Part shown: in pieces, positions 1-55,206 of the stretch
How positions within the stretch are numbered: the first letter of the stretch is position 1
Layout of the letters: each line of letters begins with the position of its first letter
Assembly (NCBI GenBank): GCA_002256005.1
Contig: NKIQ01000023.1
Coordinates: 1 to 55,206 of the forward strand
Length of the DNA stretch: 55,206 nt
Origin: Alphaproteobacteria bacterium PA4
Lineage (GTDB): Bacteria; Pseudomonadota; Alphaproteobacteria; Sphingomonadales; Sphingomonadaceae
Direction: 5' to 3'
Notes under the pieces: model-generated
What the model was told of the DNA's origin: nothing
Databases searched by the model: none
What the model saw: only the letters and a program-made list of their open reading frames with translations
Position numbers and translations under genes: made by a program

Positions 1-25
1 GGCTTTGCAGGCCAAACCAAAGCGA

Positions 26-88
26 AATGGGGTCTGGGGCCCACGGCCCCAGCCGCCGGAGGCCGCTTCAACCTTGAATGTCGATTCC
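26..88 (-). repeat. R1 palindromic repeat, single reverse copy
   Basis: Reverse-oriented copy of the window's R1 family. The core runs from AATGGGGTCTGGGGCC to GGCCCCAGCCGCCGGAGG and forms a GC-rich hairpin. It is followed by an extension ending in GAATGTCGATTCCGCC, whose complement also flanks the R1 copy near 23.08 kb, so the repeat is longer than its hairpin core. It lies upstream of the first gene, and its partner copy, if any, is outside the window. Confidence 0.75.
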
Positions 89-170
89 GCCTGGAGTCGC
101 TTGCCGAGGGCGGGGGAGCGGGCCGGTGCCGCCACCGCTTCAGCGCGATCGACTCGCGCGCGGCCGATAC

Positions 171-205
171 GATATTTGCATTGCGCAAACGTTTGCACTT
201 TGCCA
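171..205. promoter_or_regulatory. Cluster of TTGCA half-sites upstream of the NTF2-like gene
   Basis: Contains TTGCATTGCGCAA (176-188), which includes the perfect palindrome TTGCGCAA, followed by TTTGCACTTTGCC. Both resemble the LuxO-type operator TTGCA-N3-TGCAA that also occurs before the H-NOX gene (6673-6685). I could not find a good sigma-54 promoter between this site and the gene, so a regulatory role is inferred from motif similarity only. Confidence 0.3.
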
Positions 206-276
206 CTGACGTTCAGGAAACGGTCGGCGCGTCGCGGCAGGCCGAGACCGGGAACGGGTGCAGACAGACAGTGGCC

Positions 277-837
277 ATGGCGTGGATTTTTCGGGCAGGG
301 CGCAGGGCCGTTTTGCCGCTGCTGCTGGTGGTTGCGGCGCTGTTGGGACCGGCGCTGTTCGGACCGGCGGCACCGGCGCTTGCCAGGCCGTCCGCCGCAG
401 CCCCTGAAGCGATCGTCACGGCGTTTCTGGATGCGATGACTCGCAAGGATCGCGCGGCGGCAGCCGATCTGCTCGATGCCGATGCCGTTGCCGAATATCC
501 CTTTGATCGGTCCGGCAAGACCGAGCCGGGATCGTGGCGGCGCTTTGTCGGACGCGACGCTGTCCTCGCAAATTATGTCGACCGCGCCTTCGCGGCGATT
601 GCCAGCATCGACTGGACGGACCGGGTGATGACGCGATCGGCCGGGGGTGATGTCATCTTCTTCGAGGCCTGGGGCAGCATGCGGCTGGCCGATGGCACGC
701 CCTATCGCAACCGCTATGTCATCCGCTTTGATCTGCGGCGCAACCACATCGTCGGGCTGCGCGAATATCTGAATCCGGTGACGGCCGCCATCGCTACCCA
801 CAGCCGCACCGGCGCCGATACGCCGGCGCAGCAATGA
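277..837 (+). CDS. Secreted NTF2-like / SnoaL-like protein
   Basis: A 186-residue protein with an N-terminal hydrophobic stretch (about residues 11-32) after an Arg pair, ending in an ALA-R type signal-peptidase site. The mature part has the look of an NTF2-like cone fold: a helix beginning EAIVTAFLDAM, an acidic helix, a central segment with a FVGRDAV motif, and a final strand RYVIRFDLR typical of SnoaL/nuclear transport factor 2 folds. Such folds include small enzymes and ligand-binding proteins, so no reaction can be assigned. The ATG at 277 (or the GTG at 271) gives a normal signal peptide; a longer in-frame start at 181 would put about 32 charged residues in front of it. It is monocistronic; the next gene starts 168 bases later. 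Confidence 0.65.
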   Translation: MAWIFRAGRRAVLPLLLVVAALLGPALFGPAAPALARPSAAAPEAIVTAFLDAMTRKDRAAAADLLDADAVAEYPFDRSGKTEPGSWRRFVGRDAVLANYVDRAFAAIASIDWTDRVMTRSAGGDVIFFEAWGSMRLADGTPYRNRYVIRFDLRRNHIVGLREYLNPVTAAIATHSRTGADTPAQQ

Positions 838-1005
838 CAGGCACGGCGCGCCGACGATCTACAAAATGCGTAAACTTTTGGTTAATTTTTTTGCTTGCGT
901 TGAGAGACGCGGCTATGGCACAAGTGTCATGATGAGCATGATGTCCTCAGGGTTGCGGTCCTTGGATGCCCGGCATTCAACGGGCGTTTGCAGTCCCGGA
1001 GTCGC

Positions 1006-4000
1006 ATGACTGCGACGTCGGGCCATGAACAGCGCGACGGCCGCACGATTGCCGGTCGCGTCACCGCACAGCTGACGCTGGCGATCGGCCTGTTGTTTCT
1101 GGTCGCCACGGTGCTGGTGACGCTCGATATCCGCTATCGCTCCATTGCCAATTCCCAGCGCGCGATCGACGCGGAACAGCGGCAGTTCGCAGCCGGTGAG
1201 GAAGCGCGTTTTGCCAGGATCGCGTCGGTCGAACAGAATGCGCAGACGATCTTTCGCGCCCAGCTCGCCGTGCTGGGCCCCGATGATGACCGCCGTTTCG
1301 ATGCGCTGTTTCCGCTGTCGAAGGATGGCGCGCGGCGCAGTCGCGATGGCCTGTTCACCGGTACCAACGTGCCGGGCATCGGGCTGGTCAACGGGTTCGC
1401 CGCCTTCATGAGCAATGGCGACCGCCTGACGCTCGCCGAGCGTCGCCAGTTGATGGCCGCCTTTCTGACGGTGCGGAGCCTGGGCGCGGGCATCAGGCCG
1501 GAACTCAGCAGTCTCTATTTCTACACGCCGCAGGACCGGTTGATCATCTTTGCGCCGGATCGCCCGGATCGTCTGGAATTCTATCGGCACAAGGCGCCGG
1601 CCAGTTTCAGCTTTCAGAAGGAAGAATTCGCCGACATCGTGCGGCCGGACCGGAATCCGACGCGGGCCCTGCGCTGCACCAGCCTGCAACGTATCGTCTA
1701 TGATCGCAGCGGCCGGACCTGGACGACCGGTTGCATGATGCCCGTCGATCTGGACGGCCGGCATGTCGGCAGTTTTGGCATCAGCCTCTTGCTCGACAGT
1801 CTGTCGACGCCCTTGTCGCTGGGGCGCGGCACGCCGATCCTGGTGTCGCGCGAAGGGCGTCTGATCTATCACCCGCAGTATACGCGTCAGGCCGACACCA
1901 GCACGGCCGGCAATCTGGACCTGACAAAGTCCACGGATCCGCACCTGCGCGCGCTATGGACGTTCTTGCAGGCCCATCGTGATGGCAAGGATTTTGTCGG
2001 CTATGTCGACGGGCTGAATGGTTATGTCGCCCTGGGCGCGGTGAAGACGCCGGGCTGGTATGCCCTCAGCTACATTTCGGCCGCCAAGGTCAATGCGTCC
2101 GCCTCCTATGCCGCGCGCTGGGTCATCCTCGCCGGCGCCGTCATCATGCTGTTGCAGGCGCTGGTGCTGCGCCACGTGCTGCGCCGCCAGGTCGGGGAGC
2201 CGATCAGCCGGTTGACGAGCCGCGCCGAGGCGCTGGCCGACATGTCCACCGACGGCGCCTGGCCGGATGAAGGCGGGTCCCATGCGGTCATGCCGGCCGA
2301 TGGTTCGGAACTAGAACGGCTGGATGCCAGCTTTGCGACAATGGAAAGTCGCGTCATGGCCGAGCGCCGGCGCCTCAAGCGCTCGTTCGATCTGTTTGCC
2401 GCCAGTGTCGGCAATGTCGCGCTGTTCATGCTCGATCGGCATGGCCATGTCCTCAACTGGAATCGCGGCGCCGAGCAGATCACCGGCATCGCCGCCGGTG
2501 ATGCCGTGGCTTCGCATTTCGGCCTGTTCTTTGATGCCGCCGACGTCGCTGCCGGCGTTCCGGACAGGCTGCTGGCCAATGCCGCCGCGGGGCAATTGCG
2601 CGAGGAAACCCGGTTTCAGCATCGCGATGGCCGTGGCTTCATCGCGCATCTGCAGATCGATCCGATCCCCGGCATCGAAGGCGGTGTGACGGGCTATGCC
2701 GTCGTCATGACCGATGTGACGGCGGAACGGCAGCAGGCACGCCAGATCGAGGAAAGTCTGCGCCTGCTGAAAATGGCCGAGGACACGGCCGAGCTCGGCC
2801 ATTGGCGGCACGATCTCTATACCAACACCGTTGACTGGTCGCCATGGATGTACCGGATCTTCGGTGTGCCCGAGGGCAAGGCGCTCGACATCCATTTCGT
2901 CATGAAATGCTATACGCCCGACAGCATCACGCTGATGAAGGACCGGCTGACCGTCGCGCATGAAACCGGCGCGCCCTTTGCCTTCCAGGTCGATGTCGTC
3001 CGCTCGGACGGTGCCATCCGCCATGTCGATATCAAGGGCCAGCCCGAATTCGATGCCACCGGCCGCAATGTCGCCATGGTCGGCGTGCTGCGCGACATCA
3101 CCGATCAGATCGTGGCGCAGGCCGAGCTCATCGAGGCGCGCAATGCCGCCGATGCCGCGGCCCGCGCCCGCACCGAATTCCTGGCGGTGATGAGCCATGA
3201 GATTCGCACGCCGATGTCGGGCATCATCGGCATGCTCGAAACCCTGGATGCGACGATGACCGGATCCGGTCGCGCCACGGCGATTGCCAGCATCCAGCGT
3301 TCGTCGCGCACGCTGATGCGGGTGCTGGACGATGTCCTCGACCATTCGACCATCGAAACGGGTCGTCTCAGCCTCGAAACCATCCCGTTCGATCTCGCTG
3401 AAGTGGTCGAACAGACGGCCGAGCTGTTCCGCGCCAAGGCGGCCGGCAAGGGCATCACGCTCTATTGCAGCGGCGAACGGCCATTGTGGGTTTCCGGCGA
3501 TCCGACCCGCGTGCAGCAGATCATTTCCAATTTCACCAGCAATGCCGTCAAATTCACCTCGGCCGGGCTGATCGAAATGACCTGGCGCTATGCCGCGGGC
3601 ATGTGCCGGATCGAGGTGTCGGATTCCGGCATCGGCATGGACGATGACACCATGTCGCGGCTGTTCACCGCGTTCAGCCAGGCCTCGGCCGCCACCAATC
3701 GCCAGTTCGGCGGCACCGGCCTCGGCCTTGCCATCAGCAAGCGGCTGGCCGAGGCGATGGGCGGCAATGTCGGCGTCAGCAGCCAGCTGGGCCGCGGCAG
3801 CCGTTTCTGGGTGGAACTGCCGCTGGCACCGGCGGCGCCGCTGAAGGCACCGGAGCCGGAGGTGCTGCCGCCGCTGGAAAACAGTCGGGGCGAAGGGCCG
3901 CGCGTGCTGCTGGTCGAAGACAGCGATTCGGTGCGGATCGCCACCGAGGCGCAGCTGGAAGCCCTGGGTTGCCGCGTCGAATCCGTTCAGGATGGCCTGG

Positions 4001-4620
4001 CGGCGGTGGCGGTGCTGGCCCGTGACAGTTTCGATGCCGTGGTCATGGACTGCAACATGCCGGTGCTCGATGGCCCGGCGGCGGCGCGGCTGATCCGGCT
4101 GCTGCCCGGCGGCGGCCCGCCGATCCTGGGGCTGACTGCGCATTCCGACAGTGACTTGCTGGCCAGCCTGGTCGAAGCCGGCATGAACTCTGTCGAGACC
4201 AAGCCGCTGTGGCGACCGGCGCTGCACCGCGCCCTGGCCCCCCTTGTCAGGCAGCCGCCGGTGGCGCCGACCGATACCCGTGCCGCGGCCTATCAAACGC
4301 TGGCGGCCTTTCCGGAATCGGTGCGCGCCATGCTCGCTGAAAGCATCATGCGCGACATGATCCGCCTCGCCGGCGATGTCGGCACGGCCATCGGCAATGG
4401 CCATGGACTCGCCGCCGGGGCTGCCCTGCACGGCCTGCGCGGCGTTGCCGAAACGCTGGGCGCGCGCGACCTGGTGGCGCTGACGAACTTCGGCGAGGCC
4501 GTGCTGTCCGCCGTCGGGCCCGCCCCCTGCCGCTGGCTGGCCGATCTGATTGGTGACAGCGTCGCCGCCACGCTCGCCGCCGCCGGACCGGCCTTTGCCG
4601 CCATCGGCAAGACATTATGA
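1006..4620 (+). CDS. Membrane hybrid sensor histidine kinase (Cache-PAS-PAS-HisKA-HATPase-REC-HPt)
   Basis: A 1204-residue hybrid kinase. Two membrane helices (about 23-42 and 372-390) bracket a roughly 330-residue periplasmic region that looks like a double Cache sensor. A linker leads to two PAS domains (about 461-580 and 587-703). The HisKA domain has FLAVMSHEIRTP with phospho-His731. The ATPase domain is intact: N box NFTSNAVKF (about 842-850), G1 DSGIGMD (about 873) and G2 GGTGLGLAI (about 902). A receiver follows with VVMDCNMP (Asp1015) and Lys1066, then an HPt domain with ALHGLRGVAETLGA (His1142). It can therefore carry out a complete His-Asp-His relay. It overlaps the next kinase by ATGA. 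The ATG at 1006 is preferred over an in-frame TTG at 988. The ligand of the Cache region is unknown. Confidence 0.9.
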   Translation: MTATSGHEQRDGRTIAGRVTAQLTLAIGLLFLVATVLVTLDIRYRSIANSQRAIDAEQRQFAAGEEARFARIASVEQNAQTIFRAQLAVLGPDDDRRFDALFPLSKDGARRSRDGLFTGTNVPGIGLVNGFAAFMSNGDRLTLAERRQLMAAFLTVRSLGAGIRPELSSLYFYTPQDRLIIFAPDRPDRLEFYRHKAPASFSFQKEEFADIVRPDRNPTRALRCTSLQRIVYDRSGRTWTTGCMMPVDLDGRHVGSFGISLLLDSLSTPLSLGRGTPILVSREGRLIYHPQYTRQADTSTAGNLDLTKSTDPHLRALWTFLQAHRDGKDFVGYVDGLNGYVALGAVKTPGWYALSYISAAKVNASASYAARWVILAGAVIMLLQALVLRHVLRRQVGEPISRLTSRAEALADMSTDGAWPDEGGSHAVMPADGSELERLDASFATMESRVMAERRRLKRSFDLFAASVGNVALFMLDRHGHVLNWNRGAEQITGIAAGDAVASHFGLFFDAADVAAGVPDRLLANAAAGQLREETRFQHRDGRGFIAHLQIDPIPGIEGGVTGYAVVMTDVTAERQQARQIEESLRLLKMAEDTAELGHWRHDLYTNTVDWSPWMYRIFGVPEGKALDIHFVMKCYTPDSITLMKDRLTVAHETGAPFAFQVDVVRSDGAIRHVDIKGQPEFDATGRNVAMVGVLRDITDQIVAQAELIEARNAADAAARARTEFLAVMSHEIRTPMSGIIGMLETLDATMTGSGRATAIASIQRSSRTLMRVLDDVLDHSTIETGRLSLETIPFDLAEVVEQTAELFRAKAAGKGITLYCSGERPLWVSGDPTRVQQIISNFTSNAVKFTSAGLIEMTWRYAAGMCRIEVSDSGIGMDDDTMSRLFTAFSQASAATNRQFGGTGLGLAISKRLAEAMGGNVGVSSQLGRGSRFWVELPLAPAAPLKAPEPEVLPPLENSRGEGPRVLLVEDSDSVRIATEAQLEALGCRVESVQDGLAAVAVLARDSFDAVVMDCNMPVLDGPAAARLIRLLPGGGPPILGLTAHSDSDLLASLVEAGMNSVETKPLWRPALHRALAPLVRQPPVAPTDTRAAAYQTLAAFPESVRAMLAESIMRDMIRLAGDVGTAIGNGHGLAAGAALHGLRGVAETLGARDLVALTNFGEAVLSAVGPAPCRWLADLIGDSVAATLAAAGPAFAAIGKTL

Positions 4621-6650
4621 CCACGACCAATTTCGACCATCTGGGCAGCACCGACACCGAAACGCTGGTGGCTGTCTATGAACGCCGCCTGCGCCGTGCC
4701 GAAATGGCGCGCGCCGAGGCAGAGCTGCTGCTGGAGCGCCACAGTCGCGTGCTGGCCCGCAGCAACCGCGAGCTGACGCAGCGCGAAAGCGATCTGGTTG
4801 CCCGGCTGGAACAGGGCAATCGTCACCTGCTGCATGCCCAGCAGACCGCGGCCATCGCCAGTTTCCACATGGACCGCGGGGCGTTGCCCTTCGTGTCCTC
4901 GCAATTCTTCAAGCTGATCGGTTTTGAAGCCAAAGGCGCCTTTGATCCCGAAATCCTGTTGCGGCTGATCCACCCGCTCGATCGGTCGCGGATTGCCGCT
5001 GCCAGCCAGGCGTTTTTTGCCTCGGCGCAACCCGGCCAGGATTATCGCTATGAACATCGCCTGGAGCGCGGCGAGGACGGGCTGCGCTGGCTGCGCTGGC
5101 ATATCCGCATCATGCGCGACGCCGGCGGGCATTTTCAGTCGGTGTTCGGTACGCTGCAGGACATCACCGAGGCCCGCACCACCGATCGTCGCGCCCGCGC
5201 GCTGCAGTTGATCGCCGATCGGCGCACCGCCCAGCTGATGCGCCTGACCGACGATCTGCTGCGTGCCAAGGCCGAGGCCGATGCCGCGCATGGCGCGCAC
5301 AGCCGCTTCCTCGCCATGACCAGTCATGACATCCGCACGCCGCTCAACGGCCTGCTCGGCATGATCGAGATGCTGTCGGCATCGGAATTGCCGCCGATGC
5401 AGCGACGGATGGTCGACATGATGCGCGATGCCGGCGACCAGCTGCGCCTGCTGGTCGGCGACATCATCGACATTGCCGACATGGGCGCCGGCGAGCTGCA
5501 ACTGACGCCGGAGCCGACCCGGCTCGCCAATCTGTTCGATCCGCTGGCAGCCCTGTGGCAATTGCGCCACCCGGGCCATGTCCTGCGCTGGCAGGTCGAT
5601 CCGACCCTGCCGGAACTGCTGCTGCTCGATGGCCGGCGGGTTCGCCAGATGCTGGAAGGGCTGCTCGGCGATTGCGAGGCCGGCCTTGTCGAACTGGCGG
5701 CGACCCGCATGGGCGACATGATGCGGATCAGCCTGACGGCGGAAACGCTGCGCGATGACAGCGAAACCGGCCAGGGTCGCGTCATCGCCCGCCGCATTGC
5801 CAATGCCATGGGCGGGTCGGTTGCGGACGGCACGATGCCGGCCATCAATGTGCCGGTCGTCGCCGCGCCCGATATGGCGATACCGGTGCCCCAGCTGGCC
5901 GAACCCGTGCCGCTGCGCGTCGCCGGCCGCGTCCCGCATGTGCTGATCGCCGAAGATGTCGAAACCAATCGCATCGTGCTCGGCAGCCTGCTCGAACGCA
6001 TGGGGTGCAGCCATGCCTTTGCCGTCGATGGCGCCGTGGCCGTGGCCGCGGTGACAGGTGGCGAATTCGATGCCGTGCTGATGGACGTGATGATGCCCAA
6101 CATGGATGGCGCCGAAGCCACCCAGCGCATCCGCGCCATGGCCGGGCCCAAGGCGCAGATCCCCATCATCGGGGTCACGGCGCATGGCCTGCAGGCCGAG
6201 CGTGACGCCCTGCTCGCCAAGGGCATGAATGTCTGCCTGACCAAGCCGGTCGATACCGCGCAGCTGCGCGAGGCGTTGGTCAGCCTCTGGGCGCGCAGCG
6301 GCGATACGCGCGTCCAGGATTCGCCGCTTGATGAGGTCGTTTTCACGGCGGCCTTCACGGCGCTGCCGCCGCAGCGGCGCCAGGGGCTGCTCGATCAGGC
6401 GCTGGGCGATTGCCGGGCGCAGGCGCAGGCGCTGGTCGCCGCCCATGGCAAGCAGGATGTGACCGCGCGGCGCCGCGCCGCCCACAGTCTGAAGGGGGTG
6501 GCCGGGCATTTCGGCGGCAGCGCCATTCTGGTGGCGCTGGCGGCGCTGACGGATGAATCCGACCCGGCACCGGTTGTCGATGCGGTCAATCGGGTGGAAC
6601 AGGCGGCCAACAGCCTGTTTGCTGAGGCGCGCTTGCATCTCGCGGCCTGA
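4617..6650 (+). CDS. Soluble hybrid histidine kinase with degenerate ATP-binding domain (PAS-HisKA-CA*-REC-HPt)
   Basis: A 677-residue protein without membrane helices. An N-terminal coiled coil (about 20-75) leads to a PAS-like domain (about 76-185), then HisKA with FLAMTSHDIRTP (phospho-His237). The following catalytic domain is short and eroded. Where the N box should be there is LLGDCEAG, with Asp in place of the Mg/ATP-binding Asn; no DxGxG G1 motif is present; the G2 region reads ETGQGRVIARRIANAMGG instead of GTGLGLAI. The receiver (AVLMDVMMPNMDG, Asp490; Lys543) and the HPt (AAHSLKGVAGHFGG, His623) look functional. It probably cannot autophosphorylate in the usual way and may work as a phosphatase, a relay partner or an H-NOX-responsive scaffold. 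It overlaps the upstream kinase by ATGA, so the two are co-translated. The H-NOX gene follows after a 161-base regulatory gap. Confidence 0.85.
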   Translation: MTTTNFDHLGSTDTETLVAVYERRLRRAEMARAEAELLLERHSRVLARSNRELTQRESDLVARLEQGNRHLLHAQQTAAIASFHMDRGALPFVSSQFFKLIGFEAKGAFDPEILLRLIHPLDRSRIAAASQAFFASAQPGQDYRYEHRLERGEDGLRWLRWHIRIMRDAGGHFQSVFGTLQDITEARTTDRRARALQLIADRRTAQLMRLTDDLLRAKAEADAAHGAHSRFLAMTSHDIRTPLNGLLGMIEMLSASELPPMQRRMVDMMRDAGDQLRLLVGDIIDIADMGAGELQLTPEPTRLANLFDPLAALWQLRHPGHVLRWQVDPTLPELLLLDGRRVRQMLEGLLGDCEAGLVELAATRMGDMMRISLTAETLRDDSETGQGRVIARRIANAMGGSVADGTMPAINVPVVAAPDMAIPVPQLAEPVPLRVAGRVPHVLIAEDVETNRIVLGSLLERMGCSHAFAVDGAVAVAAVTGGEFDAVLMDVMMPNMDGAEATQRIRAMAGPKAQIPIIGVTAHGLQAERDALLAKGMNVCLTKPVDTAQLREALVSLWARSGDTRVQDSPLDEVVFTAAFTALPPQRRQGLLDQALGDCRAQAQALVAAHGKQDVTARRRAAHSLKGVAGHFGGSAILVALAALTDESDPAPVVDAVNRVEQAANSLFAEARLHLAA

Positions 6651-6672
6651 TGTCGCGCTTTGCAAAAATTAT

Positions 6673-6685
6673 TTGCATTTTGCAT
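6673..6685. promoter_or_regulatory. LuxO-like operator upstream of H-NOX
   Basis: TTGCATTTTGCAT matches 12 of 13 positions of the vibrio LuxO site TTGCA-WWW-TGCAA. It sits about 100 bases before the expected start of transcription from the sigma-54 promoter at 6761-6776, the normal distance for an enhancer-binding protein. Further half-sites surround it: TTTGC/GCAAA pairs at 6731-6744 and 6720-6753. The LuxO-like regulator at 7357-8760 is the obvious candidate to bind here. Confidence 0.5.
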
Positions 6686-6760
6686 TGAAATCTTCTCAAT
6701 TGGCAAAGCTGAGCGCGTATTTGCCGCGCCTTTGCGTTGGCAAACACGGCAAATGGTTAC

Positions 6761-6776
6761 TGGCATATTTCTTGCA
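6761..6776 (+). promoter_or_regulatory. Sigma-54 (RpoN) promoter of the H-NOX / response-regulator operon
   Basis: TGGCATATTTCTTGCA fits the -24/-12 consensus TGGCAC-N5-TTGCW: GG and GC are exactly 10 bases apart, and TGGCA and TTGCA are both complete. Predicted transcription start is near 6787, giving a leader of about 25 bases before the ATG at 6812. The regulator encoded by this operon carries the GAFTGA loop that contacts sigma-54. Confidence 0.75.
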
Positions 6777-6811
6777 TGGCGAATTGAGAAGTTGTCCATG
6801 GCGAGTAGCAA

Positions 6812-7360
6812 ATGAAGGGGATCGTTTTCACCGAGCTGATGGGATTCCTCGAATCCCAGCTGGGTGTTGTCACGGCTGATCGGATTGTCGGTGCTGCGGC
6901 CTTGCCCAATGACGGTGCCTTTACCTCGGTCGGCAACTATCCCGCCGGCTATGCGCTGAAGATCGTCGAGGCAGCCGCTGCCGAGACCGGCCTGCCGTTC
7001 GAGCGGTTGCTCCAGGATTATGGCAGCTATCTCTACACCAGTCTGGTCGTGTTGTTCCCGGCGATCATTTCCCATTATCGCACCGCCGAAGACATGCTCT
7101 GCCATGTCGCGTCGCACATCCATGAGGAAGTCGTCATTCTCTACCCCGATGCGCGCCCGCCCAGCATCACGGCGACTGCCGATGGCGACCGGCTGCATGT
7201 CCTGTATGAATCGCACCGGCCGCTGGCGCATCTCTGCTTCGGCCTGCTGCGCCAGTGTCTCGTCCATTTCAGCGATCCCCGCGCCATCACCTGGCAGGAC
7301 GGTGGCAGCCTGCATCGCGCCCGCTTCGTGCTGGCCCCGGCCCTGAAGGCCGCGGCATGA
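6812..7360 (+). CDS. hnoX: H-NOX (heme NO-binding) sensor protein
   Basis: A stand-alone 182-residue H-NOX protein, the usual bacterial length. It begins MKGIVFTELMGF, a family hallmark, and keeps the proximal heme ligand in HIHEEVVILYP (His104) and the heme-propionate motif YxSxR as YESHR (Tyr132, Ser134, Arg136). The distal tyrosine used by O2-binding members (Tyr140 of the Thermoanaerobacter protein) aligns with Leu141 here, which predicts selective binding of NO rather than O2. In other bacteria such proteins control an adjacent histidine kinase by binding it. Here two hybrid kinases lie upstream and the response-regulator gene overlaps the stop codon (ATGA). No strong Shine-Dalgarno is visible. 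Expression is probably driven by the sigma-54 promoter just upstream. Confidence 0.92.
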   Translation: MKGIVFTELMGFLESQLGVVTADRIVGAAALPNDGAFTSVGNYPAGYALKIVEAAAAETGLPFERLLQDYGSYLYTSLVVLFPAIISHYRTAEDMLCHVASHIHEEVVILYPDARPPSITATADGDRLHVLYESHRPLAHLCFGLLRQCLVHFSDPRAITWQDGGSLHRARFVLAPALKAAA

Positions 7361-8760
7361 CCGGCAGCGCCCGCGTTCTGATCATCGAGGATGCAGCGTC
7401 GCTGGCCATGAGCTATGCGGCGCAGCTGGAAGCCTCCGGCCATGAAGTGACCATTGCCGCCACCGGTGCCGCGGCGCGCGCCAGGCTGGCCGGCGATGTC
7501 GTTTACGATGTCGTGCTGCTCGATCTGCAATTGCCCGACGCCGACGGACTGGAACTGCTCGCCGAATCGCCCGATCTGGCCAGCAACAGCAGCGTCATCG
7601 TCGTCACCGCCGATGGCTCGATCAACCGCGCCATCGGGGCGATGCGGCTCGGCGCCTATGATTTCCTCGTCAAGCCGCTGGCACCCGAGCGCCTGGCCAC
7701 CAGCGTCCGCAACGCCTTCGAGCGCCGCTCGCTGGCCCAGGAAGTCGTCGCCGTCCGCTCGCTGACCGGGCGCGACCGTTTCCAGGGTTTCATCGGCGCC
7801 TCGCACCTGATGCAGGCCGTCTATCGCGCCATCGAGAATGTCGCGGATTCCAAGGCCACCGTGTTCATCGGCGGCGAAAGCGGCACCGGCAAGGAAGTGG
7901 CGGCGGAAGCCATCCACCGTGCCGGCCGCCGCCGCGAACGCGCCTTTGTCGCGCTCAACTGCGGCGCCATTCCGGAAAACCTGCTGGAATCGGAACTGTT
8001 CGGCCATGTCCGCGGCGCCTTCACCGGTGCCACCGAAAACCGCACCGGCGCGGCGCGCGAGGCCGATGGCGGCACGCTGTTCCTCGATGAAATCTGCGAA
8101 ATGCCGCTGCAATTGCAGGTCAAGCTGCTGCGCTTCCTGCAATCGGGCATGGTCCAGCCGGTCGGCGGCGGCCGTGCCGAGCCGGTCGACGTCCGCATCC
8201 TCTGCGCCACCAACCGCGACCCCGCCCGCGAAGTCGCCGAAGGCCGGCTGCGCGAGGATCTGTTCTATCGCCTTGCCGTCATCCCGCTCGACCTGCCGCC
8301 GCTGCGCGACCGCGGCGACGATATCGTGCTGATCGCCGATGCCTTTCTGCAGCGTTTCGCGTCGGAAGAGGGCAAGGTGTTCGCGCCGCTGTCGCCCGAG
8401 GTCCGCACCCATCTGTTGCGCCACCGCTGGCCGGGCAATGTCCGACAGCTGCAGAATGCCGTGCGCCGCGCCGTGGTCATGGCCACCGGCAATGAACTGT
8501 CGGTCGGCGATTTTCCGCTGGTCGAAGCGCCGCCGGCCAGCGCCGGTCTGGCCGCGAGCAGCGCCGCCCAGGCTGCCGCGCCCACGGCTGTCGATTTCTC
8601 CGGCCTCACGCTCGACATGATCGAGCGGCTGGCCATCGAGGATGCCATCTCCCGCGCCGGTGGCAGCCTGCCCAATGCCGCACGGCAGCTGGGGGTCAGC
8701 CCGTCGACGCTCTATCGCAAGCGCGAACGCTGGCTGGGGGCGGCCGACACCGCGGCTTGA
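7357..8760 (+). CDS. Sigma-54-dependent response regulator, NtrC/LuxO type
   Basis: A 467-residue regulator. The receiver has VVLLDLQLPDADG with phospho-Asp56 and Lys106. The AAA+ domain opens with GFIGASHLMQAVYRAIENVA, very like LuxO, followed by Walker A GESGTGKE (about 173-180), the sigma-54 contact loop GAFTGA (220-225) and Walker B GGTLFLDE. A Fis-type helix-turn-helix ends the protein (AARQLGVSPSTLYRKRE). It should bind upstream operators and activate RpoN-dependent promoters when phosphorylated. Its ATG overlaps the H-NOX stop, so the gas sensor and the transcription factor are made together. The only sigma-54 promoter I found nearby is the one in front of its own operon, which suggests autoregulation. 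The phosphate donor is presumably the HPt of one of the two upstream kinases. Confidence 0.92.
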   Translation: MTGSARVLIIEDAASLAMSYAAQLEASGHEVTIAATGAAARARLAGDVVYDVVLLDLQLPDADGLELLAESPDLASNSSVIVVTADGSINRAIGAMRLGAYDFLVKPLAPERLATSVRNAFERRSLAQEVVAVRSLTGRDRFQGFIGASHLMQAVYRAIENVADSKATVFIGGESGTGKEVAAEAIHRAGRRRERAFVALNCGAIPENLLESELFGHVRGAFTGATENRTGAAREADGGTLFLDEICEMPLQLQVKLLRFLQSGMVQPVGGGRAEPVDVRILCATNRDPAREVAEGRLREDLFYRLAVIPLDLPPLRDRGDDIVLIADAFLQRFASEEGKVFAPLSPEVRTHLLRHRWPGNVRQLQNAVRRAVVMATGNELSVGDFPLVEAPPASAGLAASSAAQAAAPTAVDFSGLTLDMIERLAIEDAISRAGGSLPNAARQLGVSPSTLYRKRERWLGAADTAA

Positions 8761-8791
8761 AGCCGGCGGCGATTGCCGCCATCATCGCGGC

Positions 8792-9475
8792 ATGTTGAAG
8801 GCCCTGCTGCCCCTCCTGCTCGTCCTCGCCGCTGCCGCGACAGCGCAGGAGGTGCCGGTGCCGTCTGCGCCGCCAGCGCCTGCCGCGCCGCCAGCGCCCG
8901 CCGCACCGCCCTTGCCGATGGTCGGCCTCGCCACCAGCGAGGGCCTGATCACCATCACGCTCGAAAGCCGCAAGGCGCCGCTGACCAGCGCCAATTTCCT
9001 GCGCTATGTCGACCAGAAACGGCTGGACGGCACCAGCTTCTACCGGGCCATGTCCTTCCCGCGCGATCCGCCCATCGGGCTGATCCAGGGCGGTATCCGC
9101 AACGAGGCCAAGCGCATCCTGCCGCCGATCGCCCATGAATCGACGGCCAGGACCGGCCTGTCCCATGACGACATGGCGATTTCGATGGCGCGCGGCGCGC
9201 CGGGCAGCGCCGCCGGGGATTTCTTCATCATCATCGGCGGCCTGTCCGGCCTCGATGCCCAGCCGCCGGGCAGCGGCGACGCCGATGGCTATGCCGTGTT
9301 CGGCCATGTGACGGGCGGCCAGGACATCGTCCGCCGCATCATGGCGGCACCGACGTCCCCCACCGCCGGCGAAGGCGCCATGAAGGGCCAGATGATCGCG
9401 GCGCCGATCCGCATCCTGACGGCCAGGCGGATCAAGCCGCCACCGGCCACGCCGCCGGCGCCTGCCGTTCCGTAA
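8792..9475 (+). CDS. Secreted peptidyl-prolyl cis-trans isomerase, cyclophilin type
   Basis: A 227-residue protein with a signal peptide (about residues 1-19, cleavage near ATA-QE) and a Pro/Ala-rich tether (about 20-45). A cyclophilin domain follows: strand GLITITLESRKAPLTSANFLRYVD, the segment DGTSFYRAM, an AISMARGAPGSAAGDFFIIIG core and YAVFGHVTGGQDIVRRI. The domain is a compact bacterial version that should catalyse proline isomerisation of exported proteins in the periplasm. Its catalytic-site motif is diverged from the usual FHRVI and GFMIQGGD, so activity is less certain than the fold. It begins 32 bases after the response regulator and may be read through from it, but functional linkage is doubtful. 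The ATG at 8792 is chosen because it immediately precedes the signal peptide. Confidence 0.85.
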   Translation: MLKALLPLLLVLAAAATAQEVPVPSAPPAPAAPPAPAAPPLPMVGLATSEGLITITLESRKAPLTSANFLRYVDQKRLDGTSFYRAMSFPRDPPIGLIQGGIRNEAKRILPPIAHESTARTGLSHDDMAISMARGAPGSAAGDFFIIIGGLSGLDAQPPGSGDADGYAVFGHVTGGQDIVRRIMAAPTSPTAGEGAMKGQMIAAPIRILTARRIKPPPATPPAPAVP

Positions 9476-9489
9476 CAAGGGGGGTTCGC

Positions 9490-9567
9490 TGGGGCGACCG
9501 ACGGGGATTGAACCCGCAACCTCCGGTACCACAAACCGGCGCTCTAACCAATTGAGCTACGGTCGCC
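9490..9567 (-). tRNA. tRNA-His (anticodon GTG)
   Basis: Full cloverleaf on the minus strand. D arm GCTC...GAGC, anticodon stem CCGGT/ACCGG with loop TTGTGGT (anticodon GTG) and T arm GCGGG TTCAATC CCCGT are all present. An extra 5' base G-1 lies opposite C73, and CCA is encoded. This is the standard bacterial histidine identity element, absent from the Rhizobiales/Rhodobacterales/Caulobacterales lineage. It lies alone between the cyclophilin and dehydrogenase genes. Confidence 0.95.
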
Positions 9568-9711
9568 ACGCGAGGGGACGCAGATAGAGGAGCGCGGCGG
9601 CGCGTGCAAGGCCCGCGATGCAGGGAGGGCGATTCAGGCTTTCGCCGCCAGTCGTATTCGATTATTGCGCGTATCCGCAATTTCCTTAAACCGTTCCGGA
9701 AAGCGTCTCCC

Positions 9712-10773
9712 ATGTTGTTCGATGCCGCCGATTTCGATGCCCATGAAACGGTGCAGTTCGTCCACGACAGCGCCACCGGGCTGCGCGCCATCATCGCCGT
9801 GCACTCGACGGCGCTCGGGCCCGGTGCCGGCGGTTGCCGCTGGTGGCAGTACGCCGATGATGCCGCGGCGCTGACCGATGCGCTGCGCCTGTCGCGCGGC
9901 ATGAGCTACAAGAACGCCATGGCCGGCCTGCCGATGGGCGGCGGCAAGGGCGTCATCCTGAAATCGCCAACCGCGCCGAAGACCGAGGCGCTGCTGGAAG
10001 CCTTTGGCGAGGCGGTCAATTCGCTCGGTGGCCGCTATGTCACGGCGGAGGACGTCGGGATGGTCGATGCCGACATGCAGGTCATCGCCCGCCGTACCCG
10101 CCATGTCTCCGGCCTGCCGGTGCATGGCAACGGCGTCGGCGGCAACCCCGGCCCGATGACCGCGGAGGGCATTTTCGTCGGCATGCGCGCCGCCGTCGCC
10201 CACAAGCTCGGCCGCCATGACTTCAAGGGCGTGCATGTCGCCATCCAGGGCCTGGGCAGCGTCGGCGGCGCGCTTGCCGAGAAGCTGGCGGTCGCCGGCG
10301 CCCGCCTGACTCTCGCCGATATCGACGCCGATCGCGCCCGCGCCTATGCGGCGCGGCTGGGCGGCGCCGCCGTGCCGGTCGCCGACATCACCCGCGTCGC
10401 CGCCGATGTGTTCAGCCCCAATGCGCTCGGCGCCGTGCTCGATGCCGCGACCATCGCGGCATTGGACGTCGCCATCGTCGCCGGCGCCGCCAACAACCAG
10501 CTCGCCACCCCCGATGACGGCGCCCGCCTCGCCGCGCGCGGCATCCTCTACGCCCCCGATTATGTCATCAACGCCGGCGGCATCATCAATGTCGTCGCCG
10601 AATATCTCGGCAATGCCGACGCGGCCCATGTCGCCCGCGCCATCGCCCGCATCGAAGGCCGCCTTGCCGACATCTTCAGCGAAGCCGATCGCAGCGGCCG
10701 CCCGACCGACGCGGTGGCGGACACGATGGCCCGCGCGCTGATCGGGCGGGGGGCGCTTGCCGCGGCGGCGTGA
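9712..10773 (+). CDS. Glu/Leu/Phe/Val dehydrogenase (leucine dehydrogenase-like)
   Basis: A 353-residue NAD-dependent amino-acid dehydrogenase of the short leucine/phenylalanine dehydrogenase type; glutamate dehydrogenases are longer. It would convert a branched or aromatic amino acid to its 2-oxo acid plus ammonium. The glycine-rich substrate site GLPMGGGKGVILK holds the catalytic lysine, and the dinucleotide-binding motif is GLGSVGGALAEKLAVAG followed by the acidic end LADID. The C-terminal part carries PDYVINAGGIINV, also conserved. The start at 9712 gives MLFDAADFDAHE, matching the family N-terminus; upstream in-frame codons run back toward the tRNA and are not credible coding sequence. 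It stands alone, followed by R1 repeats. Exact substrate cannot be read from sequence. Confidence 0.88.
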   Translation: MLFDAADFDAHETVQFVHDSATGLRAIIAVHSTALGPGAGGCRWWQYADDAAALTDALRLSRGMSYKNAMAGLPMGGGKGVILKSPTAPKTEALLEAFGEAVNSLGGRYVTAEDVGMVDADMQVIARRTRHVSGLPVHGNGVGGNPGPMTAEGIFVGMRAAVAHKLGRHDFKGVHVAIQGLGSVGGALAEKLAVAGARLTLADIDADRARAYAARLGGAAVPVADITRVAADVFSPNALGAVLDAATIAALDVAIVAGAANNQLATPDDGARLAARGILYAPDYVINAGGIINVVAEYLGNADAAHVARAIARIEGRLADIFSEADRSGRPTDAVADTMARALIGRGALAAAA

Positions 10774-10790
10774 GGGTAGAAATACAGGCT

Positions 10791-10940
10791 GCCTCCTGCG
10801 GCTGGGGCCGAAGGCCCCAGACCCCATTTTGTGCTCCACTGCCTGTCATCCCGGGCTTGACCCGGGACCCAGCTTCTTTCTGTCTTTTGCAGATGAAGCT
10901 GCAAACGGGGTCTGGCGCCGTCGGCCCCAGCCGCCCCAGC
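10791..10940. repeat. R1 inverted pair with an R4 element in the middle
   Basis: Forward R1 copy 10791-10829 (GCCTCCTGCGGCTGGGGCC then GGCCCCAGACCCCATTTT) and a diverged reverse copy 10903-10940. Between them, 10844-10873 reads TGTCATCCCGGGCTTGACCC and onward, a hairpin motif seen again near 23.13 kb (called R4 here). The block fills the convergent gap between the dehydrogenase and the oxygenase gene and can fold into strong hairpins that would stop transcription from both sides. Confidence 0.7.
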
Positions 10941-10948
10941 CCCCGTCC

Positions 10949-11557
10949 TCACACCCGCCAGGGCAATTCCCGGAACCAGGCCGTGATGATGTATTTCGTC
11001 CCCGCCCGCACCGGCATGCCCTGGTGCAGCGTTGCGTAATTGGGCCGGCCATCGGGCAGCAGATTGTTCCAGGCGAGCAGCTTGCCGGTTTCGGGCTGGA
11101 ACAGCTTGTTCTGCTGCTTGAAACGGGTGGCGCCGCCGGCGCCGGGTTCGTTCAGATAGACCATCAGCGTCCAGGTGCGCTGGCCGGCGGTGCCGCAATG
11201 CTCGATATAGCCGAGGCCGGCGGGCTCGAAATAATCGGTGTGCGCCTTGAATTCCTGCCCCACGGCATAGCGCTGGCCCTGCACCGGCTCGCAATGCGCC
11301 ACGTCCAGCCCGGCATAATCGGCAAGGCGCCGGGTGAGGGCGATGACCAGCGCATCGTCGCCATCGAGATCGCAGGTTTCGCTGGTGCGATAGCCGGGGC
11401 TGCCGTCATGATCGGCAAGGCCCGAGGGGCGGCGGCGCTGGTCGATCATCGCGACGATGGCGGCACATTCGTCGGGCGTCATGAAGCCACGCCGCTGAAA
11501 CATTTCGACATCGCGGAACGGCAGGCGCTGGGCGCCGGCGAAACGGGCTGTGCTCAT
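10949..11557 (-). CDS. 2OG-Fe(II) oxygenase, prolyl 4-hydroxylase family
   Basis: A 202-residue iron- and 2-oxoglutarate-dependent dioxygenase. The double-stranded beta-helix carries the iron triad HTD (His106, Asp108) and the distal His178 in LHQGMPV, followed by Lys188 in GTKY for 2-oxoglutarate binding. The order and spacing are those of the prolyl 4-hydroxylase alpha-subunit catalytic domain. It would hydroxylate a protein or peptide residue, probably proline; no target is visible. It has no signal peptide, so it is cytosolic. It begins 3 bases after the prepilin peptidase stop, so the two are one transcription unit, though no shared pathway is obvious. The R1/R4 hairpin block follows its stop codon. 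Confidence 0.88.
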   Translation of the reverse strand: MSTARFAGAQRLPFRDVEMFQRRGFMTPDECAAIVAMIDQRRRPSGLADHDGSPGYRTSETCDLDGDDALVIALTRRLADYAGLDVAHCEPVQGQRYAVGQEFKAHTDYFEPAGLGYIEHCGTAGQRTWTLMVYLNEPGAGGATRFKQQNKLFQPETGKLLAWNNLLPDGRPNYATLHQGMPVRAGTKYIITAWFRELPWRV

Positions 11558-11560
11558 GCG

Positions 11561-12316
11561 TCAGCCGATAGCGGGCAGCGCCGCCACACTCAAGTTCAGG
11601 AGGCTGAGCGGCCAGGCGGCGGCCGCCAGCAGCGCCCCCAGCGGCACCCGGCTGTGCCGCGTCACCGGCACGCCCATCAGCCGATCATAGCCGACCAGCG
11701 CCAGGCCCAGCGTTGCCGCCAGCAGCAGCACGAACGGCAGCAAGGCCCAGCCCAGCCAGGCGCCGATGGCGGCGAACAGCTTGGGGTCGCCGCCGCCCAG
11801 CCCGGTGCGGCCGGTGGCGCGCTGGTACAGGGCGGCGATCCCCCACAGGGTGGCGAATCCCGCCGCCGCGCCGATGCCGCGGTCGGTCAGCGCCGGCGGC
11901 AGCACCGCCCCAAGCGCCAGCCCCGCCGCCAGCAGCGGCAACGTCAGCGCATCCGGCAACCAGAAATGCTCCAGATCCAGCACCAGCAGCGCCAGCAGCC
12001 CCCAGCCGAAGGCCGCGCTCGCCAGCCCCGCCGCATCGGGATGCATCCAAAGGGCGACTGCACCGATGCCGCCGGCCAGCGCCTCGATCAGCGGATAGCG
12101 CATCGCGATGGGCGCGGCGCACCGCCGGCACCGCCCCTTCAGCGCGATATAGCTGACGATCGGCACCAGATCGCGCGCCGCCAGCGTGGTGCTGCAATGC
12201 GGGCAGCGTGACCGGCCGGTGGCGATGCTCTGCCGCTGCGGCCAGCGCGCGGTCAGCGCGGCGATGAAGCTGCCGAGGATAAGGCCGGCGAGGAGGCCGA
12301 GGGCGGCGGGGATCAA
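11561..12316 (-). CDS. Prepilin peptidase, A24 family
   Basis: A 251-residue polytopic membrane protein. After the first helix (MIPAALGLLAGLILGSFIAA) comes the cytosolic zinc-type domain with CPHC (38-41) and CRRC (63-66). The aspartyl protease motifs follow: LDLEHFWLPD (Asp114/Asp122 region) and GGGDPKL (GxGD, Asp177). It cleaves the leader of type IV prepilin-like or type II secretion pseudopilin proteins, and the N-terminal domain usually N-methylates the new end. I chose the TTG at 12316 because a perfect GGAGG lies 7 bases before it and no closer ATG fits. That GGAGG is the end of an R1 repeat. An in-frame reading further upstream would translate the repeat itself. No pilus genes are in the window. 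Confidence 0.85.
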   Translation of the reverse strand: MIPAALGLLAGLILGSFIAALTARWPQRQSIATGRSRCPHCSTTLAARDLVPIVSYIALKGRCRRCAAPIAMRYPLIEALAGGIGAVALWMHPDAAGLASAAFGWGLLALLVLDLEHFWLPDALTLPLLAAGLALGAVLPPALTDRGIGAAAGFATLWGIAALYQRATGRTGLGGGDPKLFAAIGAWLGWALLPFVLLLAATLGLALVGYDRLMGVPVTRHSRVPLGALLAAAAWPLSLLNLSVAALPAIG

Positions 12317-12322
12317 GGAAGG

Positions 12323-12430
12323 GCCTCCGGCGGCTGGGGCCTCGGGCCCCAGACCCCATTTCGAAAGGAGCCGAAGCGTGGTTCCCCACAAATGGGGGTC
12401 TGGGGCCTCAGGCCCCAGCCGCAGGAGGCC
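12323..12430. repeat. R1 inverted pair
   Basis: Forward copy 12323-12361 (GCCTCCGGCGGCTGGGGCC then GGCCCCAGACCCCATTT) and reverse copy 12391-12430, separated by about 30 bases. Each copy is a hairpin and the two copies can also pair with each other. On the minus strand, the end of the forward copy provides the GGAGG ribosome-binding site of the prepilin peptidase. Confidence 0.8.
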
Positions 12431-12443
12431 CCTTTTCTCTCCA

Positions 12444-13556
12444 TCACCCCGGAATCAAAATCTGCCGGATCGCCTGCCCACTGGCCAGCGCATCGAGCGC
12501 GTCGTTGATTTCCGACAGCGGCCGGCTGCCCGACAGCAGCCGTTCGACCGGCAGGCGGCCGGCACGCCACAGCGCGATATAGCGCGGCACGTCGCGGGCC
12601 GGGATGGCGCTGCCCATATAGCTGCCGATCAGCGTCTTGGCCTCGGCGACCAGGCTGACGGCGGGGATCTGCAGCTGGGCGGCGGGGTTGGGCAGGCCGA
12701 CGGTGACGGTGCGGCCGCCGCGCCGGGTCAGCCGATAGGCGGTGGCGAGCACCGCGGCATTGCCGACGCTTTCGATGGCGACATGGGCGCCGCCCAGCGC
12801 CGCAAAGGTCGCTTCGGCGTCGTCGGGATGGACGGCGGCGCGGGCGCCCAGTTCCAGCGCCAGCCCGCGCTTTTCGGGCACCGGGTCGATGGCGACGACC
12901 GGCTCGGCCCCGGCGGCGATGGCGCCGAGCAGCGCGGCGAGGCCGACGCCGCCCAGGCCCCAGATGGCGACGCTTTCGCCGGGGCGCACCGCGGCGGAAT
13001 TGAACACGGCACCGACGCCGGTCAGCACCGCGCAGCCGAACAGCGCGGCGATCTCCACCGGAATGTCATCCGGGATCTTCACTGCCGAGCGCTGGTCGAT
13101 GACGGCATGATCGGCAAAGGCCGACAGGCCGAGATGATGGTGTACGGCATGGCCGCAATCGCTCAGCCGCTGGCCGCCGCCGATCAGTTCGCCCTTGCCA
13201 TTGGCGGCGGCGCCGGTGGCGCACAGCCAGCCCTGGCCCGACACGCAGGCCTCGCAATGGCCGCAGGCCGGCAGGAAGGCCAGCACCACCCGATCACCCA
13301 CCGCCAGCCGGCAGTCCGGCCCGGTCGCCACCACCGTCGCGCACGCCTCATGCCCCAGCGCCATCGGCACCGGCCGCGGCCGATCGCCGTTCACCACCGA
13401 CAGGTCGGAATGGCACAGCCCCGCCGCCTCGATGCGCACCAGCACTTCGCCGGCGCGCGGCGCGGCGAGGTCGAGGCTCGCCATGCGCAGCGGCTGGCTG
13501 TCGGCAAAGGGACGCGCGGCGCCAATCGCATCGAGAACGGCAGCGGTGATCTTCAT
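12444..13556 (-). CDS. Zinc-dependent alcohol dehydrogenase
   Basis: A 370-residue medium-chain dehydrogenase. The catalytic zinc ligands fit GLCHSD, GHEA and GCAVLTG; four cysteines for the structural zinc are in ACGHCEACVSGQGWLC. The Rossmann motif is GLGGVGLAALLGA with an acidic end VAIDP, which indicates NAD preference. It resembles the class III / mycothiol-like branch acting on primary alcohols or aldehydes, but substrate cannot be fixed. The start at MKITAAV (13556) is preferred; the extension to 13574 adds six unaligned residues. It lies downstream of moeB, separated by 105 bases that contain a short R2 hairpin, and an R1 pair follows it. Confidence 0.88.
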   Translation of the reverse strand: MKITAAVLDAIGAARPFADSQPLRMASLDLAAPRAGEVLVRIEAAGLCHSDLSVVNGDRPRPVPMALGHEACATVVATGPDCRLAVGDRVVLAFLPACGHCEACVSGQGWLCATGAAANGKGELIGGGQRLSDCGHAVHHHLGLSAFADHAVIDQRSAVKIPDDIPVEIAALFGCAVLTGVGAVFNSAAVRPGESVAIWGLGGVGLAALLGAIAAGAEPVVAIDPVPEKRGLALELGARAAVHPDDAEATFAALGGAHVAIESVGNAAVLATAYRLTRRGGRTVTVGLPNPAAQLQIPAVSLVAEAKTLIGSYMGSAIPARDVPRYIALWRAGRLPVERLLSGSRPLSEINDALDALASGQAIRQILIPG

Positions 13557-13619
13557 GGGCTCTGGCTTAGGCAATTGCCGGCGCGGCGGGAAGGCGGATT
13601 TGTGGGGGGTAAGGCGCCG

Positions 13620-13650
13620 TCCCCTCCCTCCCCCCTGCGGGGAGGGAAGC
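13620..13650. repeat. Short R2 hairpin
   Basis: CCCTCCCCCCTGCGGGGAGGG forms a compact GC hairpin between moeB and the alcohol dehydrogenase. It is a single arm of the larger R2 palindromes found elsewhere and may act as an intergenic terminator or attenuator. Confidence 0.55.
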
Positions 13651-13661
13651 CGTGCATTATT

Positions 13662-14417
13662 TCAGCCGCCGCACCCCGCACAGGCCGGGTCCTTCGGCAG
13701 CCGCACCGTCCGCATCCGCGCGCCCATCGCATCGTAAAGCAGCAGCCGGCCTGCTAGGCTGTCGCCGAAGCCGGTGATCTCGCGGATGACCTCCAGCGCC
13801 ATCATCGCGCCGATGACGCCGGTCAGGGCGCCGAGCACGCCGGTCTCGGCGCAGCTTTGTTCGGCGCGGTCGGCGGCGGCGCCGACGAGGCAGCGGTAGC
13901 AGGGCAGGGCGGGGTCATGGCCGCGGAAGGTGGCGACCTGGCCATCGAACGGGCCGACCGCGCCGGAGATCAGCGGGATGCGCAGCGCCTGCGCCGCGTC
14001 GCTGACGGCGAGCCGCGTCGTGAAACTGTCACAGCCGTCGGCGATCTGGCTGTGGCCGGCGAGCAGGGTCATGGCATTGTCGGCCGTCAGCCGCACGGCC
14101 AGCGGCGTGACGGCGACGTGCGGGTTGAGCGCCCGGAGGTGCGTCGCGGCGGTGGCGGCCTTGGGCGTGCCGGCGTCGGCGGTGGTGAACAGGATCTGGC
14201 GCTGCAGATTGCTCAGCGCCACGGCATCATCGTCGATGACGGTCAACTGGCCGACCCCGGCGGCAGCGAGATAGAGCAGGCACGGGCTGCCGAGGCCGCC
14301 GGCGCCAATCACCGCGACCCGCGCTGCCTTCAGCGCGGCCTGGCCACGCCCGCCGATCTCGCGCAACACCAGATGACGGGCATAGCGATCGAGCTCGTCA
14401 TCCGAAAAGTCGCTCAT
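13662..14417 (-). CDS. moeB: HesA/MoeB/ThiF-family adenylyltransferase (molybdopterin-synthase activating)
   Basis: A 251-residue E1-like enzyme. [17 protein letters not shown] is the ATP-binding loop, followed by [13 protein letters not shown]. It has the CYRC and CAGC zinc pairs and the conserved cysteine segment [16 protein letters not shown]. Family members adenylate the C-terminal glycine of MoaD or ThiS so that sulfur can be loaded, in molybdopterin or thiamine synthesis. No MoaD/ThiS partner is nearby, so MoeB versus ThiF is not certain. The length and the N-terminus ([19 protein letters not shown]) favour MoeB. Its ATG overlaps the dut stop by four bases, placing it in the coaBC-dut-moeB operon. 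Confidence 0.85.
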
Positions 14418-14857
14418 GTCCCTGTGGAGCCGAAGCCGCCGGCACCGCGCTGGGTGGCATCGAGGCTGTCGGTGACGGTCAGCGCCGCGCGTGTCACCGC
14501 CGCCGGCACCAGCTGGCAGATGCGCATGCCGCGTTCGATGGCAAAGGGCGCATCGCCCAGGTTGATCAGCAGCGCCTTCACTTCGCCGCGATAGTCGCTG
14601 TCGATGGTGCCGGGGCTGTTCGGCACGGTGATGCCATGTTTCAGCGCCAGGCCGGAGCGGGGGCGCACCTGCACCTCATGACCATCGGGGATGGCCATGC
14701 AGAAGCCCAGCGGCACCGGGAAGCGTGCGCCCGGCGCCAGCATCACGGTTTCGGTGACGGCGGCGACGGCATCCATGCCGGCGGCACCCGGCGTCGCATA
14801 ATCGGGCAGCGGCAGGCCTTCGCCGTGCGGCAGGATGGTGATGGCGATATGGATCAT
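14414..14857 (-). CDS. dut: dUTP diphosphatase
   Basis: A 147-residue trimeric dUTPase. All five motifs are readable: AAGMDAVAA (motif 1), [13 protein letters not shown] (2), [10 protein letters not shown] (3), RGMRICQLV (4) and the flexible C-terminal [10 protein letters not shown] (5). It hydrolyses dUTP to dUMP and pyrophosphate, keeping uracil out of DNA and feeding thymidylate synthesis. The ATG at 14857 overlaps the coaBC stop (ATGA), and its own stop overlaps moeB, so the three are translationally coupled. Coupling of coaBC and dut is an old proteobacterial arrangement. Confidence 0.95.
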
Positions 14858-16035
14858 GCGGGAAACTCGGTTGCGATGGCGCGCACCAGCCGCGCCGCGA
14901 TCTCGGCCTTGCTGGCGGCGCCCCAATCCTCGACGCCGGCGGAACCGAGGCGATGGACATGATTGTCGTCACTGCCGAAGACACCGTTGCTCACGTCGTT
15001 GGCGATTATCCAGTCCGCGCCCTTTTTCACCCGTTTTGCCCCGGCATGGGCAATCAGGTCCCCCGTTTCGGCGGCAAAGCCGATGACGAGGCGGGGGCGC
15101 TGCGCATGGTGGCCGACGGTGGCCAGGATGTCGGGGTTTTCAATGAGCGCCAGCGCCGGCGGGCCATCGGCGCCCTTCTTCAGCTTCCCCGGAGCCGCCT
15201 CCGCTCGCCAGTCGGCAACGGCGGCGACCATCACGGCGATATCGACCGGCAGGGCGGCGAGGCTTGCCGCCAGCATGTCGCGGGCGCTGACGACATCGAC
15301 GCGGGTGACGCCCACCGGCGTCGGCAGCGCCACCGGGCCGGCGACCAAAGTCACCCGCGCGCCCGCCGCCGCCAGCGCCGCCGCAATCGCAAAGCCCTGC
15401 TTGCCCGACGAATGATTGCCGATGAAGCGCACCGGATCGATGGCCTCATGCGTCGGCCCCGCCGTCACCAGCGCGGTCTTGCCGGCGAGCGGTTTCGGCC
15501 CCAGCGCGGCGGCAATCGCGGCCATGATCGCCGGCACCTCCGGCAGGCGGCCGGGGCCGAACTCGCCACAGGCCATTACGCCGTCATCGGGCGTCATCAC
15601 CATGATGCCATCGCCGCGCAGGGTCGCGATGTTGCGCTGCGTGGCGGCGTGCAGCCACATCCGCACATTCATCGCCGGCACCATCAGCACCGGCGTGTCG
15701 GTGGCCAGCAGCAGCGTCGTCGCCAGATCATCGGCCTGGCCGGTGGCGGCGCGCGCCATCAGATCGGCGGTGGCCGGGCAGACGACGATCAGATCGGCGG
15801 CGCGGCTCAGCTGGATATGGCCCATCGCCGCTTCGTCCTCCAGATCCCAGAGGGAGGTGCGGACCTTCTCGCCGGCCAGCGCCGACAGGCTGAGCGGCGT
15901 CACGAAGCGCGCGCCGTTTTCGGTGAGCACCGGCAGCACCCGCGCCCCGGCGCGGCGCAGTTCGCGCACCAGCTCCAGCGCCTTGAACGCCGCGATGCCG
16001 CCGCCGATGATGAGGAGGATGGTCTTGCCGTGCAC
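14854..16035 (-). CDS. coaBC: Bifunctional phosphopantothenoylcysteine decarboxylase / phosphopantothenate-cysteine ligase
   Basis: A 393-residue two-domain enzyme of coenzyme A synthesis. The N-terminal CoaC flavoprotein (about 1-180) has [17 protein letters not shown], the catalytic-His region [20 protein letters not shown], and the PAMNVRMW signature. The C-terminal CoaB (about 190-393) has [24 protein letters not shown] and the [14 protein letters not shown] loop. Together they join cysteine to 4'-phosphopantothenate using CTP and then decarboxylate the product. It is the first gene of the leftward coaBC-dut-moeB operon; the spacer before it contains a weak R1 copy. Confidence 0.95.
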
Positions 16036-16107
16036 AGGGCCGGTTTAGCGCGCTGTCGGCGACGTGTCGAACCTGCATCGCGTCGGCACTGGCTACAGCC
16101 AGAAAGG

Positions 16108-16140
16108 GCCTTCGGTGGCTGGGGCCACAGCCCCCGGCGG
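16108..16140. repeat. Degenerate R1 copy
   Basis: GGCCTTCGGTGGCTGGGGCC followed by ACAGCCCCCGGCGG matches the first half of the R1 core and then diverges. It lies between coaBC and the downstream end of the amidohydrolase gene. Confidence 0.5.
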
Positions 16141-16159
16141 CAATTGCCAGATCCCGTGC

Positions 16160-17479
16160 TTAAGCCTTGTCCGTCGCCAGCAGCGTGTGCAGCAGCACAT
16201 TGGCGCCATTGGCGCAGTCGCTCCAGGTCGAAAGTTCCCTGGGTGAATGGCTGATGCCGTCGATGCTGGGCACGAAGATCATGCCCATCGGACCCAGCTT
16301 TGCCAGCAATTGCGCATCATGGCCGGCGCCGCTCGGCAGGTGGATGAAGGGCAGGTCGAGCGCGCGCGCCGCCGTTTCGATGCGGGCCTGCACCGCCGGA
16401 TCGGCGAGCGCGGCGAGCACGCGTTCGGCGAGGTGGAAATCGATGGTCGTACCGGTTTCGGTGGCGATCCCGGCAGCACGGGCCTGCACCGCCGCGCCCA
16501 GCGCCGCCACCTTGGCTTCGGACAGATCCCGCAGCTCCACGGTCATTTCGACACGGCCGGGGATGACATTGGGCGCGTTGGGGAACACGGCGAGCTGGCC
16601 GACGGTGCCGACCTGGCGGCCGGGCTCAGCCTTGACGATCATGTCGACCGCCTCGACCAGCCGCGCCGCGGCGATCAGGGCGTTGCGCCGGCCGGCCATC
16701 GGGGTGGTGCCGGCATGGTTGGCAAAGCCGGTGACGGTGACGACAAAGCGATCGATGGCGACGATGCCATCGACGACGCCGATGGGAATGCCGGCCTTGG
16801 CCAACACGCCGCCCTGTTCGATGTGCAGTTCCAGATAGCCATGGATCGATCCGGCGGGGCGCGCGGCGCTGGCCAGCCGGTCAGGGTCGCCGCCGATGCG
16901 CTTCAGCCCGTCGCGCAGCGTGATGCCATAATAGACATTGTCGAGCGCTTCGGGGCCAAGCCGGCCGGCAAAGGCGGTGCTGCCAACGGTGCCGCCTTCC
17001 TCGTTCGACCAGATCGCCATTTCGATGGGGTGGCGGGTTTTGATGCGGTGATCATCCAGCGTGCGCAGCACTTCCAGCGCGGCCATCGATCCGACATCGC
17101 CATCGAAATTGCCACCGGCCCGGACCGAATCGATGTGGGAACCGATAATGATCGGCTTTGCGCCCGAAACGCTGCCGGCGCGGCGACCGATGATGTTGCC
17201 GGCAGCATCGATGGCCGGATCGAGGCCGGCATTTCGCATCAGATCCATGGCATAGGCGCGGCCGGCGATGTCGGCGTCGGAATAGGCGGTGCGGCTGACG
17301 CCATCGGCAAAGCTGCCACCCGCCGGCCGGCCAAAGCGACTGAGGCCTTCCAGTGTCTCGCGCAGCCGGGCGCCATCGACACGCAGCAGCGGCCCGGTGG
17401 CGGCCGGCGCTGCGGCAAGCACCGCGCCGATGGCGGCGGAGCCCATTACCAGATGCCGTCTGTCGATGCCCTTGGTCAT
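16160..17479 (-). CDS. Tat-exported Zn-dependent hydrolase (N-carbamoyl-L-amino-acid hydrolase / allantoate amidohydrolase family)
   Basis: A 439-residue M20-type metallohydrolase. The N-terminus MTKGIDRRHLVMGSAAIGAV has a twin-arginine motif before a hydrophobic helix and an Ala-rich cleavage region, suggesting export. The catalytic core contains the metal ligands in GSHIDSVRAGGNFDGDVG, NEEGG and ELHIEQGGVL, and late motifs HAGTTPMAGRRNAL and SGAGHDAQLLA. This is the subgroup that opens N-carbamoyl amino acids, beta-ureidopropionate or allantoate; related members are usually cytosolic, so export is unusual. The ATG at 17479 gives the Tat signal at the right distance. It is monocistronic and divergent from the OmpA-fusion gene. 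Confidence 0.85.
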   Translation of the reverse strand: MTKGIDRRHLVMGSAAIGAVLAAAPAATGPLLRVDGARLRETLEGLSRFGRPAGGSFADGVSRTAYSDADIAGRAYAMDLMRNAGLDPAIDAAGNIIGRRAGSVSGAKPIIIGSHIDSVRAGGNFDGDVGSMAALEVLRTLDDHRIKTRHPIEMAIWSNEEGGTVGSTAFAGRLGPEALDNVYYGITLRDGLKRIGGDPDRLASAARPAGSIHGYLELHIEQGGVLAKAGIPIGVVDGIVAIDRFVVTVTGFANHAGTTPMAGRRNALIAAARLVEAVDMIVKAEPGRQVGTVGQLAVFPNAPNVIPGRVEMTVELRDLSEAKVAALGAAVQARAAGIATETGTTIDFHLAERVLAALADPAVQARIETAARALDLPFIHLPSGAGHDAQLLAKLGPMGMIFVPSIDGISHSPRELSTWSDCANGANVLLHTLLATDKA

Positions 17480-17657
17480 GTCATTGTCCCCGCTGGCATG
17501 GAGCCTAAGCCGCTTCCGGGCATGGCGCAAACCGGTCACGCCGCCTGCCTTTACCTTGTCATGAAACGCCGGTAACCTGTGGGCAAAATAATGGGTTCGA
17601 CCGCGTCGCGGCAGCGGTCGAACCGGACATGGGCCGCCGGATCCTGGGGGGATAGTC

Positions 17658-18575
17658 ATGGCTGAAGACTGGTCGATCGACGTCAAGAAATATGTGCCGG
17701 ATGCCGATGATGCGGTGATTGCCGCCATCGTCCGCTATTGCGGCATTGCATTGCGCACGCGCGATGCCTCGCTGGTGGCGTTCAGCGACCCGGTGGAAAC
17801 CGGCCGGGTGCGCGACAATTACTGCCGCAAGAAACTGGCGCTGACCGATCCTGACGAAGCCATCGATGCCGCGATCGCGGCGGTGGGCGCGCGCATGGCC
17901 GGCGACCCGACGAAGAACCGCGTCACGGTCTATTATCTGCTCGCCGAACATTATGGGAAGCTGGGCCTGTTCGGCGGCAGCGATGCCCCGGCGGCGGCTG
18001 TCACGCCCCTGTTTGCCGCTGCGATGGCAGCGCCGGCGGACACGCAGCGCAGCGCCGGTGGCGCCATCGCGGCCGGTGGCGGCAAGGGCCAATATGTGCC
18101 GATCCTGCTGTTCCTGCTCGCCGCCATCGGCCTGTTCGGCATCATCGCCAAGGGGCATCCCGGCGCTGCCCCGGCGGTCGCCCCGGCCCCGGCGCCGGCT
18201 GCCGCTGCCGCACCGGCCGTGCCGGCAGGGGCCGGTGTCGTTGCTGCCGATCAGGCCGGCAAGCCGATGCTGAGCGTCTATTTCGACACTGCCAAGGCCG
18301 ACATCACGCCGGACCTGCCGGCCGCTGCTGCGCCGCTGCTCGCCTATCTGACGGCCAATCCCGCAGCGCGGCTGGCGGTATCGGGCTACAACGACCCGCG
18401 TGGCGATGCCGCGATGAACGCCGAACTGTCGAAGAACCGCGCCAAGGCGGTGGCGGCCGCGCTGGTGACGCTGGGCGTGGCGGAAGCCCGCATCGACCTG
18501 GTCAAGCCGGCCGACACCACCGACACGACCACCGACTTCACCAACGCCCGCCGCGTCGATGTAACGGTGCCGTAA
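17658..18575 (+). CDS. DUF2853-OmpA fusion membrane protein
   Basis: A 305-residue protein in three parts. Residues 1-100 (MAEDWSIDVKKYVPDADDAV onward to the TKNRVTVYYLLAEHY segment) are a DUF2853 domain, usually a free-standing small cytosolic protein. One membrane helix follows (about 147-164, YVPILLFLLAAIGLFGII), then a Pro/Ala-rich tether. The C-terminus is an OmpA/MotB-like peptidoglycan-binding domain (LSVYFDTAKADITPD ... VSGYNDPRGDAAMNAELSKNRAKAV). The layout would put DUF2853 in the cytoplasm and the OmpA domain against the cell wall. The typical OmpA Asp is replaced by Asn in GYND, though the Arg in LSKNRAKAV is kept. A strong hairpin terminator follows. The function is unknown. Confidence 0.82.
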   Translation: MAEDWSIDVKKYVPDADDAVIAAIVRYCGIALRTRDASLVAFSDPVETGRVRDNYCRKKLALTDPDEAIDAAIAAVGARMAGDPTKNRVTVYYLLAEHYGKLGLFGGSDAPAAAVTPLFAAAMAAPADTQRSAGGAIAAGGGKGQYVPILLFLLAAIGLFGIIAKGHPGAAPAVAPAPAPAAAAAPAVPAGAGVVAADQAGKPMLSVYFDTAKADITPDLPAAAAPLLAYLTANPAARLAVSGYNDPRGDAAMNAELSKNRAKAVAAALVTLGVAEARIDLVKPADTTDTTTDFTNARRVDVTVP

Positions 18576-18598
18576 GCGGAATCGACATTGGGACCCTG

Positions 18599-18634
18599 CG
18601 GCCGCCGGTGCGATGGCACCGGCGGCCGTTGCTT
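18599..18634 (+). terminator. Rho-independent terminator after the OmpA-fusion gene
   Basis: CGGCCGCCGGTGC and GCACCGGCGGCCG form a perfect 13-bp stem with loop GATG, followed by TTGCTTTT. It starts 23 bases after the stop codon. Confidence 0.8.
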
Positions 18635-18901
18635 TTGGGGAAGCCGGATCGCTGCGGCCGGGATTGCACGCGATTAATTTTCGTAATTACAGAGACTTAT
18701 GCCTCAAGATCGGCGCGGGAGCCTTGACTTTTGTAGCCATTTCGGTTAGAAATGGGGGCGATGCGTCAAACGTCCCGCCGCAATCGGAAGGTCACAAAAA
18801 GCGGCGTTGGGCGTGTACTTCCAAACCCTACAGACCCGGAAACACCGGAAATCACCCTGAATCCCCCGAAATCACCCCGAAATCGCCCCAAATCGCCCCG
18901 T
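18635..18901. other. Intergenic region with an orphan promoter and an 11-bp degenerate repeat
   Basis: Between two convergent genes lies a good plus-strand sigma-70-like promoter: TTGACT (18724-18729), 17-base spacer, TAGAAA (18747-18752). No convincing gene follows it. At 18847-18900 a loose tandem repeat of about 11 bases (GAAATCRCCCC type, five units) abuts the ubiB stop codon. A short open frame beginning near 18752 runs into the antisense of ubiB and has low-complexity Pro/Arg composition, so I do not call it a gene. A small RNA or antisense transcript against ubiB is possible. Confidence 0.4.
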
Positions 18902-20443
18902 TCAGCCCAGCCAGTACACCGCCGCTGCCCCCAGACCGGCGGCCAGCGCCAGCGCGCCAGAGGACCAGCCGCGGCGGGTGCCACGCGCCGGCAGCGGCGG
19001 CAGCGCCGGGCCTTCGGGGGCGGCGCCGGGGATGGGATGGGCATCGACCCATTGCCGCAGGATGCGCGGCAGCTGGGCGAACGCCCGGGCATTTTCGACC
19101 AGCGCGTCGGCGATCACCGCTTCCGGCCCCATTTCGTCGCGCACCCAGGCGGCGACATAGGGTTCGGCGACCTCCCACATGTTGACCTGGGGGTCGAGCG
19201 TCAGCGCGACGCCTTCGACCATCACCATGGTTTTTTGCAGCAGCAGCAGATGCGGCTGCACCGGCATGTCGAAGCTGCGGGTGATGGCGAACAGGCCGTC
19301 GAGCAGTTGGGTGATGTTGACATCCTTGGCGCGCTTGCCGCGGATGGGCTCGCCGACGGCGCGCAGCGCGGTGGCGAAGGCGCCGACATTGTGGCGCGGC
19401 GGCACATAGCCGGCCTCGAAGTGAATCTCGGCCACCCGGGCGTAATTGCCGGTAACGAGGCCGTGCAGGATTTCGGCAAGATACATGCGGGCGCGGCGGT
19501 TGATGCGCCCCATGATGCCGAAATCGATGACGCCGAGGCGCGCCGGCAGGTCCCCCTGCGGCGGGATGACGAACAGATTGCCCTGGTGCATGTCGGCGTG
19601 GAAAAAGCCCTTGGCGATGGCCTGGGCGAGGAAGCCATTGACCAGCACGCGCGCCAGCCGGCTGCGATCGAAATCGAGCGCCGCAAGGCCGGCGGTGTCG
19701 CCCATCTTCACGCCGTCGATCCAGTCGATGACGAGGATGCGCCGGGTGGAGCGGGCCCAGTCGATGCCGGGGACGACGAACTCCATTTCGCCTTCCACCG
19801 TCTCGGCGAGTTCCGAGGCATTGGCGGCCTCGCGGCGCAGGTCGAGCTCGGCTTCGGTCCAGCCCTTGAAGGTGGCGATGACAGCGCGCGGGCGCAGCCG
19901 GGCGAACTCGCCGCCCAGCAGCTCGATATGGCCGGCCGCCCATTCATAGGTGGCGATGGCTTCGGCCAGCTGCTTCTCGATGCCCGGCCGCAGCATCTTG
20001 ATGGCGACCTGGCGGCCGTCGCTGGTGATACCGCGATGCACCTGCGCCATCGAGGCGGCGCCGATGGCGACGGGGTCGATCGACTGGAACTGAGTCCGCC
20101 AATCCCCGCCATAAGCGGCGTTGAGGCCGATCTCCATTTCGGCAAAGGGCAGCGGCGGCAGCGAATCCTGCAGGCGGACAAGATCGCGGGTCGCCGCCTC
20201 GCCGATCAGGTCGGGCCGCGTCGCCAGCGCCTGGCCCAGCTTGACGGCGGCGGGGCCGACAGCGGACAGGCCGGCGGCGAAATCCGGCGTTTTGGGTGCG
20301 CCGGTGCCGATGCGGGCGACCCGTGCGACCAGGCGCAGGCTCAGTGGCGCCTTGGCGCTTTCAAAGGGCCGCAGCGCGCCATGGCGGGCGAGGCGGCGGC
20401 CCCAGACGAGCATCCGCCAGAGATGGGTGACGGTCGCGGTCAT
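18902..20443 (-). CDS. ubiB: UbiB-family atypical kinase (ubiquinone biosynthesis)
   Basis: A 513-residue ABC1/ADCK-like protein. The KxGQ extension appears as AVKLGQALATRPDLI, the modified Gly-rich loop as GAASMAQVHRG, the ATP lysine in VAIKMLRPGI, the catalytic loop as HADMHQGNLF and the metal motif as IDFGIMGR. A C-terminal hydrophobic helix (about 490-512) anchors it to the membrane. These proteins bind ATP and support ubiquinone assembly, probably by handling lipid intermediates rather than by phosphorylating proteins. It starts 7 bases after ubiE, making a ubiE-ubiB operon. An 11-bp repeat region lies at its 3' end. Confidence 0.93.
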   Translation of the reverse strand: MTATVTHLWRMLVWGRRLARHGALRPFESAKAPLSLRLVARVARIGTGAPKTPDFAAGLSAVGPAAVKLGQALATRPDLIGEAATRDLVRLQDSLPPLPFAEMEIGLNAAYGGDWRTQFQSIDPVAIGAASMAQVHRGITSDGRQVAIKMLRPGIEKQLAEAIATYEWAAGHIELLGGEFARLRPRAVIATFKGWTEAELDLRREAANASELAETVEGEMEFVVPGIDWARSTRRILVIDWIDGVKMGDTAGLAALDFDRSRLARVLVNGFLAQAIAKGFFHADMHQGNLFVIPPQGDLPARLGVIDFGIMGRINRRARMYLAEILHGLVTGNYARVAEIHFEAGYVPPRHNVGAFATALRAVGEPIRGKRAKDVNITQLLDGLFAITRSFDMPVQPHLLLLQKTMVMVEGVALTLDPQVNMWEVAEPYVAAWVRDEMGPEAVIADALVENARAFAQLPRILRQWVDAHPIPGAAPEGPALPPLPARGTRRGWSSGALALAAGLGAAAVYWLG

Positions 20444-20450
20444 GCGATGG

Positions 20451-21194
20451 TCAGATCTTCCAGCCGGAATGGATGGCGACGGCGCCGCCCAGGATGGGGC
20501 GATATTTGACGTTGCCGAAGCCGGCGGCGCTGATCATCGCGGCAAAGTCCGGCATCTTCGGGAAGCGGCGGATCGATTCGATCAGATAGCGATAGGATTC
20601 GCCATCCTTGGCCACGACTTCGCCGATGCGCGGCACCAGTTTCTCGGAGTACAGGTCGTAAAGCTCACCGAAGCCCGGCCATTCGGTTGTCGAGAATTCG
20701 AGGCAGAAGAAGCGGCCACCGAATTTCAGCACCCGGTGCGCCTCCTTCAGCGCCGCCGGAATGTCGGTGACGTTGCGGATGCCGAAGGCGATTGTGTAGC
20801 CATCGAAGCTGCGATCGGGGAAGGACAGGACCTCGGCATTTTCCTCGCGCCAGACCATCGAGGTGAGGCCCTTTTTCGCCGCGCGCTCGATGCCGACCGC
20901 GAGCATGTTGGGGTTGATGTCGGCGACCGTCACGTCGGCGCCCGACGCCTCGATGCGAAAGGCGATGTCACCGGTGCCGCCGGCCATGTCGAGAATCCGC
21001 TCCCCGGCGCGGGGCTTCAGCAGGCGGACGAAATCATCCTTCCACAGCCGGTGCATGCCGGCCGACATCAGATCGTTCATGATGTCATAGCGCTTGGCGA
21101 CGGAGGCGAAGACCTCCCCGACCCGCCGGGTCTTTTCGGCAGGAGCCACATCTTCATAGCCGAAGCTGACGGTATCGGGCGCGGTGTCGGTCAT
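20451..21194 (-). CDS. ubiE: Demethylmenaquinone / 2-methoxy-6-polyprenyl-1,4-benzoquinol methyltransferase
   Basis: A 247-residue SAM-dependent C-methyltransferase. The N-terminal signature [22 protein letters not shown] is specific to UbiE. The SAM motif is [12 protein letters not shown], and the post-motif signature [15 protein letters not shown] is complete. It methylates the benzoquinol ring in ubiquinone synthesis. The start at MTDTAPD (21194) is preferred over an upstream in-frame TTG/GTG stretch. It is the first gene of the leftward ubiE-ubiB pair and is divergent from the SRPBCC gene. Confidence 0.95.
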
Positions 21195-21251
21195 GTGATG
21201 CGTCCTAACGTGCCATTGGCTGGTCCGCAAACGGCGCTATTGTCGCTCGTT

Positions 21252-22247
21252 GTGAATTCGTCCGAACCCCCGCATTGGTCGCGCGCGCCAGTCGTCGCAA
21301 TCGGGCTGGCGACGGTTTATGGCCTGCTGCTCTATGCTGTCGCCGCTCATCTCGAATCCTGGGGTGGCAAAGGCTCGGGCTTCATGACCTTTTCCTTCCT
21401 GTTCGGTGTGCCGCTGTTCGCACCATCGATTGCCATCCGCCTGATCGATCCGGCCGGCAGGTTGTCGCAGGCGCGTCATGGCTGGATCGGCTTGGGTGTC
21501 TTCGTCGCCTTGACGCTCGCCGCCCTTGCCGTCGACGGGCTCGGCATATGTCTGGTGATGGTTTCGCCGATCTATCTGGTCGCCTCGATCGTCAGCGCGA
21601 TGGCCACCGGCGGCATCATGCGCGACCGCTCGACCCTGCAGATGCAAGCACTGATCGCGCTGCCGCTCCTGTTGTTGCCAGTCGAGGGCGCGATGCTGCC
21701 GCCGGTCCAATCGGTCAGTGAAGAAACGAGCATCGTCATTGCGGCCCCGCCGGAACGCGTCTGGAAGCAGCTTGTCGAAGTGCGCGACATTGCGCCGGCC
21801 GAACAGGTGACGACCTTTGCCCAAGACATCGTGGGGATTCCCAAACCGGTCGATGCGCGGCTGGTTGGCCGCGGTGTCGGGGCTGTCCGCCATGTGCGCT
21901 GGGGCCGCGGCATCAATTTCGAGGAACGGGTGACGGAATGGCAACCCAACCATCGACTCGCATGGCGATTCGCCTTTCACCCAGGCTCGTTCGGGACGGC
22001 GATCGATGATCATATCGACCCCGATAGCGATTATCTGAAGGTCGATGCCGGGACCTATACGCTACAGCCGGTCGCAGGTGGCACGAAACTGTCGTTGCGC
22101 ACCGACTATCTTCTGGCGACGCGACTCAACTGGTATTGCATCGCCTGGGGGCGGCTGCTGATCGGTGATTTTCACCGCAATGTTCTGCACGTGATCCGTG
22201 AACGCAGCGAGCGCCGGGCACTGGCCAGCGCTGCACCGCTCGCCTAA
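21252..22247 (+). CDS. Membrane protein with C-terminal SRPBCC (START-like) domain
   Basis: About 331 residues. The first half has five hydrophobic helices (around residues 12-34, 43-60, 75-92, 98-118 and 130-146). From about residue 155 a START/SRPBCC-type domain begins: SIVIAAPPERVWKQLVEV is a typical first strand and helix, and FEERVTEWQPNHRLAWRF is the central sheet. I do not know a named family with this arrangement. Such domains bind hydrophobic ligands. The start is uncertain: GTG at 21252, TTG at 21240 or ATG at 21198. The ATG would leave 3 bases between divergent start codons, so GTG is preferred. The gene looks less GC-rich than its neighbours and separates ubiE from mutM, which are usually adjacent, so it may be an insertion. 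Confidence 0.6.
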   Translation: MNSSEPPHWSRAPVVAIGLATVYGLLLYAVAAHLESWGGKGSGFMTFSFLFGVPLFAPSIAIRLIDPAGRLSQARHGWIGLGVFVALTLAALAVDGLGICLVMVSPIYLVASIVSAMATGGIMRDRSTLQMQALIALPLLLLPVEGAMLPPVQSVSEETSIVIAAPPERVWKQLVEVRDIAPAEQVTTFAQDIVGIPKPVDARLVGRGVGAVRHVRWGRGINFEERVTEWQPNHRLAWRFAFHPGSFGTAIDDHIDPDSDYLKVDAGTYTLQPVAGGTKLSLRTDYLLATRLNWYCIAWGRLLIGDFHRNVLHVIRERSERRALASAAPLA

Positions 22248-22256
22248 GTCGCAGTC

Positions 22257-23072
22257 ATGCCCGAGCTCCCCGAAGTCGAAACCGTCATGCGTGGCCTGAG
22301 CCCGGTGTGGCTTGGGCAGCGCTTCACCCGTGTCACGCTCAACCGTGGTGATCTGCGGCGGCCGTTTCCGCAAGACCTGGGCCAGCGGCTGACCGGGGCG
22401 ACGGTCACCGCCTGTCGGCGCCGGGCGAAGTACGGCCTGATCGACACCGATCGCGGCGACACGCTGATCCTCCACCTCGGCATGTCGGGGCGGATGCGCG
22501 TCGATCCGGAGGCGATCGGCAAGCATGATCATGTCGTCTTCGAAACCGGCAATGGCCGGGTCGTCGCCTTCAACGATGCGCGGCGCTTCGGCTCGCTCGA
22601 CCTGGTGGCGACGGCCGATGCCACGGCGCATCCGCTGCTCGCCGGCATCGGGCCGGAGCCGCTGGGACCGGACTTCGGGGCGGTACTGCTCACCCGTGCC
22701 TTTGCCGACCGGCTGGCGCCGGCCAAGGCGCTGCTGCTCGACCAGCGGCTGATCGCCGGCCTCGGCAACATCTATGTCTGCGAGGCGCTGTTCCGTGCCG
22801 GCATCCATCCGGCGCGGGCCGGCGGCACGGTGGCGGCGGCGCGACTGACATCGCTCGCCGCTGCGGTGCCGGCGGTGCTCGAGGAGGCCATCGCCGCCGG
22901 CGGTTCCTCGCTGCGCGACCATGCGGCGCCCGATGGCACGCTCGGCTATTTCCAGAAGGCCTTCCACGTCTATGGCCGGGAGGGCGAGGCGTGTGTCACC
23001 TGTGACACCCTGATCGCGCGCATCGTGCAGTCGGGGCGGTCGAGCTTCTTCTGCCCGAAGTGTCAGCACTAG
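22257..23072 (+). CDS. mutM: Formamidopyrimidine-DNA glycosylase
   Basis: A 271-residue Fpg/MutM. The mature N-terminus PELPEVET carries the catalytic Pro and Glu. The H2TH region includes QRLIAGLGNIYVCEALF, and the C-terminal zinc finger is CVTC...CPKC. It removes 8-oxoguanine and ring-opened purines and nicks the abasic site. It starts 9 bases after the SRPBCC gene, so they may share a transcript. In many alphaproteobacteria this gene is directly divergent from ubiE, which fits this location. Confidence 0.95.
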   Translation: MPELPEVETVMRGLSPVWLGQRFTRVTLNRGDLRRPFPQDLGQRLTGATVTACRRRAKYGLIDTDRGDTLILHLGMSGRMRVDPEAIGKHDHVVFETGNGRVVAFNDARRFGSLDLVATADATAHPLLAGIGPEPLGPDFGAVLLTRAFADRLAPAKALLLDQRLIAGLGNIYVCEALFRAGIHPARAGGTVAAARLTSLAAAVPAVLEEAIAAGGSSLRDHAAPDGTLGYFQKAFHVYGREGEACVTCDTLIARIVQSGRSSFFCPKCQH

Positions 23073-23075
23073 GCT

Positions 23076-23160
23076 GAATCGACATTGAAGGTCGCAGCGG
23101 CCTCCGGCGGCTGGGGCCTATGGCCCCAGCCTGTCACCCCGGACTTGATCCGGGGCGGAG
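23076..23160. repeat. R1 copy plus R4 element
   Basis: GAATCGACATTGAAGGTCGC (23076 onward) leads into the R1 core GCCTCCGGCGGCTGGGGCC (from 23099) and GGCCCCAGC; it ends without the usual ACCCCATTT. The same leader, inverted, borders the R1 copy at 26-88. An R4 element (TGTCACCCCGGACTTGATCC, 23132 onward) follows directly. Confidence 0.7.
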
Positions 23161-23317
23161 GCTCCTTTTATCGTAACCAGCGTTCCGAACGGCTGAAATG
23201 CTGAATGTCGATACGGCCTAGCGCGTTGCCGGGGCAGATTTTCGACCGCTCATCCTTGACCCCGCCCGGCTTCGCGGCTATGCGGCTCGGCTTCCGGCGC
23301 TGGGGTGACCTGGCGTT

Positions 23318-23338
23318 TGCCCGGCACCGTGCCGGGCA
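23318..23338 (+). promoter_or_regulatory. Hairpin in the rpsT leader
   Basis: TGCCCGGCAC and GTGCCGGGCA form a near-perfect palindrome about 33 bases before the rpsT start codon. It may be an RNA structure for autogenous control of S20 or simply a protein-binding palindrome. Confidence 0.35.
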
Positions 23339-23370
23339 GTCAGCACCAACCGAACCGATCAAGGACGACC

Positions 23371-23640
23371 ATGGCCAATACGCCCCAGGCTGAAAAGCGC
23401 ATCCGTCGCAATGCCCGCCGCGCCGACATCAACAAGGCGCGCGTCAGCCGTATCCGCACCTTCGTGAAGAAGGCGGAAGCCACCATCGCCGCCGGTGATC
23501 CGGTCGCTGCCGCTGCGGCGCTCGCCGCGGCCCAGCCTGAAATGATGCGCGGCGTGTCGAAGGGCGTGCTCCACAAGAACACCGTGGCCCGCAAGATTTC
23601 GCGCCTCGCCAAGCGTGCCAAGGCACTCGCCCCGGCCTGA
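23371..23640 (+). CDS. rpsT: 30S ribosomal protein S20
   Basis: An 89-residue, Lys/Arg-rich helical protein: [21 protein letters not shown] at the start and [20 protein letters not shown] near the end are S20 signatures. It binds 16S rRNA early in small-subunit assembly. The start at MANTPQ is the family start. A leader hairpin lies upstream and a strong terminator follows at 23672, so it is monocistronic. The rpsT-dnaA order is common in alphaproteobacteria. Confidence 0.96.
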
Positions 23641-23671
23641 TCCGCACAGCGTCAATTCGTAAATAATGTGT

Positions 23672-23698
23672 AAAGGCGCGGGTCGTTCCGCGCCTTTT
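23672..23698 (+). terminator. Rho-independent terminator of rpsT
   Basis: AAAGGCGCGG and CCGCGCCTTT form a 10-bp stem with loop GTCGTT, ending in TTTT. It begins 32 bases after the stop codon. Confidence 0.9.
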
Positions 23699-24326
23699 CC
23701 ATGTTCTGATGGAACGGAGATCGGGCCGCTGACCGGGTCTGGCAACCGAATCGCCCGAATCACAGCGCGGGCCGTGCCCAGGGCGTCCTGGCCGTGCAGA
23801 TGACGCTTTCATGACGGTGCCTATCAATATTGCTGATCGGCAATGTTGGTGTCCATGTCGCGACTGACCCGAATCGCGTGGCGGGGCGAGCGCTATAAAA
23901 TCCATGAAAAACAATAATTTGGTTTCGGGGCGCTGACCGCCTGTCATCAGTCGGTCACATGATTGTCACGAAAAAACAGGGCCTTGTCGGCATGCCAACG
24001 TGATTTGGCCGAAGTGCGTGTCAATCGGAATATTTCACTGATCCTGCAAATCTTGCGCTTGCTAGCGGGCTTCGCGGTTGCTTTATTCACAGCCTGTCTC
24101 GCGCTGGCGGCACAACCCGTGCCGGTCGGTGGTTTGAAAGCGACGTTCATATTCGCATGCGGTGGCGTCCGCGTGTCGGGGTGGATTTTGCCTTTCGCCC
24201 GTCGGTAACCGGTACCGGGATCGGTGGGACGCACGGCGTCCGCTCTGGCCCCTGTGGTTGGCACCGATCGTGGCGCGGGATGGCAAAACGAACAACAACC
24301 GCCAGGGTGCGGGAGGGGTAGAACAA
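23699..24326. other. Long non-coding region upstream of dnaA with one DnaA box
   Basis: About 630 bases, more AT-rich in parts than the surroundings. TTATTCACA at 24083-24091 matches the DnaA box TTATNCACA exactly. I found no second perfect box, so autoregulation of dnaA is more likely than an origin. A short frame at 23963-24208 has one hydrophobic stretch but no ribosome-binding site or family resemblance, and I leave it uncalled. A GGGAGGGG ribosome-binding site precedes the dnaA GTG. Confidence 0.45.
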
Positions 24327-25742
24327 GTGGCAAGTACGGCAATTCCGACATCATCGCCTGCCGCCGCTGCTGCCACGCGTACTGTTGGCTGGACGTCGCA
24401 GATGCGCGCCGGCGCTGATGCCGTCAGCGAATCGGACATTGCCGCCCATGACCGCGTCCGTGCCGGTCTGCGCGCCGATATCGGCGCCGCCAATTACGAC
24501 AGCTGGATCGCCCCTCTGGTTCTGCTCGGTGTGGAAGGCGACCGTGTGCGCCTTGCCGGGCCGTCTGCTTTTCTTGTCGATTGGGTCAGCGACAATTATG
24601 CCGACGCGCTGCGCCTGGGCTGGGCGGCCCAGCGTCCCGGTACCCGCCAGGTCAGCATCGTTGTGCAGGCGGGCGTTGCGGCGCCCACACGCGCCCCGAC
24701 GCCGCAGCCGGCGCTGCAACTGCCGGTCGAGGCGCGCTACAGCTTCGACAATTTCATTGTCGGGAAGTCGAACGAGCTGGCCTATAACGCCGCCCAGGCC
24801 GTCGCCGAGCCGGGTCCGATCGGCTTCAACCCGCTGTTCCTTCATGGCACGACCGGGCTGGGCAAGACCCATCTGATGCACGCCATCGGCAACGCCTTTC
24901 TGGCAAGCCAGCCCGATGCCAAGGTCGCCTATATGTCGGCCGAACGCTTCATGGTCGAATTCCTCGCCGCCCTGCGCGCCAAGGACACCATCGCCTTCAA
25001 GCAGCGGTTGCGCTCCGTCGACCTGTTGATGATCGACGATGTGCAGTTCATTGCCGGCAAGGAATCGACCCAGGAAGAGTTCTTTCACACGATGAACGAG
25101 ATCATCAGCGCCGGGAAGCGCCTGGTGATCACCGCCGACCGCAGTCCGCAGAATCTCGAAGGCATCCAGGATCGCATTCTCAGCCGCATGGCCTGGGGCC
25201 TGGTCGCCGACATCAACCCGGCCGATTACGAGCTGCGCCTCAACATCCTGCACGCCAAGCTGGCCGGCATGCACCAGAACATCGCGGTGCCGGCCGAGGT
25301 CGTCGAGTTTCTTGCCCGCAAGATCACCGCCAATGTCCGCGAGCTGGAAGGCGCGCTCAACCGCGTCATCGCCTATGCGGCGCTGGTCAACCAGCCGGTG
25401 ACGCTGGAGTTCACCCGTGAAACGCTGGCCGACCTGCTGCGCGCCCATGAAAAGAAGCTGACCATCGACGAGATCCAGCGCAAGGTTGCCGAGCATTACA
25501 ACCTCAAGATGGCGGACCTGATGTCGGCGCGCCGCGCCCGCGAAGTCGCGCGGCCGCGCCAGGTCGCCATGTATCTGGCAAAGAAGCTGACGCCGCGCTC
25601 GCTGCCCGAAATCGGCCGGCGCTTCGGTGGCCGCGACCACACCACCGTCATGCACGCCGTGAAGCGCATCGAGGAACTGCGCGCCAGCGACCGCGAAATC
25701 GACGCCGATGTGGTGCTGCTGACCCGCCTGCTCGACGCCTGA
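24327..25742 (+). CDS. dnaA: Chromosomal replication initiator protein DnaA
   Basis: A 471-residue DnaA. Domain I (about 36-115) contains the YDSWIAPL segment; a Pro/Ala linker follows. The AAA+ domain has [19 protein letters not shown], Walker A GTTGLGKT (174-181, with Thr-Thr where Gly-Val is more usual) and Walker [11 protein letters not shown]. Domain IV ends with the DnaA-box contact [19 protein letters not shown] chose the GTG at 24327, because GGGAGGGG lies 7 bases upstream; the frame remains open back to 24162 without a ribosome-binding site. It opens DNA at oriC. The upstream region contains a DnaA box. Confidence 0.96.
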
Positions 25743-25879
25743 CCGCCACGCTCCGTCGCGTGCTGCCCGCGTGGGGCTTTGCCTCACGCCGGCAGGACCG
25801 CTAGAGGTCCGTCATCCGACCCCGGCAGCCATGCCGTGACCGCCCTGGGTTGCCAGGGCCGGCGAGCAAGGACAGGCGC

Positions 25880-27196
25880 ATGACGATCACCAACACCCCA
25901 TCGCTTGACGCCTATTGGATGCCGTTCACGGCCAATCGCCAGTTCAAGGCGGCGCCGCGCCTGCTCGCCGCGGCGAGTGGCATGTATTACACCAGCGACG
26001 ATGGCCGCACCGTGCTGGACGGCACCGCCGGCCTGTGGTGCGTCAACGCCGGCCATGGCCGGGCCGAGATTGCCGATGCGGTCGGCGCCCAGCTGCGCAC
26101 GCTGGACTTCGCCCCCAGCTTCCAGATGGGGCACCCGGCCGCCTTCCGCTTCGCCGAACGGCTGGCGGAGATCGCGCCGGCCGGGCTGGACCGGATCTTC
26201 TTCACCGGCTCCGGTTCCGAATCGGTCGATACCGCCTTGAAGATCGCACTCGCCTATCAGCGCAGCATCGGACAGGGCACCCGCACCCGCTTCATCGGGC
26301 GGGAACGCGGCTATCACGGCGTCGGTTTCGGCGGCATCTCGGTCGGCGGGCTGGTCAACAACCGGCGGGTCTTCACGACATTGCCGGGCAGCGACCATCT
26401 GCGCCACACCCATGATCTCGCCCGCAACAGCTTCTGTGCCGGCCTGCCGGCGCATGGCGCCGAGCTGGCCGATGATCTGGAACGGCTGGTGCAGCTGCAC
26501 GGCGCCGAAACCATCGCCGCAGTGATCGTCGAGCCGGTGGCCGGATCGACCGGCGTGCTGTTGCCCCCGGTCGGCTATCTCGAACGCCTGCGCGACATCG
26601 CCAGCCGCCATGGCATCCTGCTGATTTTCGATGAGGTCATCACCGGTTTCGGCCGGCTCGGCACGCCTTTTGCCAGCGATTATTTCGGGGTGACCCCGGA
26701 TCTGATGACGACGGCCAAGGGCCTGACCAACGGCGCCCTGCCGATGGGGGCGGTGTTCTGCGGCCGCCATGTCCATGATGCGCTGATGCACGGACCGGCC
26801 AACGCCATCGAGCTGTTCCACGGCTATACCTATTCGGCGCATCCCGTCGCCTGTGCTGCTGGCCTGGCCACGCTTGATATCTATGCCCGCGAGGGCCTGA
26901 TGACGCGGGGTGCCGGTCTGGCTGCCTATTGGCAGGCCGCCATGCTGTCGCTGCGCGATGCGGCGCATGTCATCGATATCCGCACCATCGGTCTTGTCGC
27001 CGGCATCGAGCTCGCACCGCGCGCCGGTGCCATCGGCACGCGCGCCTATGATGTCTTCGTCGATTGCTTCGAACGCGGCCTGTTGATCCGCGTCACCGGC
27101 GATATCATCGCGCTGTCCCCACCGCTGATCGTCGAAACCCGGCAGATCGACACCATGGTCGACATGCTCCGCGACGCGCTCTCACGCGCTGTCTGA
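25880..27196 (+). CDS. Class III aminotransferase (omega-amino acid:pyruvate type)
   Basis: A 438-residue PLP enzyme. It starts LDAYWMPFTANRQFKAAPRL, a pattern shared with beta-alanine:pyruvate aminotransferases. The PLP phosphate site is FFTGSGSESVDTALKIA, the ring-binding Asp is in IFDEVITGFGR, and the Schiff-base lysine is in TTAKGLTNGALPMG. It likely transfers the terminal amino group of beta-alanine or another omega-amino acid to pyruvate. The ATG at 25880 is chosen. It stands alone between dnaA and tRNA-Lys. Confidence 0.9.
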   Translation: MTITNTPSLDAYWMPFTANRQFKAAPRLLAAASGMYYTSDDGRTVLDGTAGLWCVNAGHGRAEIADAVGAQLRTLDFAPSFQMGHPAAFRFAERLAEIAPAGLDRIFFTGSGSESVDTALKIALAYQRSIGQGTRTRFIGRERGYHGVGFGGISVGGLVNNRRVFTTLPGSDHLRHTHDLARNSFCAGLPAHGAELADDLERLVQLHGAETIAAVIVEPVAGSTGVLLPPVGYLERLRDIASRHGILLIFDEVITGFGRLGTPFASDYFGVTPDLMTTAKGLTNGALPMGAVFCGRHVHDALMHGPANAIELFHGYTYSAHPVACAAGLATLDIYAREGLMTRGAGLAAYWQAAMLSLRDAAHVIDIRTIGLVAGIELAPRAGAIGTRAYDVFVDCFERGLLIRVTGDIIALSPPLIVETRQIDTMVDMLRDALSRAV

Positions 27197-27273
27197 GTGA
27201 CCGGCAACACGGATTTCAACCCGCCAGCGCCTGGGTTTGCGCCTTGAGCGCGCTTTCGACCAACTGAAAAGGA

Positions 27274-27349
<76 letters not shown>

Positions 27350-27418
27350 GTGCGCAGGAAACTGCGTGGAGGCGGGCTGTTAGCAGGGGGGCGGGGGGTT
27401 GTCCAGCCTTTCCGCAGG

Positions 27419-28534
27419 TCAGTTGCCCGGCATTTTGTTGTGGCGGGCAACGCCCATGATCAGGCCGAGCAGGATCAGCACGGTCATCATCGCCGAGCCG
27501 CCATAGCTGATCAACGGCAGCGGGATGCCGACGACCGGGGCGAGGCCCATCACCATCATCATGTTGATGGCGAGATAGAAGAACAGGGTCGCGGTCAGCC
27601 CCAGCGCCAGCAGCCGCTGGAACTGGCCCTTTGCCTGCAGCGCGACGCGGATACCCCAGAACAGCACCACGCCGAACAGCAGGATGATGTAGAGGCCGCC
27701 GAGCAGGCCCCATTCCTCGGCCATCGTCGCGAAGATGAAATCGGTCTGCAGTTCCGGCAGATAGTCGAGATGGCTCTGGGTGCCGTTGAGGAAGCCCTTG
27801 CCGTCCAGCCCGCCCGAGCCGATGGCGATCTTGCTCTGGGTGATGTGGTAACCGGCGCCGCGCGGATCGGTGGACGGATCGAGAAAGATCAGCACGCGCT
27901 TGCGCTGGTAATCGTGCAGCATCGACCAGGCCAGCGGCATGGCGGCGATGGCGGCCACGCCGGCGCTGACGAACAGCCACAGCCGCACGCCGGCGAGGAA
28001 CATGACGACGACCCCGCCAAAGGTGATCGACAGTGCCGTGCCGAGATCGGGTTGCAGCATGACCAGCGCCGCCGGCGCCGCGATCAGCGCCAGCGCCGGT
28101 ATCAGCGCGTTGAGGCGCGTTTCGTAACCGCGCGGCAGAAATTGATAATAGCGCGCCAGCGCCAGCACGATGGCCAGCTTCATGAACTCCGATGGTTGCA
28201 GCTGGATGATGCCGATATCGAGCCAGCGCTGGCTGCCGCCGCTGATCTGGCCGAGCAGTTCGACGCCGAGCAGTCCGGCCAGCACCACGCCATAGATCGG
28301 CCAGGCCAGCCGCAGCCAGGTGTCGGGCTTGATGAGGGCCAGGCCGAGCATGGCGGTGAGCAGGATGGCAAAACGGATGCCCTGTTTCAAAGCCCAGGGA
28401 TCGAGCGAGCCGCCGGCGGCCGAATAGAGGATGACGAGGCCGAAACCGCCCAGCGCGACGATGACGGCGATGATGGACCAGGGCAGCCGGCTCAGCTCGC
28501 GCCGCCAGGGCCCGTTGAGGAGCGCGCTCAACAT
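27419..28534 (-). CDS. rodA: Rod-shape-determining SEDS peptidoglycan glycosyltransferase RodA
   Basis: A 371-residue polytopic SEDS protein. Family signatures visible are SGGSQRWLDIGIIQLQPSEF, the long periplasmic loop with SKIAIGSGGLDGKG, and the final PVVGIPLPLISYGGSAM. It polymerises glycan strands for lateral wall growth together with PBP2. The ATG at 28534 overlaps the mrdA stop by one base (TGATG); a TTG one codon earlier is possible. It is the last gene of mreB-mreC-mreD-mrdA-rodA; tRNA-Lys lies just downstream. Confidence 0.96.
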   Translation of the reverse strand: MLSALLNGPWRRELSRLPWSIIAVIVALGGFGLVILYSAAGGSLDPWALKQGIRFAILLTAMLGLALIKPDTWLRLAWPIYGVVLAGLLGVELLGQISGGSQRWLDIGIIQLQPSEFMKLAIVLALARYYQFLPRGYETRLNALIPALALIAAPAALVMLQPDLGTALSITFGGVVVMFLAGVRLWLFVSAGVAAIAAMPLAWSMLHDYQRKRVLIFLDPSTDPRGAGYHITQSKIAIGSGGLDGKGFLNGTQSHLDYLPELQTDFIFATMAEEWGLLGGLYIILLFGVVLFWGIRVALQAKGQFQRLLALGLTATLFFYLAINMMMVMGLAPVVGIPLPLISYGGSAMMTVLILLGLIMGVARHNKMPGN

Positions 28535-30534
28535 CAATTGTCATCCCGCGGTGGCACCGGCGCGTCGGGATCGGCGATCTCGAAGGTCGGTGGCGCCACC
28601 AGATCGGTGCGCAGCCAGGACGGCATCAGCGCCTGCTGGTCCTGGGTCGTGTCGGCCAGCGCCTGCAACCGGGCATTCTCTTCGCGGCGGGCCGCCACCT
28701 CGCGCTCGATCGGGGCCAGCGCGGCCAGCGCGCGTTCGGGCTCGAACAGATAGGTCAGCACGTCGCGGGCGATGGGCGCTGCATATTTGCCGCCGGCAAT
28801 GCCATGCTCGATGATGACGCTGACGGCGTAGCGCGGGCTTTCGGTGGGGGCGAAGGCGACGAACAGCGCATGGTCGCGCTGTTTCCAGGGCAGCGCCTCG
28901 TTGCGCTTGACGCCGTGACGACGCTCCTCGGCGGTAATACGGCGCACCTGGGCGGTACCGGTCTTGCCGGCGATATGGATGCCGCCGACCGGGGAACGCG
29001 CGCCGCGCGCCGTGCCCATGCCGCTGTTGACCACATCGAACATGCCCTGGCGGACGATGGCGAGATGCGCCTCCGGAATACCGAGCGAATCGAAAACGGG
29101 CGCGGCGCCGCCCGCCGGCATCATCAGTCGCGGCATCACCGCCTTGCCGCTGGCGATGCGTGCCGTCATCACCGCCAGCTGCAAGGGGTTGGTGATGATA
29201 TAGCCCTGACCGATGGCGGAATTCAGCGTTTCGCCGATGCCCCAGTCCTTCTTGTAGCGCTTCAGCTTCCAGGCGCGGTCCGGCACGATGCCGGCAGCCT
29301 GACCGGCGAGTGGCAGCTCGTATTTCTGGCCCAGCCCCAGCCGCCGCGCCATGGTGGCGATGGCATCGATGCCGATCTGGCGGCCATATTGGTAGAAATA
29401 GATGTCGCAGCTTTTCGGCAGCGCGCTGTGCATGTCGACATGGCCATGGCCGCGACGCGAATGACAATGCCAGGTGTTGTTGCCCAACCGGTAACGACCG
29501 TTGCAGATGACGCCCTGATCCGGCGTCACGCCGGCTTCCAGCGCTGCCAGCGTCGTCACCAGCTTGAAGGTCGATCCTGGTGGATAGAGGCCCATCGCGC
29601 TCTTGTTGAGCAGCGGGTTATGGTCGTTTTCCTGCAATTCCTTCCACAGCTTGGCCGGCACCCGCGTCGAAAACAGATTGGGGTCATAGGCCGGCATCGA
29701 AACCATGGTTAGGATGTCGCCGGTTTCGCAATCGATGACGATGACGCTGGCGCTGTTGTCGCCCAGCCGACGGGCGGCGTAATTTTGCAGATCGCGGTCG
29801 ATGGTCAGCTTCAGCGTCTCGCCCGGCTTGTCGGCACGGGTGCCCAGCTCGCGGATGACCTTGCCGCGCGCCGTCACCTCCACCTTCAGCGCGCCGGCCG
29901 TGCCGCGCAGCCCCTTGTCCTCGTGCCGCTCGATGCCGTCCTTGCCGATGCGAAAGCCCGGAAAGATCAGCAGCGGGTCCTTTTGCTCGCGATATTGTTC
30001 GGGCGTCGGCGCGCCGACATAGCCGAGCAGGTGCGCGAACTGGTCGCCATCGGGATAGACGCGGGCAAAGGCGCGCACCGGTTGCAGGCCCGGCACATCG
30101 GCGACCTGGACATTGAGGGCGGCAAAGGCCGGCCAGTCGAGATCGCGCGCCACCTCCACCGGCATGTAGCGCGGCTGGATGGCGATATCGGCGCGGATGC
30201 GCAGCTCGTCGGCAAAATCCAGGTTCAGGATCTTGGTGACGCGCGCCAGCGTCGCGTCGAGATCGACGACCTGTTCCGGAATCAGCTCCAGCCGGTAATC
30301 GGGCTTGTTCAGCGCCAGTGGCTTGCCGTTGCGATCGACGATCCAGCCGCGGCGTGGCGGGATCAGTCGCAACTGGACGCGATTTTCTTCGGAGGCCAGC
30401 TGGTAGCGTTCGCCCTCGAAGATCGACAGCCAGGTCATCCGGCCGATCAGCGTGGCGCCGACCGCCGCCATGCCGCCGCCAAGGACAAAGGCGCGGCGGG
30501 TGAAGCTTTGTTCGCGGGCGGCTTCGTTGCTCAC
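28534..30534 (-). CDS. mrdA: Penicillin-binding protein 2 (peptidoglycan DD-transpeptidase)
   Basis: A 666-residue class B PBP. After a cytosolic tail and one membrane helix (about 12-30) come the pedestal domain (RLIPPRRGWIVDRNGKPLAL) and the transpeptidase with PGSTFK (active serine), SCD in KSCDIYFYQYG, and KTGTAQ. It cross-links peptidoglycan in the elongasome. The GTG at 30534 overlaps the mreD stop (GTGA), and this start gives the normal PBP2 length; the frame open further upstream is the antisense side of mreD. The C-terminus has an extra tail of about 50 mostly polar residues after the catalytic domain. Confidence 0.96.
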   Translation of the reverse strand: MSNEAAREQSFTRRAFVLGGGMAAVGATLIGRMTWLSIFEGERYQLASEENRVQLRLIPPRRGWIVDRNGKPLALNKPDYRLELIPEQVVDLDATLARVTKILNLDFADELRIRADIAIQPRYMPVEVARDLDWPAFAALNVQVADVPGLQPVRAFARVYPDGDQFAHLLGYVGAPTPEQYREQKDPLLIFPGFRIGKDGIERHEDKGLRGTAGALKVEVTARGKVIRELGTRADKPGETLKLTIDRDLQNYAARRLGDNSASVIVIDCETGDILTMVSMPAYDPNLFSTRVPAKLWKELQENDHNPLLNKSAMGLYPPGSTFKLVTTLAALEAGVTPDQGVICNGRYRLGNNTWHCHSRRGHGHVDMHSALPKSCDIYFYQYGRQIGIDAIATMARRLGLGQKYELPLAGQAAGIVPDRAWKLKRYKKDWGIGETLNSAIGQGYIITNPLQLAVMTARIASGKAVMPRLMMPAGGAAPVFDSLGIPEAHLAIVRQGMFDVVNSGMGTARGARSPVGGIHIAGKTGTAQVRRITAEERRHGVKRNEALPWKQRDHALFVAFAPTESPRYAVSVIIEHGIAGGKYAAPIARDVLTYLFEPERALAALAPIEREVAARREENARLQALADTTQDQQALMPSWLRTDLVAPPTFEIADPDAPVPPRDDN

Positions 30535-31079
30535 CGGACGAAGCCGGCGCCGAAGGCGCGGCGCTGCACGACGGCGCACAGCCAGACGACCAGCGGATAG
30601 GCGATGATGCTGGTCACCGCTTGCCAGGCCAGCGGTTGCAGCGGGGTCGGCTGCCCGGCCAGCGCCATCAACTGGGCGGTCAGCGCTTCGAAGACGATGA
30701 CGACCGCGCTGGCCACGCCCCAGTCGAAACCATGGGCGTGATGGCCATAACGCGCCTCGAACACCCGCACAAAGGCTGCCGCCGCGGCAAACAGCGTGGC
30801 ATTGACGCCGATCGGCTGGGCGAACAGCAGATCGGCGATGATGCCGATCAGGAAGGCGGCCCAGGGCGGCATCAGGCCCGGCTGGAACATCGCCCATACA
30901 AAGATGGCGAGCAGGCCCAGCTGCGGAAACACCGGCACCGGCACCAGCAGCGGCGCCGTCATCAGAAACAGCAGGGCGAGCGTGACGCCGGCGGGCACGA
31001 ACAGCCGCCAATGCCCCCACCAGTAACGGCGGCGCTCGGCGGCGTTCATCAGACGCCAGGGAGGTGCGTTGCGGACCAT
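30531..31079 (-). CDS. mreD: Rod-shape-determining protein MreD
   Basis: A 182-residue, small, very hydrophobic protein with about five to six membrane helices, including LAIFVWAMFQPGLMPPWAAFLIG followed by the MreD-typical ADLLFAQPIGVNA. It links MreC to the wall-synthesis complex. MreD sequences diverge strongly, so the call rests equally on its place between mreC and mrdA. The start at MVRNAPPW, 13 bases after mreC, lacks an obvious Shine-Dalgarno; MNAAERRR (31049) is an alternative. Confidence 0.9.
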   Translation of the reverse strand: MVRNAPPWRLMNAAERRRYWWGHWRLFVPAGVTLALLFLMTAPLLVPVPVFPQLGLLAIFVWAMFQPGLMPPWAAFLIGIIADLLFAQPIGVNATLFAAAAAFVRVFEARYGHHAHGFDWGVASAVVIVFEALTAQLMALAGQPTPLQPLAWQAVTSIIAYPLVVWLCAVVQRRAFGAGFVR

Positions 31080-31092
31080 CAGCGTCGACGGG

Positions 31093-32049
31093 TCATGGCA
31101 GCGGCGTTGCCGGCGGTGCACTGGCCTTGGGCAGTTTGGCACCGCTGCGCACCGCCTCGATCGGCACCGGCGCGTCCAGCCGGGGTTCGGCCGCTTCGAC
31201 CGGCAGCGGCAGCCAGGCCGCCTCGATGGTCACATAGGCGGCACCCACCGGCGTTGCCGCCAGCCGCACCGCGGCCGGTTCGACTCCGCCGGCGACGATG
31301 GTGCCGACCGGGATGCCGGGCGGAAACACACCACCATCGCCGGAGGTGACCAGCCGGTCGCCGGTGCGCAGCGGCACCTCGGCACCAACGCGGTCGCGCA
31401 GTTCCAGCGCCGGGCGGTTGCTGCCGACCGCCAGCCCCGCCTGGCCGGTGCGCTGGACCATGACCGGGATACGGCTGGCCGGGTCGGTCAGCAGCAGCAC
31501 GCGCGACGCATGATTGCCGGCCTCGATGACGCGGCCGATCAGGCCATCGGCGCCGATCACCGGCTGGCCGGGCACCACGCCATCGGCGCGCCCGGCAGCG
31601 ATCATCGCCGAGCGGACGACGGAGCCGGAGGTGGCGGACACGATGCGGGCCGTGGCGATCAGGCGGCGGCCGGGGTCGCGCACGGTCTGCAGCCGCTTCA
31701 GCTTGGCGAGCGCCAGCCGGTCGGCGGCAGCACGATTGAGTTCGGCGCGGGCCGCCGCGAGTTGCTGTTCCAGGTCGCGGCTGCGATCGACCGCGGCGAA
31801 ATAATCGCCGCCCCAAGACAGCGCCCGGCCGATGCCGTCGAAGGGTGCGCGCACCACGCTCCACACCGGTGTGACGATATCGAGCGCGACGCCGCGCAGT
31901 CGTTCACCGGCCTCCGGATTGACGCGCGCCACCAGCAACAGCAGTAGCCCCGTGGCGATGACAGCGCCCGACACGACGGCCCCCACGAGCGCGAGGTTCT
32001 GCTCGCGGCGCATGGCGCTCGATCGTCTCGGCGCGGGCGTCCAGTCCAT
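31093..32049 (-). CDS. mreC: Rod-shape-determining protein MreC
   Basis: A 318-residue bitopic protein: short cytosolic tail, one membrane helix (about 22-42), a coiled coil (DRSRDLEQQLAAARAELNRAA region) and the periplasmic beta domain with VIGADGLIGRVIEAGNHASRVLLLTDPASRIPV. It organises the elongasome by contacting PBP2. The ATG at 32049 has GGAAGAG upstream. A Pro/Ala-rich C-terminal tail ends the protein. It is cotranscribed with mreB, 117 bases upstream. Confidence 0.94.
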   Translation of the reverse strand: MDWTPAPRRSSAMRREQNLALVGAVVSGAVIATGLLLLLVARVNPEAGERLRGVALDIVTPVWSVVRAPFDGIGRALSWGGDYFAAVDRSRDLEQQLAAARAELNRAAADRLALAKLKRLQTVRDPGRRLIATARIVSATSGSVVRSAMIAAGRADGVVPGQPVIGADGLIGRVIEAGNHASRVLLLTDPASRIPVMVQRTGQAGLAVGSNRPALELRDRVGAEVPLRTGDRLVTSGDGGVFPPGIPVGTIVAGGVEPAAVRLAATPVGAAYVTIEAAWLPLPVEAAEPRLDAPVPIEAVRSGAKLPKASAPPATPLP

Positions 32050-32166
32050 GGTTCGTCTCTTCCAGCGGGCCGGTCGGGCCCGATCGTGCACTTGGGGGTA
32101 GAATTAACCGGTTTGCATGACGGTCGCCATGCCTGAACGACTGAAGGCGTCCGCCAACGCGGGCAC

Positions 32167-33270
<1,104 letters not shown>

Positions 33271-33398
33271 TTAGGCGTTGCGCAGGGGATTTTGCAAGCA
33301 AGCCACGGGGATTTGGCAGGGTTGCAGCGGGCTTTTCCGCCATGTTGGCCGCATCCTGCGCTGACGCGAGCCGATTTATCGGCTAGATGGGGTTGGAA

Positions 33399-35195
33399 AT
33401 GCCAATTCGCCGCCTGCCCGATACACTCGTCAACCAGATCGCGGCAGGCGAAGTGGTGGAACGGCCGGCCGCTGCGCTGAAGGAACTGGTCGAAAACGCC
33501 CTGGATGCCGGGGCGCGGCGCATCGCCGTCGATCTGGAAAATGGCGGCATCGACCATCTGTCGGTCAGCGATGATGGCCATGGCATGGCACCTGACGAGA
33601 TGCGGCTGGCCATCGAACGGCACGCCACCTCGAAACTGCCCGATGGCGACCTGTCGGCGATTTCGACAATGGGCTTTCGCGGCGAGGCGCTGCCGTCGAT
33701 CGCCAGCGTGGCGACACTGACGCTCGACAGTCGCACCGCCACCGGCCCCGGCTGGCGGCTGGTCATCGACAATGGCCGATTGGCCGGCGACGGACCGGCA
33801 GCGACGCCAATCGGCACACGGGTCACGGTCGACGGCCTGTTTGCCCAGGTGCCGGCGCGGCGCAAATTCCTGAAGTCCGAACGCTCGGAACTGGCGGCGT
33901 GCGTCGATGTCGTGCGGCGGCTGGCGATGGCGCGGCCGGATGTGGCGTTCGAACTGCGCCATGGTGGCCGGCGGCTGCTGGCGGTGCCGGCCGGCGCCGA
34001 TGCCAGCCCGGCCAGTCTTGTCGCCCGCCTGTCGGCGCTGCTCGGCGCCGATTTTGCCGACAACAGCGTCGCCATCGATCTCGACCGCGAAGGGCTGGTG
34101 CTCGGCGGGTTGGCGGCGATCCCGACCTACAATCGCGGTATCGCCGATCATCAGTTCCTGTTCGTCAACCGCCGGCCGGTGAAGGACCGGCTGCTGGTCG
34201 GGGCGCTGCGCGGCGCCTATCAGGATCTGCTGGCGCGCGATCGCCATCCGGTGGCGGCGCTGTTCCTCGATGTGCCGCAGGATTTCGTCGATGTGAATGT
34301 GCATCCGGCCAAGACCGAAGTGCGCTTTCGCGAGGCGGCGCTGGTGCGCGGGCTGATCGTCTCGGGCCTGCGCCGGGCGCTCGACGAGGCGGGGCACCGC
34401 GCCTCGACGCGGGTATCGGCGGCGGCGCTGGGGGCCTTCACCGTGCCGCAGGCGCCGGCGGTTTCGCCGGCGGCCCCGGCCGGTTTTGCCGACTGGGCCG
34501 CCCCGGCGATGACGCTCGCCGAGCCGCCGCGCCTGTTCAGCGAATTCCCCCCTGCCTTTGCGCCGGCGGCGGACAGCAGCGCGCAGCCCGTGGCGCCGGC
34601 GCCGGCCGCCGACCGCTTCCCGCTCGGTGCGGCGCGCGGCCAGATCGCCAACACCTATATCGTCGCCGAAACCGAGGATGCGCTGATCCTCGTCGACCAG
34701 CACGCCGCGCACGAACGCCTGACGCTCGAACGCATGAACGCCGCGCTGCGCCAGGGCGCCGTCGCGGCCCAGGCGCTGTTGCTGCCGGTGGTGGTGGAGC
34801 TCGACGAGATTGCCGCCGGGCGCATCGCCGACCGGGCGGCGGAACTGGCCGAACTCGGCCTTGAAATCGAAGCCTTTGGCGCGAGTGCCATTCTGGTCCG
34901 CGCCGTGCCGGCGCTGCTCGGCAACGCCGATGCCGAAGCGCTGGTCCGCGATCTTGCCGACGATCTGGCCGCCTGGGGGCGGGCGGTGACGTTGAAGGAA
35001 CGGCTCGACAGTGTCGCCGCGACCATGGCCTGCCATGGCAGCGTCCGCGCCGGCCGGGCGCTCAGCCTCAGCGAGATGAATGCCCTGCTGCGCGAGATGG
35101 AAGTGACACCGCACAGCGGCCAGTGCAACCATGGCCGCCCGACCTGGGTGCGGCTGGCCAAGCCCGATATCGAGCGGCTGTTCGGGCGCCGCTGA
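33399..35195 (+). CDS. mutL: DNA mismatch repair protein MutL
   Basis: A 598-residue GHKL ATPase. It starts MPIRRLPDTLVNQIAAGEVVERP, with ATPase motifs ELVENALDAGA, DDGHGM and TMGFRGEALPSI, and has the second-domain segment LFVNRRPVKD. A Pro/Ala linker precedes the dimerisation domain. The C-terminus carries CNHGRPT near its end (CxHGRP), a motif associated with MutL endonuclease activity in organisms without MutH. The DQHAAHERL motif near residue 440 matches the related DQHA(X)2E(X)4E site. MutL links mismatch detection to strand removal. The ATG at 33399 is the family start; one at 33387 adds four residues. Confidence 0.95.
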   Translation: MPIRRLPDTLVNQIAAGEVVERPAAALKELVENALDAGARRIAVDLENGGIDHLSVSDDGHGMAPDEMRLAIERHATSKLPDGDLSAISTMGFRGEALPSIASVATLTLDSRTATGPGWRLVIDNGRLAGDGPAATPIGTRVTVDGLFAQVPARRKFLKSERSELAACVDVVRRLAMARPDVAFELRHGGRRLLAVPAGADASPASLVARLSALLGADFADNSVAIDLDREGLVLGGLAAIPTYNRGIADHQFLFVNRRPVKDRLLVGALRGAYQDLLARDRHPVAALFLDVPQDFVDVNVHPAKTEVRFREAALVRGLIVSGLRRALDEAGHRASTRVSAAALGAFTVPQAPAVSPAAPAGFADWAAPAMTLAEPPRLFSEFPPAFAPAADSSAQPVAPAPAADRFPLGAARGQIANTYIVAETEDALILVDQHAAHERLTLERMNAALRQGAVAAQALLLPVVVELDEIAAGRIADRAAELAELGLEIEAFGASAILVRAVPALLGNADAEALVRDLADDLAAWGRAVTLKERLDSVAATMACHGSVRAGRALSLSEMNALLREMEVTPHSGQCNHGRPTWVRLAKPDIERLFGRR

Positions 35196-35299
35196 TCCGC
35201 GGCTACGGGCTCTTACGGATATTGCGAACCACTTGCATTAGCAGCACGGATCGCCGATAACGGGGCATCGCAATCCTCTGGTGATTCGAAGGGCCGGCC

Positions 35300-35473
35300 T
35301 TGATCGTCTGTGTCTGCAACGCGCTGAAGGAAAATCAGGTCAGGGAAGCCGCGCGCGTGACGCGCAGCGATTGCCCGGTCACCGCCTATGCGCAGTTGGG
35401 CTGCAAGCCTAAATGCGGCCAGTGCCTGCCGTTCGCGCGCGAAGTGCTGGCCAGGGAAACCAGCTTCGCCTGA
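35300..35473 (+). CDS. bfd: Bacterioferritin-associated ferredoxin
   Basis: A 57-residue [2Fe-2S] protein starting with TTG. It reads (M)IVCVCNALKENQVREA and ends with the GCKPKCGQC cluster motif; the four ligand cysteines are CxC near the start and CxxC near the middle-end. In the family it delivers electrons to the heme of bacterioferritin to release stored iron. The ribosome-binding site GAAGGGG sits just upstream. The bfr gene follows 116 bases later, confirming the assignment. A bfd-bfr pair is usually iron-regulated, and palindromes in the gap fit that. Confidence 0.9.
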   Translation: MIVCVCNALKENQVREAARVTRSDCPVTAYAQLGCKPKCGQCLPFAREVLARETSFA

Positions 35474-35484
35474 TGCGACTGCAA

Positions 35485-35521
35485 GCGATTTGCAATCGCA
35501 AACTGCTGAAATATCGCGATA
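35485..35521. promoter_or_regulatory. Palindromic operator-like sites between bfd and bfr
   Basis: GCGATT-TGC-AATCGC (35485-35499) is a perfect inverted repeat with a 3-base centre, within a longer TGCAA...TTGCA-type context. TATCGCGATA (35512-35521) is a second palindrome. Their position upstream of bfr suggests binding by an iron-responsive regulator (Fur/Mur or Irr family), inferred from context. Confidence 0.45.
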
Positions 35522-35589
35522 AATTGCAGGCTTGATTGACGCGCCGGGCGCCATTCGGCATAGCAGCTCCACAAGATGGAGCTTTTGTC

Positions 35590-36069
35590 ATGCGCGGCGA
35601 TACCAAGGTCATCGAATATCTGAATGCGGTGCTGAAGGGCGAACTGACTGCAGTCAATCAATATTGGCTGCATTATCGGCTGCTCGACAATCTCGGCATC
35701 AAGCGGCTCGCCGACTATGAACGGCATGAATCGATCGACGAGATGCGCCATGCCGACAAGCTGATGGAGCGCATCTTCTTCCTCGACGGCCTGCCGGCGA
35801 TGCAGGCGCTCAACCGCCTGCGCATCGGTGAAAATGTGCCCGAAGTGCTGCAGGCCGATCTCGACCTGGAGCATGACGCCATCGCGCTGCTGAAGGACGC
35901 CATTCCCTATTGCGAATCCGTCCGCGATTTCGTCAGCCGCGACCTGTTCGCCGAAATCCTCGCCGCCGAGGAAGAACATGTCGATTTCATCGAAACCCAG
36001 CAGACGATGATCAGCCAGATGGGCCTGCAGAATTACCTGCAGCTGCAGTCGAAGCCCGCCGAAAGCTGA
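35590..36069 (+). CDS. bfr: Bacterioferritin
   Basis: A 159-residue Bfr subunit. The heme-binding Met52 lies in IDEMRHAD. The ferroxidase ligands are all in place: Glu18, Glu51, His54, Glu94, Glu127 and His130. Twenty-four subunits form a shell that oxidises and stores iron, with heme between subunit pairs for reduction by Bfd. The ATG at 35590 starts MRGDTKVIEYLN, the family N-terminus. Iron-regulator-like palindromes precede it and a strong bidirectional terminator follows. Confidence 0.96.
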   Translation: MRGDTKVIEYLNAVLKGELTAVNQYWLHYRLLDNLGIKRLADYERHESIDEMRHADKLMERIFFLDGLPAMQALNRLRIGENVPEVLQADLDLEHDAIALLKDAIPYCESVRDFVSRDLFAEILAAEEEHVDFIETQQTMISQMGLQNYLQLQSKPAES

Positions 36070-36090
36070 CCCCGGGCGACAGACGCAACA

Positions 36091-36128
36091 AAAAGGGGCG
36101 CGCTTCCAGTGGGAAGCGCGCCCCTCTT
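36091..36128. terminator. Bidirectional terminator between bfr and the TPR gene
   Basis: GGGGCGCGCTTCC and GGAAGCGCGCCCC form a 13-bp perfect stem with loop AGTG. An A-run precedes and a T-rich stretch follows, so it can stop transcripts of both convergent genes. Confidence 0.85.
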
Positions 36129-36145
36129 GCTGTCAGGCTCGCGCC

Positions 36146-37273
36146 TCAGCCGGCGATGGCGCCCTTGGTCGAGGCATAGAGGCCCCACAGGTCGGCGATG
36201 TCCTTCAGGCCGTTCTTTTCGCTGACGGCGGCGAAGCTCGACTTGCCGACCGCGACATTGCCGGCGTGCAGCGCGGCGATGCCCTTGAACAGCCTGGCCT
36301 GGTCGGCGTCGGCGCCATTGGCGGCGATCGCCTTGTCAAAGGCCGCCATCGCCTGCGGATATTGGCCGATGCTCAGATAGGCATTGCCGCCGCGCACCGC
36401 GGTCGCCGGCGCTGCGGCGAGCTTCGGCGCTTCCGTCGGGGCCTTGGCGGCCATGCCGCTGGCGGCCTGGGCAAGGCGCTGCGCCATGGCATCGCCACCG
36501 CCGCTGCCGCCCTTGGCCAGGGCCTGGGCTGCCGTGCCACCCTGGCCCGCGACCAGTGCCAGCTTGGCGAACTCCTGGTAATCGGCCGGACGGCTGAGCG
36601 TGCCGGTCGCCGACATCAGGTGATACAGGCCCAGCTTGGCTTCCGGTCGCATCGCATTCTGCTGGAAGTTGGTGAGCAGGGCATTCCAGCGCGCCGGCGA
36701 CGAATCGACCCGGATCAGCTTGGTGGTGGTGGCCAGATAGCCCTTCTTGTCGCCGGCCTTGTACTGGGCGCCGGCGAGATTCTCGAGGTAGATCGGCTTG
36801 GGGCCGTTGGCCTTGATGAGGTTGTTGTAGGCGGTCACGGCTTCGCCATAGCGGCCCTGCTTCACCGAGGCCTGGGCGATGAGGATCTGCATGTCCTCGC
36901 CGCCGGCCTGCTTGGCCAGCGCCACGGCCTTGGAATAATTGCCGGCCTGATAATAGAGCGGCGCCAGCTGGCGCGGGCTGGCACCGGTGGCTTCCAGCGC
37001 CCTGGCGGCATCATTGTAGCGGCCGGCGCGGGTGTAGACATAGGCGGCCATCTGCGCCGACTTTTCCTTTTCTTCCGCCGTGCTGGCTGCGGCCTGGGCC
37101 TGGTTCACCGCCGCGATGGCCGCGCTGGTGTTGCCGGACTTGGCGGCCGAGGCAGCGGCGTTCAGGGCCTTGCCGACCGCCGGGGACACGGCGGCGCTGG
37201 CGGGCAGGGCGGGCAGCGCCGCCATCAGGGCCAGAGCAGCGATACGGGTGAAGGCGTAGGTCGTCGGTCGCAT
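36146..37273 (-). CDS. Exported tetratricopeptide-repeat protein
   Basis: A 375-residue protein with a clear signal peptide (MRPTTYAFTRIAALALMAAL then LPASA-AV, cleavage near residue 28). The mature part is made of helical TPR-like repeats, for example AAYVYTRAGRYNDAARALE, PLYYQAGNYSKAVALAKQA and NAYLSIGQYPQAMAAFDKAI. An Ala/Lys/Pro-rich insertion (about 270-290) separates the last repeats from the rest. It probably acts as a protein-binding scaffold in the periplasm. The partner is unknown. The ATG at 37273 directly precedes the signal sequence. It faces bfr and is divergent from fabD. Confidence 0.82.
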   Translation of the reverse strand: MRPTTYAFTRIAALALMAALPALPASAAVSPAVGKALNAAASAAKSGNTSAAIAAVNQAQAAASTAEEKEKSAQMAAYVYTRAGRYNDAARALEATGASPRQLAPLYYQAGNYSKAVALAKQAGGEDMQILIAQASVKQGRYGEAVTAYNNLIKANGPKPIYLENLAGAQYKAGDKKGYLATTTKLIRVDSSPARWNALLTNFQQNAMRPEAKLGLYHLMSATGTLSRPADYQEFAKLALVAGQGGTAAQALAKGGSGGGDAMAQRLAQAASGMAAKAPTEAPKLAAAPATAVRGGNAYLSIGQYPQAMAAFDKAIAANGADADQARLFKGIAALHAGNVAVGKSSFAAVSEKNGLKDIADLWGLYASTKGAIAG

Positions 37274-37527
37274 GAAATCCCTCTTCGCGTTGCGCAAGCC
37301 ATAACGCTGCGCCGGTGATGAACGTTTCGTACCGTTTCGAATGAAGCAGTACGGCTGGCCGGGGGATGAACGGCCGCGCACCCCCCGATGCCGCAGGCGC
37401 GCTACCCTTATCCAATCGCGCGCCGTGTGCAACGCCCGAATGGCTGCGACGCCATGTTGCACCCCGCCGCCGAACCGCCTAATCGCGCCACAAGGCCGAA
37501 AGGCCATGATAGTCGGGGGAGGTCATC

Positions 37528-38463
37528 ATCCGCGCATTCCTGTTTCCGGGGCAAGGCAGCCAGTCCGTCGGCATGGGCCGCGGCCTGGCCGAAGCCAGCC
37601 CCATCGCCCGCGCCGTGTTCGAGGAAGTCGATGAGGCGCTGGGTCAGCATCTGTCCCGCCTGATGTGGGAGGGGCCGGAAGATCAGCTGACGCTGACCGA
37701 AAACGCCCAGCCGGCGATCATGGCGGTGTCGATCGCCGCGCTGCGCGTGCTGGAGAGCGAAGGCGGCCTCAACCTGGCCGACAAGGCGGCCTATGTCGCC
37801 GGCCACAGCCTCGGCGAATATACGGCGCTGGCCGCGGCCGGCGCCCTTGGGCTTGCCCAGACGGCGCGGCTGCTGAAACTGCGTGGCCAGTCGATGCAGG
37901 CGGCGGTGCCGGTTGGCGAAGGTGCCATGGCGGCGCTGCTCGGCCTCGGCTTCGAAGCGGTGCAGTCGATCGCCGAAGAGGCGGCGCAAGGCCAGGTCTG
38001 TGCGGCCGCCAATGACAATGCCCCCGGCCAGGTCGTCGTCTCCGGCCATGTCGATGCCGTCGCCCGCGCCATGGCGCTGGCCCGCACCCGCGGTGCCCGC
38101 CATTCGGTGCTGCTGCCGGTGTCGGCGCCCTTTCACTGTGCGCTGATGCAGCCGGCCGCCGAAGCGATGGCGGCGGCGCTGGCCGACGCCGAGCTGCGCG
38201 CGCCCTTCGTGCCGCTGGTCGCCAATGTCACGGCGGCGCCGGTCACCGATCCGGGCGCGATCCGCCGCCTGCTCGTCGAACAGGTCACCGGCACGGTGCG
38301 CTGGCGCGAATCGGTGCTGGCGATGGCGGCGCTCGGCGTCACCGGCTTCGTGGAACTGGGCGGCAAGGTGTTGGCGCCGATGGTGCGCCGCATCACCCCC
38401 GATGTCCCGGTGCTGAGCGCTGGCGATATGGCCGGCGTCGAAGCGCTGGCCAAGGAGATCTGA
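37528..38463 (+). CDS. fabD: Malonyl-CoA:ACP S-malonyltransferase, probable ATC start
   Basis: A 311-residue FabD. The sequence (I)RAFLFPGQGSQSVGMGRGL, the active serine in GHSLGEYTALAAAG, the catalytic His in APFHCALM and the late GFVELGGKVLAPM are all present. It loads malonate onto ACP. The reading frame has no ATG, GTG or TTG between the stop at 37510 and Met at 37573, but that Met lies after the essential GQGSQ motif. The ATC at 37528 aligns with the usual initiator Met of MRAF-type homologues and has GGGGGAGG just upstream. Either ATC is used or there is a base error. It is the first gene of fabD-fabG-acpP-fabF. Confidence 0.9.
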   Translation: MRAFLFPGQGSQSVGMGRGLAEASPIARAVFEEVDEALGQHLSRLMWEGPEDQLTLTENAQPAIMAVSIAALRVLESEGGLNLADKAAYVAGHSLGEYTALAAAGALGLAQTARLLKLRGQSMQAAVPVGEGAMAALLGLGFEAVQSIAEEAAQGQVCAAANDNAPGQVVVSGHVDAVARAMALARTRGARHSVLLPVSAPFHCALMQPAAEAMAAALADAELRAPFVPLVANVTAAPVTDPGAIRRLLVEQVTGTVRWRESVLAMAALGVTGFVELGGKVLAPMVRRITPDVPVLSAGDMAGVEALAKEI

Positions 38464-38465
38464 GC

Positions 38466-39209
38466 ATGTTCGATCTTTCAGGCATGACGGCGCTGGTCAC
38501 CGGCGCCAGTGGCGGCATCGGCAGTGCTGTCGCAAAGGCATTGGCCGCCCAGGGCGCCCGCGTCGCCCTGTCCGGCACCCGCGCCGACACGCTGGAGGCG
38601 GTGCGGGCCGAGATCGGTGGCGATACCGTCGTGCTGCCCTGCAACCTGTCCGACGCCGCCGCCGTCGATGCGCTGGTGCCCCAGGCGCTGGAAGCGTTGG
38701 GTGGCCGTCTCGACATTCTCGTCAACAATGCCGGCGTCACCCGCGACAATCTCGCGCTGCGCATGAAGGACGAGGAGTGGGACACGGTCATCCGCGTCAA
38801 TCTGGAAGCGGCCTTCCGCCTCGCCCGCGCCGCGCTGAAGCCGATGATGATGAAGCAGAAGTTCGGCCGCATCATTTCGGTGACCTCGGTCGTCGGCGTT
38901 ACCGGCAATCCCGGTCAGGCCAATTATGCGGCGTCGAAGGCCGGCCTCATCGGCATGTCGAAGGCGCTGGCGCAGGAGGTGGCGTCGCGCAATGTCACCG
39001 TCAATTGCATCGCGCCGGGCTTCATCACCTCGCCGATGACCGATGCGCTGCCCGACGTGCAAAAGACCGCGTTGACCGGCCGCATCCCGGCCGGGCGGCT
39101 GGGCGAAGGCAGCGATATCGCTGCCGGCGTCGTCTATCTCGCCTCGCGCGAGGCCGGCTATGTGACCGGCCAGACGCTGCATGTGAACGGCGGCATGGCG
39201 ATGATCTGA
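38466..39209 (+). CDS. fabG: 3-oxoacyl-ACP reductase
   Basis: A 247-residue short-chain dehydrogenase of the FabG type: cofactor loop TGASGGIGSAVAKAL, NNAGVTRDNL, catalytic Ser before the YAASKAG motif (Tyr-x-x-x-Lys) and the GFITSPMTDAL loop. It reduces 3-oxoacyl-ACP with NADPH in each elongation cycle. The start codon is 2 bases beyond the fabD stop, so translation is coupled. A weak GGCGGG/CCCGCC hairpin follows before acpP. Confidence 0.95.
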   Translation: MFDLSGMTALVTGASGGIGSAVAKALAAQGARVALSGTRADTLEAVRAEIGGDTVVLPCNLSDAAAVDALVPQALEALGGRLDILVNNAGVTRDNLALRMKDEEWDTVIRVNLEAAFRLARAALKPMMMKQKFGRIISVTSVVGVTGNPGQANYAASKAGLIGMSKALAQEVASRNVTVNCIAPGFITSPMTDALPDVQKTALTGRIPAGRLGEGSDIAAGVVYLASREAGYVTGQTLHVNGGMAMI

Positions 39210-39322
39210 GGCGGCGGGCCGTCATACCCGCCTCTTGTCACAACCCTTGTGCCGGGCTATCGGCTTGCCGGTAACCAACACTGCCGCATGCAGCCGTGTG
39301 CGCAATTCGAAAGAGGGATTCC

Positions 39323-39562
39323 ATGAGCGACGTCGCAGACCGCGTGAAGAAGATCGTCGTTGAGCATCTGGGCGTCGAAGCCGACAAGGTCACCACCGAA
39401 GCCAGCTTCATCGACGATCTGGGTGCCGACAGCCTCGACACCGTCGAGCTGGTGATGGCGTTCGAAGAAGAATTCGGTGTCGAAATCCCCGACGATGCCG
39501 CCGAAAAGATCCTGACCGTCAAGGACGCGATCGATTTCATTGGCGCCAACCAGAAGGGCTGA
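39323..39562 (+). CDS. acpP: Acyl carrier protein
   Basis: A 79-residue acidic protein with the phosphopantetheine serine in [12 protein letters not shown]. It begins [18 protein letters not shown] and ends in [12 protein letters not shown]. It carries the growing acyl chain for the neighbouring fab enzymes. An AGAGGGA ribosome-binding site precedes the ATG; a good terminator lies downstream, which would let acpP be made in excess over fabF. Confidence 0.97.
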
Positions 39563-39614
39563 TCCGGCGTTCCGCCGGCCGCCGGTGATACGGCAGGTTC
39601 TGAAACAGACGGGG

Positions 39615-39648
39615 CGGCCTTTCGCGGATATGCGAAGGGCCGTTTCGC
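39615..39648 (+). terminator. Terminator between acpP and fabF
   Basis: CGGCCTTTCGC pairs with GCGAAGGGCCG (one G-T pair) around a GGATAT loop, followed by TTTCGCGTTT. It can separate the abundant acpP message from fabF. Confidence 0.75.
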
Positions 39649-39735
39649 GTTTAAGCTGACAAATCGGCCGCGAATGCAGCGGCACATTTGTTCGAGCCGC
39701 CGCAAGCGGCGCACTTGAGGAAGGAAACACTGCCG

Positions 39736-40998
39736 ATGCGGCGGGTCGTGATTACCGGACTGGGCATGGTGACGCCGCTGGGCGCCAATGTCGAAACCGT
39801 CTGGGCGAATATCCTGGCGTCGAAATCCGGCGCTGCCACCATAACGCGCTTCGATGCGACGGATTATGCCTGCCGCATCGCCTGCGAGGTGAAACGTGGC
39901 GATGGCTCCGGCGACACCTTCAACGCCGATACGCGCGTCGATTACAAGGTGCAGCGCCAGGTCGATCCGTTCATCACCTATGGCATCGATGCCGCCGGCC
40001 AGGCGCTGGAAGACGCCGGCCTGACCGACATGAGCGAGGAAGAGCGTTTCCGCGCCGGCGCTTCGATCGGGTCCGGCATCGGTGGCCTGCCCGGCATCGA
40101 GGAAGAATCGGTGGTGCTCCACACCAAGGGGCCGCGCCGGGTTTCGCCGCACTTCGTCCATGGCCGGCTGATCAATCTGATTTCCGGCCAGGTCAGCATC
40201 AAATACGGCCTGATGGGGCCGAACCACGCCGTGGTCACCGCCTGTTCGACGGGCGCCCATGCCATTGGCGATGCCGCGCGGATGATCGCCCTCGACGATG
40301 CCGATGTCATGCTCGCCGGCGGCGCCGAAGGCGCCATCTGCCCGCTGGGTATCGCCGGCTTTTCCCAGGCCAAGGCGCTGTCGACGCATTTCAATGATGA
40401 TCCGACTCGCGGCAGCCGGCCCTATGACCGCGACCGCGACGGCTTCGTGATGGGCGAAGGCGCCGGCGTCGTCGTGCTGGAAGAATATGAGCGGGCGAAG
40501 AAGCGCGGTGCCAAGATCTATGGCGAAGTCATCGGCTATGGCCTGACCGGCGACGCCTGGCACGTGACGGCGCCGCACCCGGAAGGCTCGGGTGCCTTCC
40601 GTTCGATGCAGATGGCGCTGCGCAAGGCCGGTCTCGACCCGTCCGACATCGACTATATCAACGCCCATGGCACCTCGACGCCGATGGGTGACGAGCTGGA
40701 ACTCGGCGCCGTCCGCCGCCTGTTCGGCAGCGCCATCGAAACCGTCTCGATGTCCTCGACCAAATCGGCGATCGGCCATCTGCTCGGCGGCGCCGGTGCG
40801 GTCGAATCGATCTTCTGCCTGCTGGCGCTGCGCGACCAGGTGGCACCGCCGACGCTCAATCTCGACAACCCGTCTGAGGCTTGCATCGGCGTCGATCTCG
40901 TGCCGCATGTTGCGAAAAAGCGCGCCATCAAGGCGGTGCTCAACAACAGCTTCGGCTTTGGCGGCACCAACGCCACTCTGGTCATGCGCGCGGTCTGA
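39736..40998 (+). CDS. fabF: 3-oxoacyl-ACP synthase II
   Basis: A 420-residue condensing enzyme: MRRVVITGLGMVTPLGANVE at the N-terminus, nucleophilic Cys in VVTACSTGAHAIGDA, and the two active-site histidines in NAHGTSTPMGD and KSAIGHLLGGAGAVE. It extends acyl-ACP by two carbons and is needed for cis-vaccenate. The ATG at 39736 is the family start. mltG begins 8 bases beyond its stop, continuing the cluster into cell-envelope genes. Confidence 0.97.
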   Translation: MRRVVITGLGMVTPLGANVETVWANILASKSGAATITRFDATDYACRIACEVKRGDGSGDTFNADTRVDYKVQRQVDPFITYGIDAAGQALEDAGLTDMSEEERFRAGASIGSGIGGLPGIEEESVVLHTKGPRRVSPHFVHGRLINLISGQVSIKYGLMGPNHAVVTACSTGAHAIGDAARMIALDDADVMLAGGAEGAICPLGIAGFSQAKALSTHFNDDPTRGSRPYDRDRDGFVMGEGAGVVVLEEYERAKKRGAKIYGEVIGYGLTGDAWHVTAPHPEGSGAFRSMQMALRKAGLDPSDIDYINAHGTSTPMGDELELGAVRRLFGSAIETVSMSSTKSAIGHLLGGAGAVESIFCLLALRDQVAPPTLNLDNPSEACIGVDLVPHVAKKRAIKAVLNNSFGFGGTNATLVMRAV

Positions 40999-41006
40999 CC
41001 GGGGCG

Positions 41007-41975
41007 ATGCCGCGCCGGATCCTGCCTGCCTTTGCGGCGCTGCTGCTGGTGGTCGGCGTGCCGCTGGCCGTGGCGCCCTGGTATGGCTGGGGGCAGGCGC
41101 CCGGCGATTCGATCAGGTTCACCGTTGCCAAGGGCGCCTCGCTGGCGACCGTCGCCAGCGATCTCAACCGCGCCGGGCTGATCGATGCGCCGCGCCAGTT
41201 CCGCCTGCTGGCCCGGCTGCTCGGTGATGATGCGCCGGTGCAGGCCGGCACCTATCGCCTGCGCCATGGCGGCGGCTGGGGTGTCTATCTGGAAACGCTG
41301 CAAAAGGGCCGGGTGGCGGCGGCAACGCTGACCATTCCAGAAGGGCTGCCCTCGATCACCGTCGCCGAACGGCTGGCGGCGCTCACCGATCTGACCGGCA
41401 AGGCCGCGGTGCCCGCGGAAGGCAGCGTGCTGCCCGATACCTATGCCTATGAACCCGGCGAGCCGCGCGCCCGCCTGCTCGGCCGCATGACCGCGGCGAT
41501 GGACAAGACACTGGCCGACCTATGGGCGAAGCGCAGCAATGCCACCGTGGTGAAAACGCCGGCGGAAGCCGTGATCCTCGCCAGTATCGTTGAAAAGGAA
41601 ACCGGCAAGGCCAGCGAGCGCCGCCTGATCGCCGGTGTCTATTCCAACCGGTTGCGCCAGGGCATCAAGCTGGATGCCGATCCCACCGTCATCTACCCGA
41701 TCACCGCCGGCAAGCCGCTGGGCCGCCGCATCCGCCGCTCCGAGCTCGCCCGCGATACCGGCTACAACACCTATCTGAAGCCCGGCCTGCCCAAGGGTCC
41801 GATCGCCAATCCGGGCCGCGACAGCATCGCGGCCGTGCTCGATCCGGCGCCGACCAGGGCGCTGTATTTCGTCGCCGATGGCAGTGGCGGCCATGTCTTT
41901 GCGACGACGCTGGCCGAGCACAATGCCAATGTCGCCAAATGGTACGCGCTGCGCCGTCAGCGCGGCGAGATGTGA
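41007..41975 (+). CDS. mltG: Endolytic murein transglycosylase MltG
   Basis: A 322-residue YceG-like protein with one N-terminal membrane helix (about 5-22), a LysM-like subdomain (FTVAKGASLATVASDLNRAGLI) and a catalytic domain with ASIVEKETG (catalytic Glu), VYSNRLRQGIKLDADPTVIY and YNTYLKPGLPKGPIANPG. It cuts nascent glycan strands inside the membrane-proximal wall. fabF precedes it by 8 bases, an arrangement common in bacteria, and its stop overlaps the next gene (GTGA). Confidence 0.95.
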   Translation: MPRRILPAFAALLLVVGVPLAVAPWYGWGQAPGDSIRFTVAKGASLATVASDLNRAGLIDAPRQFRLLARLLGDDAPVQAGTYRLRHGGGWGVYLETLQKGRVAAATLTIPEGLPSITVAERLAALTDLTGKAAVPAEGSVLPDTYAYEPGEPRARLLGRMTAAMDKTLADLWAKRSNATVVKTPAEAVILASIVEKETGKASERRLIAGVYSNRLRQGIKLDADPTVIYPITAGKPLGRRIRRSELARDTGYNTYLKPGLPKGPIANPGRDSIAAVLDPAPTRALYFVADGSGGHVFATTLAEHNANVAKWYALRRQRGEM

Positions 41976-42595
41976 GCCGCAGCCCCCGGCGCCCACCGGC
42001 CAGGACGCGCCAGCCGGTCATCAAGGAACGCCGCCGCGCGCCCCGCGTCAGCCTTGCCGGCGTTTTCGGTCGCATCATCGCCGTGCTCGCCCTGCTCTGG
42101 GCCGGCGGGTTCATCCTGTTCAGCCTGACGCTGCCGCACCCGGCGCCGATCGCGACGCGCAGCGATGCCGTCGTCGTGCTGACCGGTGGCGGCGGCCGGC
42201 TGGCGCGCGGCCTGGCCGTGCTGGAGGCCGGCAGCGCCCGCCGCATGCTGGTGTCGGGCGTCGGCCGCCAGACGACGCGCAAGCAGCTGGCGGCGGCGGC
42301 GGGGCTGGACCTGCCGCGGTTGAAGACCACCGATCTCGGCTATGAAGCCGTCGACACCAGGTCCAATGCCGAGGAAACCGCGCGCTGGGTCAAGCGTTAT
42401 GGCTTTCACTCGCTCCGACTGGTGACCTCCACCGGCCATATGCGGCGGGCGCGGCTGGAGCTGGCACGGGTGCTGCCCGCCGATGTCATCGTCATTCCCG
42501 ACGCCGTGCCCATCGAACCCAAGGCCCCCAGCATCGCCACCGAGTACAGCAAATATCTGTTGCGCCGCGCCGCGCTCGCGCTGGGGGCGGTGTGA
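41972..42595 (+). CDS. YdcF/ElyC-family (DUF218) membrane protein
   Basis: A 207-residue protein: an Arg-rich N-terminal tail, one membrane helix (about 34-54), then a DUF218 domain with SDAVVVLTGGGGRLARGLAVL, VSGVG, the DTRSNAEETARWV motif and LVTSTGHMRRARLEL. E. coli relatives (ElyC, SanA, YdcF) influence envelope integrity, but the reaction is not established. The GTG at 41972 overlaps the mltG stop, and plsC starts on its stop codon, so it is embedded in a tightly coupled envelope operon. Confidence 0.85.
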   Translation: MSRSPRRPPARTRQPVIKERRRAPRVSLAGVFGRIIAVLALLWAGGFILFSLTLPHPAPIATRSDAVVVLTGGGGRLARGLAVLEAGSARRMLVSGVGRQTTRKQLAAAAGLDLPRLKTTDLGYEAVDTRSNAEETARWVKRYGFHSLRLVTSTGHMRRARLELARVLPADVIVIPDAVPIEPKAPSIATEYSKYLLRRAALALGAV

Positions 42596-43320
42596 TGCAG
42601 CCCTTGTTCACGCTGGTCGCATTGCTGCGCTCGCTGCTCTTCACCATCGCCTTCTACGGCGGCTCGCTGATCATCGTGCCGCTGGTGCTGGTCACCGGCC
42701 GACTATGGCCGCAGCGGCTGCTGTTCATCGGGCCAAAGCTCTGGGCCGGCTGGTTCTATCTCTGCGCGCGCTGGATCGTCGGCATCCGGCTGGTCGTTGA
42801 CGGCGATATCCCGCCGGGGCCGCAGCTGTTCGCGCTGAAGCATGAATCGGCCTATGAAGCGATCATGACCCTGTGGTGGTTCGCCCGCCCCGCCGTCGTC
42901 ATGAAGGCCGAGCTGAAGCAGATCCCGATCTGGGGCGCGGCGTCCGACCGGCAGGGTTCGATCTGGGTCGATCGCGACGGCTCCGCCACCATGCTGCGCG
43001 CCATGATGAAGGCGGCGCAGGCGGCGGTGAAAGCCGGCCGGCCAGTGGTGATCTTTCCGGAAGGCACAAGGGTGGCGCGCGGCACCCAGCCGCCGCTCGC
43101 CGCCGGTTTCGCCGGGCTCTACAAGATGCTGAAGCTGCCGGTGGTACCGATCGCGCTCGATACCGGCAAGGTCTGGCCCAAGGCGTTCATCAAATATCCC
43201 GGCACCGTGCATATGAAGGTCGGCGCGCCCATCGCGCCGGGGCTGGACCGCGACGATATCGAGGCGCGGGTGCGTGCCGCGATCAACACGCTGAACGGGC
43301 CGGCGGGAGACAGGATGTGA
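42595..43320 (+). CDS. plsC: 1-acyl-sn-glycerol-3-phosphate acyltransferase
   Basis: A 241-residue membrane acyltransferase with a hydrophobic N-terminus (about 5-35). The catalytic motif reads KHESAYE (His83 ... Glu88), i.e. H(X)4E instead of the usual H(X)4D. The substrate motif FPEGTR (154-159) and the later PVVPIALDTG are standard. It would acylate lysophosphatidic acid to phosphatidic acid. The ATG at 42595 overlaps the previous stop by one base, or GTG at 42592 by four. It is coupled to the DUF2125 gene by GTGA. Confidence 0.9.
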   Translation: MQPLFTLVALLRSLLFTIAFYGGSLIIVPLVLVTGRLWPQRLLFIGPKLWAGWFYLCARWIVGIRLVVDGDIPPGPQLFALKHESAYEAIMTLWWFARPAVVMKAELKQIPIWGAASDRQGSIWVDRDGSATMLRAMMKAAQAAVKAGRPVVIFPEGTRVARGTQPPLAAGFAGLYKMLKLPVVPIALDTGKVWPKAFIKYPGTVHMKVGAPIAPGLDRDDIEARVRAAINTLNGPAGDRM

Positions 43321-44282
43321 CCGGCAAGACCCGCACGCCGCTGCTGCTCAGCCTGGTGCCGCTCATCGCCGGCATCGGCCTGTATTTCTGGCTGTGGAAC
43401 GGCTGGGCGGCGGACTTTGCTGCCACGCTCAGGCCCTGGCTGCCGGGCAGCAGCTTCAGTGTTACCGGCTTTCCCTATCGCATGGAGGCCAATGTCACCG
43501 CGCCGCGCTGGCAGGGTGGCGACGCCGTGGCATTGACCGCCAGCGCCGACAGCGCCCGCATCAACCGCGGCCCCTGGCAGCCCGACCTGACCGTGATCGC
43601 CAGCGAGGGTCCACGCTTTGCCGCGCGGATCAGCCCCGCGTTGCGCGTGTCGATTACCGGCGGCAGCGCGGCGAGCAGTGTCCACAGCACCGGCGGTCGG
43701 CTGGTGCGGCTGTCGAACGTCATCGCACAGGCAAATGTGCAGCTGGGGTTCCTGCCCGCCGCCCTGACTGCCGATACGCTGGAACTGCATTTGCGCGAAC
43801 GCCTGGGCGCCGCAGCCCCGGGCAGCCCGACCGGGCCGGTGCGCGGCCAGCTGGTGCTGGCGGCGACGCATTTGCGTATCGGTGGCGGCGGACCGCTGGC
43901 GCTGGCCGCCGATCTGGCGGTCACCGGGCCGGCGCGGCTGACCGCCTACGACCGCTGGGCCGCCAGTGGCACCATCGAGATCGCTAGCCTGACGCTGAGC
44001 GATGCGACCGGGGAGGTGGCCAGCGGCAAGGCGACGCTGGTGCCGTTGGGGCGGACCGGTTTCCGTCTCGCCGGCACGGTGGCGACCGTCTGCCCGGCAA
44101 GTGTCGCCGCGGCGCTGACCGGGCGGCCGCCGGTGTCGGAACGCCGGTTGCGCGCGCCCGTTTCGCTGGCATTCGAGGGCAGCCATGCCGGCCTGACGGT
44201 CACTGGCGTGCCGGCGGATCTGGCGATGCGGGCGACGCGCGGACAATTGCCGCCATGCCCAGTGCTGCGCGGCAATGGCTGA
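43317..44282 (+). CDS. DUF2125 envelope protein
   Basis: A 321-residue protein with an N-terminal membrane anchor or signal (LLLSLVPLIAGIGLYFWLWNGWA, about 9-31) and a long beta-rich region (RMEANVTAPRWQ, LADLAVTGPARLTAYDRW and similar strands). It fits DUF2125, an alphaproteobacterial family of unknown role that I infer to be periplasmic. The GTG at 43317 overlaps the plsC stop by four bases. Coupling to plsC, the YdcF-like gene and mltG suggests work on the envelope or lipid transport, which is an inference from context. Confidence 0.78.
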   Translation: MTGKTRTPLLLSLVPLIAGIGLYFWLWNGWAADFAATLRPWLPGSSFSVTGFPYRMEANVTAPRWQGGDAVALTASADSARINRGPWQPDLTVIASEGPRFAARISPALRVSITGGSAASSVHSTGGRLVRLSNVIAQANVQLGFLPAALTADTLELHLRERLGAAAPGSPTGPVRGQLVLAATHLRIGGGGPLALAADLAVTGPARLTAYDRWAASGTIEIASLTLSDATGEVASGKATLVPLGRTGFRLAGTVATVCPASVAAALTGRPPVSERRLRAPVSLAFEGSHAGLTVTGVPADLAMRATRGQLPPCPVLRGNG

Positions 44283-44340
44283 GGCCGGGGGCTGAAGGCG
44301 GGCGCTTGCCGTTGCCGCCGCTGCCCGCCATATCTCCGCC

Positions 44341-44937
44341 ATGGCTTCCCCCGAAATCGATGCGCTGACCCAGGCGCTGGCGCGACTGCCCGGCCTGGGG
44401 CCGCGCTCGGCGCGGCGGGCGGTGCTGCACCTCATCAAGCGCCGCGAGACGGCGCTGGAGCCGCTGGTGGCGGCCTTGCAGGCGGTGGCGCGCGGGCTGG
44501 TGACCTGTGGCATCTGCGGCAATGTTGATACAAGCGATCCCTGCGGTGTCTGCACCGATCCGCGCCGCGACCCGGCGCTGCTCTGCGTTGTCGAGGAGGT
44601 CGCCGATCTCTGGGCGCTTGATCGCGCGCGCTTGTTCGCCGGCCGTTACCATGTGCTCGGCGGCAAATTGTCGGCGCTGGATGGGGTGCGGCCGGAGGAT
44701 CTGGCCATCGAGGCGCTGGTCACGCGTGTCGCTGCCGGCGGCATTGCCGAGGTGGTGCTGGCGATGAACGCCACGCTCGAAGGCCAGACGACGATGCATT
44801 ATGTCGCCGAGCGGCTGGCCGGGCTCGATGTGCGCGTCATGCAGCTGGCGCACGGCCTGCCGGTCGGCGGGGAACTCGATTATCTCGACGAGGGCACGCT
44901 GGCGCTGGCGCTGCGCGCGCGGCGGCTGGTGGAATAG
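44341..44937 (+). CDS. recR: Recombination protein RecR
   Basis: A 198-residue protein. The helix-hairpin-helix ([20 protein letters not shown]) is followed by the zinc finger CGIC...PCGVC and the Toprim domain ([33 protein letters not shown]). It loads RecA with RecF/RecO at gaps. It follows the DUF2125 gene by 58 bases. A large R2 palindrome lies immediately after its stop codon and probably serves as its terminator. Confidence 0.96.
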
Positions 44938-45073
44938 CCCCCTCCCTCCCCCTTGCGGGGAGGGCGACTCGGGCCCAGCCCGAGCGGGGTGGGGGTTTCT
45001 CATGTGCCCGCGTGCGGACCCCCACCCCGCTCGCTGCGCGAGTCGCCCTCCCCGCAAGGGGGAGGGAGGGGGT
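44938..45073. repeat. R2 long inverted repeat
   Basis: Two arms, CCCTCCCCCTTGCGGGGAGG and its complement with CTTGCGGG/CCCGCAAG cores, plus inner CGAGCGGGGTGGGGG / CCCCCACCCCGCTCG arms, fold around a short centre. Each arm also contains its own small hairpin. It fills the gap between recR and def. Confidence 0.8.
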
Positions 45074-45112
45074 TTCTTGACCCCGGCGCTGCCAATCCCT
45101 ACCTGACCCGCC

Positions 45113-45676
45113 ATGGCCATTCTCGACATCATCGAAACCCCGGACGCGCGGCTGCGGGTCATTTCCAAGCCCGTCGCCGAGGTGACCGACGCGCACCGCA
45201 CGCTGATCGCCGACATGTTCGAAACCATGTACGACGCGCCCGGCATCGGCCTTGCCGCCATCCAGGTCGGCGTGCCGGAGCGTATTCTGGTCATCGATCT
45301 GCAGCGCCCGGCCGATCCCGATGCCGCTGAACCGGACAGCGAGGAAGCCGCCGCGAAGATCCAGTGGATCAAGGACCCCAAGGTGTTCATCAACCCCGAG
45401 ATCCTGTGGGAGTCGGAGGAAATGGGCGTCTACAACGAAGGCTGCCTGTCCGTCCCTGAAATGTATGCCGATGTCGATCGTCCGGCCCGCATCCGCGCCC
45501 GCTGGCTCGACGAACAGGGCGCCGCGCATGAAGAGGAACTCGACGGCCTGCTGGCGACCTGCCTGCAGCACGAGATGGACCATCTCAACGGCGTGCTGTT
45601 CATCGATCATCTGTCGAAGTTGAAGCGCGACATGCTGCTGAAAAAGCTGGAAAAGCTGCGCCGCCAAAAGATGTAA
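45113..45676 (+). CDS. def: Peptide deformylase
   Basis: A 187-residue metalloenzyme with the three family motifs: [17 protein letters not shown] (metal Cys) and QHEMDHLNG (HExxH-type metal site). It removes the formyl group from nascent proteins. An insertion of charged residues (about 65-85, [14 protein letters not shown]) is longer than in E. coli. The N-terminus [15 protein letters not shown] is typical. It follows the R2 element after recR and has no fmt gene next to it, unlike the usual def-fmt pair. Confidence 0.96.
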
Positions 45677-46012
45677 GCGGCCGGTAGTACGCTTTAACTT
45701 TTTCTTTACAAATTGACAAAGTTTACAGATCGGACCGCTGTCCGGCGGTTGCGGCGATGTAGCTCATTCGCCCCCCTTCGCTATGATCGATCGCAATCTG
45801 GTTGAAGCGCTTCGTCATGCTGAACTTGTTTCAGCATCCACCTTACCGACGGGACACGCTTTCCCGCATCACAATGGATGCTGAAACAAGTTCAGCATGA
45901 CGAGTCCACTCGAAAGAAATCGGGTCCAGCAATGTCAAAGAGCCGATAGCGTTATCAACCCTATCAGATCGCCAGCCTGTAGGACAGGCGCACCGCCGGG
46001 TGCCCGCCACCG
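45677..46012. other. Convergent intergenic region with R3 repeat
   Basis: Between def and the leftward unknown gene. It contains an AT-rich stretch with TTTAACTTTTTCTTTAC and TTGACA (about 45694-45718) but no matching -10 element, and the R3 inverted repeat at 45814-45901. I see no gene in it. Confidence 0.5.
45814..45901. repeat. R3 27-bp perfect inverted repeat
   Basis: Arms 45814-45840 and 45875-45901 are exact reverse complements and contain TGCTGAACTTGTTTCAGCA, itself nearly palindromic (TGCTGAA/TTCAGCA). The 34-base spacer looks unrelated. Only one copy pair is present in this window. Confidence 0.85.
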
Positions 46013-46597
46013 CTACGTCCCCGGATGCAGCCGCTTCCACCGGGCATCTACCGCCGCCTGCGGGCTCTTCACGCCGCGCGCCACCAGCGTCAGCCCTTCC
46101 AGTGCCGGCACATCGGCCTGCAACAGGCGCGACCGCCAGCGATAGCCGATGTCATACAGTGCCGTATCGGTGCGGCGGGTGCCGTCGTCGATGTAATCGG
46201 TGACGATCACCACCGGCAGGCGGCCCCGACCGTTCTCGACATGCGCGGCACTGTGCAGGGCGTCGGCGAACCAGCCAGCCTCGATATGCGGATTGCCGAC
46301 GGTTTCCGCCTTGTCGACCGCCAGTGGCGACGGAAAGATCACGGTCTGGGTCTGGATGATGCGGCCGCTGTCCGGGCTGGCGATGGCGAGGCTGCGCCCC
46401 TCATCCTCGGCGCGGGCGGTGAGCAGCAAAGCTTTGCTGGGCGCCTTGGCTCGAGCCGCCGCTTCGGCGCGGGTTTCGGCGCGGTCCTGATGCGAATCCC
46501 ACAGGCTGGCCGCCGAAATCACCAGGGCCAGCACGCCAACGATCTCGCCGATGGTCAGCCAGCGGCGGCGGCGGGCGGCGGGGGTTTCGTCGGCCAT
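46013..46597 (-). CDS. Uncharacterised membrane-anchored protein
   Basis: A 194-residue protein. Arg-rich start (MADETPAARRRRWLTIGEIV), one membrane helix (about 15-33), a charged, probably helical stretch (SHQDRAETRAEAAARAK) and then about 140 residues of soluble, mixed alpha/beta sequence with no family I recognise. The C-terminal segment RLLQADVPALEGLTLVARGV is the most structured-looking part. It starts 5 bases after the SDR stop codon and is therefore in the same operon. The function is unknown. Confidence 0.6.
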   Translation of the reverse strand: MADETPAARRRRWLTIGEIVGVLALVISAASLWDSHQDRAETRAEAAARAKAPSKALLLTARAEDEGRSLAIASPDSGRIIQTQTVIFPSPLAVDKAETVGNPHIEAGWFADALHSAAHVENGRGRLPVVIVTDYIDDGTRRTDTALYDIGYRWRSRLLQADVPALEGLTLVARGVKSPQAAVDARWKRLHPGT

Positions 46598-46602
46598 GGC
46601 CG

Positions 46603-47283
46603 TCAGCCGCGGGGGGTGGCGATCGCCGCCAGGATCATCGCCGCCACGTCTTCCGGCGGCTTGACCGTGGCTGGGTCCTCGCCGGGAAAGGCGCGGGCGC
46701 GCATGGCGGTGCGGGTGGCACCGGGGTCGATGACATGGGTGCGGATGGGGGTGACGGCGGACACTTCCGCGCCATAGGTCGCCACCAGATTGTCGAGCGC
46801 CGCCTTCGACGCTGCATAGGCGCCCCAATAGGCGCGCGGGCGGGCGCCGACCGAGGAGGTGATGGCGACGACATCGGCGGCGGCGCTCTGGCGCAGCCAG
46901 GGGTCGAAGGCGCGGATCAGCCGCCAGTTGGCGGTCAGGTTCAGCGCCATCACCTTGTCCCATTCCTTTGTGTCGAGGTGCGGCACCGGCGCCAGCGTGC
47001 CGAGCATGGCGGCGTTCAGCACCAGAACATCGAGGCGCTGCCAGCGCGCGCCAATGGCGGCGGCGAGCCGGTCGATGGCGTCATAGTCGCTAAGGTCGAA
47101 GGGCGCGATGGTGGCGGTGCCGCCCGCCCCGTGAATGCGCCCTTCGGTTTCGGCGAGGCGGTTCTCGTCGCGCGCCGTCAGCACGACATGGTGGCCGGCG
47201 GCGGCAAGCGCGAGCGCGGTGGCGGCGCCGATGCCGCGGCTGGCACCGGTGACAAGGGCGAGGGGCTTGGTCGTGTCGGTCAT
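46603..47283 (-). CDS. Short-chain dehydrogenase/reductase
   Basis: A 226-residue SDR of classical type: cofactor motif TGASRGIGAATALALA, LVLNAAML in place of NNAG, the catalytic ITSSVGARPRAYWGAYAASKAAL (Ser, Tyr, Lys) and a DPGATRTAMRARAF loop. The Arg after the glycine motif suggests NADP(H). Substrate is unknown; the length and the PG-motif resemble YciK-type reductases. It is followed by the uncharacterised membrane gene. The start at MTDTTKPLAL is chosen. Confidence 0.88.
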   Translation of the reverse strand: MTDTTKPLALVTGASRGIGAATALALAAAGHHVVLTARDENRLAETEGRIHGAGGTATIAPFDLSDYDAIDRLAAAIGARWQRLDVLVLNAAMLGTLAPVPHLDTKEWDKVMALNLTANWRLIRAFDPWLRQSAAADVVAITSSVGARPRAYWGAYAASKAALDNLVATYGAEVSAVTPIRTHVIDPGATRTAMRARAFPGEDPATVKPPEDVAAMILAAIATPRG

Positions 47284-47318
47284 CGGGGTCCTGCAAGTGG
47301 CTCCCGGCGGGGAGATCA

Positions 47319-47357
47319 AGGGGGAATTAGGGAGGTTTCGGGAGAATTGGGGAGTGT
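47319..47357. repeat. Degenerate short tandem repeat before the SDR gene
   Basis: A run of AGGGGGAATTAGGGAGG-like units of about 10-12 bases, GGG-rich with AATT/TTT spacers. It looks like the complement of the unit type at 18847-18900. Confidence 0.4.
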
Positions 47358-47376
47358 GGCCGGCAACGGCAAGGGC

Positions 47377-47433
47377 GTTACCCCCACCCCGCTCGGGCTG
47401 CGCCCGAGTTACCCTCCCCGCAAGGGGGAGGGA
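47377..47433. repeat. R2 half element
   Basis: One side of an R2 palindrome: ACCCCCACCCCGCTCGGGCT, then CGCCCGAGTTACCCTCCCCG and CAAGGGGGAGGG. The opposite arm is missing. It lies 6 bases beyond the purF stop and may act as its terminator. Confidence 0.65.
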
Positions 47434-47439
47434 GCAGGT

Positions 47440-48906
47440 TCAGATCACCCGTTCGGCGAGCAGGCTCAGCTGGTCGGGCACTTCGACATCCTCCTGGTCG
47501 GTCAGCCGGGTCGGATAGTCGCCGGTGAAGCAGGCGTCGCAATATTGCGGGGCCTCATCCACCCGCGACGCTTCGCCGAGCGCGCGGTAGAGGCCGTCGA
47601 TGCTGAGGAAGGCCAGGCTGTCGACCTTGATGTAATCGGCCATGCGCGCGACATCCATCTGCGCCGCCAGCAGCTTCGATCGTTCCGGCGTGTCGACGCC
47701 ATAATAGCAGCTGTGCCGGGTCGGCGGGCTGGCGATGCGCATGTGCACCTCCTCCGCCCCGGCATCGCGCAGCATCTGGACGATCTTCAGCGATGTGGTG
47801 CCACGCACGATCGAATCATCGATCAGCACGATCTTCTTGCCGTCGATCATGGCGCGGTTGGCATTGTGCTTCAGCTTGACGCCCAGATTGCGGATCTGGT
47901 CGCCGGGCTGGATGAAGGTGCGGCCGACATAATGCGAGCGGATGATGCCGAGTTCGAAGGGAATGCCCGATTCCTGGGCATAGCCGATGGCCGCCGGCGT
48001 GCCGCTGTCGGGCACCGGCACCACCATGTCGGCAGCAACGCCGCTTTCGCGGGCCAGTTCGGCACCGATCGACTTGCGCACCTGATAGACGCTGGAGCCA
48101 TCGACCATCGAATCGGGCCGGCTGAAATAGACATGCTCGAAGATGCAGGGCCGCGGCCGCTGCTCGGCAAAGGGCCGGATCGAGCGCAGGCCGCGCGGGG
48201 AAATGATGATCATCTCGCCGGGTTCGACCGCACGCAGGAAGGTGGCACCTACGACATCGAGCGCCACGGTTTCGGAGGCGAGGATATAGGTGTCCCCCAG
48301 CCGCCCCAGCACCAGCGGCCGCACGCCCAGCGGGTCGCGGCAGGCCAGCATGCCTTCGGGCGTCAGGCAGAGCAGCGAATAGGCGCCCTCCACCCGCTTC
48401 AGCGCGTCGATGAAGCGGTCGAGCAGGGTGCGATAGCTGGAGGTGGCGACGAGGTGGATGATGACCTCGGTATCGCTCGTCGACTGGAAGATCGAGCCGC
48501 GGCGCACCAGGTCGCGGCGCAGCGCCATGGCGTTGGAGATATTGCCATTGTGGCAGATGGCGAAGCCGCCCGACGAGAGTTCGGCGAACAGCGGCTGCAC
48601 GTTGCGCAGCGCGGTTTCGCCCGTCGTCGCATAGCGGTTGTGGCCGATGGCGATGTCGCCCTTCAGCTTCCTGATGACTTCGTCCGAATCGAAATTGCCC
48701 GCCACATGCCCCATGGCGCGATGGGTGTGGAAATTGGCGCCATCGAAGGTGGTGATGCCTGCCGCCTCCTGGCCGCGATGCTGCAGGGCGTGCAGGCCGA
48801 GCGCCACCAGCGCCGCCGCGCCATCGGCGCCATAGACACCGAACACGCCGCATTCTTCATGCAGATGATCGTCTTCCCACGGTTGGGTGGTCAGCATCTC
48901 GTCCAT
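47440..48906 (-). CDS. purF: Amidophosphoribosyltransferase
   Basis: A 488-residue enzyme for the first step of purine synthesis (PRPP plus glutamine to 5-phosphoribosylamine). The class II glutaminase nucleophile follows a short propeptide: HEECGVFGVYG (Cys19). LHALQHRGQEAAG and ICHNGNISNA are glutaminase motifs, and the phosphoribosyl motif is KIVLIDDSIVRGTTS. The C-terminal region includes CYYGVDTPERSKLLA. The ATG at 48906 (or 48897) gives the expected propeptide length. It is divergent from hisI. Confidence 0.96.
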   Translation of the reverse strand: MDEMLTTQPWEDDHLHEECGVFGVYGADGAAALVALGLHALQHRGQEAAGITTFDGANFHTHRAMGHVAGNFDSDEVIRKLKGDIAIGHNRYATTGETALRNVQPLFAELSSGGFAICHNGNISNAMALRRDLVRRGSIFQSTSDTEVIIHLVATSSYRTLLDRFIDALKRVEGAYSLLCLTPEGMLACRDPLGVRPLVLGRLGDTYILASETVALDVVGATFLRAVEPGEMIIISPRGLRSIRPFAEQRPRPCIFEHVYFSRPDSMVDGSSVYQVRKSIGAELARESGVAADMVVPVPDSGTPAAIGYAQESGIPFELGIIRSHYVGRTFIQPGDQIRNLGVKLKHNANRAMIDGKKIVLIDDSIVRGTTSLKIVQMLRDAGAEEVHMRIASPPTRHSCYYGVDTPERSKLLAAQMDVARMADYIKVDSLAFLSIDGLYRALGEASRVDEAPQYCDACFTGDYPTRLTDQEDVEVPDQLSLLAERVI

Positions 48907-48997
48907 TGGTGAAACAGCCTCGTCAGCGCCGCGCCTGGCCGCCATATAGGAGCGTGGAACCCGTTTGTCGCCCCCATAACCGCCACGGAACTGTCAT

Positions 48998-49366
48998 ATG
49001 AGCCACGCCGCCGACACCAGCCTGCACCTGTCGCCCCGCTGGGACGCGCACGGCCTGATCACCGCCGTCACCAGCGATGCCACCACGGGCGAGCTGCTGA
49101 TGGTCGCCCATATGAACGCCGATGCGCTGGCGGCGACGCTGGCGACCGGCGAGGCGCATTACTGGAGCCGCAGCCGGCAGGAACTGTGGCACAAGGGTGC
49201 GACATCGGGCGCCACGCAGCGGGTCGTCGAAATGCGCATCGATTGCGACCAAGACGCGATCTGGCTGAAGGTCGAACCAGCGGGGCCGGCCTGCCACACC
49301 GGCGAACGCAGCTGCTTCTATCGCCATGTCACCGATGGCGGGCTGGTGCGCGACCCACCGGCCTGA
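48998..49366 (+). CDS. hisI: Phosphoribosyl-AMP cyclohydrolase
   Basis: A 122-residue stand-alone HisI. Signature parts are [37 protein letters not shown], the metal site [14 protein letters not shown] and the zinc segment [12 protein letters not shown]. It opens the adenine ring in histidine synthesis. In this lineage HisE is a separate gene and not in the window. It is followed by an R1 pair. Confidence 0.95.
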
Positions 49367-49400
49367 TGCGAGTGCCATGGCTATCGACCATCAATAAATG

Positions 49401-49527
49401 GCCTCCGGCGGCTGGGGCCGTAGGCCCCAGACCCCATTTCGCAAAGATTTTGCCTGGAAAGCCGCCTGTGGTTCTTGCGGCAGCCAATAAATGGGGTCTG
49501 GGGCCTAAGGCCCCAGCCGCCGGAGGC
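49401..49527. repeat. R1 inverted pair
   Basis: Forward copy 49401-49439 (GCCTCCGGCGGCTGGGGCC then GGCCCCAGACCCCATTTC) and reverse copy 49490-49527, with a 50-base unrelated centre. This is the cleanest pair of the family in the window. It follows hisI. Confidence 0.85.
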
Positions 49528-49638
49528 TCTGTCGTCAGCCAATGTGTTATCTCTGCCGTGATTTCGAACAGCTCCGCCCGCCGCCCCGCTGATTGACTTG
49601 CCCCGGTGATTCGGCGACCTCTGGCCGCCGGGGGAGAC

Positions 49639-50703
49639 ATGGACATGACCAACGAGAGCGGTGCGCCGGCGCGCATCATCGACATCGCATTGCGGCTCGG
49701 GCTGCTCGCCGTGCTGATCCTCGCCTGTCTGCGCATCATCCAGCCCTTTGTCGGTGTGCTGCTCTGGTCGGTGCTGCTGGCGGTGATGCTGGCGCCGGTG
49801 CATCGCTGGCTGATCGGCAAGGGGCTGGCCAACAGCCGCAGCGCCACGCTGATCGGCGTCGGCGGGGTCGCCGTGCTGGCGGTGCCGGCGGCGCTGGTGG
49901 CGAGCTCGCTGATCGGCTCCATCGCCGATATCGTCGCCGCGCACCATAATGGCCCGATCGCCATCCCGCCGCCGCCGGCCGGCCTTGCCGATTGGCCGCT
50001 GATCGGTGCCAAGGCGGTGGCCTTGTGGACGCAGGCGCAGAGTGATCTGCCGGCGCTGCTGCAATCCAATGCCGACACGGTGAAATCGGTGGTGCTGTGG
50101 CTGGCGGGGCAAGCCGGCGGCATCGCCGCGACGCTGGGGGTGTTCATCGGCGCGCTGGCGCTGGCGGCGGTGCTGCTCGCCTATGGCGAGCGGCTGGCGC
50201 CACAGGTGCGTTCGATCTTCGTGCGGGTGACCGGCGATGCGGCACGCGGCGAGCGCCTGCTGCTGCTCAGCGCCGCCACGGTGCGCGGCGTGCTGCAGGG
50301 CGTCGTCGGCGTGGCGCTGATCCAGGCGCTGCTGCTCGGCATCGGCTTTTTTGCCGGCGGCGTGCCCTTTGCCGGGGCGCTGACGCTGGCGGTGCTGCTG
50401 TTCGGCATCCTGCAACTGCCGGCGCTGCTGTTCAGCCTGCCGGCCATCGCCTGGGCCTGGTCGCACCTCGGCAGCACCGCGGCGGCGGTGTTCACGGTGT
50501 GGATGCTGGTCGCCGGCCTTGCCGACAATGTGCTGAAACCGCTGATGCTGGGCCGGGGGCTGGAGGTGCCGATGCCGGTCATCCTCGTCGGGGTCATCGG
50601 CGGCATGCTGGCCGATGGGCTGGTCGGGCTGTTCGTCGGGCCGGTGCTGCTCGGCGTCGGCTATGTGCTGTTCAACGACTGGCTGGCGCAGGCGCCCGAA
50701 TGA
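49639..50703 (+). CDS. AI-2E family transporter
   Basis: A 354-residue polytopic membrane protein with about seven to eight helices: two at the N-terminus (about 16-50), one at about 65-85, and four to five after a long central loop. Typical AI-2E features are the LWSVLLAVMLAPVHRWL segment and the VIGGMLADGLVGLFVGPVLLGVGYVLFNDWL end. Relatives export small molecules or ions (for example TqsA or Na+/H+ antiporters), so AI-2 transport is not implied. GGGGGAG precedes the ATG. The downstream channel gene overlaps its stop by ATGA. Confidence 0.88.
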   Translation: MDMTNESGAPARIIDIALRLGLLAVLILACLRIIQPFVGVLLWSVLLAVMLAPVHRWLIGKGLANSRSATLIGVGGVAVLAVPAALVASSLIGSIADIVAAHHNGPIAIPPPPAGLADWPLIGAKAVALWTQAQSDLPALLQSNADTVKSVVLWLAGQAGGIAATLGVFIGALALAAVLLAYGERLAPQVRSIFVRVTGDAARGERLLLLSAATVRGVLQGVVGVALIQALLLGIGFFAGGVPFAGALTLAVLLFGILQLPALLFSLPAIAWAWSHLGSTAAAVFTVWMLVAGLADNVLKPLMLGRGLEVPMPVILVGVIGGMLADGLVGLFVGPVLLGVGYVLFNDWLAQAPE

Positions 50704-51119
50704 TGGTGCTGCTGCTCGTCGGGCTGGCGATGACGGCCTTCTGCCTCGGCCTGCAGGCCGGGTCCGCCTATCTGGCGCAGCGCTATTTCGTCCATGCCCG
50801 GCACAAGGCGACGCGGCGGCGCATCGGGCAGGGCTATCTGCGCATCAGCATCGTCATGGTGCTGCTGATGCTCGGTATCGTCGTGCAGATGGCGGTGTGG
50901 GCGGCGCTGTACCGGCTGGGCGGCCTGTTCGCCAGCACCGAGGAGGCGATGTATTTCTCGGGCGTGACCTTCACCTCGCTGGGCTATGGCGATGTCGTCA
51001 TCCATGACCATGCCCGCTTTCTGGCGCCGATGGAGGCGGCCAACGGCCTGATGATGTTCGCCATCGTGACCGCGGTGCTGATCGGCGTGATCCAGCGTGA
51101 GGCGAAGCCGGGGGAATAG
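50700..51119 (+). CDS. Small two-helix ion channel protein (K+-type selectivity filter)
   Basis: A 139-residue membrane protein with helices at about 2-22, 48-70 and 106-124, and the pore segment VTFTSLGYGDV, containing the GYGD filter of potassium channels. No cytosolic regulatory domain is present. It probably forms a tetrameric K+ or related cation channel. Its ATG overlaps the transporter stop by four bases, pairing the two as a membrane-transport unit. A large R2 palindrome follows. Confidence 0.82.
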   Translation: MMVLLLVGLAMTAFCLGLQAGSAYLAQRYFVHARHKATRRRIGQGYLRISIVMVLLMLGIVVQMAVWAALYRLGGLFASTEEAMYFSGVTFTSLGYGDVVIHDHARFLAPMEAANGLMMFAIVTAVLIGVIQREAKPGE

Positions 51120-51127
51120 GAGCGCGG

Positions 51128-51257
51128 ACTCCCTCCCCCTTGCGGGGAGGGCGACTCGCGAAGCGAGCGGGGTGGGGGTCACACGCTCCGAAACGCGGAA
51201 ACCCCCACCCCGCTCGGCTGCCGCCGAGTCGCCCTCCCCGCAAGGGGGAGGGGGGGG
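51128..51257. repeat. R2 long inverted repeat
   Basis: Left arm CTCCCTCCCCCTTGCGGGGA and right arm CCCCGCAAGGGGGAGG enclose inner arms GGGGTGGGGGT / ACCCCCACCCC and a CGACTCG / CGAGTCG pair. It separates the channel gene from the MerR/fad region and probably terminates transcription from the left. Confidence 0.8.
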
Positions 51258-51275
51258 GAGGGAGGTTGTTGCGCC

Positions 51276-51304
51276 TTGACCCTTACGTTAACGTCAACTA
51301 GACT
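51276..51304 (+). promoter_or_regulatory. Promoter with MerR/LiuR-type operator in the spacer
   Basis: -35 TTGACC (51276-51281) and -10 TAGACT (51299-51304) are 17 bases apart. The spacer is filled by TTACGTTAACGTCAA (51283-51297), a near-perfect palindrome like the LiuR operator. The expected start of transcription is within a few bases of the ATG at 51313, and no ribosome-binding site is visible, so the mRNA may be leaderless. Confidence 0.65.
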
Positions 51305-51312
51305 GCGACGCC

Positions 51313-51750
51313 ATGTCCGACCTGCTCCACAGCTTTGCCACGGTGCCGCAGCCGGCGCCCGCCTGCGGCTCGGAAAGCTTCACGATTACCGAGCTGGCGC
51401 TGGCCTTCAACGTCACGCCGCGCGCCATCCGTTTCTATGAGGATCAGGGCCTGATCGCGCCGGAGCGGCAGGGCCAGAACCGCGTCTATTCGCGCCGCGA
51501 CCGCGCCCGGCTGGCCTGGATCCTGCGCGCCAAGAATGTCGGCTTCAGCCTCGCCGAAATCCGCGAGATGATCGACCTCTACGATTTGGGCGATGGCCGC
51601 TCGACCCAGCGGCGGGTGACGCTGGACAAATGCCGCGCCCGTATTGCGGCGCTGGCCGAACAGCGCGCCGATATCGATGCGACGATCGAAGAACTGCAAT
51701 CTTTCTGTGCGCTGGTTGAAACCGTGACGCCCAAGGCGACGAACCAGTAA
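51313..51750 (+). CDS. MerR-family transcriptional regulator (LiuR-like)
   Basis: A 145-residue regulator. The winged helix-turn-helix reads [46 protein letters not shown] dimerisation coiled coil follows ([34 protein letters not shown]). Close relatives in proteobacteria control branched-chain amino acid or fatty-acid degradation genes. The operator-like palindrome upstream and the fadE-fadA-fadB genes directly downstream fit that role. It probably represses its own operon until an acyl-CoA inducer is bound. Confidence 0.88.
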
Positions 51751-51774
51751 CCGTCAACCGATCAGGAACACCCC

Positions 51775-53568
51775 ATGCCCGCCTATCGCGCTCCCGTGCA
51801 GGACACGCAGTTCGTCCTCGATGCCGTCGTCGGTCTCGATCGCTATGCCAATCTGCCGACCTTTGCCGATGCCAGCCCCGATGTGGTGAAGGCCATATTG
51901 GAGGAAGGCGGCAAATTCTGCGAGCAGGTGCTGGCGCCGATCAACCTTTCCGGCGACATCGAAGGCTGCACCCGCCACGACGATGGCAGCGTGACGACGC
52001 CGGCCGGGTTCAAGGCGGCCTATCAGCAGTTCATGGACGCCGGCTGGGGTACGCTGATGGCCGATCCGGAATGGGGCGGCCAGGGCCTGCCTTATGTGAT
52101 CGGCACGGCGTTTTCGGAGTACATGTCCTCGTCGAACATGGCGTTCGGCATGTACCCCGGCCTCAATGAAGGCGCGCAGGCGGCGATCGAGGCGGTGGGC
52201 AGCCATGAACAGAAGGCCAAGTATCTGCCCAACATGGTGCAGGGCCGCTGGACCGGCACGATGAACCTGACCGAGCCGCATTGCGGCACCGACCTCGGCC
52301 TCATCCGTACCCGCGCCGAGCCGCAGCCGGATGGCACCCACAGGATCACCGGCACCAAGATCTTCATTTCGGCCGGCGAGCACGACCTCAACGACAATAT
52401 CATCCATCTGGTGCTGGCCAAGACCACCGGCGCCCCCGACAATGTGAAGGGCATCTCGCTGTTCATCGTGCCGAAGTTCCTCGTCAACGACGATGGCAGC
52501 CTCGGGGCGCGCAACGCGGTCAAATGCGGCTCGATCGAACACAAGATGGGCATCCACGCCAACGCCACCTGCGTGATGAATTATGACGGCGCGACCGGCT
52601 ATCTGATCGGCGAGGAGAACAAGGGCCTGCGCGCCATGTTCATCATGATGAACGCGGCGCGGCTGGGCGTCGGCGTGCAGGGGCTGGCGATGGGCGAGGT
52701 CGCCTATCAGAACGCCGTCACCTACGCCAAGGACCGCATCCAGGGCCGGGCGCTGACCGGCCCGGCCGACCCCGCCGCCAAGGCCGATCCGATCATCGTC
52801 CATGCCGATGTCCGCCGCATGCTGATGGACGGCCGCGCCTTCAACGAGGGTGCGCGGGCGCTGATCCTGTGGGGCGCCCTGCAGGTCGATCTGGCGAAGA
52901 AGGCGGCGACGCCGGAAGAACGCCAGCTTGCCGATGATCTCATCTCGCTGCTCACCCCGGTCATCAAGGGCTATTGCACCGACAAGGGGTACGAGATCGC
53001 CACCGCCAGCCAGCAAGTGTTCGGCGGTCATGGCTATATCCGCGAATGGGGCATGGACCAGTTCGTCCGCGATGCCCGCATCGCCCAGATCTATGAAGGC
53101 ACCAACGGCATCCAGGCGATGGACCTCGTTGGCCGCAAGCTCGGCCAGAATGGCGGGCGCGGCACCCAGGCATACCTCGCGCTGGTCAATGGCGCGCTGG
53201 CCGATGCCAAGGGTGACGAGCGGCTGAATTTCGTGTCAGCGCCGCTCGAAAAAGCGCTGGGCGACTTGCAGGCGGCGACCATGTGGCTGCTGCAGAACGG
53301 CATGACCAACCCGGACAATGCCGGCGCCGGCGCCACCGCCTATCTGCACCTGATGGGTATCGTCGCGCTGGGCCATATGTGGCTGGTGATGGCGAAGGCG
53401 GCGTTTGCCGCGCTCGATGAGGGCGCCAGCGATACCGATTTCTACACCGCCAAGCTGATCACCGCGCGCTATTATGCCGCCCGCTACTTCCCCGATGCCC
53501 GCGCGCTGCGGGCGAAGCTGGAAGCCGGCAGCGAAGCGATGATGGCGATGCCGGTGGCGGCCTTTTAA
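51775..53568 (+). CDS. Acyl-CoA dehydrogenase
   Basis: A 597-residue FAD enzyme of the longer type with an extra C-terminal domain. The middle has MNLTEPHCGTDLGLIRTRAE and TGTKIFISAGEHD. The C-terminal half has the flavin/catalytic region YEGTNGIQAMDLVGRKL, and the extension of about 110 residues (LGDLQAATMWLLQNGM onward) follows. It makes the trans-2-enoyl-CoA in the first step of beta-oxidation. It begins 24 bases after the MerR stop, and an R2 element and fadA follow. Confidence 0.93.
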   Translation: MPAYRAPVQDTQFVLDAVVGLDRYANLPTFADASPDVVKAILEEGGKFCEQVLAPINLSGDIEGCTRHDDGSVTTPAGFKAAYQQFMDAGWGTLMADPEWGGQGLPYVIGTAFSEYMSSSNMAFGMYPGLNEGAQAAIEAVGSHEQKAKYLPNMVQGRWTGTMNLTEPHCGTDLGLIRTRAEPQPDGTHRITGTKIFISAGEHDLNDNIIHLVLAKTTGAPDNVKGISLFIVPKFLVNDDGSLGARNAVKCGSIEHKMGIHANATCVMNYDGATGYLIGEENKGLRAMFIMMNAARLGVGVQGLAMGEVAYQNAVTYAKDRIQGRALTGPADPAAKADPIIVHADVRRMLMDGRAFNEGARALILWGALQVDLAKKAATPEERQLADDLISLLTPVIKGYCTDKGYEIATASQQVFGGHGYIREWGMDQFVRDARIAQIYEGTNGIQAMDLVGRKLGQNGGRGTQAYLALVNGALADAKGDERLNFVSAPLEKALGDLQAATMWLLQNGMTNPDNAGAGATAYLHLMGIVALGHMWLVMAKAAFAALDEGASDTDFYTAKLITARYYAARYFPDARALRAKLEAGSEAMMAMPVAAF

Positions 53569-53569
53569 C

Positions 53570-53674
53570 TCCCCTCCCGCTTGCGGGAGGGGCTGGGGGT
53601 GGGTGTGTGGGACCTGCAGCCAGCTCCGGTGACACGAACCCACCCCCGACCCATCCCGCAAGCGGGAAGGGAGA
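53570..53674. repeat. R2 variant inverted repeat within the fad operon
   Basis: Arms CCCCTCCCGCTTGCGGGAGG (with CTGGGGGTGGGT) and ACCCACCCCCGACCCATCCC (with GCAAGCGGGA) pair across a short centre. It lies between fadE and fadA; its right end GGGAAGGGAG abuts the ribosome-binding site of fadA. Confidence 0.75.
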
Positions 53675-53688
53675 AGAAGGACAAGACC

Positions 53689-54900
<1,212 letters not shown>

Positions 54901-54904
54901 CCCA

Positions 54905-55072
54905 CCTCTCCCCCTCCCTGCAAGGGAGGGGGCCGGGGGGAGGGTCCTCCCCCCAGGTGCCCACCCTTCCGCCAAAGCCGAAACAGCAACCCTCCCCCCA
55001 GGTGCACACCCTTCCGCCAAAGCCGTAACAGCAACCCTCCCCCCAGCCCCCTCCCTTGCAGGGAGGGGGAGT
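54905..55072. repeat. R2 variant with internal 45-bp tandem repeat
   Basis: Outer arms CTCCCCCTCCCTGCAAGGGA and CCTCCCTTGCAGGGAGGGGG are near-perfect reverse complements. Between them lie two copies of a 45-bp unit (about 54948-55036) containing CAGGTGCCCACCCTTCCGCC and AAAGCCG(A/T)AACAGCAACC. It lies between fadA and fadB. Confidence 0.75.
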
Positions 55073-55085
55073 GAAGGATGAAACA

Positions 55086-55206
55086 ATGACCGATACCGCC
55101 ATCCACCAGGACCTCGATGCCGATGGCATCCTCACCCTCACCATCGACGTGCCCGGCCTGTCGATGAACGTCATCACCGGCGAGGTCACCCGCGACCTTG
55201 GCCTCG
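55086..55206 (+). CDS. fadB: Fatty-acid oxidation multifunctional protein FadB, 5' end only
   Basis: Forty codons before the window ends. It begins [20 protein letters not shown] and continues with [13 protein letters not shown], the typical start of the enoyl-CoA hydratase domain in FadB/FadJ-type proteins (the strand IATLTID...NVLNVM region). A GAAGGATG ribosome-binding site precedes the ATG. The position after fadE and fadA supports the hydratase/3-hydroxyacyl-CoA dehydrogenase role, but the second domain is not visible. Confidence 0.8.

Follow-up and report, generated by a model that had tools for sequence, protein, structure and literature searches.

The H-NOX gene of the window (the whole stretch of 55,206 nucleotides analysed here) and the regulator gene directly behind it form the core of this locus, and both kinase genes in front of them, HK1 and HK2, are linked to that core in only a minority of loci. 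We think it probable that the four products make up a split phosphorelay, running from HK1 through the REC and HPt domains of HK2 to a LuxO-like regulator, which would be tuned by NO through H-NOX and would drive an exopolysaccharide/PEP-CTERM matrix regulon. An earlier note on this DNA described the four genes as a single module. All four are real and lie in the claimed order on the plus strand (Table 1), with ATGA overlaps at 4617-4620 (HK1/HK2) and 7357-7360 (H-NOX/regulator). That they form one unit is not evident: 161 bp with a predicted sigma-54 promoter separate HK2 from H-NOX.

Table 1. Genes, protein domains and DNA sites of the locus (window coordinates).
Feature	Position	Strand	Basis or remark
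HK1	1006..4620	+	1204 aa
HK1 periplasmic dCache between two TMs	about 1123-2115	+	predicted fold
HK1 PAS	2416-2724	+	Pfam
HK1 second PAS	2830-3087	+	Pfam
HK1 HisKA	3166-3363	+	Pfam, 57.1 bits
HK1 HATPase_c	3496-3828	+	Pfam, 101.5 bits
HK1 REC	3904-4236	+	Pfam, 69.2 bits
HK1 HPt-like tail	about 4318-4575	+	His in relatives; no Pfam match
HK2	4617..6650	+	677 aa
HK2 coiled coil	4656-4847	+	
HK2 PAS	4890-5153	+	Pfam
HK2 HisKA/DHp with His237	5298-5492	+	Pfam, alignment
HK2 degenerate CA remnant	about 5523-5936	+	alignment
HK2 REC with Asp490	5940-6278	+	Pfam, alignment
HK2 HPt with His623	6387-6554	+	Pfam, alignment
Weak LuxO-type site TCGCGCTTTGCAA	6653..6665		2 mismatches
LuxO-type site TTGCATTTTGCAT	6673..6685		1 mismatch to TTGCA-N3-TGCAA
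Predicted sigma-54 (-24/-12) promoter TGGCAT-N5-TTGCA	6761..6776	+	sequence score
H-NOX (hnoX)	6812..7360	+	182 aa
LuxO/SypG-type response regulator	7357..8760	+	467 aa
Regulator REC	7375-7707	+	Pfam
Regulator sigma-54 AAA+ with GAFTGA	7792-8289	+	Pfam
Regulator Fis HTH with VSPSTLYRK helix	8608-8733	+	Pfam

The H-NOX-regulator pair and its promoter

The third gene had been called an NO-type H-NOX, and it keeps that name. PF07700 matches at 94.1 bits (cut-off 25.5), the proximal His and the YxSxR motif are present, and His104, Y132, S134 and R136 are invariant in 22 aligned H-NOX proteins; we take His104 to be the proximal haem-ligand site and Y132-S134-R136 to be the YxSxR motif. In the alignment Leu141 occupies R136+5, presumably the position of the distal-pocket Tyr in O2-binding H-NOX, and the window's protein has no such Tyr. 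By the distal-pocket Tyr rule for ligand choice, as set out in the available part of PMC8738867, the protein is predicted to be of the NO type.

The best NCBIfam model for the regulator is LuxO (NF041946, a Vibrio equivalog) with 516.1 bits, which lies under the curated cut-off of 800 and leaves the protein outside the equivalog; it also falls outside PrsR (TIGR02915; 406.8 bits against a cut-off of 502.6). Its REC, sigma-54 AAA+ and Fis HTH domains, together with a tree position apart from NtrC, NtrX and PrsR, place it in the wider LuxO/SypG group. It shares a clade with gammaproteobacterial LuxO-like proteins (support 0.999) in a tree that includes no certified SypG and, because none of the 229 gammaproteobacterial proteins drawn exceeded the LuxO cut-off, no certified Vibrio LuxO. 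The best PDB relative is LuxO. Judged by its sequence, the protein is a LuxO/SypG-type sigma-54 activator. Within the genus, a LuxO-like regulator occurs in 8 of 24 genomes (478-532 bits), all 8 of which have H-NOX, and the remaining 16 top out at 356.1 bits.

The neighbourhood of H-NOX is conserved in relatives, as the earlier reading needs. Of 55 loci from the window's family and genus (54 fetched loci plus the window), 36 have the regulator immediately behind H-NOX, as do 55 of the 80 named loci. The pair recurs out to the Halomonadaceae, in most loci without adjoining HK1-HK2. Polymorphobacter arshaanensis (L151) carries all four genes, and Erythrobacter sp. NAP1 (L176) just the pair. These counts come from tblastn, greedy ORF calling having taken wrong frames in some GC-rich loci, and include as adjacent one locus (L094, genome G231) whose H-NOX gene is split in frame. 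A divergent Wza-like gene is found in 44 of the 55 adjacent named loci versus 0 of the 25 others. L075 has Poly_export and glycosyltransferases, together with a flippase and a Wzy_C protein that stays sub-threshold; in G001, where H-NOX is 12 kb distant, a Wza-like gene (353 bits) adjoining the regulator carries LuxO-type sites. There is no polysaccharide operon next to the window's locus, and a search of its genome with a relative's Wza-like protein as query, run without a positive control, gave no Wza homologue. We considered whether the divergent sigma-54-like promoter drives a Qrr-like sRNA and rejected this: in the 27 stretches read, all picked because they carry such a box, the box is followed by a lipoprotein gene, which is Wza-like where tested.

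In front of H-NOX and the regulator lies a predicted sigma-54 promoter of their own, the only such site scoring at least 14 on either strand of the window, with a LuxO-type element upstream. TTGCA-N3-TGCAA is the published Vibrio LuxO site (PMC10162802 and PMC3352281, in the parts available). By sequence, sites of this type stand upstream of predicted sigma-54 promoters in the loci compared, and they are weak in the window itself. A combined test (sigma-54 score of at least 12 plus at least two LuxO-type sites, with up to two mismatches) was passed by 49 of 55 adjacent named loci versus 4 of 25 other named loci, and, in the family/genus set, by 32 of 36 versus 2 of 19. Because the loci are related and the two sets overlap, p values overstate the significance. 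Shuffled controls gave 0.0, and neighbouring LuxO-type sites are mostly 16-23 bp apart. Failures among adjacent loci are L135, L136, L142, L150, L152 and L191 (named) and L042, L043, L045 and L072 (family set); the six named halomonad loci have no outward sigma-54-like box above 8.9 in the scanned stretch. The earlier claim of a LuxO-like RpoN-type activator tied to H-NOX is supported both by the regulator's clade and by LuxO-type sites at the H-NOX promoter in most paired relatives. A strict composite pattern (sigma-54 box plus TYGCANNNTGCRA within 25-55 bp), run across 298 family genomes, missed the window's own weaker sites and returned 12 sites in 11 genomes, nine of them at H-NOX promoters; its reversed control gave 0 in every genome listed. 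Its only hit outside the genomes with an H-NOX match, in G221, lies upstream of a PEP-CTERM-type gene.

HK1, HK2 and their link to H-NOX

HK1 is predicted to be a membrane dCache-PAS-PAS hybrid kinase, whose HisKA, intact HATPase_c and REC domains are, at the sequence level, those of an active hybrid kinase. Pfam supports the kinase and PAS domains previously claimed, and the dCache sensor is predicted from a model of the N-terminal region (pLDDT 87) whose best PDB match is a tandem-PAS/dCache ligand-binding domain (E 2.0e-9, TM 0.37/0.55). The claimed HPt domain is not found by Pfam even at E 1, though in the alignment the six relatives outside Qipengyuania retain an HxxxG motif at the C-terminus.

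HK2, also put down as a hybrid kinase, has PAS, HisKA, REC and HPt domains by Pfam and lacks the HATPase_c of an active one. HATPase_c does not rise above its curated cut-off (26.4 bits) in 8 of the 9 aligned HK2s: Pfam finds none in the window's protein or in those of L139, L151, L166, L135, L149 and L167, and only a sub-cut-off 15.5 bits in L150. HK2 of L136 alone exceeds it, at 36.9 bits, which counts against the relay proposed below. His237, Asp490 and His623 are invariant among the aligned HK2s, and no column at 288-442 is. HK2 is probably a kinase-dead phosphotransfer platform, and two kinases are improbable because its ATPase domain appears to have been lost. Its structure model (pTM 0.33) allows domain-level matches only, RetS and GacS structures being among them.

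In an alternative that we consider unlikely, the hybrid-kinase pair HK1-HK2 would have no relation to the H-NOX-LuxO unit next to it, which would be autonomous, with H-NOX acting on a kinase elsewhere and HK1-HK2 on another regulator. The lack of neighbouring HK1-HK2 in most loci, and the sigma-54 promoter between the two gene pairs, would fit this. However, the four genes recur in this order in Polymorphobacter-like loci and in Qipengyuania, and in a midpoint-rooted tree of 15 the HK2s group (0.987) with full kinases whose genes follow immediately on H-NOX in four other loci; a LuxO-like regulator lies within 13 kb in three of these. The N-terminus of HK2 resembles H-NOX-linked kinases (best E 1.5e-15), not exclusively so: the PAS region of L135 HK2 also matches its own HK1 (E 2.6e-9), and Pfam finds no PAS in the H-NOX-linked full kinases. 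The linked kinases amount to only nine aligned loci. HK1 of Qipengyuania lacks REC and HPt, and therefore HK1 and HK2 complement each other; the window's HK1 retains a REC and an HPt-like tail, so that HK2 may be dispensable as a relay.

The proposed relay and its candidate targets

In the split phosphorelay that we favor, HK1 would use its dCache domain to sense a ligand in the periplasm and would autophosphorylate, as its intact motifs suggest. The phosphate would pass to the REC of HK2 and on to its HPt, with HK1's own REC and HPt-like tail possibly sharing the task; HK2 could not make its own phosphate because of the apparent loss of its ATPase domain. The HPt would then phosphorylate the LuxO-like regulator. 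NO-bound H-NOX may bind HK2 and/or HK1 and alter the flux, given the HnoX/HahK precedent and the kinship of HK2 to H-NOX-linked kinases; most likely it would lower it, by analogy with HnoX in V. fischeri. DNA anatomy points to TTGCA-N3-TGCAA elements upstream of sigma-54 promoters as candidate sites of action, namely those of the operon itself, of the relatives' divergent Wza-type gene and of some PEP-CTERM genes in the window's genome. Judging from the relatives, genes for sugar-polymer export and for surface proteins may be what the activator switches on. More tentatively, and with less than even confidence, we propose that the partner kinase of H-NOX is an engine-less platform, that NO gates phosphate flow from the separate dCache kinase through the HK2 receiver and HPt rather than autophosphorylation, and that the LuxO-type regulator took PEP-CTERM genes from PrsK/PrsR in some members.

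In the window's genome, some PEP-CTERM surface-protein genes are preceded by similar promoters with LuxO-type elements. A LuxO-type site is present on 6 of 35 PEP-CTERM promoters with the regulator versus 1 of 24 without (p 0.22); the direction would be right for a takeover and is not significant alone. PrsR-type sites are present on 14 of 35 versus 20 of 24 (p 0.001). These genes were recognized by a tail pattern, which missed L100, whose tail is plainly PEP-CTERM. Among all sigma-54 promoters, LuxO-type sites with up to two mismatches are weakly enriched (17/87 with the regulator versus 8/59 without), and at one mismatch or fewer the counts are 12/87 versus 1/59, or 9/84 versus 1/59 (p 0.047) once H-NOX and Wza promoters are excluded. 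The set leaves out the contig-edge promoters C285 and C398 of G016, and promoters with identical upstream 60 bases or with fewer than 120 upstream bases were merged or dropped.

These elements could instead be read by PrsR or some other activator, which we regard as very unlikely. The window's genome does encode PrsR (672.9 bits, cut-off 502.6) and PrsK (330.1 bits, cut-off 300), and PEP-CTERM genes are predicted PrsR/sigma-54 targets in the available part of PMC1569441. Nevertheless, the two site types were not found together on a PEP-CTERM promoter (0/35 and 0/24), the recognition helix of PrsR (VSRPTLYD) is unlike SPSTLYRK of the regulator encoded here, and the sites with at most one mismatch are commoner where that regulator is present. 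One other promoter (L110) bears both site types.

Comparison with known systems

RetS, ChpT and Spo0B are kinase-dead or shrunken hybrid kinases in which the DHp is kept and the ATP site is degenerate. HK2 resembles them in both respects and differs in also having REC and HPt domains and a linkage to H-NOX; it would be an H-NOX-linked protein that seems to retain phosphotransfer without catalysis.

PrsK/PrsR control likewise involves sigma-54 promoters of PEP-CTERM genes (PMC1569441, as far as its available part goes), but through another regulator and another site, with no shared PEP-CTERM promoter found. Caulobacter crescentus, also an alphaproteobacterium, has an H-NOX linked to the cell cycle; the available part of PMC10746521 mentions no LuxO-type module. 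In the literature searched, no paper deals with both H-NOX and PEP-CTERM. Judged by title, publications on H-NOX and LuxO include none on sphingomonads, and those on LuxO, alphaproteobacteria and exopolysaccharide none on such a system; for four genus names, no H-NOX appears among the matches listed. Sphingomonads, Erythrobacter-type bacteria and Halomonadaceae thus share an operon that joins H-NOX to a LuxO-type activator next to genes for polysaccharide export, and its regulatory element is of the Vibrio LuxO type, so that NO control of the biofilm matrix can be tested beyond Vibrio. The comparison also supplies a ready list of target promoters and suggests for LuxO/SypG-type regulators a greater age or mobility than their quorum role in Vibrio implies.

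In Vibrio harveyi and V. parahaemolyticus, H-NOX/HqsK feeds LuxU-LuxO (PMC3759921, PMC6759604; HqsK is so named in PMC12369376; each in its available part). The H-NOX input, HPt step, LuxO-type sigma-54 output and DNA site are alike. Here, in contrast, the locus has no LuxU gene, the HPt being fused to HK2 and probably HK1, and the output looks like surface polysaccharide/protein genes, with no Qrr signal at the locus; neither a separate LuxU nor Qrr targets were seen in the locus or window. Least probable of all is a quorum relay of the LuxQ-LuxU-LuxO kind, in which HK1 would bind an autoinducer and the targets would be sRNAs of the Qrr type: beyond the LuxO-like regulator and DNA site, it can draw on HK1 scoring 278.6 bits with the Vibrio LuxQ model, but this falls far short of the model's cut-off (1200), is confined to residues 695-1078 (kinase core and REC) and is lower than the score with the TorS model, while the relatives' divergent transcripts encode a Wza-like protein and two tRNAs are all that Rfam detects in the window.

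Of the earlier likeness to LuxQ-LuxU-LuxO, the LuxO-like end stands, and a closer parallel is found in the squid symbiont V. fischeri, where RscS, the HPt of SypF and SypG, with HnoX/HahK, control syp polysaccharide, and where SypG sites overlap TTGCAWWWTGCAA (available parts of PMC10162802 and PMC12369376). Both systems would lead from a membrane hybrid kinase, by way of the HPt that another hybrid protein carries, to a sigma-54 polysaccharide regulator, with NO entering through H-NOX. They differ in that hnoX is paired with hahK in V. fischeri, whereas in the window hnoX and the regulator gene form one operon behind a LuxO-type sigma-54 promoter; that HK2 seems to be without an ATPase domain; that the candidate targets comprise PEP-CTERM genes and the Wza-type genes of a different cluster; and that the hosts are alphaproteobacterial and halomonad. 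By analogy, the best reading is that the window's relay would work more like RscS-SypF-SypG/HnoX than like LuxQ-LuxU-LuxO.

Gene order and the H-NOX protein

The earlier note had described four genes in a row, with ATGA overlaps between the first and second and between the third and fourth, and both overlaps are present (4617-4620 and 7357-7360). Directly 5' of HK1 in this 3.0-Mb genome lies a SnoaL-like gene (Pfam SnoaL_2, about 277-837), just beyond which the contig ends. Near its upstream end (176-205) are two LuxO-type sites (TTGCA-N3-TGCAA element), TTGCATTGCGCAA at 176 and TTGCACTTTGCCA at 193, which no good sigma-54 box accompanies.

Features of the H-NOX/LuxO-type locus
Feature	Position	Strand	Remark
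HK1	1006-4620	+	gene 1 of row
HK2	4617-6650	+	gene 2 of row
LuxO-type site, weaker	6653		candidate by sequence, upstream of sigma-54 site
LuxO-type site TTGCATTTTGCAT	6673		candidate by sequence, upstream of sigma-54 site
Sigma-54 site TGGCAT-N5-TTGCA	6761-6776		between HK2 and H-NOX; sequence scan
H-NOX	6812-7360	+	gene 3 of row
Regulator	7357-8760	+	gene 4 of row

Among the genomes compared, H-NOX is carried by 9 of 24 in the genus and by 47 of 298 in the family. The neighbourhood was expected to be conserved in relatives, and it is: the regulator gene directly follows H-NOX in 36 of the 55 loci of the family/genus set, and the order HK1-HK2-H-NOX-regulator recurs in Polymorphobacter-like loci, Qipengyuania flava and Qipengyuania citrea. 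Within the genus, a LuxO-like regulator is found in 8 of 24 genomes, all eight of which carry H-NOX; the ninth genome with H-NOX (G018) lacks a LuxO-like regulator, and its H-NOX is of another type.

The window's H-NOX matches PF07700 at 94.1 bits, and its His104 and Y132-S134-R136 do not vary when 22 H-NOX proteins of LuxO-linked loci are aligned. In this alignment it has Leu, not Tyr, five residues after the Arg of YxSxR, which we take to be the distal-Tyr position. O2-binding H-NOX proteins are described as marked by a distal Tyr (PMC8738867), and the window's protein is likely of the NO type. At least two further H-NOX sequence types of the family (many ending in CMHxGDPxC or starting with MYGMIH) occur at L041, L050-L060 and other loci, mostly without a LuxO-type promoter. 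Four Novosphingobium loci (L192-L195) carry a tandem pair of H-NOX genes followed by a hybrid kinase, which in L192 is full by Pfam.

Two possibly complementary kinase-like proteins

By Pfam, HK1 comprises two PAS domains, HisKA, HATPase_c (101.5 bits) and REC. The Cache sensor proposed for it gains support from a predicted structure of residues 20-400 (seven sequences, pLDDT 87), which resembles PDB ligand-binding domains of the tandem-PAS/dCache kind (best E 2.0e-9, TM 0.37/0.55). Pfam does not call the proposed HPt domain, although an HPt-like HxxxG motif in the C-terminal tail is kept in the six non-Qipengyuania relatives.

HK2 had been taken for a second hybrid kinase, but Pfam gives PAS, HisKA, REC and HPt without HATPase_c. 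Nine aligned HK2s, the window's included, form a graded series of HATPase_c loss: the domain scores 36.9 bits in L136 (cut-off 26.4) and 15.5 bits in L150, is reduced to a shorter remnant without Pfam match in the window and L135, and has no match in L139, L149, L151, L166 and L167, where the DHp helices almost directly abut REC. All nine retain the His of DHp, the Asp of REC and the His of HPt. When seven sequences are aligned, His237, Asp490 and His623 do not vary, whereas columns 288-442 hold no invariant residue. Conversely, HK1 of the Qipengyuania locus L166 keeps HATPase_c and lacks REC and HPt by Pfam, and L167 is similar by alignment. These losses are complementary, the pattern expected from a two-protein relay.

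A tree of 15 kinases, rooted at its midpoint, places the HK1s in a clade of their own; the HK2s form a group (0.976) joined (0.987) by full kinases whose genes directly follow H-NOX in L049, L192, L200 and L209. Given this grouping and the HATPase_c loss, we infer from these few sequences that HK2 is related to the partner kinase of H-NOX but has lost its own engine.

The regulator, its promoter sites and polysaccharide genes

The regulator consists of REC, a sigma-54 AAA+ domain with visible GAFTGA, and a Fis HTH (Pfam). Its top NCBIfam model is LuxO (516.1 bits, below the cut-off of 800), and it also falls short of PrsR (406.8 bits versus 502.6); a separate PrsR (672.9 bits) and PrsK are encoded elsewhere in the genome. 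Its closest solved structure is LuxO (E 8.5e-117). In a tree of 46 sequences (one halomonad entered twice, as L187 and L245), H-NOX-linked regulators form a clade (0.974) that joins gammaproteobacterial LuxO-like proteins (0.999), with NtrC, NtrX and PrsR apart; none of the 229 proteins in the gammaproteobacterial draw exceeds the LuxO cut-off. Regulators of Halomonas, Salinicola and Kushneria nest within the H-NOX-linked clade, which suggests a possible horizontal transfer of the locus, its Wza-type gene included.

The sigma-54 site before H-NOX is the only one in the 55 kb scoring at least 14. The LuxO element is published as TTGCAWWWTGCAA (PMC10162802) and also as TTGCA-N3-TGCAA (PMC3352281). 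Relatives are far cleaner than the window: commonly, two to four of these sites, most of them spaced 16-23 bp, precede a sigma-54 box that usually lies 50-80 bp 5' of the H-NOX start (up to 166 bp in halomonads). A combined test (sigma-54 score of at least 12 plus at least two LuxO-type sites with up to two mismatches each) was passed by 49 of 55 named loci with an adjacent regulator versus 4 of 25 others (p 2e-10), and, in the family/genus set, by 32 of 36 versus 2 of 19 (p 1e-8), p-values that are overstated because the sets share genomes and the loci are related; shuffled sequences gave 0.0. The adjacent loci that failed are L135, L136, L142, L150, L152 and L191 (named) and L042, L043, L045 and L072 (family set). 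In L135/L045 a glycosyltransferase gene (98.6 bits) precedes H-NOX, with a sigma-54 site (14.2) and one two-mismatch LuxO-type site upstream. In L135, the closest relative, this family-2 gene (8865-9848) lies between HK2 and H-NOX, and a polysaccharide gene thus seems to sit inside the H-NOX operon itself.

A Wza-like gene is divergent to H-NOX in 44 of the 55 adjacent named loci versus none of the 25 others. In L075 it matches Poly_export at 28.4 bits (cut-off 28) with an SLBB domain nearly passing, and is followed by a 477-aa protein without Pfam match, one with a sub-threshold Wzy_C match and, further out, glycosyltransferases and a flippase. Many loci have an outward sigma-54-like box 5' of this gene, mostly with TTGAA replacing TTGCA. 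The same order is found in Halomonadaceae (L175, L179, L184, L186, L187 and L190), with LuxO-type sites at H-NOX and no good outward box within the stretch scanned. In G001, which belongs to the genus, 12 kb separate H-NOX from the regulator, and the Wza-like gene (48.5% identity, 353 bits) adjoins the regulator; its promoter (L281) has one LuxO-type site at up to one mismatch and three at up to two. One relative's Wza-like query found no homologue in the window's genome.

PEP-CTERM promoters and known systems

Exact sigma-54 sites number 18 in the window's genome (2 in the reversed control), and several of them lie 5' of PEP-CTERM protein genes. LuxO-type sites with up to one mismatch accompany 6 of the 18 (0.07 expected), versus none of the first 30 promoters in four regulator-less congeners (0.10 expected). 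In the completed sets, the counts are 12/87 where the genome has the regulator (five genomes; 0.35 expected) and 1/59 where it does not (four genomes; 0.18 expected), with a Fisher p of 0.015; leaving out two H-NOX promoters and one Wza-like promoter gives 9/84 versus 1/59 (p 0.047), and allowing two mismatches 17/87 versus 8/59. At PEP-CTERM promoters alone, LuxO-type sites number 6/35 versus 1/24 (p 0.22), and PrsR-type sites 14/35 versus 20/24 (p 0.001); none of the 35 and 24 has both. The PrsR-type site (TGTCGG, 4-6 bases, TTTACA), derived from the congeners' own promoters, agrees with a published 17-nt motif that ends in TTTACA (PMC1569441). These counts suggest, and do not prove, that the LuxO-type regulator partly took over PEP-CTERM genes. 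A small family of PEP-CTERM proteins, grouped by eye (L100, L107 and L108 in the window's genome, which has several copies, and L273 in G009), is encoded behind sigma-54 promoters carrying LuxO-type sites.

A search of the open-licence literature, covering H-NOX together with LuxO or PEP-CTERM, LuxO in alphaproteobacteria, and the best-ranked matches for H-NOX with exopolysaccharide/sigma-54 and with sphingomonad genera, found no description of this module. By analogy, the window's layout is closest to RscS-SypF-SypG/HnoX of V. fischeri. There, RscS signals through the HPt of SypF to SypG, which activates polysaccharide genes with sigma-54 and has sites overlapping those of LuxO, and NO inhibits HahK via HnoX (PMC10162802, PMC12369376). 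If the sign is borrowed from HnoX and HahK, NO would lower phosphate flux here, although it may raise it instead. Unlike in V. fischeri, a single operon with its own LuxO-type sites holds both H-NOX and the regulator, and the H-NOX-type partner appears, from its sequence, to have lost catalysis.
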